Of a stretch of 64,000 nt of DNA, positions 1 to 64,000 are shown in pieces. Made by a program: the position numbers and the translations under genes. The stretch lies in contig JAJDDQ010000066.1 in NCBI GenBank assembly GCA_029260215.1, positions 1 through 64,000 on the forward strand, written 5' to 3'. The stretch is from Phycisphaerae bacterium. Lineage in GTDB: Bacteria > Planctomycetota > Phycisphaerae > UBA1845. Below the pieces are notes generated by a model. The model was given only the letters and a program-made list of their open reading frames with translations, searched no databases and was not told where the DNA came from. Numbering within the stretch: position 1 is the first letter of the stretch; every line of letters begins with the position of its first letter.

Positions 1-116
1 GTACGGGCATGAAGTGGGATCACGCCAACGCCGCCGGCATGATGAACCTCGTCGCCCTCCAGGAAAGCGGCCAATGGGATCAGTATTGGACCACCCGGAA
101 ACGACAAGCGGCGTAG
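1..116 (+). CDS. 3' end of an unidentified gene (possibly a transposase)
   Basis: Only the last 37 codons lie in the window, read in the frame starting at base 3 and ending with TAG at 114-116. The visible peptide has a pattern of GMKWD, then MMNLVAL, then QWDQYW, ending in a basic tail. A tail of the type G-M-x-W ... A-L-x-x-S-x-x-W-x-x-Y-W is reminiscent of the C-terminus of ISKra4-like transposases, but that is recognition by eye from a short fragment. No inverted repeat can be judged because the start is outside the window. It could equally be the end of an ordinary gene. Confidence 0.4.
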   Translation, partial: TGMKWDHANAAGMMNLVALQESGQWDQYWTTRKRQAA

Positions 117-236
117 TGCCAAAAAAACTAGCCAGACCCAAGCACAAGGTTTAGCCTCAAACCGCGTTGCCGTGGGGGGTTGAAGTGTGCTATCGTGGGC
201 CGGTTGGGCTGACGATCGGCTGGCGAAGGGGTGTTC

Positions 237-1535
237 ATGCGTTTAGTGAACGTCGAAATCATGGCGGAAACGCTCTGGCTGGGGTTGAACAACCTCCGCC
301 TGCACAAGCTGCGCAGCCTGCTGACTGCGTTGGGCATCATTTTCGGCGTGGCGGCCGTGATCTGCATGCTCTCGATCAGCGAGGGAGCCTCAGTCGACGA
401 AATGCGGCTGATCCAGCTTCTCGGTACGCAGAACATCATCTGCAATTCGGTCAAACCCGAAGGCACGGTGCAGTCTTCCGAGGAGACGACGGCGTTGCTG
501 GAATACGGCATCACCGAAGCCGACTATCGCCTGTTGGCGACCACGATTCCGCACGTCAAGAACGTCATTCCGCTGAAAGCCGTCGCACACGCGGTGCAGC
601 ATCGCGACAAGAAGGTCGAATGGAACGTTATCGGAACGTCGCCGGAGTTTTTCGAGACGGTCAACATCGGCGTCTCGCGCGGGCGCGTGCTGACGCGCAC
701 CGATACGGAAAACCTCAAGCAAGTGTGCGTGATCGGCGCGGAGGTGCGGAAGGAATTGTTCGGCTTTGAAGACCCGCTGGGCCAATCCATCTACGCCCAG
801 AGCGGCAGCGGCATGATGCCCTACGAAGTTGTCGGCGTTTTGAAGGAAGTCTCGACGGCCGGCGCACCGGCACGCGGGGTTGAAGCGCGCAACATCAACC
901 GCGAGGTATACATCCCATACGCGACCGCTCGAAAACTTTACGGCGACATTACCTCAAAGCGGACCAGCGGCTCGCGTGAGCGTATGAAGATTGAATACAC
1001 TTCGCTTTACGTTACGGTCGACGATGTCGATCACGTGCTGCCGGTCTCGGAGATGGTGAAGCGTGTGTTCGATTACGGGCACAAGAAACGTGATTACGAA
1101 GTCAGTGTACCGCTCGCACGCCTGAAACTGGCCCAGCAGAAGAAGCGGAATCAGAAGCTAATGCTCGGGTTCATCGCCGGCATCTCGCTGGTCGTGGGCG
1201 GAATCGGGATTATGAACATCATGCTGGCCACCGTGACGGAGCGGACGCGCGAGATCGGCATCCGCCGCGCCCTGGGTGCCCGGCAGCGTGACGTCACAGC
1301 CCAGTTTTTGATCGAAACGGTCGTTTTGAGCACCTGCGGGGGGTTGGTCGGCATTCTGCTCGGCTATTTGGCCGCCCACCTTATTAACCGTTTCGCGGAA
1401 TGGGAAACGATCGTTCAGCCGTGGACGATGGTGGTGAGCTTCACGCTTTCGGTGCTAGTGGGCGTCTTTTTCGGGATGTACCCCGCCATGGCCGCCGCCA
1501 GACTTGACCCCATCGAAGCCCTTCGACACGAGTAG
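237..1535 (+). CDS. MacB/FtsX-type ABC transporter permease
   Basis: A 432-residue inner-membrane permease of the MacB family, expected to couple an ABC ATPase to export of a lipoprotein, peptide or drug through a periplasmic partner. An N-terminal membrane segment (about residues 20-42) is followed by a periplasmic MacB core domain of about 230 residues. Three C-terminal FtsX helices follow, with the family signature TVTERTREIGIRRALGA just after the first. The ATG at 237 is chosen over the GTG at 231 because GAAGGG ends six bases before it; an ATG at 261 is a third option. No ATP-binding gene is adjacent downstream, so the ATPase is either upstream of the window or elsewhere. Substrate unknown. 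Confidence 0.85.
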   Translation: MRLVNVEIMAETLWLGLNNLRLHKLRSLLTALGIIFGVAAVICMLSISEGASVDEMRLIQLLGTQNIICNSVKPEGTVQSSEETTALLEYGITEADYRLLATTIPHVKNVIPLKAVAHAVQHRDKKVEWNVIGTSPEFFETVNIGVSRGRVLTRTDTENLKQVCVIGAEVRKELFGFEDPLGQSIYAQSGSGMMPYEVVGVLKEVSTAGAPARGVEARNINREVYIPYATARKLYGDITSKRTSGSRERMKIEYTSLYVTVDDVDHVLPVSEMVKRVFDYGHKKRDYEVSVPLARLKLAQQKKRNQKLMLGFIAGISLVVGGIGIMNIMLATVTERTREIGIRRALGARQRDVTAQFLIETVVLSTCGGLVGILLGYLAAHLINRFAEWETIVQPWTMVVSFTLSVLVGVFFGMYPAMAAARLDPIEALRHE

Positions 1536-1707
1536 GCAACCGCTCAACGCTCATCATCGTCCACAAATATCGCCTCGAATCGCGTTTGGAGGCGTGTGGC
1601 AAGAACTTGCTCACCCCCGTTTTCATGCAATCAGGGGCTATCGGACAGTGTCGCTTTACTGGCTAAACCGTCGCATCCTCAATTGAGACAACGTGTTGCG
1701 GTTTTGT

Positions 1708-1735
1708 TTGCCTGCGGCCATCCGTATGCTATATT
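1708..1735 (+). promoter_or_regulatory. Possible sigma-70-like promoter of the sigma factor gene
   Basis: The 383-base gap 1536-1918 holds no convincing gene. Its clearest signal is TTGCCT-N16-TATATT in an AT-richer patch about 180 bases before the sigma factor start. The -35 match is modest, so this is tentative. Confidence 0.3.
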
Positions 1736-1918
1736 CTTTTTGAGGTTGGCTCCCCCAATACGTCCTTGAAAAGTGACCGAAACGGTCCGGATGGTCCGTT
1801 TGCGCTGATGGTATGCCCTGTGCGGGATGCGGCGATCGCAAGAGCACTGCGACGGTGGCTGGGACGTACAAATAGGTAGTGGCCTGTATCGGGCCTCGCG
1901 AATCGGAAGGAGTCGGGC

Positions 1919-2914
1919 ATGGCGACGACAGAAAAAGTGAAAAACTCGCGAATGGGCAACAAGCTCTTTCCGACGGCGTTGCCGCCGTCGACAGCCTTCG
2001 TGGACGCCTTGCCGGCTGAGGATCAGGTACTCCTCATGAGGCTTCTTTCAGAGCCGTATGAGTTTATCAACGACGAGCGTCTCTGGAAGCGCGGCGCGGA
2101 CCGGGAGCTTTTCGGCGTTGAGACGAAGCTGGTTTCCAGGACGGGAACGCGGTTTGTGCAGGCGGAACCGGTCGTCGCGGGCTTGCGTAAGGGTCGCGGG
2201 GCGCGTGTTCCGACGCTTACCACGGAACAGGAGCAGAAGCTGTTCTTGCGTTTCAACTACGCCCGCAAACAGTTGAGCGAAATACTCGAAGCGTCAGACA
2301 AGAAGCGGCTGACTGCGGCCCAGACGCGCAAGCTTCTGGCTTGGGGGCATCGAGCGTTGCACACGCGCAGCGAAATCGTGCGTTTCAATCTGCCGCTGGT
2401 GCTCGCGATGTCCAAACGCACGCGACTGAGCGGTATTGATTACAACGAACTGATCAGCGAGGGCAATGTGGCGCTGCTGCGCAGTTCCGAGAAATTTGAT
2501 TGCAGCCGAGGCTACAAGTTCAGCACGTACGCTTGCCGTGCGATACTGAAAAGTTTCTCGCGTGTGGCGATGCGGGCCACGCGCTACCGCGTGCATTTCC
2601 CGGTCGAATTCGACCCGACGATGGAGAAGAGTGATTTTCTGGATCGCAAGCGCACGAACATCGAAAGCGATTGCGTGGACGAGTTGAAGAGAATCCTCGT
2701 GCAGAACATGGCTGACTTGAACGATGTGGAGCAGAAAGTCATCAAGGAGCGTTTCGCACTGTCTCCGGAACGCATTCTTGAATCGGGATCGCCCAAGACG
2801 CTGGAAGAGGTCGGCACACTCATCGGTGTGACCAAGGAGCGTGTGCGGCAGATTCAGAATAAGGCTTTGAAGAAGATTCGCTCTGCATTGGAAACCGAAT
2901 ATCTGGTCGCTTGA
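1919..2914 (+). CDS. RNA polymerase sigma factor, sigma-70 family
   Basis: A 331-residue sigma factor that would direct core RNA polymerase to a promoter class. Residues 150-215 form region 2, with NLPLVLAMSKR, the DYNELISEGNVALL core-binding stretch and the RGYKFSTYACRAI melting and -10 segment. Residues 295-321 form region 4, with a helix-turn-helix GTLIGVTKERVRQIQNKAL. The roughly 75 residues between do not show a clear region 3, and the first 100 residues are unlike RpoD region 1, so it is smaller and more divergent than a housekeeping factor. GGAAGGAG a few bases upstream supports the ATG. It stands alone and ends at a strong terminator. What it regulates cannot be seen here. Confidence 0.9.
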   Translation: MATTEKVKNSRMGNKLFPTALPPSTAFVDALPAEDQVLLMRLLSEPYEFINDERLWKRGADRELFGVETKLVSRTGTRFVQAEPVVAGLRKGRGARVPTLTTEQEQKLFLRFNYARKQLSEILEASDKKRLTAAQTRKLLAWGHRALHTRSEIVRFNLPLVLAMSKRTRLSGIDYNELISEGNVALLRSSEKFDCSRGYKFSTYACRAILKSFSRVAMRATRYRVHFPVEFDPTMEKSDFLDRKRTNIESDCVDELKRILVQNMADLNDVEQKVIKERFALSPERILESGSPKTLEEVGTLIGVTKERVRQIQNKALKKIRSALETEYLVA

Positions 2915-2948
2915 TTCCTCGCTAGCCAAGCGGACTTGATCCCCACAG

Positions 2949-2983
2949 CCGCCGTTCGTTGTAAAACGAGCGGCGGTTTTTTT
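2949..2983 (+). terminator. Intrinsic terminator after the sigma factor gene
   Basis: A 12-bp stem (CCGCCGTTCGTT with AACGAGCGGCGG, one G-U pair) with a GTAA tetraloop is followed immediately by seven T. It lies 34 bases after the sigma factor stop codon. Confidence 0.9.
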
Positions 2984-3056
2984 GTCGGCACGGGTGCGTT
3001 TGAGGGGCCTGTCATCCCAGGTGTGCGTGGCGGAATATCCGTAATGCGTTGCCGCA

Positions 3057-3857
3057 CTACTTGGAAGGCAGCGGCGATCGGGGTCTGGTTTTGGTCCGCC
3101 CGGGTCGTGGGGAGGCGGTGGGGATGGCATCTTCGAGACGGAATTCGCTGTCGATCATCACATGCAACTCGGGCGTGTTTCGGACGACCATTGAGTTGGA
3201 TTCATAGACTATATTGATGCTGCCCACGCCGCCGTTTTCGAGCCAGGAATCCGGGGCAATGTTGTCGATCATGATCTTGCGAATTCTGTCGAGGCGTTCT
3301 TCCCGAGTGTAAGTCGCTTCTTCCACAAGCTCGCTAATGCCTGCGATTGTCTGTATGGGGTACAAGTCGGGCATGTCCAGTGTGACATTGGGCAGCCCGT
3401 AGACTTTGGTGTACAAATCTTTTTCGAAATCTTTGCGCGTGGAGATGCGCAACACGCCGCCTATCGCGCGCCAGCGGATTTCGTCCGACAGTTGGTCCAA
3501 CACTTCCGAGAGAACCTGGCTGACGGTGGTGTTGGTCATGGTGAGCGTTACGGCTGAGTCGGGGGTTACGTTTTCTTTGCGCAGCGTTCGCCAGACCGGC
3601 ACAACGCTTTCAAAACCCTGATCGCGAAGCCACTTGAAGATTTCCTTGACGGGAACCTCGTCCCAGCGGATGTCGCTGACGGGCTTGCGGAGTACATCGC
3701 GAATCGTCGGCAATTTCGTCGAAGGCGGCGCGAGGGGTTTCGGGCGTTTGATTGTAGGACTCTCGGGTTGGTCGTGGTTCGGGGGGGATTGCGCGGAGGC
3801 GGCTGACGTAAGTGTGAGAAGTGTGCCGGAAAACAACAAGCAATTGCGGAAAACCAT
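3057..3857 (-). CDS. Secreted protein with an STN/secretin N0-like domain
   Basis: A 266-residue exported protein. The ATG at 3857 is preceded by GGAGTGGAAAGT and opens a signal peptide (MVFRNCLLFSGTLLTL, cleavage expected near ASAQ, residues 20-23); the reading frame extends 40 codons further upstream, but that part does not look like protein. Residues about 60-150 have the pattern of the short N-terminal domain of secretins and TonB receptors: a VSDIRWDEVPVKEIFKWL opening, then TLTMTNTTVSQVLSEVL and GGVLRIST. The rest (VYGLPNVTLDMPDL onward) resembles the linker seen in planctomycete secretin-like proteins, but no secretin pore domain follows. The C-terminus is Pro/Arg/Lys-rich. Function unknown; a periplasmic scaffold role is only a guess. 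Confidence 0.7.
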   Translation of the reverse strand: MVFRNCLLFSGTLLTLTSAASAQSPPNHDQPESPTIKRPKPLAPPSTKLPTIRDVLRKPVSDIRWDEVPVKEIFKWLRDQGFESVVPVWRTLRKENVTPDSAVTLTMTNTTVSQVLSEVLDQLSDEIRWRAIGGVLRISTRKDFEKDLYTKVYGLPNVTLDMPDLYPIQTIAGISELVEEATYTREERLDRIRKIMIDNIAPDSWLENGGVGSINIVYESNSMVVRNTPELHVMIDSEFRLEDAIPTASPRPGRTKTRPRSPLPSK

Positions 3858-4065
3858 ACTTTCCACTCCACCGGTTTCGACCACTGCAAGCATCCACGCA
3901 GGGTATTGTAGGCTTTGATCGTGGGTTATTCTATGGTTTTTGTGAACTGTGCGTACGGAATCTTCGACGGTGTCCACAATTGAGCGGGAGAGAGGGCATC
4001 TGATCTCCGTGTTGCGTTACGCCTGATTCGACGGGTATTCCCGAAGAGCGACGTGTGGCGACCGG

Positions 4066-5451
4066 TCAGCTTCCTGCTGCACCGCTGCCACGCGTGCTCC
4101 GCCATACGTAGATCATCATCACCGTGCCGATAAAGCTGAAAGGCAGCATGAAGTAGAACCACGCGGTCCAGCCCAGAGCGGTTTCCTTGACCGTGTAGTC
4201 GATCAGTTTTCCCAATCCCGCACCGGCCAGGAAGGCTCCGAAGTACTGGAAGGAGTCGATCACGCCGGCAGCGAAGCCGGCCATCTTGCGACCGCCCAAG
4301 TCCATGGCGGCGGCTGTCCCCAGAATCGAGTGGGTGGAGTTGCAGGTTAGTGAGATTAGCACGGTGAAGACGCACGCCAGTTCTGCGCTGGCGGTGGCGG
4401 GGTTACCCAGCAACAGCGCGGCGCTGAGGATCAGGAGTGTTTCCACGCCGTAGAGAACGACCGCCACGGGCGCGCGGGCACCTTTGAAAACAAGATCGGA
4501 GATGAACCCGGCTGACATCGATCCGACGATGGCGGAGATGGGCAGTAGTGCTCCGGTGATTAACAGCATCGGCGAGGCGGCGATATCGAGATCCCACTCG
4601 CGATCAAAGTACAATACCCACCAGTCCAGTTGCGCGGTGCGCACCACACCGGTGCAGAAGTAGGCGACCGCCGTGACCCAAACCATCTTCTTGCTGAGGA
4701 TGGTCCGCAGAATGACGCTCAGCGGGATCTTTTCTTCAGAGTCGCCGTCGGCGTGTTCTTCATCGCGATCGTGCTGCACGCGGTACCCGGCTTCTTCAGG
4801 GGTATTGCGTACGATGAAGAACATGAACAGCACCACCACCGCGACGACGCACGGTGGAATCCAGAATAACCACCGCCAGTGCAATGCAGGAATGTTCAGG
4901 GTCAGCACCAGCAATGGAATGGTGCAACCGGCCAGCAGCATTGGCCCCAGTGTGAATATGGTGATTTGGCCAAGCTGGATCATCACACCGAAGACCCCGG
5001 CAAAGCGGCCTCGCTCTGATCTGGGGAACCATGCGGTGTTGACTTTGATGAATCCCGGGGCACCGAATGCCTGCGCGTAACCGTCGCATCCGCGAATCAG
5101 GACGAACAGCATCAATACGCTGCCGGCTCCGGCGTAGGAGGCCATCCCGAAAGCGAGATTCAGAATAATGGTCAGGACGGCACCGAGTGCCATCGCCTGC
5201 CTGCCGCCGATTCGGTCAGTCAGCAAGCCGTTGATCAATTGGCCTACCGCGTAGCAGCCGTGACGCGCGCTGCTGATCCATCCGTATTGCGAGTTGCTGA
5301 ACCCGAACTGATCGATGATTCGCGGTGCCACCACTGAGATGTTGTAGCGGCAGGTGTAGTAGGTGGCGTACATCAGCCCCAGCAGGAACCAGTTGATCCC
5401 TCGACGTGCCCTGAATCCGGGCGGGTGCTGCGGCGTTCCGGGATCGTTCAT
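4066..5451 (-). CDS. MFS transporter, organophosphate:phosphate antiporter (OPA) type
   Basis: A 461-residue, 12-helix inner-membrane transporter. The opening helix LGLMYATYYTCRYNISVVAP matches the start of GlpT/UhpT/PgtP-type proteins, whose conserved arginine binds the phosphate of sugar or glycerol phosphates in exchange for Pi. The DRIGGRQAMALG loop between helices 2 and 3 is the MFS signature. A charged cytosolic loop (HDRDEEHADGDSEEK, near residue 230) splits the two halves. The start codon overlaps the stop of the upstream gene (ATGA, 5448-5451), so the two are translationally coupled. Family assignment is firm; the substrate is not determinable from sequence. Confidence 0.85.
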   Translation of the reverse strand: MNDPGTPQHPPGFRARRGINWFLLGLMYATYYTCRYNISVVAPRIIDQFGFSNSQYGWISSARHGCYAVGQLINGLLTDRIGGRQAMALGAVLTIILNLAFGMASYAGAGSVLMLFVLIRGCDGYAQAFGAPGFIKVNTAWFPRSERGRFAGVFGVMIQLGQITIFTLGPMLLAGCTIPLLVLTLNIPALHWRWLFWIPPCVVAVVVLFMFFIVRNTPEEAGYRVQHDRDEEHADGDSEEKIPLSVILRTILSKKMVWVTAVAYFCTGVVRTAQLDWWVLYFDREWDLDIAASPMLLITGALLPISAIVGSMSAGFISDLVFKGARAPVAVVLYGVETLLILSAALLLGNPATASAELACVFTVLISLTCNSTHSILGTAAAMDLGGRKMAGFAAGVIDSFQYFGAFLAGAGLGKLIDYTVKETALGWTAWFYFMLPFSFIGTVMMIYVWRSTRGSGAAGS

Positions 5452-6407
5452 GAGGTTACCCCGGAAGAATCAGACATTTTTTTCCAGTAGTACAACCCGA
5501 ACAGACAGCCAGCCAACTGCAGCACTATGGCTGTGGCCGGAATCGGCAGCACGCCGGCGACCGTGGCGATTCCCTGAAGCAGCAATGCGGCGATCCAGAC
5601 GACCACGCCCCAGCGACGCATGTTCCAGTATCCCAGCATGCACACGCCAGCCACAACGAACGGTACCGTCCAGGGGGATATCACCGCGGCGGACGAATGG
5701 CTTGCGCCAGTTACGCGCAGTTTTACCTGAAATTCGCCCGGCTCCTCGGCTATGCCATCGATGGATGCGTTCTCCGGATCAAATTTCATCCCGGCGGGTA
5801 GTCCGGACACTTGCCAATGATACGGCTGTTGCCCGCCGTTAACGCTTAACGTGTGGTGATAGGATTGTCCCGTGACTGCGGGCGAAAGAGATTGGTCCGC
5901 GATGGTCGGCGATTGTTCGTCGTGCGGTTCGTGCGGCACTATCGTCAGCTCACCGGGTTGCTCATCCGCCGGCAAGACGTGCAGGATCATTCTGCGATCG
6001 TCATACCGCAGGTACAATGCATCAAGGATGGTGGCGATCGAAGGCACGGCTACCACGCTCATCAGCATCAGCAGGTACGTAATGCCGACCACGCGCGAAA
6101 CCATCGGCGGCCTGACCGCTACCGCGGGAGGTATGGTGCCGTTTTCTTCCTGCAATTCCTGGTTGCCTCGCAGCAACGACGGATGCCATCGGCCTTCCGC
6201 ACCGCGACAGGTTGTGGTCAGGATTAGCGGCTCGGGGTCACCGGGAACGTTTATGCGGGCTTCAATGCCTTCCAGCCGTCCGCGCTGGAATGCTAAAGTG
6301 TTGCCCACGGTCAGCGTCTTGCGCGCGTACCAGCCGCCCCGACCCTGCAAGCGCAGAACCACCGGCGTTGATGTCGGCGCGGGAGTTGTCCAACGAAACT
6401 CGATCAC
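5448..6407 (-). CDS. Membrane protein with a putative Ig (He_PIG) domain
   Basis: A 319-residue protein of unknown role. It has a soluble N-terminal part of about 100 residues, one membrane segment near 105-127, an extracytoplasmic region, and about three membrane helices at the C-terminus. The extracytoplasmic region contains the He_PIG pattern: GQSYHHTLSVNGG, then PYHWQVSGLPAGMKFD, then SIDGIAEEPGEFQVKL. Translation would start at GTG 6407; no strong ribosome-binding site is visible, so the start is uncertain. It is coupled to the OPA-type transporter that follows, which suggests an accessory role in the same uptake step, but this is context only. Confidence 0.6.
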   Translation of the reverse strand: MIEFRWTTPAPTSTPVVLRLQGRGGWYARKTLTVGNTLAFQRGRLEGIEARINVPGDPEPLILTTTCRGAEGRWHPSLLRGNQELQEENGTIPPAVAVRPPMVSRVVGITYLLMLMSVVAVPSIATILDALYLRYDDRRMILHVLPADEQPGELTIVPHEPHDEQSPTIADQSLSPAVTGQSYHHTLSVNGGQQPYHWQVSGLPAGMKFDPENASIDGIAEEPGEFQVKLRVTGASHSSAAVISPWTVPFVVAGVCMLGYWNMRRWGVVVWIAALLLQGIATVAGVLPIPATAIVLQLAGCLFGLYYWKKMSDSSGVTS

Positions 6408-6508
6408 GGCAGCAGGCTACTCTATCACGTTGGCTGAGTGCGAACCGCATGCACACGATGTACAACCACTGCGGCGGGCGTCACCACCAGTGCGCCCCAT
6501 GCCCGGAA

Positions 6509-6536
6509 AGAATAGGGTGACGCTGAAAACTTGCAA
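6509..6536 (-). promoter_or_regulatory. Possible promoter for the He_PIG protein/transporter pair
   Basis: On the minus strand TTGCAA-N16-TATTCT lies about 100 bases upstream of the GTG at 6407. The match is moderate (4/6 in each box). Confidence 0.35.
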
Positions 6537-6607
6537 CCGGGATCACGCATTTGCGGGATATCAAGCCGTTGTTTTACGGTTCCGATGCCGTACCAGCCGC
6601 CGTGGGG

Positions 6608-8575
6608 TCAGCGGCCGGTTTCGAGTTCGTTCAGTTTGGCCTGGAGGTTTTGTTGGGCTTGCGGTTGATTCAGGCGGTGGGCTTGTTCCACTGCGTCCCT
6701 GAGAACGGCGGTCGCTTCCGCACGCCGGCCCATCGCAGCCAACGTGTTGGCGAGATGATAGGCTGCGTTAAATGCGGCTGGGTCGATTTCGAGCACGCGC
6801 CGGTAGTGTTCGACAGCCGACGCGGGGCGCTTCAGCATCAACATAGTACCAGCCAGGTTGTAGTGGGCTGCTTTGTGGTTGCGGTCGAGGCTTAATGCGT
6901 CTTGCAGCGATGTTCTTGCCAGCCTGAACTTGCCCATTCGGGCGTATGCGGCACCGAGGGCGGTCTGGTGATCCGCGTTACGCGGTTGTAATTCGACGGC
7001 TTGGTGCAGGAGTCGCAATGCTTGTTCGAATTGACCTTTTTCCACGAGTGATGCACCCAACCCTGCCAGCGCGTGTGCGTTTTCCGGTGCGCCGCGCAGC
7101 GCGGTTTCGAATTGCTTTTCCGCCGACTTCCATTGGCCTTGGTCTGCGTAGATTTGTCCGAGCTTGGTGTGAAACGCCGGGGCGACGCCCTCGGGTTTAT
7201 CGAAACCGATGACGCGGTTCGTTACCTGGATGCCGACGGCGACGGCAAGCGCGGCGGCCAGGAGAATTTTGTACTTGCGGCCTTCCCGGTGACGGGCGCT
7301 GTAGATGAGCGCCGCCGACGCGAGGGCGATGACCGGGGCGGCGGGGAGGCGATAGCGCGGCGAATACCAGAACACGCAAACGACGATGAACGGCACGATC
7401 AGCATCGCCCATTCAAGCCCGTTTCGCCGGCGGATCGGTTTTACGGAAATCAAGCCGAGAATCGCGAAGGGAATCAGAAACGCGGTCGGAATCGGTGCCA
7501 GCGACCATGCCCGATCCAGTCCTGAATCGCGCTCGATTGTCGGGACGAATATGTCTCCGTAGTGACGCGCGCTCAGGAACCAGTAGGCTTTTCGCGCTGC
7601 CAACTCGATCGCACGGAGCGGATCCTCCCGCCAGTATGCGACGACCTGGTCACGGTAATAGGCATCGACGGCTCGCCATGTGGGTGTTTTGCCTGTGGCG
7701 GCTTCGTACGCGCGAAATGTGTCGATGTGCTGGCGATTCTTGTCGGTGGAGACGCCCGGTGCAGCCGTATAGGTGCCGTTTGCGTTTTCGTTGTTCCCGT
7801 GTCGAAGCGTCAGCCCGCCGTGCGCGGACAGCGGTAAAAACTCGCCGCAAACGTAGGCGTTGTACGCGGCGGCAGGGGCGATCGCCGCCAACCATGCGGC
7901 ACACGCGACGCCTGCGGACGCGATACGCCTGCGATTGGCGGACATCGCGACCCAAATGATGACCGGCGGGGCGAGGAATACGAGCGATCCGTTGGTGTGG
8001 CAGGCGATTCCGAACGCGACGCCGGTCGCTGCCCAGGCGGCGAACGACTGTCGATCCAGCGCACGCACCGCGGCGGCCCAGGCGATGGTGACTGCCAGCA
8101 GTTGGACTGAGCTTGTCAGGATGCGGAAGGATGCGGTCGCTGGCTCCACCATGAGCAGGAACACCGTCGCACCGAGCAATCCAATCGAGGCGTTGAACCG
8201 CTTGAGGCCGATCCACGCTATCAGGACAGCCGTCGCGATGTTGAACACGATTTGCATGCCGTAGACGCTGCGCAGCCCGCCGCCGAGCGCGCGGATGGCT
8301 CCCAATATGTATGGATAGAGCGGGGCTGAGAGGAACGGTGTGTCTCCGATCAGGCGGCCGTCCGCGTATTGCTCAGCCAGGGTCCAATAAAACCTGCTGT
8401 CGGCGATCGGATGCGAAGCGAGCGGATTGTTGCTGCAATACTCGAAGAGCATCAAGCCACGCGCGAGCAACGCCGCAAAACAGACCAATAACAGCCACGC
8501 CCGTGGGAAGCGGGGCGGCTGAGAGTTTGGCTGATTATCGGGCAATGGCGATGTTGTGCTTTCTGTTTCGTTCAT
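6608..8575 (-). CDS. PMT-type glycosyltransferase with C-terminal TPR repeats
   Basis: A 655-residue protein in two parts. Residues 20-440 are a multi-helix membrane domain of the GT39/ArnT-like (PMT_2) class, which transfers sugars from polyprenyl-phosphate donors at the periplasmic face. The first loop carries the acidic ADSRFYWTLAEQYADG motif expected at the catalytic position, followed by the APLYPYILG stretch. Residues about 460-640 are at least five TPRs (for example LGQIYADQGQWKSAEKQFE, then ALAGLGASLVEKGQFEQAL), a fusion common in planctomycetes. The gene stands alone, divergent from the histidine kinase across 255 bases. Acceptor unknown: protein, lipid A or a polysaccharide are all possible. 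Confidence 0.75.
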   Translation of the reverse strand: MNETESTTSPLPDNQPNSQPPRFPRAWLLLVCFAALLARGLMLFEYCSNNPLASHPIADSRFYWTLAEQYADGRLIGDTPFLSAPLYPYILGAIRALGGGLRSVYGMQIVFNIATAVLIAWIGLKRFNASIGLLGATVFLLMVEPATASFRILTSSVQLLAVTIAWAAAVRALDRQSFAAWAATGVAFGIACHTNGSLVFLAPPVIIWVAMSANRRRIASAGVACAAWLAAIAPAAAYNAYVCGEFLPLSAHGGLTLRHGNNENANGTYTAAPGVSTDKNRQHIDTFRAYEAATGKTPTWRAVDAYYRDQVVAYWREDPLRAIELAARKAYWFLSARHYGDIFVPTIERDSGLDRAWSLAPIPTAFLIPFAILGLISVKPIRRRNGLEWAMLIVPFIVVCVFWYSPRYRLPAAPVIALASAALIYSARHREGRKYKILLAAALAVAVGIQVTNRVIGFDKPEGVAPAFHTKLGQIYADQGQWKSAEKQFETALRGAPENAHALAGLGASLVEKGQFEQALRLLHQAVELQPRNADHQTALGAAYARMGKFRLARTSLQDALSLDRNHKAAHYNLAGTMLMLKRPASAVEHYRRVLEIDPAAFNAAYHLANTLAAMGRRAEATAVLRDAVEQAHRLNQPQAQQNLQAKLNELETGR

Positions 8576-8830
8576 ATGTTGCGACCGACGTCAACCTTGT
8601 TGCATAGTGTGTTTGGCGTTGTCCATTGCGACGTGCATGTTACCGGAACCTTGGGCGACGTACACATCGAGAGGCGTTCGTCTGTCTTGGCAATCGTTAT
8701 CGGTTGACACGTTGGGACGGGCGTGGTCGTGCCGATCAAGCCTGCGCTGCATGCGAACGATAGTACCGAGGGATATCGATTGTCGGCTGCGCGCGAGTAG
8801 TGCGCTGCCCGTTTCCTAAGACTTCACGAC

Positions 8831-10759
8831 ATGCGTGTGAATTGGACAAACATTCGTGCTTTTCTCACTGCGGAGGAAGTTCCGCGCTGGATCGGTCTGT
8901 CGCTGACGGGTCTGCTTATTTTCGGACTTGGAGCGGTTTCGATCGGCGTGCTGGACGATGCCAGGGTTCGCTCTGCTGAGCGATTGCGCGACACGGCTGA
9001 TTCGTCGGTGGAATTGTTGGCTTCTTCCCTGTCGCGGATTCCTGCGGAACAAGCCGATCAGACGCAGCTCGCGCTACGCGAGTACACGCGTTGGTATCAG
9101 TGCGACACGTTGCGCGTGGTGAGTGAGGACGGTCGCATTCTGTGTTCGATCGACAACGCGGAAATCGGAACGTCGGCCGCGCTTTCCCCCGATGTTCGTC
9201 CGGCTGCCACGTTGCAGCGGCTGACGCGGGATATGGGGGCGGAGTCCGGCGAACAGCCCAAACGAATGGTTGTTGTCGGGTTCGATCAGCATCTTGATGA
9301 GCACGGAACGGGCGAGGAGCGCACGAGTCGACGCTACTTGCAAAGCGTTCTGACGCAGCGGGCGACGGTCGGGCTGGCAGACGCGGGGATGGGGACTTCG
9401 ATTGCAGCCGTTACGGTCATCGTGTTGTTCCTGCTGGTGTATCGCGCGTTGCGCCGGCACTTCCGCAGCATGTCGCTTATTTCCGAGAACCTGATGTCGC
9501 GTGGTGACCAGATCGAATCCGACCTCCACTCGTTGCGTCTGACGGACATCCACGGCGCGCTGGCGGACCAGTGGAACCGGCTGGTGGACCTGGTCGAGGA
9601 GATGTCCGCCGACACGCGCCGGGCATCTGCGTCAGCGGAATTGACAGCCGTTTTGCAAAAATCGGGTCGCGGCGAACTGGCTGAGGTGGTCAACGCCGTG
9701 CCGGACGGCTTGATTCATGTTGCCGACGATTGGCGTGTCAACTTTGCCAATTCGATGGCCCAGCGTCTGTTTGAAATATCGATCGCGGAGGGCGAATCGC
9801 CGCGGCTTGACGAGCTTCAGGCTAGTTCTGTTGGGCAGGTAATTATCGAGCGATTGAACGAGAGTCGGGGACCGGACGGCGAAGCTGTTGCGATGTCTTC
9901 GGTGGTCGAGACAGACGGCGGGGAAAGTCACTACCGAGTCCGCCTCGTGCCGTTCGCACGCGGCAAGCGAGCAGGCCAATGCGTGATCACCATTACGGAC
10001 ATAAGCCAGCAAGTCCGGGCCGACAAGGCGTCCGAGGAGTTCATCGCACAGTTGACGCATGAGCTGCGCACACCTTTGGCGAACATTCGGGCGTACACGG
10101 AAACGCTTTCCAGCGGGATGTTCGATGACCCGAAGGTGATCGCCGACTGTTACAACGTGATTACCAAGGAAACGCGACGTTTGGCGCGGTTGATTGATGA
10201 CATTCTCAGTGCGTCTCAGCTCGAGGTCGGAACGATTCAGATTCACGCGGACAATGTCGATTTGGGGGCGTTGTTGACCGAGGCTGTGCGCGATCTGCGC
10301 GGGCTGGCGGATGAGAAGCAGCTCGACATGCAGCTCTCGTTGCCGTCGAAGATGCCGACGTTGCAGGCGGACCGCGACAAGCTCGCCGTGGTCGTCAACA
10401 ACCTGCTCGGCAATGCGCTGAAGTATACACCCGGCGGCGGGGAGATTCGAGTCGGTTGTCAGGTCAGTGCGGACGTTGTGCTGATTACGGTGAAGGACAC
10501 CGGGATCGGAATCGACTCCGCGGACAACGAACGGGTCTTTGAAAAATTCCAGCGCGGATCGAATCCTGTCGTCGAGGAGATTGAGGGCACGGGGATCGGC
10601 CTCGCAACGGCGCGGGAGATCGCGAGACGCCACGGTGGCGATATCGAATTGATGAGCGTACCCGGTGAGGGATCCACCTTCATAGTTCGCTTGCCGAATA
10701 CCAGTAACTCTTCGGGTACCGGGGCTTCCACAGCACCCAACGCGACGGGAGAGGTTTGA
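8831..10759 (+). CDS. Membrane sensor histidine kinase
   Basis: A 642-residue hybrid-free kinase. Two membrane helices (about residues 21-41 and 188-205) enclose a periplasmic sensor of roughly 145 residues. A HAMP-like linker and a PAS-like segment (about 280-395) come next. The dimerisation helix QLTHELRTPLANIR has the phospho-acceptor His410. The ATPase domain shows the N box NNLLGNALKYTPGGG, G1 DTGIGI and G2 EGTGIGLATA. Its stop codon overlaps the receiver gene by one base (TGATG), so the receiver is the likely partner. The signal is unknown. Together they head a run that leads into c-di-GMP and pilus genes, suggesting control of surface behaviour. Confidence 0.92.
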   Translation: MRVNWTNIRAFLTAEEVPRWIGLSLTGLLIFGLGAVSIGVLDDARVRSAERLRDTADSSVELLASSLSRIPAEQADQTQLALREYTRWYQCDTLRVVSEDGRILCSIDNAEIGTSAALSPDVRPAATLQRLTRDMGAESGEQPKRMVVVGFDQHLDEHGTGEERTSRRYLQSVLTQRATVGLADAGMGTSIAAVTVIVLFLLVYRALRRHFRSMSLISENLMSRGDQIESDLHSLRLTDIHGALADQWNRLVDLVEEMSADTRRASASAELTAVLQKSGRGELAEVVNAVPDGLIHVADDWRVNFANSMAQRLFEISIAEGESPRLDELQASSVGQVIIERLNESRGPDGEAVAMSSVVETDGGESHYRVRLVPFARGKRAGQCVITITDISQQVRADKASEEFIAQLTHELRTPLANIRAYTETLSSGMFDDPKVIADCYNVITKETRRLARLIDDILSASQLEVGTIQIHADNVDLGALLTEAVRDLRGLADEKQLDMQLSLPSKMPTLQADRDKLAVVVNNLLGNALKYTPGGGEIRVGCQVSADVVLITVKDTGIGIDSADNERVFEKFQRGSNPVVEEIEGTGIGLATAREIARRHGGDIELMSVPGEGSTFIVRLPNTSNSSGTGASTAPNATGEV

Positions 10760-11157
10760 TGGCGCAATTGCTTCTGATTGAGGATGACGCACACATGATT
10801 CGTGTGCTTTCGATGTGGCTGACGCGAAACGGTCACGAGGTGGTTGAGGTCGGCGACGGGATGTCCGGGCAGGAGGCCATCGAGGAGCGATCGTTCGACC
10901 TGGTTGTTTCTGACGTGAACATGCCGCGCATGAACGGCATTCAGTTTGTGGAATGGCTGCGTGTGGAAAAGAAGTCGAACGTGCCGGTCATCATGCTCAG
11001 TTCGCGATCGGATCAGGCCAACATCGACGAGCGCCTGGGTGAATTGGGGATAAACATTTATCCGAAACCGTTTTCTCCGTCGCGGCTTGTCGAAGCGATT
11101 GAAACCCGGCTTGAAGAGGCAGCCACAGTCAAGGGGGACTCCGCGCTCGGCGGTTGA
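10759..11157 (+). CDS. Single-domain response regulator (CheY-like receiver)
   Basis: A 132-residue stand-alone receiver. The acidic pocket is Asp9/Asp10, the phospho-acceptor is Asp52 in SDVNMPRMNG, the switch serine lies in MLSSRS and the conserved lysine in YPKPFSP. No output domain follows, so it must act by binding another protein, most simply the HD-GYP protein encoded seven bases downstream. The ATG at 10759 is chosen over a TTG one codon earlier because it makes the usual TGATG overlap with the kinase stop. Confidence 0.93.
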   Translation: MAQLLLIEDDAHMIRVLSMWLTRNGHEVVEVGDGMSGQEAIEERSFDLVVSDVNMPRMNGIQFVEWLRVEKKSNVPVIMLSSRSDQANIDERLGELGINIYPKPFSPSRLVEAIETRLEEAATVKGDSALGG

Positions 11158-11164
11158 TAGACGC

Positions 11165-12481
11165 ATGACCCACTCTACAGGCCAAGAACTGGTGCGCGAG
11201 CGTGTCACCGAAACACTCTCTCCGCTGACCGCGCAACGCGAACACTTCAAGTCGGTCGAACCCGGAGTGGCTGGAGACTTGGAATCGGCGCTGGATCAGG
11301 TGGCTTCTCGGGTTGAGGTGATCGCCCGGGAAAACGAGGGCATGGCCTGCGATCTGCTGCGATGTTACGAGCAGCTTTCGGTCGTGTCCGATGTAACGCG
11401 CTACATGTTAATTCTGCGCACCGAACTTGAGGTGATGGAATTTTTCGCGATGCGGCTGCGTGACACCTACCCCGACTGCCTCGTGGGCGTAGCTTGGCCG
11501 GAGGAAGGTAATTATGCGGTTAAGGAAGGTTTTCCCGCACTTCCGAAGTGGCTAACAGCGTCGATACGCGATTGTCGCGAACGTCGACGTGTGCTGGCTG
11601 CTAATTCCGGTGAGTCTGCCGGGATCGCGCCGGACGGTGCGTCGCTGTATCACCAGGAGGCGGTGACTGCCCCCGTATTCGCAGGCCCGGTTTTCGTCTG
11701 CGCGCTGGTCCTGTGGCGGCGATCCGAGACGGAGTCCGTTTCCAGTTGGGATAGCGGTGATGTGCAGCTCTTTGATTCGCTCTGCTCGTTCTGTGGCGAC
11801 GCGATGCGAAACTTCCGTCTCGTGCAGGAATTACAGGAAGTTGCGATGGAGACTGTGCGCACGCTGGTCAATGCCGTCGATCAAAAAGACCCGTATACAT
11901 CGGGGCATTCCAATCGCGTGGGGTATTACGCCAAGTTGCTTGCTACGGAACTTGGTTTGGAGGCCGACGCGCTGCGTGCGCTGCAATGGTCGGCGCTGAT
12001 GCACGATATCGGCAAAATCGGAATCCGCGACGATGTGCTCAAAAAAGCCGGCAAGCTCACCGAAGAGGAATTCGATCACATCAAGGAGCATCCGCAGCGA
12101 GGACACGCCATCGTTCGGGAAAACCCGCACATGCAGGCTTCGCTCGACGGCGTGCTGCACCACCATGAACGATACGACGGCAAGGGTTATCCGAGTGGGT
12201 TGGCGGGCGAACAAATTCCGCTCCAGGCGCGGATCATTCAGACAGCCGACATTTTCGACGCGCTGACGACGAACCGCTCTTACCGCGGCGCATTTTCGTG
12301 GCAAGAGGCGTTGAAGATACTTGAGGAGGAATCGGGTACGGTCGTCGATCCGCTCCTGTGCTCCATTTTCGCGTCCATGATGCGCCGATATTACGAGCAG
12401 AATCCGACGGCGTTCGATGCAATCGGGAACCCGGGTGATCAACCAAATCTCTGTGAGGATTCGGAACCCACCCAGCCATAA
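11165..12481 (+). CDS. HD-GYP domain c-di-GMP phosphodiesterase
   Basis: A 438-residue cytosolic protein. Residues about 70-220 resemble a GAF sensor fold; residues 225-410 are an HD-GYP domain, a family that hydrolyses cyclic di-GMP. The metal-binding residues are intact: GHSNR (His248), HDIGK (280-284), HHHERYDGKGYP (332-343, including the GYP signature) and the ADIFDALT segment. The ATG at 11165 is preferred because the open frame upstream of it lies inside the receiver gene. With no receiver domain of its own, it probably takes input from the neighbouring CheY-like protein. Expected effect: lower local c-di-GMP near the pilus ATPase encoded 1.7 kb downstream. Confidence 0.9.
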   Translation: MTHSTGQELVRERVTETLSPLTAQREHFKSVEPGVAGDLESALDQVASRVEVIARENEGMACDLLRCYEQLSVVSDVTRYMLILRTELEVMEFFAMRLRDTYPDCLVGVAWPEEGNYAVKEGFPALPKWLTASIRDCRERRRVLAANSGESAGIAPDGASLYHQEAVTAPVFAGPVFVCALVLWRRSETESVSSWDSGDVQLFDSLCSFCGDAMRNFRLVQELQEVAMETVRTLVNAVDQKDPYTSGHSNRVGYYAKLLATELGLEADALRALQWSALMHDIGKIGIRDDVLKKAGKLTEEEFDHIKEHPQRGHAIVRENPHMQASLDGVLHHHERYDGKGYPSGLAGEQIPLQARIIQTADIFDALTTNRSYRGAFSWQEALKILEEESGTVVDPLLCSIFASMMRRYYEQNPTAFDAIGNPGDQPNLCEDSEPTQP

Positions 12482-12494
12482 GGAGTTGCCCGTC

Positions 12495-13811
12495 ATGATG
12501 GACATCATGTTGCCGTGGTTTCCCATCGTATTGAGCTCAGCCATCGGGGCGAGACTCGTTGGTCGGTCGAAGGCACCGTGGCTAGGCGTCACGTGCGCAC
12601 TCTATTTCGCCGTCGTCGTGCAGATGACGACGCGCGTACCTGTTTGGGCCGATGCCGCCATGTTGGCTTCCGTTCTCGCCGGGGCTGCGTCCATAGTCGG
12701 CATGGCCGAGTGGTCGGGGCGGGGCGTGCCTCAAAACACGACCGCGATATCGAATAGGTCGCCCGGTTCAGTCCCGTCCGATGCGTTGGCCTCTGATGTA
12801 TCGGAAGCGATACGCCGATTCGACGACTGGATCGAAATCAACCGCTACGTTCCCGACATGTGGTCGTCCTTTGATGAGACGATCCGCGACCTGCTTTATC
12901 GAACGTGCGGCGCGACGCATATGAAACCGTATCGCATTCTCAGCGAGGGCGATGCGATGATTCCCCTCCGCGAAATCGGAGAGGCTGACGCCGGCGACGC
13001 GATATCGTCGCGTAAGGGTATCCTCGGCCACGTCGCGACCACGGGCCGACCGTTTTACATATGGGATAAGCCGCAGGGCGAACTCGTCCACGCCCTCGCG
13101 GATCAATCGGCTGTCACGCCGGCCTGGTGCTTTCCCATTCGTTCCGGGGGTCATGTGATCGGCGTGGTCAGCATCGGGAACATCGAACAGAACAACACAA
13201 ACGAGCCGCCGTCTGTGGCGGTGCTGCGCATGTGGGAACTGCTCGTCGCGCAATTCTGGACAACGCTTGTCGAGGTTCGACGAAGTTGCTCAGCCGCGCG
13301 CATGGAACCGATCGGGCAGTTGCTCACACGGCAGGCGTTTCTCGACGAAGTTCATCGAAAATGTACGGAATCAAGCCGTCCGTCGGAACCGGTAGCAATG
13401 TGCGTGCTGGCGGTCGAAGGGCTGCGAACGCTGCACGATCAGGGGCGTTGGGAGGCAGCCGACGATGTTGTGATGGAGATTTGCGACGCTCTGCGTGAGC
13501 GCGTGAGGCCGGATGATTTGCTCGGTCGTTTTGACGACAGCCGAATCCTGATTCTGCTGCACCGGGTTGATTCGGAGCTTGCGGCGCTGATTGCGGAACA
13601 GTTGACGCACCGCCTCGCGAACCTGCCGATCTTCGCGACGCTTCCGGATGTTTCGGTGGAAATGCGATGCGGCGTGGCGGGAAGCGGAACGTCCGTTCCC
13701 GATCCTGAACGCTTGCTGAAGACGGCGATCGCGCTTTGTCGGGAGGCCCGCGATCTGCACACGCGAATCGTGACGGACGTTGGGTCGAGATCAGCCGAGG
13801 TGACGTCATAA
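12495..13811 (+). CDS. GAF plus degenerate GGDEF protein (probable c-di-GMP receptor)
   Basis: A 438-residue protein with two N-terminal membrane helices (about 5-22 and 30-70), a GAF-like domain (about 125-262) and a GGDEF-fold domain (about 275-435). The catalytic GGDEF signature is replaced by DDSRI (residues 347-351), so diguanylate cyclase activity is not expected. The RxxD inhibitory site just before it is retained (Arg338-Asp341, five residues upstream), as in GGDEF proteins that have become c-di-GMP receptors. AAGGAG ends nine bases before the ATG at 12495. It sits between the HD-GYP and STAS genes. The receptor role is inference from the motif state. Confidence 0.82.
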   Translation: MMDIMLPWFPIVLSSAIGARLVGRSKAPWLGVTCALYFAVVVQMTTRVPVWADAAMLASVLAGAASIVGMAEWSGRGVPQNTTAISNRSPGSVPSDALASDVSEAIRRFDDWIEINRYVPDMWSSFDETIRDLLYRTCGATHMKPYRILSEGDAMIPLREIGEADAGDAISSRKGILGHVATTGRPFYIWDKPQGELVHALADQSAVTPAWCFPIRSGGHVIGVVSIGNIEQNNTNEPPSVAVLRMWELLVAQFWTTLVEVRRSCSAARMEPIGQLLTRQAFLDEVHRKCTESSRPSEPVAMCVLAVEGLRTLHDQGRWEAADDVVMEICDALRERVRPDDLLGRFDDSRILILLHRVDSELAALIAEQLTHRLANLPIFATLPDVSVEMRCGVAGSGTSVPDPERLLKTAIALCREARDLHTRIVTDVGSRSAEVTS

Positions 13812-14143
13812 AAATCGAAACAAGAACTGTAGGCACCGTAAAGGTTTATGTGCCTGATGACGCGCTGGCAGACGCCGCCGCCGAGGAGTTCACGACGCGG
13901 CTCAAAGGCGAGCTTCGCGGCGTCAATCCGCGCGTGGTCATCGGCATGGAGGAAGTCGGGTACGTGGACAGTGTTGCTTTGGAAGGACTGCTGGACATGG
14001 CGGATGAGCTGAGCGGTCGCGGCGCGCAGCTCAAGTTGGCCGGTGTGACCCCGACGGTACGCGAGATTCTGGAGATCACCGGATTGAGCGGAAGATTTCA
14101 GTTTTTTGACGGTGTGGATACAGCCGTACGGAGCTTTCTCTAA
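13736..14143 (+). CDS. STAS-domain protein (anti-sigma factor antagonist type)
   Basis: The STAS fold covers nearly the whole protein: YVDSVALEGLL holds the position of the regulatory serine of SpoIIAA-like antagonists, followed by KLAGVTPTVREILEITGL. Such proteins bind anti-sigma kinases or act in partner-switching complexes. The start is a puzzle. The domain begins just after the upstream stop at 13809, yet the only standard start in frame is TTG at 13736, inside the upstream gene and without a ribosome-binding site. GAGGTGA is instead well placed before an ATA at 13808 that overlaps the upstream TAA. Coordinates use the TTG; the true start may be near 13808. Three bases separate it from the pilus ATPase gene. 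Confidence 0.8.
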   Translation: MSGGPRSAHANRDGRWVEISRGDVIKIETRTVGTVKVYVPDDALADAAAEEFTTRLKGELRGVNPRVVIGMEEVGYVDSVALEGLLDMADELSGRGAQLKLAGVTPTVREILEITGLSGRFQFFDGVDTAVRSFL

Positions 14144-14145
14144 CC

Positions 14146-15912
14146 ATGATTGGTCAGAGCGCACGATTGGGCGAGCAACTGCTTGCCGACAACGTCATCA
14201 CGGCGGACCAGCTCAAGGAGGCGCTCTCGCGTCAGTCCACGACGGGCGACCGTCTTGGGGCTGCCCTGATCGACATCGGTGCGATGACCTCGACCGCGCT
14301 GGTCAACGCGCTGGCCAAGCGCATGGAAATCCGCGGGTGCGTGCTGCGTCACGGGTTGATCGACCCGAAGGTGGCCAAGTGCGTCCCCAAAGATGAGGCT
14401 GAGCGGCTCAAGGTGTTGCCGATGTTTCGCGTGCGCGACGAGTTGACCGTTGCGATGGTCGATCCGCTGTCGCTGCCGACGATCGATCGCATCCGCGGTC
14501 TGACCGGTTGCGAAGTGAGGCCCGTACTCTCCCTCGAAATCAACATAGACGAGTTTCAGCAGAAGTACCTCACCAAAGAGGTGACGGTCGATTCCTTCAT
14601 GGCTTCGATCGAGGAATCGGACGTCCACATCGATCAGATTGAGGTTGCCGAAGATGGCGGCGTAACCGATCTCGACCAGTTGATCGAGGGCAGCCCGGTG
14701 ATCAATCTGGTCAACCTTGTCGTGCTTACCGCCATGCGCGACGGAGCCAGCGATATTCACATCGAGCCGTCGCGCAAGGCGACCCACATTCGGTATCGCA
14801 TCGACGGCCACTTGCGCGAATTCTTCAAACCTCCGCAGGGATTGCACGCTGCGATCGTCTCGCGCATCAAAGTCATCGGGCGGATGGACATCGCCGAAAA
14901 ACGCCTGCCGCAGGAAGGGCGCGTACACCTGGTGGCCGACGGTCGCGAGGTTGACCTGCGCATCTCCAGCATGCCGACTGTTCTGGGCGAAAAGATCGTG
15001 ATTCGCATTCTGGACAAGAGCGACCTGAGCTTTGAGCTTCAGGATTTGGGGCTGGTGGGCGACGATTATGATCAGGTTATCAAAGCGCTGAAATGTCCAT
15101 ACGGGCTGATTCTCGTGACCGGCCCGACCGGCAGTGGCAAGACGACGACGCTCTATTCCGCGCTGGAACTTCTTAACGACCACACGAAGAACATCGTTAC
15201 GGTAGAGGATCCCGTCGAATACCAATTGCCGATGATCACTCAGATCCAGGTCAATGAAGGGGTCGGCCTGACATTCACACGAGCGCTGCGCTCGATTCTG
15301 CGACAAGACCCCGACGTGGTCATGATCGGTGAAATGCGCGACGCCGACACCGCGCGCGTCGCGATTCAAGCCGCTCTCACTGGTCACCTTGTGCTTTCGA
15401 CGCTGCACACCAACGACTGCCCGGGCGGCGTGGCTCGACTGCTCGATATGGGCATCGAACCTTACCTGATCGCCTCATCGGTGATCGGTTTCGTAGCCCA
15501 GCGACTTCCACGACGCATCTGCAACGCGTGCAAGACCTCTTACTACCCGTCCCCGGAGCTGCTGAAAACGGTGAACTGGGACGAGCGTACGAACGAGCTG
15601 TTTCACCACGGCGAAGGTTGTCGCGAGTGTCACATGACCGGCTTTCGCGGGCGAACGGGCATCTACGAAGTCATGATGCTGGACGCCGGTCTCAAAAATC
15701 TGATTCAATCCGGGGCGCCCGAAACTGATTTGCGTACGTACCTCGCACGCACGGGTTGGCGGACGTTGCGCGAGAAGGCGCTCGATGCCGTCGATCGCGG
15801 CGAATCCTCGCTTGAAGAAGTGCTCCGCGTGACGCGCTCCGAAGCCGTCGAAATTCCCGAGCGCACGCCGGTGCGTTCAACCGGCGGAATTCCGTCGGAG
15901 GTGGCAGGATGA
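14146..15912 (+). CDS. PilB/GspE-type assembly ATPase with MshEN c-di-GMP-binding N-terminus
   Basis: A 588-residue ATPase that would power pseudopilus or type IV pilus extension. The N-terminus has two 24-residue RLG motifs (starting Arg7 and Arg36) separated by exactly five residues, the layout of the MshEN domain that binds c-di-GMP in MshE- and PilB-type ATPases. The core has Walker A GPTGSGKTTT, Asp box EDPVEY, Walker B DPDVVMIGEMRD, the His box HTND, and a four-cysteine zinc element (CNAC ... CREC). Length and order fit PilB/GspE. Its stop overlaps the pilC-like start (ATGA). The gene follows a c-di-GMP hydrolase and a c-di-GMP receptor-like gene, consistent with control of the motor by c-di-GMP. 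Confidence 0.93.
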   Translation: MIGQSARLGEQLLADNVITADQLKEALSRQSTTGDRLGAALIDIGAMTSTALVNALAKRMEIRGCVLRHGLIDPKVAKCVPKDEAERLKVLPMFRVRDELTVAMVDPLSLPTIDRIRGLTGCEVRPVLSLEINIDEFQQKYLTKEVTVDSFMASIEESDVHIDQIEVAEDGGVTDLDQLIEGSPVINLVNLVVLTAMRDGASDIHIEPSRKATHIRYRIDGHLREFFKPPQGLHAAIVSRIKVIGRMDIAEKRLPQEGRVHLVADGREVDLRISSMPTVLGEKIVIRILDKSDLSFELQDLGLVGDDYDQVIKALKCPYGLILVTGPTGSGKTTTLYSALELLNDHTKNIVTVEDPVEYQLPMITQIQVNEGVGLTFTRALRSILRQDPDVVMIGEMRDADTARVAIQAALTGHLVLSTLHTNDCPGGVARLLDMGIEPYLIASSVIGFVAQRLPRRICNACKTSYYPSPELLKTVNWDERTNELFHHGEGCRECHMTGFRGRTGIYEVMMLDAGLKNLIQSGAPETDLRTYLARTGWRTLREKALDAVDRGESSLEEVLRVTRSEAVEIPERTPVRSTGGIPSEVAG

Positions 15913-17153
15913 TCATTGAGTACGAAGCCGTCGACAACGCGGGCAAGAGTATATCCGACACCATCGAAGCCCCAGACGTGCGCGCAGCCGTCGAAATGCT
16001 TCGCAAGAAGAATCTGTTCGTGACCCACGCGGGCAACTCCTCCGAAAATAGCAAAGCCAAGCCTCGCAAAAAGAGCAGTGACGCTTCGCAGAACGGGACG
16101 AAGCCGCTGTCGCGTGTCCGGTTGTCGGGCAAGCAGCTCACCATGTTCACCCGGCAGATGTCCATGATGCTCACTTCGGGCAGCGGAATCGTTCCCGCGT
16201 TGAATACGGTGAGCCGCCAGTTCGTCAAAGAGGAACATTCCCAGTTGATGCGTGCGCTGTGCAACGACATGGAAGAGGGGGTTCCGTTCGCAGACGCGCT
16301 TCGCAAGTACCCGCGCATCTTCGATTCCTCGTACTGCGCCGTCGTGGCTGCCGGCGAAGCCAGTGGAACTTTGAACGAAATGATCGCGCGTCTGTCTGTA
16401 TTGGTCGGAAAGCGGCGTGCCATGCGCAACAAGGTATTGGGTGCGTTGATCTATCCAGCCTTGCTGACGACGCTCAGCACAGCCATCACCGGTGTCCTGG
16501 TATTCTTCGTGCTGCCGCGTTTTGGAGATATGTTCGACACGCTGGGTGTCGATCTGCCCGCCTCTACCGCGATGCTTCTTGAAGTGTCGGCCATGGCGAA
16601 GGCCAACCTCTACGCCACGATTTTCAGCGGGCTGGCTTCGTTCGGCGGCGCGGTCTACCTGATCAAATCCGACAAAGGCCGCACACTCGGCGCTGCTATT
16701 CTGACCCGGCTTCCGATCGTGAAGCGCCTGGTCTATGGAATGATACTCGGGGAAACCTTTCGTATTCTCGGCATGCTCATCGAAGCCAGGGTGGGCGTGC
16801 TGGACGCGATCGACTTGGTGAAAGGCGTTACGCGGGAGAAGAAATTTCAAAACCTCTACGCCGCGATGGAAACGGAAGTGACGTCCGGTAGTGATATCAG
16901 CCGTGCGCTCGAAAACTCCGGCATCGTCCCACCCTACATCACTCACGCGGTGGGTACGGGTGAAAAGAGCGGGAACCTCGGCGGCTCGATGTCATACGTG
17001 GCCGACATCCTCGACGAAGACAACACTGAATTACTTAACACGCTGACCAAACTAATAGAGCCGATCATTCTCATCGTAATGGGATTCGTCGTTGGAACGG
17101 TGGCTATTTCACTATTCCTGCCCATGTTTGACGTAACAGCCGCTGCACAATAG
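15909..17153 (+). CDS. PilC/GspF-type inner-membrane platform protein
   Basis: A 414-residue protein with the duplicated T2SSF domain. The first copy (about 75-200) includes LTMFTRQMSMMLTSGSGIV and the glycine-rich VVAAGEASGTLNEM; the second (about 275-405) includes the corresponding ITHAVGTGEKSGNLG. Three membrane helices are placed as in the family. The N-terminal domain (residues 1-60) is the usual short YEAVDNAGK cytosolic module. It anchors the ATPase and pseudopilins. The ATGA overlap with the ATPase gene shows translational coupling. Confidence 0.93.
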   Translation: MIIEYEAVDNAGKSISDTIEAPDVRAAVEMLRKKNLFVTHAGNSSENSKAKPRKKSSDASQNGTKPLSRVRLSGKQLTMFTRQMSMMLTSGSGIVPALNTVSRQFVKEEHSQLMRALCNDMEEGVPFADALRKYPRIFDSSYCAVVAAGEASGTLNEMIARLSVLVGKRRAMRNKVLGALIYPALLTTLSTAITGVLVFFVLPRFGDMFDTLGVDLPASTAMLLEVSAMAKANLYATIFSGLASFGGAVYLIKSDKGRTLGAAILTRLPIVKRLVYGMILGETFRILGMLIEARVGVLDAIDLVKGVTREKKFQNLYAAMETEVTSGSDISRALENSGIVPPYITHAVGTGEKSGNLGGSMSYVADILDEDNTELLNTLTKLIEPIILIVMGFVVGTVAISLFLPMFDVTAAAQ

Positions 17154-17170
17154 GTCTGGAGAACGGTCCC

Positions 17171-18283
17171 ATGTTTGCCGTGTTGCAACGCGGAAGTCTG
17201 AAACGAACCCGCTCGCCCATAGGGCTGGACGTACAGCCGATCGGCGCGCGTGCTGCCCAACTGGTAACCGAGGGGAACGTACTGCGCATCGCGCGCGTGA
17301 CCGGCTGGAAATCTCGCAACGGCGAATCGGGGCCGGAATTATCCGCTGGATTTGTCCAGCGCGTTGCGCGATCGCTCGTCCAGGACGGTTTCAAGGGCCG
17401 AAGTCTTGTCGCCGGCCTGAGCAGCCCTGATGTCGAGCTGCACGCAATGGAGATTCCCTGTGAGGGGGAAATGCAGGACGAGGAGAAATTCAGCGAGGCT
17501 GTCCGCTGGGAACTGGAACGCGTTGCGACGTTGTCCGGCGGCGACACTGTGACAAGTTCGTGGCTGTTGCCCAAGAGTCGAGCCGTCCGTACGACCGCGA
17601 TCGGTGCCATCGCCTCAGCCGAACGCGTGCGCGCAATCGACACGCTCGCCAACGCCATCGGTCGCGATTGCGAACGCGTTGACAGCACCGCCTGTGCGCT
17701 CGCCCGGCTGGGGGCTGTCATTCGACGAAATCCACAACACCGTGTCGGCGATATCTGGAGTGTTCTCGATGTCGGTGGCCGGCTTTTGCGGCTCGTTGTA
17801 GTCATTGACGACACACCGATTCTCGTGCGGACGCTGTCCGAAGGGGGCGAATCCTGGACAGGTGAGATCGCATCATCTTTGGGCATATCCGAAGAGAACG
17901 CGGAATTCCACAAGCACGACCACGGCATAGTCAAGCCCGGCGAAGCCCACGACGAAGCCCAGGCGCGCATCTCAACAATGATATTCGACATCGTCAAACC
18001 CGCACTGATCCGCGTGGTCGATGAGATCGAACGATCCTACGAATACGCCATGCGCTGTTTTCCCGATCGCGCCGCGGGCGGTGTGATCGTTGTCGGAGGT
18101 GGTGCGAATCTCAAGGGCCTCGATCGCTTCCTGGCCAGAAAACTGGGCGTCGCCGTGACAACGCTGGACGACATAGTACGCGAGCCGGACGCCACATTGG
18201 CCGTGCAGCCCAGCCAAAAACTGTCCATCAACGAATTCGGCTGCGCGATCGGACTCGCAATCAGGCCGGAGGACGAAGCATGA
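17171..18283 (+). CDS. PilM-like actin-fold protein of the pilus assembly complex
   Basis: A 370-residue cytosolic protein. It opens with an actin-like IGLDVQPIGARAAQL segment and ends with the nucleotide-binding GGGANLKGLDRFLARKLGV, matching PilM, the ATP-binding platform that recruits PilN. Placement immediately before PilN- and PilO-like genes supports this. AGGTCTGGAGA precedes the ATG. The stop overlaps the next start (ATGA at 18280). Confidence 0.85.
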   Translation: MFAVLQRGSLKRTRSPIGLDVQPIGARAAQLVTEGNVLRIARVTGWKSRNGESGPELSAGFVQRVARSLVQDGFKGRSLVAGLSSPDVELHAMEIPCEGEMQDEEKFSEAVRWELERVATLSGGDTVTSSWLLPKSRAVRTTAIGAIASAERVRAIDTLANAIGRDCERVDSTACALARLGAVIRRNPQHRVGDIWSVLDVGGRLLRLVVVIDDTPILVRTLSEGGESWTGEIASSLGISEENAEFHKHDHGIVKPGEAHDEAQARISTMIFDIVKPALIRVVDEIERSYEYAMRCFPDRAAGGVIVVGGGANLKGLDRFLARKLGVAVTTLDDIVREPDATLAVQPSQKLSINEFGCAIGLAIRPEDEA

Positions 18284-18921
18284 TTGCGATCAATCTGATC
18301 AATCCGGGAACGCTCAGACGCCGCCGCAGCAAACGACGCATCAAGCAATGGGTCGGCGTGTTCGTCATTACAGCTGGCGTCGTGGCTGTTCCTGTGAGCT
18401 TCGAACTTTCTCGGGAACATCAGGTACAGGTGCTGCGGGCGGAGCGTGTTGAGATCGCCGCCCAAAACGAAGCGACACGCCAAATGCTCAACGAGCAGGG
18501 AATCGAAATTCGCAACCTCGAAGCCCAGGCGAATCGTGCTCAGGCGTTACGCGGCAAACGCAGCTGGTCAAAGCTGCTTGGCATTGTCGGACGTGTGCTC
18601 CCGCGAGAGGTTTGGCTGGCGTCTTTGAATACCGAACCTGCGCGACCCACCGGCTCCAGTCGCGACATGAGTTCCATACCAGCCGTCCGCCCCGGAGCTT
18701 CGTCTTCCACCGGCAAGGATGAGGAACCACGCGTGGTGACCATGAAAGCACCTCGCTCGCTACGCATCGAAGGCTACGCACTCGATCACGATAACCTGTT
18801 CGATTACACGTCGCGATTGAAGGCGATGCAGATTTTCACGGACGTCAAACTCAAAAAAGCGATGGAGGAGCCTGTGTTCAGCGGCAAGGCCATTCGATTC
18901 AACCTCGTGTGCAATTGGTGA
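18280..18921 (+). CDS. PilN-like alignment-complex protein
   Basis: A 213-residue protein opening with MIAINLINPGTLRRRR, the short cytosolic tail by which PilN-type proteins bind PilM. One membrane helix (about 17-36), a coiled-coil stretch (40-85) and a ferredoxin-like periplasmic domain follow, containing LPREVWLASLN and a C-terminal RIEGYALD segment. The domain is interrupted by a low-complexity insertion (about 125-160). Coupled to the PilM-like gene by an ATGA overlap. Confidence 0.82.
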   Translation: MIAINLINPGTLRRRRSKRRIKQWVGVFVITAGVVAVPVSFELSREHQVQVLRAERVEIAAQNEATRQMLNEQGIEIRNLEAQANRAQALRGKRSWSKLLGIVGRVLPREVWLASLNTEPARPTGSSRDMSSIPAVRPGASSSTGKDEEPRVVTMKAPRSLRIEGYALDHDNLFDYTSRLKAMQIFTDVKLKKAMEEPVFSGKAIRFNLVCNW

Positions 18922-18925
18922 TATC

Positions 18926-19474
18926 ATGAAAGACAAGCGAATTTGGATAGCGGACATCATCGGACTTGTCGCGACACTAAGCCTGCTCGGTGGTGGCGGT
19001 TGGTACGTGTTTGCAAAGCCGGATACCGCCTCGGCACGCATGGCCGCACTGGCTGGCGAAGTCGCACAGCTCAACACGGATCGTATTCAGTTGCAGTCCG
19101 TTCAGGATCAATTCTCTAGGCAGCGCCGCGATCTGCTGGAGCATGCGAAAGAGATGGGCCGGCTGCCGGATGACTCCCCTCTGGATCAGGAGTTGAAGCG
19201 CATTACCAACCTCGCCGGTGCGAACGACATCAAGATTCTCGAAGTCACGCCATTGGCCGTCGTGCGGTATCCGAACGTCCTGTCCACCCAGTTCAGTCTC
19301 AAGACCGAGGGCACTTTTGCGGATTACGTGCAGTTTTTCGAATCCTACGAACAAAGCGAATCATGGTCCGACATGACGCACATCGCGATGGCTCCCGCTA
19401 ATCCGGGCGGCGACGCGACCAACGCGATGCGCCGTGGTGAGTTGACCGTCAGCTTTTTCTCGCTGTTTCAATAG
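18926..19474 (+). CDS. PilO-like alignment-complex protein
   Basis: A 182-residue protein with one N-terminal membrane helix (about 6-28), a predicted coiled coil (35-75) and a PilO-like periplasmic domain (about 80-180; for example LKTEGTFADYVQFFESYEQS). PilN and PilO form a heterodimer bridging the inner membrane and periplasm. It starts four bases after the PilN-like stop. The assignment rests mainly on order and architecture. Confidence 0.78.
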   Translation: MKDKRIWIADIIGLVATLSLLGGGGWYVFAKPDTASARMAALAGEVAQLNTDRIQLQSVQDQFSRQRRDLLEHAKEMGRLPDDSPLDQELKRITNLAGANDIKILEVTPLAVVRYPNVLSTQFSLKTEGTFADYVQFFESYEQSESWSDMTHIAMAPANPGGDATNAMRRGELTVSFFSLFQ

Positions 19475-19495
19475 TGCGCGGAGCCTGCGAACCTC

Positions 19496-20041
19496 GTGAC
19501 TCGGCAAAAAAAACAACTCTACGGCGCAGTACTTGGCCTCGGTGCGATCGTTCTGCTCATCGACCGAATGTCGGCGTTGGCAGGCAGCGGGCCGAGCGAA
19601 TCGGCAGCAGCCGTTGTGCAACCGACCGGCTTGCTGACGCTGGATTCCGTAACGGGCGATCTCGTCTCCGTGGCAGCCGCACCGTTTCCCAGGGATATTC
19701 CCGACTTGGCCGGCACGTCTCCGCTGCGAGACGTGTTCGCGCCGACGGATCTCGTGAGGTCCAAGTTGTCGTCGGAGGCTGACGGCAATCCGGGTCGCGA
19801 GGCAGGAAAGCCCGCGCGCCTCGGGCCTGAAGAATTCGCCGCATCGCATCATCTGAACGGCGTCATGCGCACCGATTCAACGAGTGTTGCCGTGGTTGAC
19901 GGAAAATGGCTTCGCGTCGGCGACAGCGTCGAAAGCTGCGAATTATCGGAGATGGAGGCTACGTCCGTGAAATTCCGCTGTGCGACGTTCGAAGTCGAAT
20001 TGTCCGTCATGCCGAGTGCTTCGTCCGATCCTGCACCTTAA
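19496..20041 (+). CDS. PilP/GspC-like periplasmic linker protein
   Basis: A 181-residue protein starting at GTG 19496. One membrane helix (about 7-27) is followed by a low-complexity stretch and a small beta domain at the C-terminus (LNGVMRTDSTSVAVVDGKWL, then GDSVESCELSEM). That pattern is the homology-region fold of PilP and GspC, which link the inner-membrane complex to the outer-membrane secretin. Confidence comes from position after the PilO-like gene and this beta motif. No lipobox is present, unlike PilP, so it is closer to GspC in layout. Confidence 0.65.
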   Translation: MTRQKKQLYGAVLGLGAIVLLIDRMSALAGSGPSESAAAVVQPTGLLTLDSVTGDLVSVAAAPFPRDIPDLAGTSPLRDVFAPTDLVRSKLSSEADGNPGREAGKPARLGPEEFAASHHLNGVMRTDSTSVAVVDGKWLRVGDSVESCELSEMEATSVKFRCATFEVELSVMPSASSDPAP

Positions 20042-20126
20042 ATCTAAAGGCGTACCACACGCGCGACGATACCTCCAATCGCAGCGTTAGAACTTGTGTT
20101 GAAGAAGTCTTTGAACGGATGGTTTA

Positions 20127-20612
20127 ATGAGTATCAAGAACAAATCGAAGGGCTTCAGCCTGGTTGAGTTGGTCATCGTCATCGTGATTATCGGGATCAT
20201 TGCCGCGATCGCCGTACCGCGTATCAGTCGAGGCGCCGCCGGGGCAGGGGCCAGTGGATTGCGCGGCGATCTCTACGTTCTGCGTAACGCGATCGACCTG
20301 TACGCAGCCGAACACAACGGTGCCTACCCAAGCGGAACGGATGCAACGTTCAAATTGCAGATGACAATTTATTCGGACGATTCAGGCGCAACCAATGCCG
20401 TCAAGGACACCACGTACAAGTGGGGCCCGTACCTCGTCTCCGTACCCGCATTGAAAGTCGGTGAGGGTGCCAACAACGGCAAGGGTTCCAACAACACCGG
20501 CCCTGCAGCGCTGGCCACGGTCGGCTGGATTTACGACCCACTAAACGGCAAGATTACCGCTAATTCCGGCACCGCAGCTGACGATTCGACGACTTTGTTT
20601 ACAACATACTAG
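20127..20612 (+). CDS. Type IV pilin/GspG-like major pseudopilin
   Basis: A 161-residue class III prepilin. A short basic leader ends in KG, with cleavage expected at Gly9/Phe10 of KGFSLVELVIVIVIIGII and the conserved Glu at mature position 5. A small C-terminal domain contains a GspG-like LRNAIDLYAAEHNGAYPSG segment and ends without a disulphide pair. It is the last gene of the run and is followed by a strong terminator. No prepilin peptidase or secretin gene lies in the window. Confidence 0.93.
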   Translation: MSIKNKSKGFSLVELVIVIVIIGIIAAIAVPRISRGAAGAGASGLRGDLYVLRNAIDLYAAEHNGAYPSGTDATFKLQMTIYSDDSGATNAVKDTTYKWGPYLVSVPALKVGEGANNGKGSNNTGPAALATVGWIYDPLNGKITANSGTAADDSTTLFTTY

Positions 20613-20645
20613 AAAGCAGCGGGGGACCGCTTCCCATGTGAGTTT

Positions 20646-20685
20646 CCGCCGGCAGGGCCAACGTGCTCCTGCCGGCGGTTTTCTT
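20646..20685 (+). terminator. Intrinsic terminator closing the pilus operon
   Basis: A perfect 11-bp stem (CCGCCGGCAGG with CCTGCCGGCGG) with an 11-base loop is followed by TTTTCTT, 34 bases after the pseudopilin stop. Confidence 0.93.
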
Positions 20686-20778
20686 ATGTATACCGGGACG
20701 CTCTGCGTGTTAAAGCGAAAGAAAACAAGAAGACGATCGGTCCCTCGCACGCTCCTGTTCGAGCGCGAACGGATTCGT

Positions 20779-20807
20779 TTGACTTTCCCGGAACGATTCG
20801 CTACAAG
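20779..20807 (+). promoter_or_regulatory. Possible promoter of the S1-domain gene
   Basis: TTGACT-N17-TACAAG: a good -35 and a moderate -10, about 125 bases before the ATG at 20933 and just after the pilus-operon terminator. Confidence 0.45.
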
Positions 20808-20932
20808 GGTTTTACGACTGTAAGAAGTCTTGGGCGGCGTATTGGAACCGGACTGCCGGTCACGTCGCCGCTTTCGGCTCTGGCACGAGAGAATACGTGA
20901 AATCCGCTCGCTCACCCCAATCGGATGCAATC

Positions 20933-22243
20933 ATGAGCGAATCACCGCAATCGCAGGACACGGACCGTCAGGATGTCGAACCGCCTACCGTAGAGGCGTC
21001 GCCCCTACCAAGAGTGGAGGCAGTCTCGCAATCACCGACCGTAGCGCTCGGGAAGCCTTCGGAGACCGCCGCCGACATCGCCACGCCACCGGAAACCGAA
21101 AAGAATTCCAAAGGCGATGCGGATGCGCCTGCCACCCCCGAACCGTTCGCCCCCGGCAGTGTGATCGAGGGCAAAGTATTCGGAATGAACAAGGGCGGCT
21201 TGGAAGTGCAGTGCGGTGACGTGCGCGCATTCATGCCCGCGTCGCAGGTTGATCTCAAACCACTCAAGGATATTTCCGTCCTGCTCGGGGAGACGGTACG
21301 CTGCGAGGTCATCGAAGCCGACGACAAAAGACAAAAAATCGTTGTCAGCCGTCGGGCCGTCCTGCGCAGGGAACAGGTTGACTCGCGCAAGAAGCTGCTC
21401 GAAGAGATCGAGGTCGGCCAAATCCACGGGGGCGTGGTCAAAAGCCTCGCCGAATTCGGTGCTTTCGTCGATATCGGCGGGATCCACGGGCTTGTGCATA
21501 TCAGCGACATGTGCTGGGGACCGGTCGAAAAACCGGAAGATGTCGTCCGACCGGGCGATAAAGTCAAAGCCAAGGTTCTCAAGATCAATAAAGAACGCCG
21601 GCGCATTTCGCTCGGCATGAAGCAGATCACGCCGGATCCGTGGGGCACGGTCGAGCAGGATTTCCCCGTCGGCAAGAACATCAAGGCCCGCGTCGTCAAG
21701 ATGGCCGACTACGGCGCATTCGCAAGAATCGCAGAGGGCGTCAATGGCCTCATCCCGATGAGCGAACTCTCCTGGACGCTCAGGCCCGCCAAACCCGACG
21801 AAATTCTCGCAATCGACCAGGAGGTGGACGTTCTCGTCATCGGCGTTGAGGGCAAACGCCGGCGCATCAGCCTCAGCCTGAAGCAATTGACCGACGATCC
21901 GTGGAAGGGCGTTCCCGAGGCATTCGAAAAAGGCGCCACGGTCAAAGGCAAGGTCAGCGGCCTGCTGGAATTCGGCGCTCTTGTGGAACTCAAACCCGGC
22001 GTCGAGGGCATGATCCACATTTCCGAGATATCGGAGAACCGCATCCGTACGCCCGGCGATGTCCTCAAAATCGGCGACGAAGTCGAGGTCCGCATCCTCA
22101 ACGTCGAACCTAAAAAACGACGTGTTGCGCTCTCGATGAGGGCACCCAGGGAGATGGCCGCCGTCGCCGCGGGTGAGCCACACGTCAAAAAGCAGCGTAA
22201 AAAGCCCCTTCGCGGCGGTCTCGAGTCGCATTTTGAGTGGTAG
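20933..22243 (+). CDS. Four-S1-domain RNA-binding protein (ribosomal protein S1-like)
   Basis: A 436-residue protein. After a low-complexity acidic N-terminus (1-72) come four S1 OB-fold domains at about residues 74-142, 161-230, 246-317 and 334-403. Domains 2 and 4 have the canonical forms EFGAFVDIGGIHGLVHISD and EFGALVELKPGVEGMIHISE. The linkers carry the ISLGMKQ/ISLSLKQ...DPW signature found between domains of ribosomal protein S1. The C-terminus is basic. It probably acts in mRNA binding on the 30S subunit, though E. coli S1 has six domains. Shorter S1 proteins are usual in many phyla. The GTG at 20897 is an alternative start. Alone in its transcription unit. Confidence 0.85.
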   Translation: MSESPQSQDTDRQDVEPPTVEASPLPRVEAVSQSPTVALGKPSETAADIATPPETEKNSKGDADAPATPEPFAPGSVIEGKVFGMNKGGLEVQCGDVRAFMPASQVDLKPLKDISVLLGETVRCEVIEADDKRQKIVVSRRAVLRREQVDSRKKLLEEIEVGQIHGGVVKSLAEFGAFVDIGGIHGLVHISDMCWGPVEKPEDVVRPGDKVKAKVLKINKERRRISLGMKQITPDPWGTVEQDFPVGKNIKARVVKMADYGAFARIAEGVNGLIPMSELSWTLRPAKPDEILAIDQEVDVLVIGVEGKRRRISLSLKQLTDDPWKGVPEAFEKGATVKGKVSGLLEFGALVELKPGVEGMIHISEISENRIRTPGDVLKIGDEVEVRILNVEPKKRRVALSMRAPREMAAVAAGEPHVKKQRKKPLRGGLESHFEW

Positions 22244-22359
22244 AAACTCCGGTGTTGCCACGAGCCGGGGGTAGCGACTAGACTCCCGCGAATTCGGGCA
22301 ACGCGGCGTCGAACGTGTGACGGCCTCGCGTTTTGCCGGTTCAGGCGCGGCGATAACAG

Positions 22360-22860
22360 ATGAAATTCGGCCTCATCGATCGGGTTCTCGAAATCGAGCC
22401 GGCCAAGCGGATCGTAGCCGTCAAGGCTGTCAGCCTCGGCGAAGAGTACCTGGCCGAACATTTTCCGACCTTCCCCGTGCTGCCCGGCGTGTTCATGCTT
22501 GAATGCATGGCTGAGGCCGCTGCGTGGCTGGTGCGGGCCGGCGAGGATTTCGCCCACAGCATTTTGTTGCTGAAATCAGCCAAGGGCGTATCATACAAGA
22601 GCTTCGTAGCACCCGGTCAGGTGTTGCGGGTGGAAGTGACTTGCCTGCACTTATCGCCGCAGGAGAGTCGATTTTCCGGGGTCGGACATTGCGGTGAGAC
22701 CGAGGTCGTCAAGGGGCGGTTTGCCCTCACGCACCGAAATGTAAGCGGCAATGGAGCGACGCCCGGTGACGTGGATCAACGGATTGTCGAGGCCCTTCGT
22801 CGGCGGTGGTCGATTGTGTACCCCGAATCCGATGTGGGGGCCGCACAGGTCGCCGGCTGA
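22360..22860 (+). CDS. FabZ-like 3-hydroxyacyl-ACP dehydratase (first copy)
   Basis: A 166-residue hot-dog-fold protein of the FabZ/FabA class, which dehydrates 3-hydroxyacyl-ACP. The active-site motif is HFPTFPVLPGVFMLECMAEA with catalytic His34 and Glu48 at the FabZ spacing of 14. The protein is about 15 residues longer than FabZ, with a divergent C-terminal tail. It is the first of five same-strand genes (dehydratase, ACP, dehydratase, two ketosynthases) with gaps of at most about 40 bases, so it probably acts on an acyl chain carried by the adjacent ACP rather than in housekeeping lipid synthesis. Confidence 0.85.
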   Translation: MKFGLIDRVLEIEPAKRIVAVKAVSLGEEYLAEHFPTFPVLPGVFMLECMAEAAAWLVRAGEDFAHSILLLKSAKGVSYKSFVAPGQVLRVEVTCLHLSPQESRFSGVGHCGETEVVKGRFALTHRNVSGNGATPGDVDQRIVEALRRRWSIVYPESDVGAAQVAG

Positions 22861-22899
22861 CCGTAGGCCGGTTTGAAGGCGGATCGTGGAGATTTTTTG

Positions 22900-23301
22900 A
22901 TGGCGGCAACTTTAAGTCGTGAGGAAGTACTTGGACGAGTGGAAACCGTCCTGATCGATGCCCTGGGTGTCGAATCTGATGAAGTCACGCAGGACGCGAC
23001 TTTGCAGGCCGACCTCGGCGCCGAGAGCATTGATTTTCTGGACATCGTCTTTCGCCTCGAAAAGACCTTTGACATCAAGATTTCCAAGGGCGAACTTTTC
23101 CCCGACGACATCCTCAGCGACCCGGACAACGTCGTGGCAGGTCTCGTCACGCCCAAGGGGCTGGAGCAATTGAAATCGTCGATGCCTCATGCCAACTTCG
23201 ACGATTTCGAGAATGACCCCAAGGTCGCGAAAGTGCCCGATCTCTTCACCGTCCAGACCATCGTCAACTACGTGGAAAACAAGCTGAACACGGCAGCCTG
23301 A
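22900..23301 (+). CDS. Acyl carrier protein with an internal insertion
   Basis: A 133-residue carrier protein. The phosphopantetheine site is Ser43 in DLGAESIDFLDIVF. A normal ACP is about 78 residues; here about 45 extra residues (roughly 66-112) lie between helix II and the closing helix TVQTIVNYVENKL. ATG 22900 is preferred over an upstream TTG because GGAG is placed nine bases before it. Flanked on both sides by FabZ-like genes. The insertion may be a docking element for dedicated partners; that is inference. Confidence 0.88.
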   Translation: MAATLSREEVLGRVETVLIDALGVESDEVTQDATLQADLGAESIDFLDIVFRLEKTFDIKISKGELFPDDILSDPDNVVAGLVTPKGLEQLKSSMPHANFDDFENDPKVAKVPDLFTVQTIVNYVENKLNTAA

Positions 23302-23326
23302 CCGGTTGCACGGGCGCCGTCGCACC

Positions 23327-23818
23327 ATGCGTTGGATTTGGATCGATCGATTCACCGAGTTTGTTCGCGGTTCGCACAGCGTCGCCGTCAAGAACGTCAC
23401 GCTGGCCGAGGAGCAGCTTTGCGACCATTTTCCAGGTTATCCGGTCATGCCGCCGTCCCTCATGATCGAAGGGATGGCTCAGACCGCCGGAATCCTGGTC
23501 GGCGAGACCCGTAATTTCCAGGAAAACGTCATTCTCGCGAAAATCAGATTGGCGGAATTCACCGACTATGCACGACCGGGGGGTCAGCTTGAATACCACG
23601 CGAAGATCGAATCAATCGACGATCGGGCAGCCGCAACCGCAGGTGAAGTGCGTTTGAACGGTCAGCCGATCGGACGCGTGGACCTGATGTTCTCGCACGT
23701 AAACAAGAGTCAGTCCACAGCCGGTCTGCCCGAGCACAACTTCGTTTTTACCGACCAGTTCATGCAACTGTTCGAGACTTTCCAGCGCGGGACGCTTGAA
23801 GGAGCGGCGGAATCATGA
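23327..23818 (+). CDS. FabZ-like 3-hydroxyacyl-ACP dehydratase (second copy)
   Basis: A 163-residue hot-dog protein. The motif HFPGYPVMPPSLMIEGMAQ keeps His34 and Glu48 in the same positions as the first copy, so both are probably active. The usual PGV after the motif is PPS here. It opens with MRWIWIDRFTEF and carries a C-terminal tail of about 25 residues after the fold. Its stop overlaps the start of the next gene (ATGA). Two different dehydratases in a five-gene set suggest separate substrates, or a heterodimer. Confidence 0.85.
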   Translation: MRWIWIDRFTEFVRGSHSVAVKNVTLAEEQLCDHFPGYPVMPPSLMIEGMAQTAGILVGETRNFQENVILAKIRLAEFTDYARPGGQLEYHAKIESIDDRAAATAGEVRLNGQPIGRVDLMFSHVNKSQSTAGLPEHNFVFTDQFMQLFETFQRGTLEGAAES

Positions 23819-25158
23819 AATCTGGCGAACGCCGCGTAGTCATCACAGGTTTGGGTGTCGCAAGCCCCTTGGGGATCGGTTCCGCCGCGTTTTGGGACGC
23901 ACTCATGGAGCGGCGCAGCGTGGTGCGTCGAATCACCGCCTTCGACCCCTCGACCCTGATGTCCCGCATCGGCGGCGAAATGCCGGATTTTCAGTTGCGG
24001 GATTACATCCCAAAAAGTCATCGCAAGAGCGTGAAGCTCATGTCGCGCGACATTACGCTCGCCGTCGTCGCCGCTCACGTCGCCGCGATGGACGCCAAGC
24101 TCCCCACGCGAAGCCTCGTCGATCGCGGCGATCTCGAGGCGGGCGATCTGGACCCCACGCGACTGGGCGTGAACATCGGTGCCGGCCTGATCTGCCCCGA
24201 CCTCAGCGAACTCGGCGAAGCTTTCGCGACCGCCCTGGACGATTCCGGCCAATTCGACCTCAAACGGTGGGGCCGGGACGGCATCAACAACCTGACCCCC
24301 ATCTGGCTACTGAAATATCTACCGAACATGCTTGCCTGCCACGTTTCCATCATTCACGATGCACAGGCGATGTCCAACACCGTCACCTGCGGCGAGGCAG
24401 CCAGCCACCTTGCGGTCGGCGAGGCTTATCGGACCATCGCCCGCGGCATGATGGACGTGTGCATTTGTGGCGGGGCGGAGAGCAAACTGAACCCCATGAC
24501 AGCCACCAGGCCTGCCCTCATGAATCGCCTGGTGACCGACGGCGACGACGATCCAGCGGCTGCGTGTCGTCCGTTCAATGCCGAACGTCGCGGCACCGTT
24601 GTTTCCGAAGGCGGCGGGTTGCTTGTGCTCGAATCACTGGAACATGCCCAAAAACGGGGCGCGCGCATTTACGGCGAACTTGTCGGTTTCGGGTGTGCCG
24701 CCAACACATACAGTTGGATCGATCCCGACCCAACGGGTGCGAATATCGCTTTGGCCATCAAAAACAGCCTTGCCGATGCGAATTTGTCGCCAGCCGACAT
24801 CGACCTTGCGGGCTTGTGTGCCACCGGTTGCGTCGAGCATGATGCGTCCGAGATGGTTGGCTGGCGAAGCGTGTTTGATGACGCGGAAAAGGTGGATTGT
24901 GCAGCCGTCGCCGTCAAGGGCGGATTGGGCAACAATGGCGCGGGGGCAGGCGGAATCGACCTGTGTGCCGCGGTGCTCGCGATGCACAACAATACCGTGC
25001 CGCCGTCCGTAAATGTCGATCCGGTTGACGAGCAATGCCCGTTCGCATTTGCCGGTAACGACCCCATCGATCGCCGGATCGATGTGCTCGTCAGTGTCGC
25101 TTACGCTTTGGGCGGGGGGCAATCTGCTGCTCTGGTTATCAGGAAGGTGACGGAGTGA
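23815..25158 (+). CDS. Ketosynthase-fold protein lacking all catalytic residues (chain-length-factor-like)
   Basis: A 447-residue thiolase-fold protein clearly homologous to FabF (opening VVITGLGVASPLGIG; GMMDVCICGGAES). All three active-site residues are changed. The Cys position is Glu194 (VTCGEAASHLAVGEA; a Cys occurs two residues earlier), the first His (normally AHGT) is Thr337 in CATGCVEHD, and the second His (normally GH) is Asn373 in GLGNNGAGAGG. Condensing activity is therefore not expected. Chain-length factors (KS-beta) of type II polyketide systems are dead ketosynthases paired with an active partner, and here an intact ketosynthase gene overlaps its stop by one base (TGATG). A KS/CLF-like heterodimer is inferred. 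Confidence 0.85.
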   Translation: MKSGERRVVITGLGVASPLGIGSAAFWDALMERRSVVRRITAFDPSTLMSRIGGEMPDFQLRDYIPKSHRKSVKLMSRDITLAVVAAHVAAMDAKLPTRSLVDRGDLEAGDLDPTRLGVNIGAGLICPDLSELGEAFATALDDSGQFDLKRWGRDGINNLTPIWLLKYLPNMLACHVSIIHDAQAMSNTVTCGEAASHLAVGEAYRTIARGMMDVCICGGAESKLNPMTATRPALMNRLVTDGDDDPAAACRPFNAERRGTVVSEGGGLLVLESLEHAQKRGARIYGELVGFGCAANTYSWIDPDPTGANIALAIKNSLADANLSPADIDLAGLCATGCVEHDASEMVGWRSVFDDAEKVDCAAVAVKGGLGNNGAGAGGIDLCAAVLAMHNNTVPPSVNVDPVDEQCPFAFAGNDPIDRRIDVLVSVAYALGGGQSAALVIRKVTE

Positions 25159-26474
25159 TGGCAGTGACGCATCGCGTAGTTGTGACCGGAACGGGTTGGA
25201 TCACACCGCTGGGCCACAATGTCGAAGAGGTCTGGCAGCGGCTGCTCGACGGGCACAGCGGCGTCGGCTCGACCACGCTGTTTGACGCTTCCACATTCCC
25301 CACGCAGTTCTCGGCTGAGGTCAAAGCGTTCGATCTGGCCGACCACATAGGAAGTCATGCGGAGCGTCACAGCTCCGCGAGTCGCAATTCTCAACTGGCC
25401 ATCGCAGCGGCTGAGCACGCTTGGCAGCAGGCAGGCTTGCGCCAATGGACCGCGCTCAACCCCGCCCGCGTCGGCGTCTACCTCGGTGGTGGTGAAGGGC
25501 CTGTCGATTTCGAGAATTTCGCAGCCGCCGCCGTTGCGGGTCAACTGAGCGCCGTCGAAAAAGGGCAATCGGCCATGGACGCAGCCGCCTGGGGGGCTGT
25601 CGCAGCCAAACGCCTCGACGCCATGCGTGAGTTTGAGCAGGAACCGAATCTGGCTGCCGCCCACATCGCCGTGGAATACAACGCAGCAGGCCCCAACCTG
25701 AACACGCTCACCGCCTGCGCAGCCAGCACGCAGGCCATCGGCGAAGCTACGTTAATTATTCAACGCGGCGATGCCGACGTCATGTTCGCGGGTGGCACGC
25801 ACAGCATGATTCACCCGCTTGGCGTGACCGGCTTTAACCGTCTGACCGCACTCTCCACGCGTAACGACGATCCGCAACACGCCTCACGACCGTTCGACCG
25901 CGCGCGGGACGGATTCGTGCTCGGCGAAGGTGCGGGCATGATTATTCTGGAATCCCTCGACCACGCCGTGGAACGCGGTGCAAACATCCTGGGCGAGATT
26001 GTGGGCTACGGATCGACCGCCGACGCTTTTCGCGTCACCGATATTCACGAGGATGGTCGCGGTCCGGTGGCAGCCATGCGTCAGGCCCTCACGGCTGCGG
26101 GTATGACACCGGCTGACATCGACTACGTATCCGCCCACGGGACCGGCACGAGTGAAAACGACAAGATCGAGACGCTGTCCATCCGTCAGGTTTTCGGCGA
26201 TCGCGCAAAGAATGTCTCCGTCAGCAGTATCAAGAGCATGCTCGGGCATCTCATCGCAGCCGCCGGCGTTGTGGAGCTGATCGTCTGCATCCACGCCATT
26301 CGCGACAGCGTCGCGCCGCCGACCGCGAATTATCAGACCCCCGACCCGCTCTGCGAACTTGACTATGTCCCCAACGAGCCGCGAAAGATGAAGATTCGGG
26401 CGGCCCTCTCCAACAGCTTCGGTTTCGGCGGGCAGAACGACGCCCTGATCGTCACCGCGCCGCCGTCTGCCTGA
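25158..26474 (+). CDS. Beta-ketoacyl-ACP synthase II-type condensing enzyme
   Basis: A 438-residue FabF-type ketosynthase that would elongate an ACP-bound acyl chain by decarboxylative condensation. The catalytic triad is intact: Cys187 in LTACAASTQAIGEA, His327 in SAHGTGTSENDKIE and His364 in SMLGHLIAAAG. The ATG at 25158 overlaps the TGA of the dead ketosynthase gene (TGATG), giving translational coupling expected of a heterodimer. Last gene of the five-gene acyl cluster. Although FabF-like, the context argues against calling it the housekeeping fabF. Confidence 0.9.
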   Translation: MAVTHRVVVTGTGWITPLGHNVEEVWQRLLDGHSGVGSTTLFDASTFPTQFSAEVKAFDLADHIGSHAERHSSASRNSQLAIAAAEHAWQQAGLRQWTALNPARVGVYLGGGEGPVDFENFAAAAVAGQLSAVEKGQSAMDAAAWGAVAAKRLDAMREFEQEPNLAAAHIAVEYNAAGPNLNTLTACAASTQAIGEATLIIQRGDADVMFAGGTHSMIHPLGVTGFNRLTALSTRNDDPQHASRPFDRARDGFVLGEGAGMIILESLDHAVERGANILGEIVGYGSTADAFRVTDIHEDGRGPVAAMRQALTAAGMTPADIDYVSAHGTGTSENDKIETLSIRQVFGDRAKNVSVSSIKSMLGHLIAAAGVVELIVCIHAIRDSVAPPTANYQTPDPLCELDYVPNEPRKMKIRAALSNSFGFGGQNDALIVTAPPSA

Positions 26475-26509
26475 TGGCCTGCGGGGCGTGCTCCGGAGCG
26501 CGTTCGTTT

Positions 26510-26538
26510 TTGACAGATCGTGTACGACGGGGTAGAAT
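26510..26538 (+). promoter_or_regulatory. Near-consensus promoter of kdsB-pyrG
   Basis: TTGACA-N17-TAGAAT, 27 bases before the kdsB start. The -35 box is perfect and the -10 box matches five of six bases. This separates kdsB-pyrG from the acyl cluster, whose last stop is at 26474. Confidence 0.75.
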
Positions 26539-26564
26539 CGCTCCGCGTAGTAAGGTGAGGGTTC

Positions 26565-27335
26565 TTGCGCAGAGTCATCGTCATCCCGGCACGCTACGCT
26601 TCCACGCGATTACCCGCTAAAGCTCTCGTCGCCGAAACCGGAAAACCGCTGATTCAGCACGTGTACGAGCGCGTTTCGGACGCGCGCGGTTTCGACGAGG
26701 TCGTCGTCGCGACCGACGATCGTCGCATTCTTGACGCGGTCGAAGCGTTCGGCGGGCGCTGCGTGATGACGCGGGCCGACCATCCGTCCGGCACGGATCG
26801 AGTGGCTGAGGTGGCTGGTGGGCTGGATTGCGACATTGTGGTCAACGTGCAGGGCGATGAGCCGGAAATCGAAACGAACGCCATCGAGCGCGTAGCCGAC
26901 CTCGTGTCTGGGGGTGATTGCCCTATGGGTACGCTGGCGTGCAGTTTCGAGCATGTGCGCCGTCAGGGAATCGAAATAAATTCGGACGATGCGTCGTGCG
27001 TGAAGGTCGTGTTTGCGGCGGGGCGGGCACTCTACTTTTCGCGAAGTGAGATACCGTTTCCGCGAAGTCGCGACCCGGAATACGCGGGGCCGTTTCTGCA
27101 TCTGGGGATTTACGCGTATCGGCGGGATTTTTTGCTTCAATTGGCGAAACTTCCACCCACGCCGCTGGAACTGACCGAGGGGTTGGAGCAGCTTCGCGTG
27201 CTCGAGCACGGCTTCTCCATCGAGGTGGCTGCCGTCGAGCATGCCTGCGTCGGAATCGACACGCCTGCAGATTATGCAGCCTTCGTGAAACGGTACGCAA
27301 GCGCCCGATCCGGCGCGGGAACAGAAACGAGCTGA
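26565..27335 (+). CDS. kdsB: 3-deoxy-manno-octulosonate cytidylyltransferase
   Basis: A 256-residue CMP-Kdo synthetase, which activates Kdo with CTP for lipopolysaccharide inner-core assembly. Recognisable features are the nucleotide-binding VIVIPARYASTRLPAKAL, the VVVATDD and RADHPSGTDR motifs, VVNVQGDEP, and the late FLHLGIYAYRRDFLL and EQLRVLEHG stretches, all in family order and spacing. Translation starts at TTG 26565, before which AAGGTGAGGG is visible. It is five bases from pyrG, whose product makes the CTP it uses. It implies a Kdo-containing outer membrane. Confidence 0.95.
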   Translation: MRRVIVIPARYASTRLPAKALVAETGKPLIQHVYERVSDARGFDEVVVATDDRRILDAVEAFGGRCVMTRADHPSGTDRVAEVAGGLDCDIVVNVQGDEPEIETNAIERVADLVSGGDCPMGTLACSFEHVRRQGIEINSDDASCVKVVFAAGRALYFSRSEIPFPRSRDPEYAGPFLHLGIYAYRRDFLLQLAKLPPTPLELTEGLEQLRVLEHGFSIEVAAVEHACVGIDTPADYAAFVKRYASARSGAGTETS

Positions 27336-27339
27336 CCTC

Positions 27340-29139
27340 ATGGACGCTGAAAAACTCCTCTCCTCCGTTTCCGACACTTCGGACGAAACCGAGTTCTACA
27401 CGCCCATGCCAGCGGGCTACAAGCCCGGTCAATGCCGGTACGTCGTTGTTTTCGGCACGGTAATGAGCGGCTTGGGCAAGGGGATTTTCTCCAGTTCTTT
27501 GGCCAAGGTGCTTCAGGACAAAGGGTTGACCGTCGCGCCGATCAAGCTCGAAGGCTATCTTAATCGCGACAGCGGCACGCTGAACCCGTTCCGTCACGGC
27601 GAGGTTTATGTTCTCGACGATGGTATGGAATGCGACATGGACCTCGGCACGTACGAGCGCATGCTCAATCAGGATTTGAACCGCCTGAATTTCTGCACGA
27701 GCGGACAGATTTTCACACGCGTGCTGGAGAAGGAGCGTCGGGGCGGATACCTGGGCAGGGACGTTCAGATGATCCCCCACGTCACTGGCGAGGTGAAGAG
27801 TCGCCTGCGCGAGTTGGCTGTCGCGACCGGTGCCGACGTGGTGTTCGTCGAGATCGGCGGCACGGTGGGAGACGTCGAGAACGCTTATTTTATCGAAGCG
27901 ATCCGTCAGCTTGCTTTTGAGGAAGGCCCGCAGAGCGTTTGCAATGTTGCGCTGACATACATCATCGAGCCGGCTATGCTCGGCGAGCAAAAGTCCAAGC
28001 CGGCTCAGTTGAACCTGCGCACGTTGATGGCGGCTGGCATACACCCGCACATTATCGCGTGTCGGGCGCGGCATCCTGCGACCAATAAAGTGCGCGAAAA
28101 AATCGCCATGTATTCCAACGTGCCGATGGAACGTGTTTTCTCCATGCACGACTGCGACAGCGTCTACGTGATCGCGGAAATGCTTCGCGGCGCGGGCATC
28201 GACTCGGCTGTGCTCGATATTCTTGGGTTGGCTGACCGCGCCGACGTCGAGCGTGAGGACAGGGAACGGACGGTGTGGAATGACTACATTGCCCGCTTTC
28301 GCCAAGCTGCGCTTCCGGTCACCATCGGCATTATCGGGAAATATACCTCTCTGCGCGACAGCTATGCGAGCATTATCCAGGCGATCGAGCACGCCGGTGT
28401 GCATTACGGTGCGCGTGTCGAACTGAAGTGGATCGACAGTTCCAGTCTGACCGAAAAAGACGTGGCGGAGCGTTTGAAGGGATTGCACGGTGTCATCGTT
28501 CCGGGCGGTTTCGGGATACGCGGGGTCGAGGGCAAGTTGGCCTGCATTCGATTCGCCCGCGAAAATCGTATTCCGTACCTTGGCTTGTGCTATGGATTCC
28601 AGATCGCCGTGATCGAATATGCACGCAACGTCTGCGGGCTTGCGGGAGCGAACACAACTGAAATCGAACAGGACGCTGCGTATCCGGTAATCGACGTGTT
28701 GCCCGAGCAGAAACGCATCGAAGGGCTGGGCGGCAACATGCGGTTGGGCGGGCAGGATGTCCTGCTCGCACCCGGCTCGCTCGTCGCGAAAATGTACGGC
28801 GATGTCGAACGCATCCGGCTACGCTTCCGGCATCGCTATGAAGTGGACCCGCAGTTTATCGACACACTTACCGATGGTGGTTTGAGGTTCTCAGGCCGAT
28901 CGCCCAATCACCCCATTATGCAGGTGCTTGAATTGTCTCCGGCGGATCATCCGTTTTTCGTCGGAACCCAGGCTCATCCCGAACTCACCAGTCGCCCGCT
29001 CGATGCGGAACCCATGTTTGCGGCCTTTGTGCATGCGACTTTGGTTCAATCCGGTGTTCGCGATCCCCAGCCGACCGGTGTCCTGCCGAGGGGGAAACCC
29101 GCGACAGAGAATCACCAAAACGAACGGGCTTCGACCTGA
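27340..29139 (+). CDS. pyrG: CTP synthase
   Basis: A 599-residue glutamine-dependent CTP synthase that aminates UTP. The synthetase half has the P-loop GTVMSGLGKG (family norm GGVVSSLGKG), HGEVYV, DMDLGTYERM and VEIGGTVGDVE. The glutaminase half has the oxyanion loop PGGFGIRG, nucleophile Cys in LGLCYGFQ and the HPELTSRP catalytic His/Glu. The stretch after the P-loop reads KLEGYLNRDSGTLNP instead of the highly conserved KLDPYINVDPGTMSP, so this is a divergent member. It also carries about 30 extra N-terminal and 45 extra C-terminal residues relative to E. coli PyrG. In operon with kdsB. Confidence 0.92.
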   Translation: MDAEKLLSSVSDTSDETEFYTPMPAGYKPGQCRYVVVFGTVMSGLGKGIFSSSLAKVLQDKGLTVAPIKLEGYLNRDSGTLNPFRHGEVYVLDDGMECDMDLGTYERMLNQDLNRLNFCTSGQIFTRVLEKERRGGYLGRDVQMIPHVTGEVKSRLRELAVATGADVVFVEIGGTVGDVENAYFIEAIRQLAFEEGPQSVCNVALTYIIEPAMLGEQKSKPAQLNLRTLMAAGIHPHIIACRARHPATNKVREKIAMYSNVPMERVFSMHDCDSVYVIAEMLRGAGIDSAVLDILGLADRADVEREDRERTVWNDYIARFRQAALPVTIGIIGKYTSLRDSYASIIQAIEHAGVHYGARVELKWIDSSSLTEKDVAERLKGLHGVIVPGGFGIRGVEGKLACIRFARENRIPYLGLCYGFQIAVIEYARNVCGLAGANTTEIEQDAAYPVIDVLPEQKRIEGLGGNMRLGGQDVLLAPGSLVAKMYGDVERIRLRFRHRYEVDPQFIDTLTDGGLRFSGRSPNHPIMQVLELSPADHPFFVGTQAHPELTSRPLDAEPMFAAFVHATLVQSGVRDPQPTGVLPRGKPATENHQNERAST

Positions 29140-29426
29140 TAACGACACGGCAACCGCTTCATTATCCAACGATGGACGGTCTTCCGAACAAAAGACCCGG
29201 GGCGGCAGGGTTCACGCGTGATGTAGGCCAGTGAAACCACCTCGCGCTGCGCCTTGCCGCCCGGGAGAAGCGATCCTAAAGGTCGTGTCATGCTAGAGGG
29301 GAGCGGGAGGAGGATGCAACGTAAATCGCGAAAGTTTGGATTTCAGCGGTGACAGATTCTGACACCGTGGTCAGCGGGAGAGGCGCAAGTCGTGGTCTGT
29401 GCAACGATAGCGAAAAGCCCGACTCG

Positions 29427-30605
29427 TCAGGGGGAATAGGAAAGCTTGCCTGTGTCGCGGAGCAGGGCAGCGACATCCACCGAATCGGGTGGAATCAATT
29501 CTGCATTGGCAAGGTATCGCGCCATCGCGACGGCGGCGACCTCATGCCCGCGCGCGTTCGGATGCAGGAAGTCGCCGAAGAGTGTCGCGTCATCAGCCTC
29601 TTTCTCTCGGAAAAACGCGGGGGACAGGTCCAGCGCGTACAAGCTGTCCGCCTCCGCTTCCGCGACGACGATTTTGTGTACGTTGGCCAGCGGGTACTCG
29701 TCAGCCGTCTGGATGCCGGCGGTCGGAAAGACAGCCACGACCACGGGAACGGTGCGATTGGATCGCGCGAGTTGGCTGATCTCAATCATCGCCTCGCGCA
29801 CGCGGTCCCACGTTTCACCCTCGTGTAACTCTCTAAGAAAATCGTCGCCCGAACCGCGCACATGCGCGGCGTAGGCGGGTTCGTTCAGCAATACCGGCAC
29901 CAGTCGCGCCAACATGAACACTCTTGACCGGCTTAACACTGAGCGCATCTTTCGCCAGAGCGACACGCCTTCGCCCGATGCGCGTGCGTCATGCACGACG
30001 TGCATGGCTTCAAGGTCGATGCTGAACGGTTGGGGATCATTCAACACGTAGCCGTAGATGATGAGATCGGGATCAAACGCGAGGGCGCGGGTGCGGAGAA
30101 CCTCAGCCACCTGCATCGTGTTGTATCCCGTTACGCCGAAGTTCATCACTTCGAACTGTCGTTTGTCGCCGGACGCATGGTCGTTGAGCAGCTTCTCCAG
30201 GCGCTTTGTGTAAGTGTCAGCCCGTGGCATCCACATGCCAAAGGTGACGGAATCGCCCAGCACTGCGATGCGGAACACGTTGGCGGGTTTTTCGTGTTCG
30301 AATTCCCGGTCGCGCAGGCCGTCGCTGGAGATCACGCCTGAGCCGTCGGGTGAACCGGGCCTGATTTCGTATTGCAGGATGGTGTTGTCGGTCGGGCGCA
30401 GGTTTTCCAGGTAGACGACGTTCAGCTTCGGGCCTAGTTCGAGGATGCGGATGGCTGCTTCCGCACACATCAGCCCGAATGCGAAGATGATCATCGCGAA
30501 AGCGAATCGCCGCCCGAGTCTGCGTCGCCGCCCGCCGACCTCTGCCGGAGTGGCGGATGATCCGTCCGGAGTGTTTGTAGGTGTATTTCGATCGTCTGGA
30601 TTCAT
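29427..30605 (-). CDS. SGNH/GDSL-family hydrolase, membrane-anchored
   Basis: A 392-residue protein. One N-terminal membrane helix (about residues 33-53) is followed by a periplasmic SGNH domain. Block I is IAVLGDSVTFG (Ser nucleophile), block II lies in MNFGVTGYNTMQVAEVL, and block V is FGDFLHPNARGH (Asp and His). SGNH enzymes act on O-acetyl or other ester groups, often on polysaccharides. The mRNA would start close to the tRNA promoter on the opposite strand. Convergent with pyrG; the 287 bases between hold no further gene. Substrate unknown. Confidence 0.82.
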   Translation of the reverse strand: MNPDDRNTPTNTPDGSSATPAEVGGRRRRLGRRFAFAMIIFAFGLMCAEAAIRILELGPKLNVVYLENLRPTDNTILQYEIRPGSPDGSGVISSDGLRDREFEHEKPANVFRIAVLGDSVTFGMWMPRADTYTKRLEKLLNDHASGDKRQFEVMNFGVTGYNTMQVAEVLRTRALAFDPDLIIYGYVLNDPQPFSIDLEAMHVVHDARASGEGVSLWRKMRSVLSRSRVFMLARLVPVLLNEPAYAAHVRGSGDDFLRELHEGETWDRVREAMIEISQLARSNRTVPVVVAVFPTAGIQTADEYPLANVHKIVVAEAEADSLYALDLSPAFFREKEADDATLFGDFLHPNARGHEVAAVAMARYLANAELIPPDSVDVAALLRDTGKLSYSP

Positions 30606-30696
30606 AAGGCTTTATTGTCGTATGGTCGTTCGAATCGCGAAACCCTGCGGCTGTCCCGTCGTTGCGTGCCGCCGTTTTCGGTCGCGCATCGGAGCG

Positions 30697-30725
30697 TTGA
30701 CAGCCCTCGGGCATCGGCCTAGCAT
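30697..30725 (+). promoter_or_regulatory. Consensus-type promoter of tRNA-Pro
   Basis: TTGACA-N17-TAGCAT ends 12 bases before the tRNA 5' end, giving a start about six bases upstream of the mature tRNA. Confidence 0.75.
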
Positions 30726-30737
30726 GCATCGATCGGG

Positions 30738-30812
30738 CGGGGTGTAGCTCAGCTTGGCTAGAGTGCTGCGTTCGGGACGCAGAGGTCGCTGGTTCGAATC
30801 CAGTCACCCCGA
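30738..30812 (+). tRNA. tRNA-Pro (anticodon CGG)
   Basis: A 75-base cloverleaf: acceptor CGGGGTG with CACCCCG, D arm GCTC/GAGT, anticodon stem CTGCG/CGCAG with loop TTCGGGA (anticodon CGG at 30773-30775), T arm GCTGG/CCAGT with loop TTCGAAT, discriminator A. The C1-G72 pair is typical of proline tRNAs. CCA is not encoded, so it must be added after transcription. Confidence 0.97.
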
Positions 30813-31138
30813 TTCCGCCCGCCTGCGGGAAACCGCTCCATTGATCATTTGGTCGATTCCCAAGCCGTTTCTTGCGGCCTTATCTTTTCAAGACCCCAAA
30901 ATCCAACCGGGCGCCGACAGGATTTGCCGATGGCCACGGCTGATGCACGAAGCCTGACCGGCGAATACTTCAGATGATCGCGGGAGGGTTTCGGCTGAAG
31001 AGCGCGTTCCCGTGCTGGAGATTGCCCTGCGACTATAGAGATGTCATGGCTTTATAAAGCCGTTCCGCTTTCGCCTGACCGTATACTGCGTATGTTCTCA
31101 AGGATGGACAAGTTTCTCATGCACGCGATGCACGAGCG
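30813..31138 (+). other. 326-base intergenic region
   Basis: No convincing gene. A TATACT sequence at 31082-31087 could be a -10 box for the gene at 31139, but no good -35 is placed before it. No terminator-like hairpin with a T run follows the tRNA. Confidence 0.4.
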
Positions 31139-32620
31139 ATGAACCAGGGATCGGCAGACATTCGACGCAGGAATCACCGGCTCAGAGTTGCGGCGGTGAT
31201 TGTTCAATTGGGGGTATTCGTTGGGGTTGCGGGCTGGGTTGCCTGGATCGCGGTGACGCGATGGGACGGTCAGCCCGCTTTGGAACAGGTTGCTGGCTCG
31301 AATGGCTTTCCGCCCGGCAGGCCGATTTCCGCCGAGTTGGACAGGACCGAAGAGCTTGTGGATGCGCTTGCGGCGATTCCGCCCTTACCGGTGTTCAATC
31401 CGCCTCCTCCGCCGGATGGGATGCGATGGGTGTCGCCGTCTGGAAGAACCGTGTCAGCTAGTGACGTGCTTCGGGGAGCGTGGGCGCGAGAAGACCGGCC
31501 ACACTTGCGGGCAGTTGTCGAGTACATCCTGTCGCCGGCGGTCGAAACAGCACTCCAAGCAATCTCGGATATCCCGCCCACCCAATGGAATCTTGGCGAG
31601 CCGATGGGGGTTGGGTTCTCCGGGACGTACGCGGTACGCTTGGTTACGAGAATCCGTGTGGCGCGGGCACGATATCAATGTGCGGAACGCGGGGATGTTG
31701 AGGCTGCTTTGGCTGAATTCGAAGCGGCCTATCGGCTGACGGATTTTGTCTACGACTCAGGAACGCAAATCGGGTTGATGACGGCGTTAACTTGCAATTC
31801 GCTCGCCGACTCGGAACTGATCCATCTTTCACGAGAAAATCGCCTTAGTCGTACCGAGGCTGCGCTTGCCATCGCGACCGTGCGTGGAGCACCGTTTGCA
31901 TTTCGCGACCTTTGGCAAATGGCAGTGGACGCTAATTGGGGAGATTTGACTTGGATACTCGACACAACCTACACCGACGATGGAAATGGCGATGGCTGGC
32001 TCGTACTGAGTCATCTGCAATCTGCGTCGATTCATTCGTGGGCTGCCGAACGTCGTTGTGGAGCGTGGAATATATTGTCTCCGGCATTCAACAGTCGCAA
32101 AATCGTAGCGGGAAAGATCGATCGTTTGCGCGCAGAATATGAGGCGGCCTTGACACTTCCTTTCGAGCAGGCCCGCACGCTGCTGGCGACGTGCGAAGCG
32201 CGATCGTTTTTTGGTATAGCTGATGGCCCGCTGGCGGTCCAATCAGCCTCTCCGGTAATGGGCAATCTCCTAAGGAACGTGACACACCACGTCGCGGGTC
32301 GTCGGGCGACGCTCATTGCGATTGCCTTGTCGGCCTATCGAACGGAACGCGGCCACTATCCGCATTCTTTGGACGAGCTTGTCCCGATCTATCTTGAGGA
32401 ACTGCCGCTCGACCCCTTCGGGGATCGTCCGTTTCATTACACGCTCAAGAAAGATGAGGACTATGGGCTGTATTCGGTCGGTCTGAATCTGGTGGACGAC
32501 GGTGGTGTGAACAAGTGGTCAGCCGGTCAGAGCGAGACATCTGAAGCCGACGATGTGGTTTTCGCCTACCCGCGCGGTGAGTCTAAATTTGAGCCGGTGC
32601 TTGAGAGGATTCAGCCGTGA
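31139..32620 (+). CDS. Unknown single-pass membrane protein
   Basis: A 493-residue protein I do not recognise as a named family. A basic N-terminus is followed by one membrane helix (about 17-40), so most of the chain is extracytoplasmic. A Pro-rich stretch (residues about 80-100) is followed by a helical body. The C-terminal 110 residues contain ALSAYRTERGHYPHSLDELVP, then LPLDPFGDRPFHYT and GLYSVGLNLVDDGG. That is the pattern seen in planctomycete proteins with a pseudopilin-like C-terminal module (a GspG-style DPW/GxYS layout). Its stop overlaps the GTG start of the next gene (GTGA), so the two probably work together. Confidence 0.7.
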   Translation: MNQGSADIRRRNHRLRVAAVIVQLGVFVGVAGWVAWIAVTRWDGQPALEQVAGSNGFPPGRPISAELDRTEELVDALAAIPPLPVFNPPPPPDGMRWVSPSGRTVSASDVLRGAWAREDRPHLRAVVEYILSPAVETALQAISDIPPTQWNLGEPMGVGFSGTYAVRLVTRIRVARARYQCAERGDVEAALAEFEAAYRLTDFVYDSGTQIGLMTALTCNSLADSELIHLSRENRLSRTEAALAIATVRGAPFAFRDLWQMAVDANWGDLTWILDTTYTDDGNGDGWLVLSHLQSASIHSWAAERRCGAWNILSPAFNSRKIVAGKIDRLRAEYEAALTLPFEQARTLLATCEARSFFGIADGPLAVQSASPVMGNLLRNVTHHVAGRRATLIAIALSAYRTERGHYPHSLDELVPIYLEELPLDPFGDRPFHYTLKKDEDYGLYSVGLNLVDDGGVNKWSAGQSETSEADDVVFAYPRGESKFEPVLERIQP

Positions 32621-34080
32621 CCGGTGCGACGTCCAACACGACCGGACAGCCTGAGATGGTGCCGAATGAGTGGCCTCCGATTTGCGTAGCGGCTGAAACC
32701 GTTCCGCGACGGGTTTCGGGAATTGTCGCGATAGGTGTGATGCCAGGCCTGTGGTTTTCGCCGAAGCGTGTGGGTGCGATCGTTGCGGCGGCCAGTTGGC
32801 GCGCGACGTTTGTCGCACATTCTATCGCCGTTTGCCTTGGGGGCGGGCTTATCGCTTGGAGTGAGCAAATCTTGTACGTTCGTTCCACGCTCGGCGGTTT
32901 CGGTCGCGCGGTTCAGTCCGATCAGTCGTTCGTTCTTCCGGCGCCGGTCTACGGTGATGCGTGGGTCATGGAGTGGTTGCGGTCACCGTTTGCGGCGCTG
33001 GTTGCGACGCTTCATGGTTCGATTGGAATCATTACGCCCGGCGCGACGATTCCGTGGGTTTTTGCGGGATCGGAGTTGGGTTTGATCGTCACGGCGTTGC
33101 TCGTGGCTCCGTTCGTGGCGGTTGGGGAATCCATGCGTCTCGTCCTGGCCCGATCGCTCAAGCTGAGTTTGTGGAGCACCACGATGATGGTGCCGTTGGG
33201 TATAGGGTGGATGTGCGATCCGTATGTGCGCGCCCTGTTCGATTTGCCCAACGTGTGGCTGCCGGTGGATTACGCAGTTGTCGCATTGTTTGCGGTGTGG
33301 TGGCTGGCTGTCCTGTTGCGTTCGGGATCGACTTACGTCGGCCCGCCCCGTGGCCCCCTGTGGGAACCGCGTCGCCCGCGCTGCGAAGCGTGCGGCTACA
33401 CGATTGCGCATCTGGATGTGGACGGCCGTTGCCCCGAGTGTGCTCGGCCGGTGGCGATGTCCCTTGCGGATCGACGTTGTTTGCCGGAGTTTGCGCGTGC
33501 GGTCGGGTTTGCGGGCAAGGCAAGGGCGTTTTTCTCGACGATCCGAACGGTTTTTACTCAGGAAACTTTTTTTGAAGGACTGGCGGTGCTCCGAGGCCAT
33601 CGTGAGGCGCGCGTATTCGTCGTTCTAATCGCCTTGTTCAGTTCAGGGCTGCTGTCGATCGCGTTGTCAATCAGCAAGGCCCTCTTGTACGGTGGGCTGC
33701 CATTGGGCGTGCAAATTCGCAATAGCGGCACGTTGGCTGAAATCGTTGTCGCCGCCTGTATTCTTCTATTTATTCAGCTTGCCGCCATGTCCTTGCTGGC
33801 GTGGTTGGTATCCGTCTTTGGGAAGCGACCGCTGCACGTCGCGGCCACGTTTGTGTCCTACGCCGCTGTTTGTGTTTTTCCTGCCGCCGTGGGGATCACG
33901 CTTGCATTGCACGCGGTGTCCATGATTTACTGGGCTGTGGACACCCGGACACGTCACGATTTTACCGTCGCGCTATCCATCGGGTCCGCGGTCGCGTTTG
34001 TGGGGGCGATTTATGTGCTGCAACTGATTGTGGGAGTTGCCAGGAGAGCGTTGCGCGACACACGACTTGCGAACGGTTAG
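32617..34080 (+). CDS. Polytopic membrane protein with a four-cysteine ribbon
   Basis: A 487-residue protein with roughly eight to ten membrane helices and a central cytosolic loop. The loop carries a zinc-ribbon-like motif: CEACGYTIAHL, then GRCPECARPV (Cys at about residues 259, 262, 275, 278). CxxCGY...CPEC ribbons followed by membrane helices are frequent in Phycisphaerae and other planctomycetes. Function unknown. Starts at GTG 32617, overlapping the previous stop by four bases. The helices flanking the ribbon suggest membrane signalling or transport, but nothing specific can be claimed. Confidence 0.7.
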   Translation: MTGATSNTTGQPEMVPNEWPPICVAAETVPRRVSGIVAIGVMPGLWFSPKRVGAIVAAASWRATFVAHSIAVCLGGGLIAWSEQILYVRSTLGGFGRAVQSDQSFVLPAPVYGDAWVMEWLRSPFAALVATLHGSIGIITPGATIPWVFAGSELGLIVTALLVAPFVAVGESMRLVLARSLKLSLWSTTMMVPLGIGWMCDPYVRALFDLPNVWLPVDYAVVALFAVWWLAVLLRSGSTYVGPPRGPLWEPRRPRCEACGYTIAHLDVDGRCPECARPVAMSLADRRCLPEFARAVGFAGKARAFFSTIRTVFTQETFFEGLAVLRGHREARVFVVLIALFSSGLLSIALSISKALLYGGLPLGVQIRNSGTLAEIVVAACILLFIQLAAMSLLAWLVSVFGKRPLHVAATFVSYAAVCVFPAAVGITLALHAVSMIYWAVDTRTRHDFTVALSIGSAVAFVGAIYVLQLIVGVARRALRDTRLANG

Positions 34081-34153
34081 CAGATCGTAGAAAAATCGTG
34101 GCATGGGTTTCAAACCTGGATAAGAAACCGGCATTGCGTAAGACTTTTTTCCT

Positions 34154-34174
34154 GCACCGGTTGCAAACCGGTGC
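34154..34174 (+). repeat. Perfect 9-bp palindrome (REP-like)
   Basis: GCACCGGTT and AACCGGTGC flank a three-base GCA loop. It sits just after a run of six T and overlaps the first unit of the minisatellite. The repeat unit (...GGAACCGGTGCCACAC) contains the right arm of this palindrome, so the array probably grew from it. Confidence 0.8.
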
Positions 34175-34340
34175 CACACAGGAACCGGTGCCACACAGGA
34201 ACCGGTGCCACACAGGAACCGGTGCCACACAGGAACCGGTGCCACACGTGAACCCAAGCCACACAGGAACCGGTGCCACACGTGAACCCAAGCCACACGG
34301 AAACCGGTGCCACACGGGAACTCCTATCACACGGAAAGGG
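34171..34340 (+). repeat. 17-bp minisatellite, ten units
   Basis: Ten consecutive 17-bp units with consensus GTGCCACACAGGAACCG. Units 1-4 are identical. Units 5 and 7 read GTGCCACACGTGAACCC, units 6 and 8 begin AAGCCACAC, which forms a 34-bp higher-order pair. Units 9-10 are degenerate. Because 17 is not a multiple of three, apparent reading frames through the array in several phases are artefacts. The array fills the gap between the ribbon protein and the ABC permease gene. Confidence 0.95.
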
Positions 34341-34406
34341 TTGGCGAATTCACCTTCTTGTTGGTAGAAGAACAGGCCGTGTTATCCGGGGTTGACTGAT
34401 TGCGTC

Positions 34407-35540
34407 ATGTGGAAAATCGCCTGGTGGAATCTTTATCGCGATAAGACCCGCTTCGGGACGGCTGTTGTGGGGCTGGTCTTTTCCGTCGTGCTGATGGCTG
34501 TGCAATCGTCCATATTTCTCGGGGCGGTGCGCGGAGCGTCGGTCCTTGTGCGCAGCGCCGACGCCGAGTTGTGGATCGTTCCGCAGAGCACCACCAACGC
34601 CGACTTTTCCGTGTCCATGCCCGGGCGGCGACGTTATCAGGTGCTCGGCGTCCCCGGTGTTGAGCAGGCGGGCCGCATGATCGTCGGGTTCGGTAACTGG
34701 AAATTCCCCGACGGCCGGCAGGAGTCGGTCATCGTCGTCGGCACGGATACGAACCGGGCGTGGCTTCCGATTCCGTACAAAGCTCTGCGCGGGCGCACGG
34801 CTGGCGGATACGGTTTGGCGTTGGATCGGCGCGACGTGGATCGCTTTGGCCTCGATGGCAAGCCGATGCCGCTCGGCACGCGCGGAGAGCTTAACGGCCA
34901 TCGTGTTCACCTAGCCGGCGAGGTTCACGGCATGGGATCATTCACGATCACGCCCTACGCATTCACCTCGTTCAAAGCGGGCTTGGACCTGACCCGCCTC
35001 GCGTCGGAAGAGACGGTATTCATCATGGTAAAGTGTTCGCCGGGCGCGAATGTGAACACGGTGCGCAAAGCGCTGCAAGCCCGGCTGACCGACGTGGAAG
35101 TCCTCACCAGAGAGGAATTCGCAGGCCGGAGCTGGCGGTACTGGGTGATGGGTACGGGCATGGGCTATTCGCTCGTGCTGATGGCCATCCTGGCGCTCAT
35201 TGTGGGTACGGTTGTTGTGGGGCAAACATTCGTGACCGGCGTCATGGTCAAAATTCGCGAGTACGGCACGCTCAAAGCTTTGGGTTTTGAAAATCGATTC
35301 GTCGCCGGCGTCATTCTGTTGCAAGGCGTGATCGTTTCCCTGGTCGGTTACGCCCTCGGTTGCGGTGGGGCGATGATCATGGCGAGCATCTGGGGCAGCG
35401 GCGGAACAGCCGTCAACATGTACATGCCGCCGATCCTGTTTCTGCTGTTGCTTCCGCTCACGCTGTTCATCTGTTTGACTTCGAGCATGATGGGTGCGTG
35501 GCGTGTGTTTCGACTTGCCCCGGCGGACGTGTTTCGATGA
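34407..35540 (+). CDS. ABC transporter permease (FtsX/DevC type)
   Basis: A 377-residue permease with one N-terminal helix (about 15-38), a periplasmic MacB-core-like domain and three C-terminal FtsX helices, including the VKIREYGTLKALGFENRFV coupling segment. ATG 34407 starts the conserved MWKIAWWNLYRDKTRFG. Its stop overlaps the start of the ATPase/HlyD fusion (ATGA at 35537-35540), so the two gene products form one exporter. Related to DevC/heterocyst-exporter-type permeases. Substrate unknown. Confidence 0.87.
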   Translation: MWKIAWWNLYRDKTRFGTAVVGLVFSVVLMAVQSSIFLGAVRGASVLVRSADAELWIVPQSTTNADFSVSMPGRRRYQVLGVPGVEQAGRMIVGFGNWKFPDGRQESVIVVGTDTNRAWLPIPYKALRGRTAGGYGLALDRRDVDRFGLDGKPMPLGTRGELNGHRVHLAGEVHGMGSFTITPYAFTSFKAGLDLTRLASEETVFIMVKCSPGANVNTVRKALQARLTDVEVLTREEFAGRSWRYWVMGTGMGYSLVLMAILALIVGTVVVGQTFVTGVMVKIREYGTLKALGFENRFVAGVILLQGVIVSLVGYALGCGGAMIMASIWGSGGTAVNMYMPPILFLLLLPLTLFICLTSSMMGAWRVFRLAPADVFR

Positions 35541-37402
35541 GCCGTTCCTACGCATCCATCCGAAACGTCAGCAAGACCTATGGCCAAGGTCGTACGCGCG
35601 TGCACGCTTTGCGCGGCGTGGATATGGACGTCGCACTTGGCGAGGTGACGATGATTCGCGGGCCGAGCGGGAGCGGCAAAACCACGCTTCTGCAAATCCT
35701 CGGCCTGCTTCAGCGTGCGGACGGCGGCTCGATCTGGATGGCCGGCGAGCGCGTGGATCGCGTGCCCGAGTCAGGACTGGCTTTGAGGCGTCGCAGGCAT
35801 GTCGGGTTTGTGTTTCAGGGTTTTAATCTTCTGGATGCGCTGACCGCGCGGGACAATGTCTCGGTGGGCACGTGGCTTCGCGATCGTACGGACACGGCGG
35901 CATCGTCGCGCGACGATCTCGCGGATGCCTGTATCGATCGTGTGGGCCTGACCCCGCGCCGTGCTCATCTTCCGGCGGAACTGAGCGGTGGCGAGAAGCA
36001 GCGTATCAGTATCGCCCGAGCACTGGCCTGCCCCGGTCTGCTGATCCTGGCCGACGAGCCGACCGCCAATCTCGACTGGACCAATGCGTGCGATGTGATG
36101 GCGCATCTGCTGAGTCTGGCCCGCGAGCACGGCCGGGCAGTCGTTTTCGTCTCGCATGATTTGCGCCTGGAGCGTTTCGCGGATAAGATCATTCAGTTGA
36201 CCGATGGCCGAATCACGGAGCAGGATTCCCACACGGAAGTCGACGGACCCATGACCACCGATGTTTCGACAGGCAAAACGATGGACGACGACAGTGCGCC
36301 GCCGCACGAGCCGGCTTCGGGCGGCCATCGACTGCTTTGGGGTGGCGTATTGCTTGCCCTCGCGGTTGCGACGGTGGTCTTGCTCGCCAAGCCGGGGCTG
36401 CTGTTTCCGTCGGCGGAGATTTCGCAGGGTGAATCCCACGCAGTCGCACAGGAGCCGTACGTCGCGGGCGCCCCAGCCGTTGTCGAGCCTGCCACAAAAC
36501 TGATTGCACTGGGAACGGAGCGCCCCGGCCGCATCAAGTCGATTCTGAAGAGGGCGGGCGAAGTTGTGCATGCGGGCGATACGATCGTCGTGCTCGACGA
36601 TTTCACGACGGCAGCCACGGTCGCGTTGCGGCGTGCGGACCTCGAACTGGCACAGGCTGACCTCGCGAAACTGAAAGCGTGGTATCGCGACGAAGAGCGC
36701 GCTCAGGCGAAGGCCCGGCTGGATCGCGTGCAGGTCAGGCTCGACCGCGCCGAACGGGAGCATCGTCGTCTCGAAGGTCTCCACGCCGATGCGTCAGCCT
36801 CAGACACCGAGTTCAGCGAAGCCCTCGAAGAAGTTCGCGCAGCACGTGCCGATGTCGAAGAGGCTGAGCAAGCGTATATCGTTACAACCGCCGGCCCGAC
36901 CGTCGAGGATGTTCTCATCGCAGAGTCGCGGGTCGCACAAGCTCAGGCGGCGTTGGCGTTGGCCCGGGCGGAACTCGACCTGCGTACCATCCGAAGCCCC
37001 ATCGACGGGCACGTCATTTATCGGCACCGCGAGCCGGGAGAGACCGTCAACCCCGATTCGCTCCAACCCATCGTCAGCCTCGGCGACTTGCACGATATCC
37101 GCCTGCGTGCCGAAGTCGACGAGTCGGACATCGGCAGGGTTCACGTCGGCCAACGGGTTGTCGCGACGGCTGATGCACTAGACGGCAAACGCCTCACCGG
37201 TCGCGTTGTCCACATGGAGCCGATTATGGGACGCAAATCCATCCGCACGCAACGCACCACGGAAATCAAAGACACCAAAGTGCGCGAAGTGCTCATCGAA
37301 CTCGACCCCGGCCATCCGATCCTGCCCATCGATCTACAGATGTCCGTTCGATTCCTCGACACTGCCTCGGCGCCCGAAACCGACACGCCCCCGGAACGCT
37401 AG
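35537..37402 (+). CDS. ABC ATPase fused to an HlyD-type membrane-fusion protein
   Basis: A single 621-residue reading frame with two normally separate components. Residues 1-230 are a MacB/LolD-type ATPase: Walker A GPSGSGKTT (42-50), Q-loop Gln94, signature LSGGEKQR (149-156), Walker B LLILADEP, H-loop His207. After a linker comes one membrane helix (about 268-286). The periplasmic adaptor follows: lipoyl-like half (about 310-360), a long coiled coil (365-450) and the closing lipoyl/beta-barrel part (RSPIDGHVIYRHREPGETVN onward). An in-frame ATG at 36251 could also give the adaptor alone. The frame upstream of 35537 belongs to the permease gene region and is not used. Confidence 0.87.
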   Translation: MSRSYASIRNVSKTYGQGRTRVHALRGVDMDVALGEVTMIRGPSGSGKTTLLQILGLLQRADGGSIWMAGERVDRVPESGLALRRRRHVGFVFQGFNLLDALTARDNVSVGTWLRDRTDTAASSRDDLADACIDRVGLTPRRAHLPAELSGGEKQRISIARALACPGLLILADEPTANLDWTNACDVMAHLLSLAREHGRAVVFVSHDLRLERFADKIIQLTDGRITEQDSHTEVDGPMTTDVSTGKTMDDDSAPPHEPASGGHRLLWGGVLLALAVATVVLLAKPGLLFPSAEISQGESHAVAQEPYVAGAPAVVEPATKLIALGTERPGRIKSILKRAGEVVHAGDTIVVLDDFTTAATVALRRADLELAQADLAKLKAWYRDEERAQAKARLDRVQVRLDRAEREHRRLEGLHADASASDTEFSEALEEVRAARADVEEAEQAYIVTTAGPTVEDVLIAESRVAQAQAALALARAELDLRTIRSPIDGHVIYRHREPGETVNPDSLQPIVSLGDLHDIRLRAEVDESDIGRVHVGQRVVATADALDGKRLTGRVVHMEPIMGRKSIRTQRTTEIKDTKVREVLIELDPGHPILPIDLQMSVRFLDTASAPETDTPPER

Positions 37403-37675
37403 AGCCAGTGCAGACCAGGTGCAGCGAGCCGCGAACTTCAGATCGCGCGGATTCTCAAGCAATAAGCGCCGCAATCAGCCATACGTATGTTGAATTCGTA
37501 TCACTCACACTCGAACAATCCCCAGAACGATTCTTATCGGCGCTCGCCCGCATGGCACACAGGTCGGAATCAACGGGCCACGAGAATGCGCCGATAGGTG
37601 CAACGGTGCGCCGCGCTCGCCGCGGACAGCGAATCTCTACCTCGGCCTGTGGGCCTGGAAAAGGAGCGGAGTGCG

Positions 37676-40600
37676 ATGATCGGGCGATCGAGAATTGTGG
37701 GTCGGTTCGTATCGGCGATGGTATGTCTGGTTCCGGTGACGAGCGCGTCGGCAGTGGATGTTCTGGTGACGGCCAGTGCGAATCTCTCCGCGCTGGCGAC
37801 CGCCGACGACACCGTTTTGCGCTGGACTGGCAATTTCACCGTGACTGTGGACTCTGCCTACACCGGCAAAACCATCGCGGGCATCGACGCCAGCTCCTTT
37901 ACCGCCACCATCGATTTCCAAAACGCCAACCGAAAAATCATTCTCGGTAACAGTGCGGGCAACGTCGTCGTGCAGGCATCGGGCGGCGAAGTCGTCGTCA
38001 GCGGTGCGGGTACGGGTGCGCGCTCGGCCGGTTTTCTGGTGTCTCCGTCCATAACGTCGGAAGTGATCGAGATTCAAACGGCTATCGACGACGCAGCCAA
38101 CGCGAACTATTGGGTCATCGGCGGCCACACGCTGCGCATGAGCGGCACATCACCACAGGTGGGGGATCTGGACCTCGGCGAAGACACTGCGACGGCGACG
38201 CTCGACGTGAACGAGAGCGCGACCGTTGATCTGATTACACCCACCGGTGATTTCAAACTCGATATCGCGTCCGGAAAGAGTCTGGCGATCACGCAGTCGC
38301 TGAGCGTCGGTGCCAACACCATGCGCGTCATCGGGACCGACTCGACATCGACGATAACCAACGGCACGAAGTTCACATTGAACGACACAAGCAGCGTGCT
38401 CGAAGTTTCGGGAACAGTGTCGCTCGCCGACCTTGCGATCACTGCGAATTCGAAAATCTCTTTGTTGGACGGCGCGACGCTGATTTTGCCGGACGCTTTG
38501 GCGATCGGTGCCAGAACACTCACGCTGGCTGGTACGACGGGATCAGCCACGGAGACGATTACAGCCACCAACGGCATTCAACTGGACAACGCTGACTCCC
38601 TCATCACGTTCGACGGCGACGTGTCGAATGCACTCGTAGTTTCGCGTATCGACACCGGGGCTGACTTCAATGCCGGCAAAGGACTGAACGTCGATCAAAG
38701 CGCGTCGATCACCGCCTTCAACGTAGCGCACAACACGTCCATCGACGTGGCCACCGGTAAGACACTCTCCGGCAGCACGATTCTTTCAGCAGCCAAGACG
38801 ATCACGCTCGCCAGCAACGGCACCGTGTCGGCGATTACCGCCCAGACAGCGGCTGGCATTATCAAATTTACCGGTGCGGGAACCGTCACAACTCTGACAA
38901 ACAACATCGCCGGAACCACGATAGACGTGGACGAATCTGCGTCGATCGGAACACTGACCCTGAGTCAAAATGCGACAGCCGACGTGGTCTCGGGCAAGAC
39001 GCTGACCGTCGATGCTTCCATCGGCGCGGGTAAAATCCTGACTGCGAGCGGGGCCGGCATCATCAGCCGCGTGATATTGAACGGTGTATCAGCCGAACTG
39101 AACGTGACCGGTGCGGGCACGATCAGCTTGCTCGAAGTTGACGTTGACGGCGGCATTCTCGACGTCGATTCAAACTGTACGATCACTGCTTGCACGATGA
39201 CCTCCGGCGCGGGCGATCTGACGTTGCAAAACGGAACGCGCATCATCACATCCACCACGGGGTTCGACGTCAACAACAACGAACTGACCATAACCGAAAA
39301 CGGCGGGACGATATCGCTCGTCAAACTCGATCAGGACTCCGGTATTCTCGACATCAACGAATCGAGCACAATCACATCGCTTACGGTGACGGCTGACGCA
39401 GAAGTGCAGATGGCTTCGGGCAAGACGCTGACATCCACCGTGAGCGTGGGGTCCGGCTCCACCTTGACGCATTCGGAAACCGGCATTATCTCGACCGTCG
39501 AGTTCACCGCGTCTTCGTCCGAATTGAAAATCACCACGGGTGGACAGCTCACGACGCTGAACGCCAAAGCCGACGGCGGCTTGTTGAACGTCGACGAGAC
39601 TTGCTCCGTCGGCACTGTCGCTATGACAGCCGGCTCGGGCGATGTGACCATCGACGTCGCCGACGGAAAAACGCTGTCCGCATCGATCGATGTCAATGAC
39701 AACCGGTTGACACTCAGTAGCACAGGAAAACCCGGAACCATCACGCTGGATACCGATGGCGGAGTGGTCAACGTGGACGCGAGTTGCTCACCCGCGTTCG
39801 CAGCCGTTACCGCCGACGTTACGCTCGACATCGCCGGGTCAGCCACGCTCAGCAGCACAGTGGATATTGGATCCAACACGGTCACGCTCACCGGCGGCGG
39901 GACGATCAACCGCATCGACGCCACCACCGGCACACTCATTAACACGGGCACAACGACGATCACCGATCTTCGTGCCTCGTTCGGAACCGGTGGTACATTC
40001 ACCTACGACGGACGCGGCGAATCGACCGTCACCTCGATCGGCAGCAGCACGATCGCATCGGGTGAAACATTCCGAAAAATCGGTGCCGGAACCCTGACCC
40101 TAACGGGCGGTATCGGCACACTTTTCGGCAAGACCAGCGGCGTGCGCGTTGCGATCGAAGCAGGCACGCTGATAAACTCGTCGTCAAGCAGCAGCGCCGA
40201 CATTCTCATCAGCGACGACGCAGAAGAACTCACCATCGCTTCCGGCGCGACACTCACCACCTACGGAACCATCACGGTCGCCACGGGCGGAACCAACGTG
40301 AACATCGACGCAGCCGAAGGCTCCGTCGTCAACCTCGCGTCGTCAACGTCCAAATCGCTCAACGCAGCCGCCGACAACGATTTCCAGCTTCTCGGCACGG
40401 TCAACATCAACTCCGCCGGCGGCACCTACACATTGAACGGCCCCTACGCCTTCTCGTTCGGCGATCTGAACATCGCGGGGACAGCTTCATTGATCAACAA
40501 CATCGCATCCTCGTCCATGTTCTTCGTACCAGGCTCGACCGTAACGCTCGGCGGCCGGGGCACAGACGGCGGAACGCTCACGATCAATGGCCAATCAACT

Positions 40601-41566
40601 GACACACGCATCGTAATCGGCACGACCGCTGACGGGGATTCATTCCTGCTCAATCGCGGCGAATCCGACAATCTCACGATCGACAATGTCGCACTGTCCA
40701 ACTCGACCTACAGCAGTGATCAGAAAAAGGGCGCGTTCGAGGACATCGACCTCACCGGCACGGTCGATGTCAGCGGGAACGTCAATTGGTTCACGCGCGT
40801 TGTGGCTGACAATGATGATGACGTGGACGAAGTAGTCGAGGTTGACGACACCACGGACGATGTCGTTGCGGAAGACGATCAAGATGTCGCGGACGACCCG
40901 ACGGCGGATGTCGAAACGTACGTCGGACAGGTCGCCCGAGTCGATGCCCAAGGGCTACTGAGTGCGGCCGCTCAATCCAGCAAGACCAGCGCAAACGCAT
41001 TCGTGGACATCGAAAACGCAATCTCCGGATCGGTTGTCATCACCCTGGCCGACGGCAATTTGCAATCGACGCTTGCCGGTATCACCGGCGGGCGTGCGGT
41101 CGATGTTACCATGAGTGCCACAAGCAGCGTGACCGGGCCATTCGTCGCCGTCGTGCAGGTCTGCATCACTGAAGAATTGCAGGCTGCTTCCGGCGTCGAT
41201 GAGTCCGAACTCATTCTGTACGTCTTCGACGAAGCCTCTAAAATGTGGACGCTCGCCGGGCAAACGGGACGCTACCGGGGACTCGTCGAACCGACCGACG
41301 CCGTCGGTGACTACGGCTACGATTCGGAATTCATGTGTGCGTGGGCTGTTCGCGAGGGGTTGTCCGATTTCGCCGTGGGCGCAGGCTCGACGGATTCCAG
41401 CGCAATCACGGGCGGCGATGGCGATTCAGCCGATGACGCGGATCAAGCATCGGGCGGCGCTCCGCCGGTCTGCGGCCTGTTCGGCATGATTTCCGTCTTG
41501 ATGGCGGGACTCGGTTTTTCCGCCCTGAAACTGTCGGCAGGTCGCCGAAGATATCGCGCTGCTTGA
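37676..41566 (+). CDS. Giant secreted beta-repeat surface protein
   Basis: A 1296-residue exported protein. AAGGAG lies before ATG 37676, followed by a signal peptide (cleavage near ASA, residue 26). Residues about 100-1000 are Ser/Thr/Gly/Ala-rich, with irregular 60-80-residue repeats built round LDVNESATV...LDIASGKSL-like segments (also LNVDQSASI, IDVDESASI, LDINESSTI, LNVDETCSV), typical of a right-handed beta-helix or adhesin. A strongly acidic stretch (about 1045-1080, DNDDDVDEVVEVDD) leads to a small globular domain. The end is a sorting-signal-like tail: PPVCGLFG, about 18 hydrophobic residues, then GRRRYRAA. Role in adhesion or surface coating is inferred. Confidence 0.75.
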   Translation: MIGRSRIVGRFVSAMVCLVPVTSASAVDVLVTASANLSALATADDTVLRWTGNFTVTVDSAYTGKTIAGIDASSFTATIDFQNANRKIILGNSAGNVVVQASGGEVVVSGAGTGARSAGFLVSPSITSEVIEIQTAIDDAANANYWVIGGHTLRMSGTSPQVGDLDLGEDTATATLDVNESATVDLITPTGDFKLDIASGKSLAITQSLSVGANTMRVIGTDSTSTITNGTKFTLNDTSSVLEVSGTVSLADLAITANSKISLLDGATLILPDALAIGARTLTLAGTTGSATETITATNGIQLDNADSLITFDGDVSNALVVSRIDTGADFNAGKGLNVDQSASITAFNVAHNTSIDVATGKTLSGSTILSAAKTITLASNGTVSAITAQTAAGIIKFTGAGTVTTLTNNIAGTTIDVDESASIGTLTLSQNATADVVSGKTLTVDASIGAGKILTASGAGIISRVILNGVSAELNVTGAGTISLLEVDVDGGILDVDSNCTITACTMTSGAGDLTLQNGTRIITSTTGFDVNNNELTITENGGTISLVKLDQDSGILDINESSTITSLTVTADAEVQMASGKTLTSTVSVGSGSTLTHSETGIISTVEFTASSSELKITTGGQLTTLNAKADGGLLNVDETCSVGTVAMTAGSGDVTIDVADGKTLSASIDVNDNRLTLSSTGKPGTITLDTDGGVVNVDASCSPAFAAVTADVTLDIAGSATLSSTVDIGSNTVTLTGGGTINRIDATTGTLINTGTTTITDLRASFGTGGTFTYDGRGESTVTSIGSSTIASGETFRKIGAGTLTLTGGIGTLFGKTSGVRVAIEAGTLINSSSSSSADILISDDAEELTIASGATLTTYGTITVATGGTNVNIDAAEGSVVNLASSTSKSLNAAADNDFQLLGTVNINSAGGTYTLNGPYAFSFGDLNIAGTASLINNIASSSMFFVPGSTVTLGGRGTDGGTLTINGQSTDTRIVIGTTADGDSFLLNRGESDNLTIDNVALSNSTYSSDQKKGAFEDIDLTGTVDVSGNVNWFTRVVADNDDDVDEVVEVDDTTDDVVAEDDQDVADDPTADVETYVGQVARVDAQGLLSAAAQSSKTSANAFVDIENAISGSVVITLADGNLQSTLAGITGGRAVDVTMSATSSVTGPFVAVVQVCITEELQAASGVDESELILYVFDEASKMWTLAGQTGRYRGLVEPTDAVGDYGYDSEFMCAWAVREGLSDFAVGAGSTDSSAITGGDGDSADDADQASGGAPPVCGLFGMISVLMAGLGFSALKLSAGRRRYRAA

Positions 41567-41702
41567 GCGGAGTCGCGAAGAAGCTCGCACAAGGCGTCGA
41601 GCCAGTACTCTGTCAGCCATCGTTCGATGTGAAGAAACGATCAAAGCCGCGACCGTAAGGGAGCGGTTAGCGAGAACCCGCGCGATCAGGTGTGGCCACG
41701 CA

Positions 41703-41894
41703 CTAACCGCCGCCCACAGCCCCGTCGAATTCGCTGTTGAATTCGTCGAAGCTGTCTTTCGTCGCGAGTCCGACAGCCGCCACCGCCACAATCGCGACGG
41801 CGACCACCAACGCCAGCATAACCGCATATTCCACCGTGGTAGGACCGGTCTCTTCTGCGCAGAATCGTCGAATGTGCGAAGCAATTTTTCTCAT
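41703..41894 (-). CDS. Flp/Fap-type pilin
   Basis: A 63-residue small pilin. The class IV-B pattern is clear: a short basic leader, then EETGPTTVEYAVMLALVV with cleavage after the Gly and the conserved Glu-Tyr, a single hydrophobic helix and a short Gly-rich end. ATG 41894 is preferred over a TTG five codons earlier. Flp pilins are assembled by Tad machinery, none of which is in the window, so this is a solitary pilin gene. Confidence 0.88.
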   Translation of the reverse strand: MRKIASHIRRFCAEETGPTTVEYAVMLALVVAVAIVAVAAVGLATKDSFDEFNSEFDGAVGGG

Positions 41895-42331
41895 GACGTG
41901 GTTGTCCAATTCGTTCCGACCAACTGAAGCATCCCCGGACGAGCGCCGATCAAATTCCGCACCGTGGGCGGCGGGCAGCGCGTCCGAACGCGCCTTTCAT
42001 CCTATCAACCGCCCGAAACGGGTTCAAGCGGGAATTTCGAGCCAAAACCCCATAACTTTCGTATTCATCAAAGCTTACGGGTGCAGAACCGCATAGCCCG
42101 AAGCGTTGCGTCGCAGCCCCCAAATCTTGCCTTTGTCACGCACCCCGACGACGCACGCCGTTGACCCGCAGACGAGTAAATCACCCGAAAATCGTCGATT
42201 CTGAGCTCAGCCGGGGGCGCGCGCTTTTTTTGCCCGAATTGCGCGCGCCTCCGACGTTATATTAGTAGGAATCGGCGCCTCAATCATGCGGTACGATCGC
42301 CGGGCGAAAATTGAACTCAAGGGGGAACACG
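41895..42331 (+). other. Intergenic region with a GC-rich hairpin and a possible promoter
   Basis: No gene is seen. Bases 42213-42224 pair with 42241-42252 (GCGCGCGC core, about 11 bp, 16-base loop containing seven T). TATATT at 42258-42263 just beyond could be the -10 box of a promoter serving the short frame at 42332 and the protease gene, but no good -35 stands 16-18 bases before it. Confidence 0.4.
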
Positions 42332-42460
42332 ATGACACATATTTACGCGGGTGTAGCCAATTCTTGTGGCGTAACACAGCCAGCCCCGAAAGGGTCAGTG
42401 GGTGCGGACCGTGGCTTGCCGTTTAGCAGACGCTACGAAGCCAGAGGGCGTCCCCTGTAG
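42332..42460 (+). CDS. Possible 42-residue leader peptide
   Basis: A short frame preceded by GGGGGA six bases before its ATG, the best ribosome-binding site in the area, and by a TATATT box about 70 bases upstream. The peptide (opening MTHIYAGVANSCGV) matches nothing I know. Its last third overlaps the left arm and loop of the hairpin at 42408-42491, so translation would compete with that structure. It could be a regulatory leader for the protease gene at 42601, or chance. Confidence 0.3.
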   Translation: MTHIYAGVANSCGVTQPAPKGSVGADRGLPFSRRYEARGRPL

Positions 42461-42491
42461 AAGCAGCCCCCGCAAAACGGCAAGCCGTGGT
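42408..42491 (+). ncRNA. Long-stem structured element upstream of the protease gene
   Basis: Bases 42408-42424 pair with 42475-42491: a 12-bp perfect core (GGCTTGCCGTTT with AAACGGCAAGCC) extended by five further pairs including two G-U. The 50-base loop contains a second helix (42429-42433 with 42448-42452). CCCCGA at 42384-42389 can pair with TCGGGG at 42494-42499, closing the structure outside. No T run follows, so it is not a simple terminator. It matches no riboswitch I can name; it could be a cis-regulatory RNA or a small mobile palindromic element. Confidence 0.45.
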
Positions 42492-42600
42492 CGTCGGGGC
42501 GTACAGTTCCTATAATCGATGCGACGGTGCTGCCCACCACGGCCGGAGGGCACTGAAATGGTTCCCAATATTTCGTTCGAGCCGACGATGGAATGACATA

Positions 42601-45471
42601 ATGCGCAACCTCTACGTCTCAGCATTGATCTGTTCGTTGTCTGTCGTCGCAACCGCGACCGCACAGGTTCGGTCGCTTCCGGAGGAAATCGCCAAGTTGC
42701 GGCGGTCTGCACCGAATGTTCGTGTGCATCTGGACGGTGACGAGGTGCGACAGCTCCACAGCGTCCCCATGTCGCACGGGCGATCGGTTGGTGAATCCGT
42801 CGAGAAGTTTCTCAACGAACACCTCAGCCTGTTCGGTGTGGCCCGCGAAATGTTGCGTTCCGCCGACGGTGCGAAATTGATGAACGGCAAATTCACGTTG
42901 GTTGCTTATCGGCAGGAGGTGAACGGCATCCCTGTTCACGATCGCTGGATCAAGCTCCTCGTGCGCAACGACGCCGATCACCCGCTCGTGCTGGTCAACT
43001 CGTCGCTTCGCAAGATTGAGGAACCGCCAACCCGGGCGGAAATCACGCCCGCCGTCGCTGTTGATATCGTGCGCCGAGCTGAACCCAAGTTGGCCCGCAC
43101 GTCGGTCGCGGAGCTTGTCTATTGGCCCGACACGTTGGGACGGGTTCGGCTTGCTTGGCGATTCTTCGGTGACATAGGTGCGGCACGCGATTTCGATCAG
43201 CGGGAATTCTTCGTCGATGCGGCCAGCGGCGAATTGCTCGATCAACAGCCGGCGATTCTGGATGTCGGCGTCACCGGGAACGTGCAGGGTTTCCAAGCGC
43301 CCCCGCCGATGGCCGACCTGGAGGGCAACCCGCAGGCGCTGCTGCCGGTCCGCGGCGCACGCATACGCAGCTCGACCGGATTGATCGTACACACCGACGC
43401 CGACGGAAACTACTCATTCGACATCGGACAAGCCACCGACGTTACCGTCGAACTCGATCTCAACGGAAAATGGTCCAACATCCAGAACGCAGGCTTCGGC
43501 GGCGATTTGCTGCTTTCGCGCGACATCAGCCCGACAACCCCGGGTTTGTTCACGCTCAACATTTTTCGCGAAGAGCACCTCGCGGCGCAACTGAGCGCGA
43601 TCACCGGCGTGTCACGCGCACACGATTTCATCAAGTCTTCTATCGCTTTCGCACCCGGCATCGACACGTCGGTCCCAACCGTCGTCAATTTCGACCAACA
43701 CTGCAACGCCTTTTACTCGATTCAGGACGAAACATTGACCTTCCTTCGCGAGGGCGAGGGATGCCCGAACAGCGCCTACGGAAGCGTTATCTACCACGAA
43801 TACGGGCACTTCGTCATCGACACCGCCCCCGGCGGCCCGGAAACACTCTGGTACCACGAAGGGATGGCCGACGTGGTCGCGTCGCTGCTCGCGCACGATC
43901 CATGCATCGCGCCCGACCTGAGAGGCCTCGACACCGGCTGCATTCGCAACGTCGAAACGACCGAAGTGAGATTCCCCTGTTTCGGCGGCGGCCACCTCTG
44001 CGGGCAAATCGTCGGCGGCGCGTTCTGGGAGATGCGCACAAACCTCATGAACACGCTGGGCGATCAGGTGGGTCTGGATCACGCGCGAAGCTTGGCTGTC
44101 GGGCAGATTTTCACGGGCATCCACATCGTCGGAACGGCCATGACCATCGATGTTCTCACACTCGACGACGACGACGGCGATCTCAGCAACGGCACGCCGA
44201 ATTACCACGCGATCAACAGCGCCTTCACCGAACGAGGCCTGCCTGGGCCGGCGGTCCTTTTCAACGATGGAGATTTCAACGACGACGGCGACCTTGATCT
44301 CGACGATTACGCTGAGTTTTTCGCATGTACGTCAGGCCCCGGCGTTGAATTGGAAGAGGGCTGCGAACCGGCGGACTTCGACGGCGACCTGGACGTGGAC
44401 CTGCGTGATTTCCGATTCTTCTCCCGGCGGCACACTGGTGCGTGCGGTGTTTTTGTTGCAGCCGATCCACAGGATATCGTTGCGTGCCAAGGCGACACGG
44501 CGGTCTTCAGTCTGTCCGGATCGGGGGATTCGGACATCGAATTCAGATGGACGCTCAACGATACCCTCGTCGTCGGCGCGGAACAGCCAGTGTTGAGCGT
44601 CTATGTAGACAACTCCACCCTTGGACAATATCGCGGTTATATCGTCAGTTCTTGCGCAATTCGGGGGTCGGACGAAGCGACGTTAGCCTACGCACCGCCG
44701 CCGATCGTTTTGGATTTGCCGGATGATATCGAAACCTGTATTGACGAATCGGTCACGCTCAGCGTCAGCGCCGCCGGTTTTGAAAATCTTCAATACCAGT
44801 GGCAACTTGACGGCGACGACATTCCCGGTGCAGACGCCGCCGATTACGAAATCGAGGCTGTAAAGCTCGAAGACGTCGGCCAATACACATGCGTTGTGTC
44901 AGACCGTTGCGGGCAATCCGTTTCAACACTGGAGCAACCGGTTGAGCTGACGCTCATTCCGCCGGACTTCATCGCCCACCCGCAACCCCAAAACGTCTGC
45001 CTCGGTCAACCGGCTGCGTTCGAGGTTGAACCGAGCGGTCGGGAGCCATTCGAATACCGATGGCTGCATAACGGCATATTTATCGAGGATGCCACCGAGC
45101 GTGTGTACGCGATCGAATCGGTAGGGGAGGAGCATCTTGGGCAGTACCGCTGCCTCGTTGGCGACGCTTGCGGCGCGGAGCGCCTTTCATTCTCGACGCA
45201 ACTCAGGCATGGCTTCGCCGTGATCAATACCCAGCCGGCGCGTGCCACAATCTGCACCGGTGAGACGGTATTTGTATTTGTTAGCGTCAGCGGAGGATCA
45301 TCATTCCAATGGTTAAAGGATGGCCAACCCATTCCCAATGCGACAAGCGGATTCTTCGCGGTCACCGGCGCGGCCCCGGCCAACTCCGGCGTCTATCAGG
45401 TGCGGATTACCGCACTCTGCAACGAGGTTTTGTCCGAAGCGGCGGTGGTCACCGTGGAAGATTGTCCATGA
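42601..45471 (+). CDS. Secreted zinc metalloprotease with dockerin-like and Ig-like domains
   Basis: A 956-residue exported protein. The signal peptide (1-22) is followed by an FTP/PepSY-like propeptide (about 55-130, SVGESVEKFLNEHLSLFG ... VNGIPVHDRWIKL). The catalytic domain has the zinc motif HEYGH (399-403), with Glu420 or Asp424 in WYHEGMADVV as likely third ligand, a layout like thermolysin-clan (M4/M36) peptidases. Residues about 552-610 form a dockerin-like pair of calcium loops (DFNDDGDLDLDDY and DFDGDLDVDLRDF). The last 340 residues are about four Ig-like domains with the QGDTAVFSLSGSG...QWLKDG pattern. Start codon has a weak ribosome site. Confidence 0.8.
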   Translation: MRNLYVSALICSLSVVATATAQVRSLPEEIAKLRRSAPNVRVHLDGDEVRQLHSVPMSHGRSVGESVEKFLNEHLSLFGVAREMLRSADGAKLMNGKFTLVAYRQEVNGIPVHDRWIKLLVRNDADHPLVLVNSSLRKIEEPPTRAEITPAVAVDIVRRAEPKLARTSVAELVYWPDTLGRVRLAWRFFGDIGAARDFDQREFFVDAASGELLDQQPAILDVGVTGNVQGFQAPPPMADLEGNPQALLPVRGARIRSSTGLIVHTDADGNYSFDIGQATDVTVELDLNGKWSNIQNAGFGGDLLLSRDISPTTPGLFTLNIFREEHLAAQLSAITGVSRAHDFIKSSIAFAPGIDTSVPTVVNFDQHCNAFYSIQDETLTFLREGEGCPNSAYGSVIYHEYGHFVIDTAPGGPETLWYHEGMADVVASLLAHDPCIAPDLRGLDTGCIRNVETTEVRFPCFGGGHLCGQIVGGAFWEMRTNLMNTLGDQVGLDHARSLAVGQIFTGIHIVGTAMTIDVLTLDDDDGDLSNGTPNYHAINSAFTERGLPGPAVLFNDGDFNDDGDLDLDDYAEFFACTSGPGVELEEGCEPADFDGDLDVDLRDFRFFSRRHTGACGVFVAADPQDIVACQGDTAVFSLSGSGDSDIEFRWTLNDTLVVGAEQPVLSVYVDNSTLGQYRGYIVSSCAIRGSDEATLAYAPPPIVLDLPDDIETCIDESVTLSVSAAGFENLQYQWQLDGDDIPGADAADYEIEAVKLEDVGQYTCVVSDRCGQSVSTLEQPVELTLIPPDFIAHPQPQNVCLGQPAAFEVEPSGREPFEYRWLHNGIFIEDATERVYAIESVGEEHLGQYRCLVGDACGAERLSFSTQLRHGFAVINTQPARATICTGETVFVFVSVSGGSSFQWLKDGQPIPNATSGFFAVTGAAPANSGVYQVRITALCNEVLSEAAVVTVEDCP

Positions 45472-45814
45472 CCTTCGCCGATCTCTGTCCGCGCGCGGGC
45501 AGCGTTCCGAAAACGCAATCCCACACCGGCGACGTCACGCCGTATGCCCGGCGCTGAACCTGAAAGTGGTGCGCCAAGCGGTACCGGGCAAGCCCCTTCA
45601 GATACGGAGGCGTCCGCCGGGCGTGCGACATCAGGTGAACCGCTTCGTACGAGAGGTAGCCGCCCACAAGCCCCGCATGAAACACGACGGCCAAGTCGAA
45701 ACGCCCGAATGCAAGATAGGCGAACGCCAAAAAAACCAGAGCGAGCGGAATGCTGCCGTTCAACGTCACAACAGAGTGCGGAAGATCGTGCGGTTCCGCG
45801 TGATTTGTTTTCAT
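45449..45814 (-). CDS. N-terminally truncated fatty-acid hydroxylase-family protein
   Basis: A 121-residue protein corresponding to the C-terminal half of the membrane di-iron FA_hydroxylase/sterol desaturase family. Two membrane helices are followed by GYLSYEAVHLMSH, YRLAHHFQ and GVTSPVWDCVFGTLP, the last two histidine clusters and closing motif. The first histidine cluster and two N-terminal helices of a normal ~200-residue protein are missing; homology begins exactly where the first cluster should end. No frame upstream supplies them. A TTG at 45850 would add 12 codons. Its 3' end overlaps the protease gene convergently by 23 bases. Probably a decayed gene. Confidence 0.5.
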   Translation of the reverse strand: MKTNHAEPHDLPHSVVTLNGSIPLALVFLAFAYLAFGRFDLAVVFHAGLVGGYLSYEAVHLMSHARRTPPYLKGLARYRLAHHFQVQRRAYGVTSPVWDCVFGTLPARGQRSAKVMDNLPR

Positions 45815-46072
45815 CGGATTGGCGTTGCAGGAGCCCAAGTCTGTGTCCAACGACGCGGATTTTCTGCATTTCCCGCGGCAACGTCATCATCGTATGACCA
45901 CCGCAATGGTTCGCGCAAACCACGCTGACGCTGGCAACTAATCCTCATAACCGTTTCGATCCTGTCAATCGGCATTGATGCCGACGGATTTGCACGCACC
46001 GACACAAACAGCCATACTTATAGGACAAGCTTTTCACTTTAATTTATGGCCGTTGTCGCTTAATATTGTGAA

Positions 46073-47854
46073 TTGTGGCTTGCTCATCTCGTTAGGGTGC
46101 GGAAAGTGGTCTTACTGAGCCAACGCAAAATCTTGGGCGTTTCTGCAATAATCGCCATCGGACACACGTTCGGTTGTCGCCCCCAATCACCGGATGCGGC
46201 GCGTCTACCGGCTGCGGCCTCTTTTGCGCCTGCAGGGACAGCGTGGTTTCGCGATGTCACCAGCGAGTCGGGCATTTCGTTCAGACACCGTTCAGGCGGT
46301 GTTGGCAATTTCGAACTGATCGAGATCATGAGCGGGGGCATCGCACTATTCGATTTCGACAACGATGGTGACCTCGACCTCTATTGCATCAATTCTGCGT
46401 CGGACCTGCCCCCAACGGCTTCAGCCAGCGAAGCGCGAAACAGGCTCTACCGCCAGGAAGACGATGGCCGATTTGTAGACGTCACCGATGCCAGCGGATT
46501 AGGCGACCGCGGATACGGAATGGGTGTTGCAGTCGCGGACATCGACAACGATGGCGATGTCGATGTTTACGTCACCAATTACGGCCCTGACCGCCTTTTC
46601 CGGAACAATGGCGACGGGACCTTCGACGACATAACTGAACTATGGAATGTCGACGTTCCCGGCTGGTCGTGCTCGGTCTCGTTCCTCGACTACGACCGCG
46701 ACGGATACCTCGATATCTACGTGACCCAATATGTTGACTACGTCGCGGGCCGGAGATGCAAAGATCATGCGGGCCGGCCGGATTATTGCGGTCCCAAAGC
46801 GTTTCCGCCAGTGCACGATGTTCTCTTGCGCAATACGGGTGGTGCCGCGACGCCTGGATTCGCCGATGTGAGTCGCAGCGCCGGGTTGACTACGGTGCGT
46901 GGCGCCAGCCTGGGTGTTGTGTGTCGCGATTTCACCCAAGACGGTTGGCCTGACATTTACGTTGCCAGCGACGCCTACGCCAACCAGCTATGGGTCAATC
47001 AACAAAACGGCACGTTTGAGGACGAGTCGCTGTTTCGCGGTGCTGCGTACAACCTTCACGGACAGGCAGAGGCTGGCATGGGCGTGCTGGCGGCGGATAT
47101 CAACGCCGACGGCATTGAAGACCTGTTTGTCACGCATCTCAACAAAGAGTCCAATACGTTCTACCGCGGGCGAAGTGACGCCGGGACGTTTGTCGACGCA
47201 AGCGGTCTGACCGGCCTGGCGTCAGACAGCATGACATACACCGGGTTCGGCACCGTCGCCTTCGATATTGAGCTGGACGGCGATCTCGATATCGCGGTGG
47301 CCAACGGCCGAGTCGTACGTGCCGAGCCCAAAACCGATAGCGCCTTGTCTTTTCCGTGGAACATGTTTTGCGAGCCGAACCTGGCTTACCTCAACGACGG
47401 CGCGGGAACATTTACAACGATTGGCTTGGCCGGCGCCTCCTTCACCAGCCCGGCGGAAATCTCACGCGGTCTGGCCGCGGGCGATTTCGACAACGATGGA
47501 GATGTGGACATTGTGGTCAACAGCATCGAAGGACATGCGCGATTGTATCGCAATGACGCCCCGCGCAGCGGTTCGTGGCTCGGCGTGCGTGCGTGGGATC
47601 CGCGCCTAATGCGTGATGCGATCGGTGCGCGCGTAACTGTAGCGTCGGGCGGGACGACCAGCACCCGCGTCGTGGACACAGGATCAAGCTACTTGTCGGC
47701 TCACGACCCGCGCGTTCATTTCGGGCTTGGCCTGTCGAAGTCAATCGAATCGGTCCAAATCATCTGGCCTGACGGTCTGGTCGAACGCTTTTCCGGGATT
47801 TCTCCGGATCGCTACGTCACGCTGGAACGGGCCGCAGGAGACCCTCAGCCATGA
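46073..47854 (+). CDS. FG-GAP repeat lipoprotein, CRTAC1/ASPIC-UnbV type
   Basis: A protein of up to 593 residues. A hydrophobic leader ends in a lipobox-like TFGC (Cys35). A beta-propeller of FG-GAP/VCBS repeats follows, each with a calcium loop such as DFDNDGDLDLY, DIDNDGDVDVY, DYDRDGYLDIY and DFDNDGDVDIV. The C-terminus is the ASPIC/UnbV domain (IGARVTVASGGTTSTRVVD ... HFGLGLSKSIESVQIIWPDG). The start is unsettled: TTG 46073 opens the frame, but GTG 46097 or 46106 would begin closer to the signal sequence. Coupled by ATGA overlap to the TPR gene. These proteins are abundant in planctomycetes; molecular role unknown. Confidence 0.82.
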   Translation: MWLAHLVRVRKVVLLSQRKILGVSAIIAIGHTFGCRPQSPDAARLPAAASFAPAGTAWFRDVTSESGISFRHRSGGVGNFELIEIMSGGIALFDFDNDGDLDLYCINSASDLPPTASASEARNRLYRQEDDGRFVDVTDASGLGDRGYGMGVAVADIDNDGDVDVYVTNYGPDRLFRNNGDGTFDDITELWNVDVPGWSCSVSFLDYDRDGYLDIYVTQYVDYVAGRRCKDHAGRPDYCGPKAFPPVHDVLLRNTGGAATPGFADVSRSAGLTTVRGASLGVVCRDFTQDGWPDIYVASDAYANQLWVNQQNGTFEDESLFRGAAYNLHGQAEAGMGVLAADINADGIEDLFVTHLNKESNTFYRGRSDAGTFVDASGLTGLASDSMTYTGFGTVAFDIELDGDLDIAVANGRVVRAEPKTDSALSFPWNMFCEPNLAYLNDGAGTFTTIGLAGASFTSPAEISRGLAAGDFDNDGDVDIVVNSIEGHARLYRNDAPRSGSWLGVRAWDPRLMRDAIGARVTVASGGTTSTRVVDTGSSYLSAHDPRVHFGLGLSKSIESVQIIWPDGLVERFSGISPDRYVTLERAAGDPQP

Positions 47855-48696
47855 GCCGCAAGAAGAAACATTGGCGATCTGTCAAGCCAGCCCCAAAACC
47901 GGAAGTTGTCAAGCGACAAATCACACCATTGCTAATCGTAGCAGGATTGGCCGCCATTTCCATAGCGGTATTCATTCCCCTTGGGAACTCAACGAGTGTG
48001 CCTGCGACAACGACAGCAGCTACAGCGATCGAAGTGCCGGAAATCGACACTACTGTCATGATTCATCGCACTGCCCAGGTAATTGACCAGACGCGCAATG
48101 CTATCCTTAGGAATCCGCAATCAGCCGAAGCGTGGGGCCGCTTGGGACAGGTGTTTGATGCCCATGCTTTGTACGATCATGCCGCTCCGTGCTACCGGCG
48201 AGCCATGCAACTTGATCCGTCCGACGTGCGTTGGCCTTACAACTTGGGCATGGTGCGTGAATTCCAGGGTGCAGACGTGGACGAAGTCATGGCGTTGTTC
48301 AATGGTTTCGCCCGAGAAAGACCTGACTACCCGCCGATCTTCGTTAGAATCGGCGATGTGCTTAGTCGCCAAGGCCGATTGGTGGAGGCTAGGGACGCGT
48401 ACCGCCACGCCGCTGAATTGGACCCCGGCCTCGCTGTGGCCCACCGCGGGGCGGGGCAGGCCATGCTCTCGCTTAATGAGCTTGACGGTGCGGTCAAACA
48501 TCTGGAACGTGCCACTGTGCTGGTGGGCAGCGATGGTCCGGCTTTGGCATCGCTCTCACAGGCATACGCGTTCAGTGGGCGTATCGCGCGAGCGAGGCGA
48601 ACGGCACGGAAGTCCAGGGCGTTTGGAACCAAGTCGACCATCAACATACCGGACCCGATCAGGTATCAGGTAGCGTCCATTAAGTTGAAGCGCTGA
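47851..48696 (+). CDS. Membrane-anchored TPR protein
   Basis: A 281-residue protein. A basic N-terminus (1-22) precedes one membrane helix (about 25-44), so the rest is periplasmic. Residues about 75-260 are five TPR units, for example AWGRLGQVFDAHALYDHAAP, then RIGDVLSRQGRLVEARDAYR. Its ATG overlaps the stop of the FG-GAP lipoprotein gene. The pairing FG-GAP/ASPIC protein plus TPR protein recurs in planctomycetes and suggests a cell-surface complex, but the function is not known. Confidence 0.8.
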   Translation: MSRKKKHWRSVKPAPKPEVVKRQITPLLIVAGLAAISIAVFIPLGNSTSVPATTTAATAIEVPEIDTTVMIHRTAQVIDQTRNAILRNPQSAEAWGRLGQVFDAHALYDHAAPCYRRAMQLDPSDVRWPYNLGMVREFQGADVDEVMALFNGFARERPDYPPIFVRIGDVLSRQGRLVEARDAYRHAAELDPGLAVAHRGAGQAMLSLNELDGAVKHLERATVLVGSDGPALASLSQAYAFSGRIARARRTARKSRAFGTKSTINIPDPIRYQVASIKLKR

Positions 48697-49036
48697 TGGC
48701 TGTTCCGGCACGAGATGTGGCGGTTGGTGCAATAGCAACAGCGATTGAAGTCTTCGGCCTACACAAGCGTGGGCAGTTTCTTGGGCATCTACCCGGCATG
48801 CGCACGGCTGCTATAATTCGTAGTCGTTTATGCACTTGCGTTACTCCGGTCCTGACTCCACTTTTTGCAAAGGGGGAATAAGATCCATTCCTGTCGCAAG
48901 GCGAGGACAGGTCGTAGATTCGCATTGCACATGGCTGAAGAGTTACGATCCGTGAAGCACTGGAATGAATACCCGGACCACCATCTTCCGACGGCTTTCC
49001 ATGATTTCAAGCGGTCGACGAGACTTCAGTGCGCGA
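48697..49036 (+). other. 340-base intergenic region
   Basis: No supported gene. A 61-codon frame begins at an ATG overlapping the TPR stop (48696-48881) but its product has no recognisable feature. A TATAAT at 48812-48817 has no -35 partner at a suitable distance. Confidence 0.4.
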
Positions 49037-50247
49037 CTACCCACTCAACCCAGCACCATTGTTGGCCAGGCAATCATAACAAGCATCCCGCAGCGATTTC
49101 TCTCGTGGATCGTTGAACATGTGCAGCATGAGCCGATTTGTCACGTATGCGTAGGCCAGCCGCTTGTCGGGGTCGGCAAACGCGAATGATCCGCCTACAC
49201 CCGGCGAGCCGAACGAGCGCTCGCTGGACCCGAAAGAAAACCCCTGTGACGGCTTCATGAACCCCATCGCATATGCCGTCGGAGTTTTGAGAACCACATC
49301 CATCGAACCCGTCGCGGGTGCGACCGCCGCCGCCGTGATTTCCGCGAGAATCGTGTCCCGGATGCCCAGCACATTCTCGCCTTCGATAAGGGCGTCGTAC
49401 ATCGCAGCCAGGGCCCGCGCCGTGCCTATGCCGTTGGCTGAGGGTATTTCCACGTCGCGAAACCCCGGTTTGGATAGATGAGCCGGGTCGATCATGAAAG
49501 GGTTGGCCAACGTCCGAAACGTGAGCGTCGTCGGGCAGAGGCAGGCGAAGATCAGCGCTCCGGGAATCGAACCCATGTGCATCAGTCCCGACAAAGCGTT
49601 GAACCCGACAATTCTTGCGAGATCGGTGGCAGTTACGTCTGTTGGCAGGCCGATGTAGAAAGATTGTCCGAGGCAGTCGAAAATTTCCTCCTGAACGAAT
49701 CGGCCAAGCGTCCTTGCAATCGGGTCTACCCGCCGGAGCAGTTCGTTTTGATACCAGCCCAAACTGAAAGCGTGGTATCCGTGTCGCGTGCCGCTCTTCC
49801 ATGCTGGCCGCTGTCGCGCGAGGATCGTAGCCAATCCGTCGAGATCGGACAGCTTCCTCGTATCCAGCGATGCGTCGATCGCGCACAAGCCCGCCTGGTG
49901 AGAAAAAAGTTGTCGAACCGTTGTTTCGTTTTTACCGTTTTGTGCAAATTCGGGCCAATAGCGGGCCACCGGCGCGTCCAACTCCAGCCAGCCTCGCGAA
50001 CACGCCATCGCCATCGCGACGGCGGCTACGCCCTTCGTCGCGGAAAAAACCGTCGCCATCGTGTTCGCCGACCATGCGTCGCCGGATTGCGCATCGCGCA
50101 GTCCGCCCCAAAGGTCCACGACGCGACGCCCCTGATAGCGTACGACGAGTGCAGCCCCGATCTCCCCGCGCCGCCGGAGGTTTTTCTCAAAGGCGGCGCG
50201 GACGGGTTCAAAACCGTCGGTGACGAATCCCGAAACGGGCGACGAAC

Positions 50248-50251
<4 letters not shown>
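49037..50251 (-). CDS. Serine hydrolase of the beta-lactamase/EstB fold
   Basis: A 404-residue enzyme of the class C beta-lactamase/penicillin-binding protein-like esterase family. The catalytic Ser70-x-x-Lys73 lies in [16 protein letters not shown] and the tyrosine candidate is Tyr159 in [11 protein letters not shown]. No signal peptide is evident, so it is probably a cytosolic esterase, like EstB. It begins with TTG at 50251, overlapping the acnA stop (TTGA), which suggests translation coupled to aconitase. The link in function is unclear. Confidence 0.87.
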
Positions 50252-52968
<2,717 letters not shown>

Positions 52969-53032
52969 GGGTGTTGTTTCTCCGGAATCTGTGTTGACCA
53001 CGCGGTGCTCATCGGCGGCGTGTGAACGCGCT

Positions 53033-53061
53033 ATTGTAACCGAGATTTACGTTCCTGAAAA
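53033..53061 (-). promoter_or_regulatory. Possible acnA promoter
   Basis: On the minus strand TTTTCA-N17-TACAAT, with spacing exactly 17 and a five-of-six -10 box, about 65 bases before the ATG at 52968. Confidence 0.5.
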
Positions 53062-53275
53062 CGGTGCCGCACCCTTTGCCAACACTGCGAATCGCGATGG
53101 TCGCAGGTGACTTCGGGCGGGCGTCGTCTCATGTGGAGACCAGCCGCGCGGCGTGGGCGAAACTTGAGCGAAATTCTTCCAAAAATAGGCCTCACAACAG
53201 GCGACTGTTTTCGCCGAAGAGTTGGTTCGAAGATCGAAGGTCAGGACGACCACACGTTTAGGCAGGAAGCTCAGG

Positions 53276-55726
53276 ATGGGCGACTTTCTTCAATGGAATG
53301 AGGTTCGGGATCGCGTCACTGGCAAGTGGCAGATCCCCGCGGTGGCGCTCTCACTCGTCACCCTCGGTCTGTCCATCGCGACGTACCGCACACCCACGTC
53401 CAAGATTCCCTTCGAGGCGCTTCGCGATGAAATCCCACGGTTGATTGACGGCGGGCTGTACACGACGGCGATCGATGTCGCGGGCAAAGCGTTGCAGGCT
53501 GAAGGCCTCACGCTTCGCGATCTTGCACCGATTTATGCTTCGGTCGGTCAGGCGCGCATTCTTCGGGCGGAGCGCAATGATGCTCGTGTGGCTTCGATCG
53601 CGCTCGATGCGATCGGCGACTACGAGCGGGCGACGAGCGGCGAGTACGAACTGACCCCGCGCGACCACGAGCTGATCGGGAAGGCGTTCGACTGGAGCCG
53701 GCAGTTCGCCTCCGCGCTGGAGCATTACGATCTCGCACTGCTTGACGACCCCATGTCGAATCTCGACCTCCGCCGCCGAACGATCGAGCTGCGCGCGGAT
53801 CGCATGGGCGCGTCGAGCGAGGTATTGCATGCGGAACTGAGCGCACTGCTCGCCGATGCGATCGGCAGGCCTGACCTGCTCATCTGGGCGCTTGACCGCG
53901 ACGTTGACGCGCTTGTCGATCTTGGCCGAGCTGACGATGCGCGATCCGCGATTCAGTCCGTCGGGATGCTTATTGAAGATGAATCGCGGCGAAAGTGGCT
54001 GCTCGTGTTCGACGCGCAGGTGCTGCTGCATATGCAGGAATCGGATCGGGCGGAGGCGATTTTGCGCGATGTGCTCAACGGTCTTGACGAGCGTGACGAG
54101 CTTTTCGCGCGTGCGACTTGGCTTCTCGGGCGTACCGTGCTCGGAGTCGGTTCACCGGAGCGCCCGCAGGAAGCGATTACGTTTTTCGAAAGGGTTTTGA
54201 GCGCGGAGCGCGGCGTGTATGGAACGGCTTCGCGTGTCGGCATGGCTGAAGCGTTGATACAGCTTCAGCGTTTTGATGAGGCTGCTGATCTTTATGATGA
54301 AGCTCTGCGTGAGATGCGCGATCTGCCGCCGCATCGTCATATCAACCCTGTTGTGATCGAATCGTCGCTGCTGATGACGAGTCGCAATTTGCGTGCCGGC
54401 GGCCTCTTTCCACAGGCGTTGAGGTTTGCGAGGTTCGCCCTCGATGTGCGTATGGGGCGATCCACCGAGCGCCGGGCGATGCTGCTCGAACATCTGGCGG
54501 ACAGTCTCGCGGCGGCTGCCCGTGCGGAGATCGTCGCGCATCGCGAGATTTCGGCGACGGACGATCCCGCCTCGGGTGACGGTACGGATAACGAAGTGCT
54601 GGCGGCTGGTGTCGAGGTTGGGGGCGATCAAGATGGTGAGCATTCCGGTCCGGTTCCCGACTCGGCTCGTAAGCTTCTCTTGGAGGCTGCGTCGACGATG
54701 CGCGAGGTGGCGATGCTTTACACGCTTCCTCTCGACCGTCGTATGGCTGCTTCGTGGCGCGCTGCGCAGCTTTCGCAGGAGAGTACTGATCTGGAAGCGA
54801 CAGCCGACGCGATGGAATCGTTCGCGTTTGCTTATTCGGAGAGTCCGTACGTTTCGCGTGCCTTGCGCTATCGGGGTCGGGCGTTGCAGTCTCTCGGACG
54901 TTTCGAGGAGGCTATCGACGCGTACCGTGAGAATATTCGTCGCTTCACGCGCACGCCGGATGCGGGGAGTTCTCTGATTCCGCTGGCGCGTTGTCTCATC
55001 GCGCTTGGGCCTGATTATGCAGGTCGGGCTGAGAAGGCGCTCGCGGCGATTCTGGAAAACTCGGAGGTCTTCACGCCCGAGGCCCAGGAATTTTCCGACG
55101 CGCTGTTTTTGCTGGGGGATTTACTCAATCGTTCGGGTGAGTTTGAACGGGCTGTGCCTGTTCTGGAAGAGGCGATGGCTCGCTATCCGGATGATTCGCG
55201 TGCTGTGCGTGCCCGGTTTTTGCTGGCGGATTGTTACAGGCAGAGCGGCGTTGCGTTGCAGGAGGATTTTCGCAATGCGTCGTTTACGGCGGAGCGCGAA
55301 CGCATTGTCACGGAGCAGCGGGATCGACTTCGCAAGGCGGCGGAGTTGTTCGACGAGACCATTGACGCCTTTGAATTGCGGAACGAGTCGCTTCTGTCGC
55401 CTCTTGATACCGTGTACCTCCGCCACGCGCGTCTCTATCTGGGAGACTGCCACTTCGAGCTTGGCGAATACGACCGTGCTCTGGTGCGCTATGAGCGTGC
55501 AGCCTGGATATACAAGGGGACGGCCACCGCGCTCGCAGCCTATGTGCAGATTATCAACAGTCATTTTTTCTCGGGCAATGCGCCCGAGGCAGCCGCAGCG
55601 GTCCGCCGAGCGCTCTACCTCGTGGAGACCATGCCCGACAGCGCTTTCGAGGATGGGGTTCGAATGGAATCACGCGACGACTGGCGGGACTACTTCGAGT
55701 GGGTCCGCAAGTCGCAACTGTTTTGA
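53276..55726 (+). CDS. Large TPR protein upstream of the flagellar genes
   Basis: An 816-residue protein. One membrane helix near the N-terminus (about 18-36, AVALSLVTLGLSIATY) leaves a large region made of helical hairpins, with recognisable TPRs through most of its length (for example AALESYD-type and VRYERAAWIYKG, ALRYRGRALQSLGRFEEAID, FLLGDLLNRSGEFERAVP). An acidic linker (about 440-475) divides two halves. ATG 53276 is preceded by AGGAAG. It ends ten bases before the FlgN-like gene and may be part of the flagellar unit, but no flagellar family match is recognised. Possibly a periplasmic scaffold. Confidence 0.8.
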   Translation: MGDFLQWNEVRDRVTGKWQIPAVALSLVTLGLSIATYRTPTSKIPFEALRDEIPRLIDGGLYTTAIDVAGKALQAEGLTLRDLAPIYASVGQARILRAERNDARVASIALDAIGDYERATSGEYELTPRDHELIGKAFDWSRQFASALEHYDLALLDDPMSNLDLRRRTIELRADRMGASSEVLHAELSALLADAIGRPDLLIWALDRDVDALVDLGRADDARSAIQSVGMLIEDESRRKWLLVFDAQVLLHMQESDRAEAILRDVLNGLDERDELFARATWLLGRTVLGVGSPERPQEAITFFERVLSAERGVYGTASRVGMAEALIQLQRFDEAADLYDEALREMRDLPPHRHINPVVIESSLLMTSRNLRAGGLFPQALRFARFALDVRMGRSTERRAMLLEHLADSLAAAARAEIVAHREISATDDPASGDGTDNEVLAAGVEVGGDQDGEHSGPVPDSARKLLLEAASTMREVAMLYTLPLDRRMAASWRAAQLSQESTDLEATADAMESFAFAYSESPYVSRALRYRGRALQSLGRFEEAIDAYRENIRRFTRTPDAGSSLIPLARCLIALGPDYAGRAEKALAAILENSEVFTPEAQEFSDALFLLGDLLNRSGEFERAVPVLEEAMARYPDDSRAVRARFLLADCYRQSGVALQEDFRNASFTAERERIVTEQRDRLRKAAELFDETIDAFELRNESLLSPLDTVYLRHARLYLGDCHFELGEYDRALVRYERAAWIYKGTATALAAYVQIINSHFFSGNAPEAAAAVRRALYLVETMPDSAFEDGVRMESRDDWRDYFEWVRKSQLF

Positions 55727-55736
55727 GGATGATGCT

Positions 55737-56240
55737 ATGAGTGAACTCGCCGAAGCGACGACAATGAGTGATCCGATCAATGAGGCTATCCCCTCGCCGG
55801 ACGCGCTTTTGAAACTGATCGGACGGCAGTTGCGTACGTACCGCCGGTTGCACCGATTGGTTCGCAAGCAGGGCGATCTTGTCGGGCAGGAGGATCCGAC
55901 CGATCTCATTTCGCTGTTGGCTGAGCGACACCGTTTGACGGCGGATTTGGGGGCGACGTCGAAATGTTTGGCACCTTATCGACGCGACTGGGAGCGTCAC
56001 CGTGCGCGGTTGTCGCCCGAACAAAAGGTGGAGGCTGAAGCGATGCTTGGTGAAATCGAATCGACGCTCAAGACGATTGTCTCTGCGGATGAGGAGGACG
56101 TGAAGCGTCTTCAGATTCGCAAGCAGAGCGTTGCGACTGAGTTGGGCGGGTTCGCGAATCGGCAGGCGGTGCTCAACGCGTATGGCCGACCCAACGCAAC
56201 CAGGCCTGCAGTGCTCAACCGAACGGACAGCGAATCATGA
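55737..56240 (+). CDS. FlgN-like flagellar export chaperone
   Basis: A 167-residue, almost wholly helical protein with no membrane segment. It has the FlgN layout: a long opening helix (LLKLIGRQLRTYRRLHRLV), then PTDLISLLAERHRLTADL, a second long helix with ESTLKTIVSADEEDVKRLQIR, and a disordered end. FlgN chaperones the hook-filament junction proteins FlgK and FlgL. The family is poorly conserved, so the call rests on architecture and its place just before an FlrB/FlrC pair and flgB. The stop overlaps the next start (ATGA at 56237). Confidence 0.6.
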   Translation: MSELAEATTMSDPINEAIPSPDALLKLIGRQLRTYRRLHRLVRKQGDLVGQEDPTDLISLLAERHRLTADLGATSKCLAPYRRDWERHRARLSPEQKVEAEAMLGEIESTLKTIVSADEEDVKRLQIRKQSVATELGGFANRQAVLNAYGRPNATRPAVLNRTDSES

Positions 56241-57145
56241 GCGTATCTGTTATCGATGTTCCAACGAATGCGGTGGAGCCGGCAGCCGATCCGGCGGACG
56301 TTGCACTCTCGTTTCGCGAGCTTGAATTGGGCGGCATTATCGACGCCTACAATCACGTTACGGAGAAGCTCAAGGTATCGCACGATTTGCTTACGCGGGA
56401 GATCGGGCGCCTGCGTCGGCAGCTTTGCGAGAAGGATCAGGAACTTGAACGCAAGCGCCGGCTCGCTGCTTTGGGTGAGATGGCCGCCGGTGTTGCGCAC
56501 GAAGTTCGCAACCCGCTGGGCGGTATTTTGCTTTATGCGACGATGCTGGAGCGCGATCTGGCTGAGCAGCCGGGCGCGTGCAAGCTGGCGGAGCAGATTG
56601 TTTCGGCTGCGCGCAATTTGGATGACATTGTGGGGGATATTCTCGCGTTCGCCCATCCGCAGACGTTGCAGCGGCGATCGGTCGATCTGACTTCGATGCT
56701 GTCCGAGGTGATCGATCTTCTCAAGCCTCGGCGGTTGAAGTCGGATTGCAGTGTTGTGTTTGAGTCGCCTGCGTCGCCGGTTTGCGTGCGCGTCGAACCT
56801 GCACAGCTTCACCGGGCTATGCTTAACGTTATCGCAAATGCCATCGACGCAGCCGGCGAGGGTGGCCACGTTTGGGTTCGTGTGGGCGAGCGGGGCGAAG
56901 ACGACATGGTTTGCGTTCGTGTGGCGGATTCCGGACCGGGTGTTCCGTCGGATCTTCGCGACCGTATTTTCAATCCGTTTTTCACCACGAAGGATTCAGG
57001 CACGGGGCTGGGATTGGCCATCGTGCATCGCGTGGTCGAAGCCCACGGTGGACACATCGACGTTCTGGATCGCGACGGTGGCGGGGCGGTTTTCGCGCTT
57101 TGTCTGCCCGCAGGCAATTCGGACGATTCATCGGAGGGGAATTAG
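56237..57145 (+). CDS. Cytosolic sensor histidine kinase, FlrB/AtoS-like
   Basis: A 302-residue kinase without membrane helices. A short N-terminal coiled coil (about 40-75) precedes the phospho-acceptor His88 in EMAAGVAHEVRNPLGG, the form typical of NtrB/FlrB-class kinases. The ATPase domain has NVIANAIDAAGEGGH, DSGPGVP and FFTTKDSGTGLGLAIVH. It pairs with the sigma-54 activator gene three bases downstream. In Vibrio and Pseudomonas the equivalent FlrB/FleS pair switches on class III flagellar genes; position here implies the same. Confidence 0.88.
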   Translation: MSVSVIDVPTNAVEPAADPADVALSFRELELGGIIDAYNHVTEKLKVSHDLLTREIGRLRRQLCEKDQELERKRRLAALGEMAAGVAHEVRNPLGGILLYATMLERDLAEQPGACKLAEQIVSAARNLDDIVGDILAFAHPQTLQRRSVDLTSMLSEVIDLLKPRRLKSDCSVVFESPASPVCVRVEPAQLHRAMLNVIANAIDAAGEGGHVWVRVGERGEDDMVCVRVADSGPGVPSDLRDRIFNPFFTTKDSGTGLGLAIVHRVVEAHGGHIDVLDRDGGGAVFALCLPAGNSDDSSEGN

Positions 57146-57148
57146 CTG

Positions 57149-58510
57149 ATGGCGCATATTTGCGTGGTTGACGATCAGAAAATCATGCGCGATTCGGTGG
57201 CGGCTTCGCTTGAGCGTGCGCGCCACCGGGTTGATACGTTCGGCGAGCCGACCGAAGCGCTGCGTTCCGCCACAGGTACGCGCTACGACTTGATTCTGAC
57301 CGATCTGAAAATGCCGCGCATGGACGGTCTGACTTTGTTGCGCAACCTTCGCAAGTCATGTTGCGATACGCCGGTCATTATGATGACTGCTTTCGGCACC
57401 GTTCCGGACGCGGTTGAGGCGATGAAGCTGGGTGCCATTGATTTCGCTCAGAAGCCATTCGATGCGGATCGCCTGGAATTACAGGTCGAGCGGGCTTTGC
57501 GCAATCAGCAATTGCGCCAGGAAAACGAAGCACTGCGCACGTCGATCGACGATCTGCGACAGAATCGCATGATGGTCGGCGACAGTGAGGCGATCATCAG
57601 TGTGCGGGACAAGATCGCTCAGTACAGTCGCAGCGACGCGACCGTGCTCATCTCCGGCGAGAGCGGTACGGGTAAGGAGCTGGTGGCTGCGGCGGTTTAC
57701 GACGCTTCGCCGCGAAGCGGCAAGCCGATGCTGTGCGTCAACTGTGCAGCCTTGTCCGCCAATCTTCTGGAGAGCGAGCTTTTCGGGCACGAGCGCGGCG
57801 CGTTTACGGGGGCTGATCGCGCTCGTCGCGGTCGGTTTGAGCTGGCTGACGGTGGCACGCTTTTGCTTGATGAAGTTTCCGAGATGGCACTTCCGTTGCA
57901 GTCGAAGTTGCTGCGCGTGCTTCAGGAAGGTGAATTCGAGCGTGTCGGCAGCAGTGTGACGCAGCGTGCGGATGTTCGCGTTATCGCCACGACCAACCGC
58001 GATTTGCAATCGTGGGTTGAGGAAAACCGCTTCCGGCAGGACTTGTACTATCGCCTGAATGTTCTGCCCATCCACCTGCCGCCTCTGCGTGAGCGTCGTG
58101 ACGATGTCGCACGGATTGTCGAGCATTTTCTTACACAGATGGCTCGTAATGCAGGGTCGGAGTCGCCGAAGGTTGATGCCCGCGCTATGGAAATGCTGCG
58201 TGCCTACGATTGGCCTGGGAATGTTCGCGAGCTTGAAAACCTCTGCCGGCGGGCTGTTACGACGCGGAGTGACGGCGTGCTGAGTGCGGAGGATGTTTCG
58301 CCCTGGCTTACCGGTCCGAGTACGGACGCGGGACCTTTCGCGAAACTTCGGCACGGTCGCATGCTCGAAGACCTCGAAAGAAAGTTGATTGAACGGACGC
58401 TTACGCGTTTTGACGGCCATCGCGCCAAGACGGCGGAAGCGGTTGGCATAGGCCTGCGTACGCTCGGTCTCAAACTCAAGCAGTGGAAGGAACAGGATGG
58501 CGACGCATAG
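57149..58510 (+). CDS. Sigma-54-dependent response regulator, FlrC/NtrC-like
   Basis: A 453-residue activator. The receiver has acidic residues near 8-9 and phospho-acceptor Asp52 in [10 protein letters not shown]. The AAA+ domain has Walker A GESGTGKE (170-177), the sigma-54-contacting GAFTGA (217-222) and Walker [13 protein letters not shown]. The C-terminal Fis-type helix-turn-helix is [19 protein letters not shown]. All motifs required for sigma-54 open-complex formation are intact. It is followed at 58620 by a good -24/-12 promoter, so it probably activates the flagellar operon directly downstream. Confidence 0.92.
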
Positions 58511-58619
58511 ACACGCGGGGCCGACCTCCGCGCAAAATTTGCGCGTTGTGCGCGGTTTCAGCCGCATCACGCATGCGACCATGCTCTTCGCCAGCCACGT
58601 GCGCAGCAATCGCTCGTTG

Positions 58620-58635
58620 TGGCATGCGCATTGCC
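58620..58635 (+). promoter_or_regulatory. Sigma-54 (-24/-12) promoter of the flgB operon
   Basis: TGGCATGCGCATTGCC matches TGGCAYr-N4-TTGCW, with invariant GG and GC dinucleotides exactly ten bases apart. It lies 74 bases upstream of flgB and 110 bases after the sigma-54 activator gene, in the only real gap of the flagellar region. Transcription would begin near 58646. Confidence 0.8.
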
Positions 58636-58708
58636 CCTACGCGCTGAGCCGGCGTCGGTTTCATGCTTTGGGCGACGGTCAAGAACGTGCAGACGGAGGT
58701 GCGGGCTG

Positions 58709-59143
58709 ATGATACTCGAGAACCTGACCAATCGTGGAGCCACGCCGGCGCTGGTGAGCACGCTCACCTTTACCGAAGGTCGTCAGCGCATGTTGGCGGA
58801 AAACGTGGCCAATTGGCAGACGCCGGGCTTCAAAGCGAAGCAGCTTGATTACGGTGCGTTTCAGAAGTCGCTTCGCAGCGCGCTGAATCGCAAGGGGGGG
58901 AACCCGAACGCCGACTTCGACCTTGGGAGTAACGAGCAGTATGGAAGCGACGGCCCTTGGCGAACCCGGGTTACGCCTACCACGCAGCCGTCGCGAAACA
59001 TCCTGCTTCACGATCGGACCAACCTTTCGATCGAGCAGACCATGTCGGACCTTGCGTCCAACGCGCTGCTGCATCAGACGGCTACGACGTTGCTCAAAGG
59101 CTACTACGACGGGATGCGGAAGGCTATTCGTGGGCAGGTTTAG
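58709..59143 (+). CDS. flgB: Flagellar basal-body rod protein FlgB
   Basis: A 144-residue proximal rod protein. The N-terminal stretch TEGRQRMLAENVANWQTPGFKA is the rod/hook signature (consensus ANNIANxxTxGFK), and the closing helix matches FlgB. GGAGG lies nine bases before the ATG at 58709, so the reading frame upstream of it is not used. First gene after the sigma-54 promoter. Confidence 0.93.
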   Translation: MILENLTNRGATPALVSTLTFTEGRQRMLAENVANWQTPGFKAKQLDYGAFQKSLRSALNRKGGNPNADFDLGSNEQYGSDGPWRTRVTPTTQPSRNILLHDRTNLSIEQTMSDLASNALLHQTATTLLKGYYDGMRKAIRGQV

Positions 59144-59183
59144 CGATTTCGCCGGAAGCGAACCGGGTGGAGATTAAGAAAGA

Positions 59184-59597
59184 ATGTTTGATTCACTAAG
59201 CATCAGCACGTCAGCTTTGACCGCGATACGCACGAACCTTGACGTGATCGCGGGCAACGTAGCCAACGCGTTTACGACGCGCGGTGCCGACGGGGGCGCT
59301 TACCGCCGTCGGGTGGTTATGTACGCCGAGGGGGACCTATCGCGCGGACGCGGTGCGCCCGGGGTTCACGTGCGGAGCATTACGCAGGATCCCTCGCCGC
59401 TGCGTCTCGAACACGATCCGTCGCATCCCGACGCGATCAAGCAGGGGCCTCACAAGGGGTACGTGCGGAAGCCGAACGTCGATCTGAGTACCGAGATGGT
59501 CAATGCCATCACGGCTGTCCGTGCGTACGAAGCCAATGTGACCGTTATGGAAATTACGAAGTCGATGGCGGCTGCTTCGCTGCGCCTCATCGGTTGA
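59184..59597 (+). CDS. flgC: Flagellar basal-body rod protein FlgC
   Basis: A 137-residue proximal rod protein. It opens FDSLSISTSALTAIRTNLDVI with GNVANAFTTRG as the rod motif, and ends with the conserved VNAITAVRAYEANVTVMEITKSM segment. A GGAG precedes the ATG by about a dozen bases. Follows flgB by 40 bases. Confidence 0.95.
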   Translation: MFDSLSISTSALTAIRTNLDVIAGNVANAFTTRGADGGAYRRRVVMYAEGDLSRGRGAPGVHVRSITQDPSPLRLEHDPSHPDAIKQGPHKGYVRKPNVDLSTEMVNAITAVRAYEANVTVMEITKSMAAASLRLIG

Positions 59598-59617
59598 TTC
59601 AATACGGAGATTCGTGA

Positions 59618-59932
59618 ATGTCGGATCCGATCCAATTGAACGCAATCACCTCGATGCTGAACCTCAAGCAGGGTGGGCCGACTCAGCAGGCACCCGCAGT
59701 GCAGGAGTCGGGAAAATCCTTCGCGGATTTTGTGTTTGAACGACTCGACGAAGTCAACCGTTTGCAGACTGAAGCCGACGCGGGTGTGCAGCGGTTGATT
59801 ACCGGTGAGTCGGACAATGTGGCTGAGGTTTTCGCAGCCTCCAATCGGGCGGGCATTGCGTTTGATCTGCTTATGGAAGTGCGCAACAAACTTGTGGACG
59901 CTTATCGCGAAGTGCAGCAGATGCGCGTCTAG
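59618..59932 (+). CDS. fliE: Flagellar hook-basal body protein FliE
   Basis: A 104-residue protein linking the MS ring to the rod. The family pattern is SFADFVFERLDEVNRLQ, then the DVAEVFAASNRAGIAFDLLMEVRNKLVDAYREV C-terminal helix pair (read as two adjoining segments). Size and order between flgC and fliF are as expected. Confidence 0.92.
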   Translation: MSDPIQLNAITSMLNLKQGGPTQQAPAVQESGKSFADFVFERLDEVNRLQTEADAGVQRLITGESDNVAEVFAASNRAGIAFDLLMEVRNKLVDAYREVQQMRV

Positions 59933-59972
59933 GCGCGGTGGCCGTTTTTGATCCCCCGGGGAGCCGAATCGC

Positions 59973-61634
59973 ATGGGTTTTTTCAGACAACTGTTCGGCA
60001 AGATCAACACGCACATGGCCGATTTGACCGCGTCGCAGCGGTTGGCCATCGGGCTTTGTGCAGTCATCATCGCAGGGTCGCTTCTGTGGCTGATGCAGTG
60101 GTCCGCGACGCCCTCGCTTGTGCGTCTTCTGGAAGAGCCGATGACGGTCGAACAGATGGCGCAGGCACGCGACGCGCTCTCCGGTGCGGAATACGAAATT
60201 CGCGGCCAATACATTCTCGTGCCTCCGAACGATCGCCACGAACTTTTCTGGCGATTGCAGGGTGCGGGTGCGCTGCCCGCCGACACGAGCATCACGTTTG
60301 GGGCACTCATCGCCGACGATTCTCCGTTCCGACCCGAATCCGAAAACACTTTTCGCCGACGCGTTGCCTTGCAGAACGAGTTGGCCAAGGTTGTGGCATC
60401 CTCCGAACTCGTTATTTCAGCCGAGGTCTTCATTACCGATACGTCCACCCGCCGTCTCAACGCACCGAATGTGCGACCGACCGCGTCGATCAAGGTCAAG
60501 ATGGCCCCTGGGCGCAAGCTGGACATGAACGCCGTGACTGCGTGCGCCTCGCTGGTTGCGGGGGCTGTCCCTGGTCTGGAGGTTCACAATATCTCCGTCA
60601 TCGACGGCACGACCCTTCGTGAATACCACGTACCCGACGCCGATGATATTTACGCTCAAGGGCAGTTGGATGAGCGAAAGCGTCACGAGACTCACTTGCA
60701 ACAGAAGGTGATGAGCCAACTTTCCTACATCCCCGGGATTCGTGTTGCGGTGGCTGCTCAACTCGACAACTCGTCGAGTCAGTCTCGCGATTTCGATTAC
60801 AGCGCGCCTGCTGTGTCTGAAGAAAAATCCATGAGCAACGAGTCGTTCACGGGGCGACCCAGTGGTGAACCTGGTGTAGGGCCGAACGTCGGGCAGTCTC
60901 TCAGCGCGAGCGGCGGCGGCATGCGTGACACGACCGAAGAATCCACCACGAGTTTTCACGACATGAAAATCAAACGCGAGGTCACGACAAGATCGCTGCC
61001 CTTCGCCGTGGTGCGCACCACCGCGAGCATCGGCATTCCCAACAGCTACATCATCGGCGTCATCGGCAAGATCAAAGGAACGGACGAAGCTCCGACTCAG
61101 GACGAAATCAACCAGCAGTTCCAAACCGAATCAGCCAGGATCAGGAAAGCGGTAAAGAACATCATCATGGCCGATGCGGACAGCGAGGTGACTGTCGATC
61201 TCTTCTCTGATCTGCGATCCGAACTCACGCTTCTGCCTGACGGCTCCATTTCGATGCCGTCAGACGCCGCAGGTGCCTCCAGTTTCACTACGACCATGAC
61301 CAAATTCGCACCGCAGGGCGTTCTCGTTGTGATGTCCTTCATCGCCATGATGATGCTTTTCCGCATGGCTTCGCGCAGTGCCAAAGACGCTCGGGATTTC
61401 TATTCCCGACATGAGCCGACGCGCGACCCGGAGGCCGAGGATGATGAAATCGTTACCGTCAATGCGCCTGCCGGTTCCGTTCAGCCGAGCGAGGACAGCA
61501 TGCTCGCGGCTGTGGAAATTGACGAACACACGCTCCGGGCCAATCAGTTGGCTGAGCAGGTGATACAACTGGTAAGCAACGATCCGGAGATGGTATCCAG
61601 CATGCTCCGTCGATGGACCGAATACGGGGACTAG
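59973..61634 (+). CDS. fliF: Flagellar MS-ring protein FliF
   Basis: A 553-residue inner-membrane ring protein. Membrane helices lie near residues 24-43 and 448-468. Between them are the ring-building motifs (RBM1-RBM3; TFRRRVALQNELAKVVASS, TASIKVKM, AVTACASLVAGAVPGLEVHN, VIDG). The C-terminal cytosolic tail, which binds FliG, ends with AEQVIQLVSNDPEMVSSMLRRW in the usual form. Slightly weak RBM spacing relative to Salmonella but complete. Confidence 0.94.
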   Translation: MGFFRQLFGKINTHMADLTASQRLAIGLCAVIIAGSLLWLMQWSATPSLVRLLEEPMTVEQMAQARDALSGAEYEIRGQYILVPPNDRHELFWRLQGAGALPADTSITFGALIADDSPFRPESENTFRRRVALQNELAKVVASSELVISAEVFITDTSTRRLNAPNVRPTASIKVKMAPGRKLDMNAVTACASLVAGAVPGLEVHNISVIDGTTLREYHVPDADDIYAQGQLDERKRHETHLQQKVMSQLSYIPGIRVAVAAQLDNSSSQSRDFDYSAPAVSEEKSMSNESFTGRPSGEPGVGPNVGQSLSASGGGMRDTTEESTTSFHDMKIKREVTTRSLPFAVVRTTASIGIPNSYIIGVIGKIKGTDEAPTQDEINQQFQTESARIRKAVKNIIMADADSEVTVDLFSDLRSELTLLPDGSISMPSDAAGASSFTTTMTKFAPQGVLVVMSFIAMMMLFRMASRSAKDARDFYSRHEPTRDPEAEDDEIVTVNAPAGSVQPSEDSMLAAVEIDEHTLRANQLAEQVIQLVSNDPEMVSSMLRRWTEYGD

Positions 61635-61649
61635 CAACAGAGCACGCAC

Positions 61650-62696
61650 ATGGCTGACCAACCTTCCAATCAGAATCCGCCTGCTTCTTCCGGCGCGAAC
61701 ATGCCCGGCATCAAGAAGGCCGCCGTATTGCTCATCGCGCTCGGTGCCGATACGTCCGCCAAGATTCTGGCCAGTCTCGATGATGAACTGGTCGAGCTTA
61801 TTACACGCGAAGTCGCCAGCCTCGAGCAGGTGTCCCCGCAAGTCGTCAATGAGATCGTCGAGGAATTTTACAACATCGCGCTCGCCGCCCATCACATGGA
61901 AAACGGCGGCATGCTCTTCGCCAAAAACCTTCTCCAAAAGGCTCTCTCCCCGGAGCAGGCGAATCGGATCTTCGGGATTATCGAGGGTGAAGTTTACAAG
62001 CAGCCGTTTGCGTTTCTTCACCGCACCGACGGCGAAAACCTGCTGACGTTCATTCAGGAAGAGCATCCGCAAACGATCGCACTCATCCTTTCGCACTTGC
62101 CGCCCGCGAAAGCCAGTGCGATCCTCGCCGGCCTCCCCGTGCAAAAGCAACTGGAAGCAGTCACCCGCATCGCCAACATGGATCAGACTAATCCCGACGT
62201 CATCAAGGAAGTTGAAAAGGGACTGGAAATGCGACTCTCCGGTGTCATGTCGCAAAGCCTGCGCAGTGTCGGCGGAGTCGAAGCCGTCGCTGAAATGCTC
62301 AATCTTGCGGACCGCACCAGCGAGAAGGCCATCCTCGAAGGGCTTGAGACCGACGACCCCGATCTCGTGGAACAAATACGGCGACTCATGTTCGTCTTCG
62401 AGGACATCCTGCTGGTCAACGACAAGGGTATTCAGTCCGTTCTCAAGGAGGTCGAGAACGACGAACTCTCGCTCTCCCTCAAGACCGCGACGTCAGAACT
62501 ACGCGACAAATTCTTCAAGAACATGTCCGAACGTGCTTCGCAACTCATCCAGGAGGACATGCAATACATGGGCCCCGTTCGTGTTGCAGATGTCGAGTCC
62601 GCACAGCAGAAGATTGTCGACGTGGTACGCCGTCTTGAAGACGCCGGCGAGATCATAATTTCGGGACGCGGCGGCGAGAAAGAAATGATCGTCTAA
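61650..62696 (+). CDS. fliG: Flagellar motor switch protein FliG
   Basis: A 348-residue C-ring protein. The N-terminal domain (IKKAAVLLIALGADTSAKIL) binds FliF; the middle domain has the EHPQTIALILSHLP motif; the C-terminal domain shows LLVNDKGIQSVLKEV and ELRDKFFKNMSERASQLI with the charged residues that face the stator (Lys/Asp/Glu along this helix). Length normal. Starts 16 bases after fliF. Confidence 0.96.
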   Translation: MADQPSNQNPPASSGANMPGIKKAAVLLIALGADTSAKILASLDDELVELITREVASLEQVSPQVVNEIVEEFYNIALAAHHMENGGMLFAKNLLQKALSPEQANRIFGIIEGEVYKQPFAFLHRTDGENLLTFIQEEHPQTIALILSHLPPAKASAILAGLPVQKQLEAVTRIANMDQTNPDVIKEVEKGLEMRLSGVMSQSLRSVGGVEAVAEMLNLADRTSEKAILEGLETDDPDLVEQIRRLMFVFEDILLVNDKGIQSVLKEVENDELSLSLKTATSELRDKFFKNMSERASQLIQEDMQYMGPVRVADVESAQQKIVDVVRRLEDAGEIIISGRGGEKEMIV

Positions 62697-62715
62697 ACGC
62701 AAGGATGCGAGATTC

Positions 62716-63459
62716 GTGGGAACCGTCATAAAAGCCAGTGGCGCCGGGAGGATCAAGAGAAACCTCCAAACCTTTGCGCTCAAGGATCACATGGCCGAGG
62801 CGCACCGCGTTATCGCCGATGCACACGGTCGCGCCGAAGAGTTGATGCAGGAAGCGCGAAAGGACGCCGAGCGAATGAAGCAGGATGCCCGTCGCCTTGG
62901 CTACACCAACGGATACGCCATGGGCTTGGACAAGGGCAGGGAAAAGGGGCACGAGGAGGCATTCAAAACCGCCAAGGCTAATTTCATCGAACAACAGCAA
63001 CCACTCATCGGTGCACTGCAAACCGTATCCGACACATTCGAGAGTCGCATCGACAACCTGATCGACCGCGCGCGACGCGACGTGCTCATCCTGGCGGTTG
63101 CCATCGCGGAGCGCGTGACGAAACGCGTCGGTATTCTCGACACCGATGCAGCCGCCGCAAACGCTGAGGCGGCTATTCGCTCCTGCGTCGGCGAGTCAGA
63201 CCTCGTGATACACGTCAATCCGCGCGACGCAGAGAACATGCGAATCTATGCGTCGAAAATCGTCGAGCAATTGGCGGGCAAGCGACACATACGCTTTGCC
63301 GAGGACGAGAACATCGAACCCGGCGGCGCGATTGTCGAGTCTGCCGCCACCCGCGTGGACGCCACGCTGGCCACCCAATTCAAACACGCAGCCGAGATTC
63401 TCCTCGGGCAGGGCGCTTTCGATGAAATGATCAACGGGATGGAGCGCACGCAGGAATGA
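62716..63459 (+). CDS. fliH: Flagellar assembly protein FliH
   Basis: A 247-residue regulator of the FliI export ATPase. An N-terminal region is followed by an Ala/Glu/Lys-rich coiled coil (about 30-100, GRAEELMQEARKDAERMKQD) and an Asp/Glu/Arg-rich C-terminal domain (DVLILAVAIAERVTKRVG ... HVNPRDAENM), the E-peptide/GSK pattern of FliH. Starts at GTG 62716; its stop overlaps the fliI start (ATGA). Confidence 0.88.
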   Translation: MGTVIKASGAGRIKRNLQTFALKDHMAEAHRVIADAHGRAEELMQEARKDAERMKQDARRLGYTNGYAMGLDKGREKGHEEAFKTAKANFIEQQQPLIGALQTVSDTFESRIDNLIDRARRDVLILAVAIAERVTKRVGILDTDAAAANAEAAIRSCVGESDLVIHVNPRDAENMRIYASKIVEQLAGKRHIRFAEDENIEPGGAIVESAATRVDATLATQFKHAAEILLGQGAFDEMINGMERTQE

Positions 63460-64000
63460 AAACGCTTTTCGACAAGCAAATTCAAATGCTCGATGCCGCA
63501 TCTCTTATGGCGATCACAGGTCGCGTCACCGATGTCGCGGGCTTGGTTGTTGCGGTGGAAGGTCTTCCGCTTCCCCTCGGAGCCGCCTGTACGATTCACC
63601 CGGCCCGCCGCCCCTGCGTCGAGGCGCAGGTCATCGGTTTCCGAGGGGATCGAACACTGCTTCTGCCTTTGAGCGACCCGCTGGGGACAGCCTCCGGTGA
63701 CAGTGTGACCAGCGCGCCGATGCTCAACACCGTCGCCGTTTCCGACGAAATGCTCGGGCGCGTTTTCAACGGACTAGGCAGGCCGATTGACGGCAAGGAA
63801 CCAATCAACGCCAAAGACGCTTACCCGATCTACAAATCCGCTCCGCCTGCTTTCTCACGGCGCGCGATCGAACAGCCGATCTCCACCGGTGTGCGTTCGA
63901 TCGATGCGATGCTGACCCTCGGCCTCGGTCAGCGCATCGGACTCTTTGCGGGCACTGGTGTCGGTAAGAGCGTCCTCATGGGCATGATTACCCGCAACAC
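63456..64000 (+). CDS. fliI: Flagellar export ATPase FliI (5' part, cut by window end)
   Basis: The first 181 codons of the F1-like ATPase that drives flagellar export. Visible are the N-terminal barrel (MAITGRVTDVAGLVVAVEG), GRVFNGLGRPIDG, the ISTGVRSIDAMLTLGLGQR segment and Walker A FAGTGVGKS. It starts at an ATG overlapping the fliH stop. The remainder of the gene lies beyond the window. Confidence 0.95.
   Translation, partial: MKTLFDKQIQMLDAASLMAITGRVTDVAGLVVAVEGLPLPLGAACTIHPARRPCVEAQVIGFRGDRTLLLPLSDPLGTASGDSVTSAPMLNTVAVSDEMLGRVFNGLGRPIDGKEPINAKDAYPIYKSAPPAFSRRAIEQPISTGVRSIDAMLTLGLGQRIGLFAGTGVGKSVLMGMITRN

Follow-up and report, generated by a model that had tools for sequence, protein, structure and literature searches.

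A general question in c-di-GMP signalling is how the messenger can act on a single machine and not on the cell at large. The locus described here lies in a 64,000-nucleotide stretch of DNA from a Phycisphaerae bacterium (the window) and raises this question for a pilus-type motor. One conserved gene row encodes a putative sensor, a putative eraser and a putative reader together with the motor, and local control of a pilus by c-di-GMP could therefore be tested with a few purified proteins. A literature search for Planctomycetota or Phycisphaerae pili together with c-di-GMP or HD-GYP proteins yielded no paper whose title concerns an operon of this kind. An earlier note on this DNA had proposed that a kinase/receiver pair sets local c-di-GMP through an HD-GYP phosphodiesterase, which then acts on the motor ATPase encoded in the same unit. 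In this interpretation, the single unit, the intact HD-GYP protein and the lack of a local cyclase hold, while the role of a catalytically dead GGDEF protein was incomplete.

A conserved row of signalling and pilus genes

All genes named in the earlier note are present on the + strand with small gaps or overlaps (1-13 bases from the kinase to the platform genes, 8831-17153). The row had been thought to end at 17153; however, it continues with PilM, PilN, PilO, a small protein and a pilin, and comprises 12 closely spaced + strand genes from kinase to pilin (8831-20612). It begins with a sensor histidine kinase (8831..10759) with PAS-like, HisKA and HATPase_c domains, the latter two above the Pfam cut-off, followed by a stand-alone receiver (REC, 10759..11157; Pfam Response_reg, 81.8 bits). 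The HisKA-box His and Glu, as well as the acceptor Asp of the receiver (codon ~10912-10914), are conserved in 67/67 ungapped rows. The receiver starts at the ATG at 10759, and a TTG at 10756 is listed as an alternative.

Seven bases past REC, an ATG begins a coiled coil-GAF-HD-GYP phosphodiesterase (11165..12481; HD_5, 134.8 bits). In the homologue alignment, its catalytic motifs, i.e. the HD pair (codons ~12002-12007), Lys, HHE and GYP (~12185-12193), are intact in 71-72 of 72 sequences, in agreement with the earlier description. The best fold match of its AF2 model (pLDDT 87.6) is PmGH (4mcw), a GAF-HD-GYP c-di-GMP enzyme. Because the closest solved sequence is the cGAMP phosphodiesterase V-cGAP3, although the closest fold is PmGH, cGAMP could be a substrate alongside c-di-GMP.

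The next gene (12495..13811, with the start placed from relatives) encodes a pseudo-cyclase with three N-terminal hydrophobic helices, a GAF domain and a dead GGDEF domain (GAF_2 and GGDEF above cut-off). It is followed by an anti-sigma-antagonist-like STAS protein (~13808-14143; Pfam STAS, 57.2 bits), in which the conserved Asp-Ser is DS in 73/73 sequences (Ser codon ~13970-13972). The two genes share a four-base start-stop overlap, NTGA, in 59/72 relatives; the window has ATAA at this position and no standard start. Candidate starts are ATA at 13808 and TTG at 13736. The unit encodes no Ser kinase for STAS, and a literature search found nothing linking a STAS domain with PilB.

Two bases downstream of STAS lies the gene for a PilB/GspE-type assembly ATPase with an MshEN N-domain (14146..15912; T2SSE 448.6 and MshEN 45.9 bits), which scores below the cut-off for both the PilB and the GspE equivalog models. 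Then follow the platform protein PilC/GspF (15909..17153; T2SSF, 165.5 bits), PilM (17171..18283; PilM_2, 52.1 bits), PilN (18280..18921; PilN, 29.8 bits), a PilO-like protein (18926..19474; PilO, 21.0 bits, just below the cut-off of 22), a small protein in the PilP position (19496..20041; no NCBIfam match) and a GspG-like pilin with the prepilin signal GFSLVE (20127..20612; TIGR02532 above and TIGR01710 below cut-off). The last five genes have an identical order in relatives, with PilM, PilN and PilO being syntenic and the position of the small protein conserved. Thus, assembly ATPase, platform, PilM-N-O and pilin make up a type IV pilus (T4P)/type II secretion-like set; there is no secretin at the locus, and the four secretins of the genome are all on other contigs. 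A consensus scan of the unit found no + strand sigma-70-like site, other promoter types being beyond its reach, and terminator-like sites are about as many as in shuffled sequence.

Among named organisms, the closest relatives are Phycisphaerae MAGs (Planctomycetota). Of 77 related loci, 60 have the six genes from kinase to ATPase in this arrangement, and contig ends interrupt most of the others. The arrangement spans several families within a single order of uncultured Planctomycetota; almost all genomes of this order with the pilus-type motor have the set of c-di-GMP genes in front of it. Because the gene order recurs so widely, the gene row is one conserved unit and chance is excluded, which bears out the earlier single-unit claim. 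The pseudo-cyclases of these relatives are just 24-50% identical to that of the window.

The earlier note had also argued that, without an active cyclase in the unit, c-di-GMP must come from elsewhere, and six intact GG(D/E)EF cyclases are indeed encoded in the genome, all outside the unit. The genome also encodes 11 HD-GYP proteins, and no EAL domain anywhere. None of its four other MshEN ATPases has a kinase, receiver, HD-GYP, pseudo-cyclase or STAS regulator of this kind nearby. We also considered, and rejected, an origin of the cassette from a split GGDEF-HD-GYP fusion; the fusions in this genome carry the domains in the opposite order.

Candidate readers of c-di-GMP

In the pseudo-cyclase, DDSRI stands where GGDEF is expected (13533..13547). 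Among 78 homologues, none has GG(D/E)EF, and the catalytic Glu is Arg in 71. By contrast, the inhibitory-site motif RxxD (R338-P-D-D341, 13506..13517) is preserved, with R in 73/78 and D in 76/78; R338 and D341 rank 15th and 4th among the 151 GGDEF-domain columns in conservation (median 0.47), and the profile aligns gap-free with the RxxD motif of 4urs, a cyclase from T. maritima. The AF2 model (pLDDT 89.0) matches GGDEF folds with Z ~20-23. The best PDB sequence match is the degenerate GGDEF domain of FimX, which regulates the pilus ATPase PilB (PMC5595344), but the pseudo-cyclase of the window has no EAL domain. PelD, which binds c-di-GMP via RxxD plus another Arg (PMC7112168), does not appear in the lists of sequence and fold matches; R373 lies at the spacing of R402 of P. 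aeruginosa PelD and is Arg in only 28/78 homologues. The retention of RxxD, set against an active site that no homologue has preserved, makes the pseudo-cyclase the better receptor candidate, and it is probably the main c-di-GMP sensor of the cassette. Hence, the earlier view of its active site as dead was right, whereas its treatment as a bystander does not fit the preserved RxxD.

The other candidate is the ATPase, in which the earlier note had recognized the MshEN layout. The positions of the two 24-residue RLG motifs (residues 7-30 and 36-59; 14164..14322) and their five-residue spacer stand, and the NCBIfam model NF053729 'c-di-GMP_motif' matches residues 7-58 (53.1 bits vs a cut-off of 38). 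However, the full set of ligand contacts does not. Motif I keeps its final Gln (Q30), but its turn Gly is Asn (N16), in the window only. The final Gln of motif II is replaced by R59; 70 relatives have Arg (45), Gln (14), Lys (5), His (5) or Gly (1) at this position, i.e. 56/70 lack Gln, while all 70 share the two half-site Gly and several of the Leu residues. In one family (f4), many members have both Gln residues. In MshE, Gln61 contacts the ligand, and the relaxed MshEN motif permits Arg at the last position (PMC5013675). In an alignment to solved MshEN domains, R59 matches Arg62 of the GSPII-A domain of Thermus PilF, which does not bind c-di-GMP (PMC12002112). R59 argues for weak or no binding at the ATPase, and binding by this protein is plausible, not secure.

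Natural losses of single parts (the pseudo-cyclase four times, the HD-GYP protein once) offer ready comparisons. On the ATPase tree, the pseudo-cyclase was lost four times while STAS, the ATPase and the pilus genes were retained; therefore, it is not essential. Three of these four lineages retain HD-GYP and MshEN. All three genomes of family f2 lack HD-GYP; RxxD is gone in two of them and the entire pseudo-cyclase in the third, with MshEN fully retained. Conversely, two other loci (L123 and L124) lost RxxD with HD-GYP present, and one genus (g54) has no HD-GYP between REC and the pseudo-cyclase and keeps RxxD; its genome has a second kinase-HD-GYP-pseudo-cyclase set elsewhere. Such second sets distant from the ATPase occur in a few genomes. 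Because the joint loss of HD-GYP and RxxD occurs in a single clade and the two other loci run contrary to it, we rejected this correlation as proof and regard it as suggestive only.

A model for control of the motor and its alternatives

Based on these observations, we suggest a model in which one operon couples a sensory c-di-GMP cassette to a T4P/type II secretion-like motor via a chain read by the pseudo-cyclase, and we give it about an even chance of being correct. In this model, the kinase would phosphorylate the receiver, which would alter the activity of the GAF-HD-GYP phosphodiesterase. As a consequence, local c-di-GMP, supplied by cyclases elsewhere in the cell, would fall or rise and be read, in a PelD-like manner, by the membrane-anchored GAF-pseudo-GGDEF protein via its preserved inhibitory site. 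STAS, encoded between the pseudo-cyclase, with whose gene its own overlaps, and the ATPase, would pass this state to the ATPase, possibly by becoming phosphorylated at the conserved Ser. MshEN may also read c-di-GMP, as a second reader whose second half-site is weakened in this ATPase family. While gene order, domains and key residues are read directly from the sequence, the protein-to-protein steps, nucleotide binding and direction of the pilus effect are those that we infer. More tentatively, and with clearly less confidence, we propose that two unlike readers, the membrane pseudo-cyclase and MshEN, are coupled by STAS and set by the kinase, receiver and HD-GYP protein to control the pilus motor.

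The evidence for the two readers can also be read as favoring only one of them. If MshEN were the sole c-di-GMP receptor, set by HD-GYP, the dead GGDEF protein would be a scaffold or relic. The four lineages without it, of which three have both HD-GYP and MshEN, fit this idea, as do the motif score above the NCBI cut-off, the invariant Gly and Leu residues and the pair of Gln residues in many f4 members. However, N16, and R59 in place of Gln61 as in the non-binding GSPII-A domain (PMC12002112), speak against it, a clade without HD-GYP keeps MshEN in full, and 94-97% conservation of RxxD is unexpected for a relic; we consider this explanation unlikely. The same R59 and N16, together with RxxD conservation and the f2 clade that lost HD-GYP and RxxD while MshEN stayed, would fit the opposite arrangement, in which c-di-GMP acts through the pseudo-cyclase only and MshEN is structural and non-binding. 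This, too, appears doubtful: the rest of the MshEN motif is well kept, Arg is tolerated at the last position of the relaxed motif (PMC5013675), and Gln-to-Arg as a lone change had no test of its own in PMC12002112.

Finally, the neighborhood could reflect shared expression only, with the signalling genes acting on targets other than the motor. The protein contacts of the model are predicted ones, single members can be lost, and a few genomes carry a second set at a distance from the ATPase, all of which would be in line with this explanation. Nevertheless, it seems quite improbable given an order kept in 60/77 loci despite the low pseudo-cyclase identity, the four-base pseudo-cyclase/STAS overlap in most of them and the mere two bases between the STAS and ATPase genes of the window, and other MshEN ATPases in the genome without such neighbors.

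Comparison with known systems

The proposed chain from kinase to pseudo-cyclase to motor combines elements of several known systems. Similar to PmGH-type enzymes, the phosphodiesterase has a GAF followed by an HD-GYP domain with the catalytic motifs kept, but it also has a long N-terminal coiled coil and a separate receiver gene alongside. In the SiaABCD system, SiaC controls the cyclase SiaD, and a phospho-switch-type protein is likewise encoded beside a GGDEF protein; here, however, the GGDEF domain is dead, its partner belongs to Pfam STAS, and the unit encodes no SiaA- or SiaB-like protein. MshE and Thermus PilF share with the ATPase the PilB/GspE-type architecture and the N-terminal pair of 24-residue RLG motifs five residues apart, whereas motif II of the window ends in R59 instead of Gln, the turn Gly of motif I is Asn, and the operon also encodes dedicated regulators. 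As in the FimX-PilZ-PilB system, a degenerate GGDEF protein is tied to a pilus assembly ATPase, but FimX uses its EAL domain for c-di-GMP and its GGDEF domain is without RxxD. The pseudo-cyclase resembles PelD in its membrane helices, its GAF domain and a GGDEF domain with a dead active site and intact RxxD, although its family does not consistently have the third contact Arg, and it is encoded in a pilus operon among signalling and pilus genes instead of pel genes.

A conserved cassette ahead of the motor genes

The earlier note had described signalling genes that follow one another on a single strand and lead into the gene for a pilus/secretion ATPase; ORF listing together with Pfam recovers each gene that it named. 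Based on relatives and sequence, the likely starts are 8831 for the kinase, 10759 for the receiver, 11165 for the HD-GYP protein, 12495 for the TM-GAF-degenerate GGDEF protein (the pseudo-cyclase, 12495-13811, + strand), 13808 or 13736 for the STAS protein, 14146 for the ATPase and 15909 for the platform protein. The same unit does not stop at the platform gene but extends to 20612, taking in PilM, PilN, PilO, a small protein and a pilin. A consensus scan of 8400-20900 found no promoter-like site on the + strand.

Because the pseudo-cyclase is specific to this gene row, it served as the bait for relatives. It is present in 36/40 close relatives, a count that takes in weak general GGDEF matches, and in 77 of the 114 genomes of the order (E <= 1e-30); class-wide, it is confined to that one order (70/397 genomes). 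In 60 of 77 loci drawn from pseudo-cyclase-bearing genomes, the six genes from kinase through ATPase are ordered on one strand, while the remaining loci are mostly truncated by contig ends. The closest named relatives are Phycisphaerae MAGs (Planctomycetota). Within the order, family f8 lacks the pseudo-cyclase, and its ATPases are all distant (<= 44% identity).

The genome encodes six intact cyclases outside the operon, 11 HD-GYP domains and no EAL domain; the proposed outside supply of c-di-GMP is, therefore, credible. This genome also has another degenerate GGDEF, in a fusion with an HD-GYP domain (G000:C63:97220-98323; loci L074, L129), and, on contig C47 (L069, L130), a GGDEF-HD-GYP fusion with intact GGDEF.

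The pseudo-cyclase and its neighbors

The pseudo-cyclase has three N-terminal hydrophobic helices followed by GAF and GGDEF domains, with a clear GGDEF fold at residues about 263-430 (matches, PleD and SadC among them, at Z about 20-23). The active-site motif reads DDSRI in the window and GG(D/E)EF in 0/78 homologues, with the catalytic Glu replaced by Arg in 71/78. The inhibitory-site RxxD (R338, D341) is kept at the canonical distance (R in 73/78, D in 76/78), ranking 15th and 4th, respectively, of 151 columns with a median conservation of 0.47. A lost active site with a retained RxxD is the PelD-like signature of a cyclase turned receptor, in which c-di-GMP binding is predicted. W319 (13449-13451), in the former substrate region, is Trp in 77/78 homologues and aligns to a His in the T. 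maritima cyclase.

The HD-GYP protein has intact motifs and a predicted coiled coil-GAF-HD-GYP architecture with PmGH as the nearest fold. The solved protein nearest to it in sequence is a cGAMP enzyme, so its substrate may be either c-di-GMP or cGAMP. Wherever the rows are readable, the kinase His, receiver Asp and STAS Asp-Ser show no variation. In 59/72 relatives, the pseudo-cyclase and STAS genes share a four-base NTGA overlap, which suggests that their translation is coupled and the two proteins are partners. The window has ATAA at this position (13808-13811); thus, STAS would start either at ATA or at the upstream TTG 13736, unless an assembly error accounts for the base.

The ATPase and its doubtful half-site

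The ATPase motifs previously placed at residues 7-30 and 36-59 match the NCBI curated c-di-GMP motif above cut-off. In MshE, the Gln closing each motif bonds ribose and phosphate (PMC5013675). The window ATPase has Q30 closing motif I and R59 closing motif II. Among 70 rows including the window, the latter position is R in 45, Q in 14, K in 5, H in 5 and G in 1, Gln being common in family f4 and Arg the rule in f1. The relaxed MshEN motif permits this Arg (PMC5013675). Thermus PilF likewise has Arg at the aligned position of its non-binding GSPII-A domain, a change not tested singly in that study (PMC12002112). N16 replaces the turn Gly in the window only (Gly in 61/70 rows). By its sequence, the ATPase is a good candidate for the MshEN group, with one of its half-sites in doubt. 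None of the cassette's regulators lies near the genome's four other MshEN ATPases.

Natural losses and a revised reading

On the ATPase tree, the pseudo-cyclase was lost four times, RxxD twice and HD-GYP once. The three genomes of family f2 lack HD-GYP and retain MshEN; two of them have lost RxxD, and the third has no pseudo-cyclase. These losses, from a single clade, fit a functional pairing of HD-GYP and pseudo-cyclase. Operons missing the pseudo-cyclase alone still have HD-GYP and MshEN, in agreement with the ATPase as a second reader. The pseudo-cyclase gene is absent, with STAS and ATPase present, in L152 (G084), L151 (G005), L155 (G061) and L154 (G035), the last also missing HD-GYP. Three loci, L120, L121 and L122 (G052, G048 and G047), carry a second HD-GYP-pseudo-cyclase set apart from the ATPase, including a kinase in L121 and L122; in L121, a pilin-like ORF (3150-3656, minus strand) comes after the set.

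The gene row of the earlier note holds up and is longer than described there. Conservation gives good support to one part of the earlier circuit reading, a dedicated c-di-GMP cassette preceding the motor genes, while R59 weakens the other part, in which the ATPase is the receptor, and leaves it plausible. The pseudo-cyclase, overlooked by the earlier note, is the better receptor candidate. We infer every protein-to-protein link in the circuit. PelD binds c-di-GMP by RxxD plus a further Arg (PMC7112168). The closest solved sequence to the pseudo-cyclase is the degenerate GGDEF of FimX, which acts on PilB (PMC5595344); however, FimX itself senses via EAL. These resemblances fall short of proving c-di-GMP binding by the pseudo-cyclase. 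MshE, FimX and PelD are each already known, and what is new is the combination of such elements in one conserved operon.
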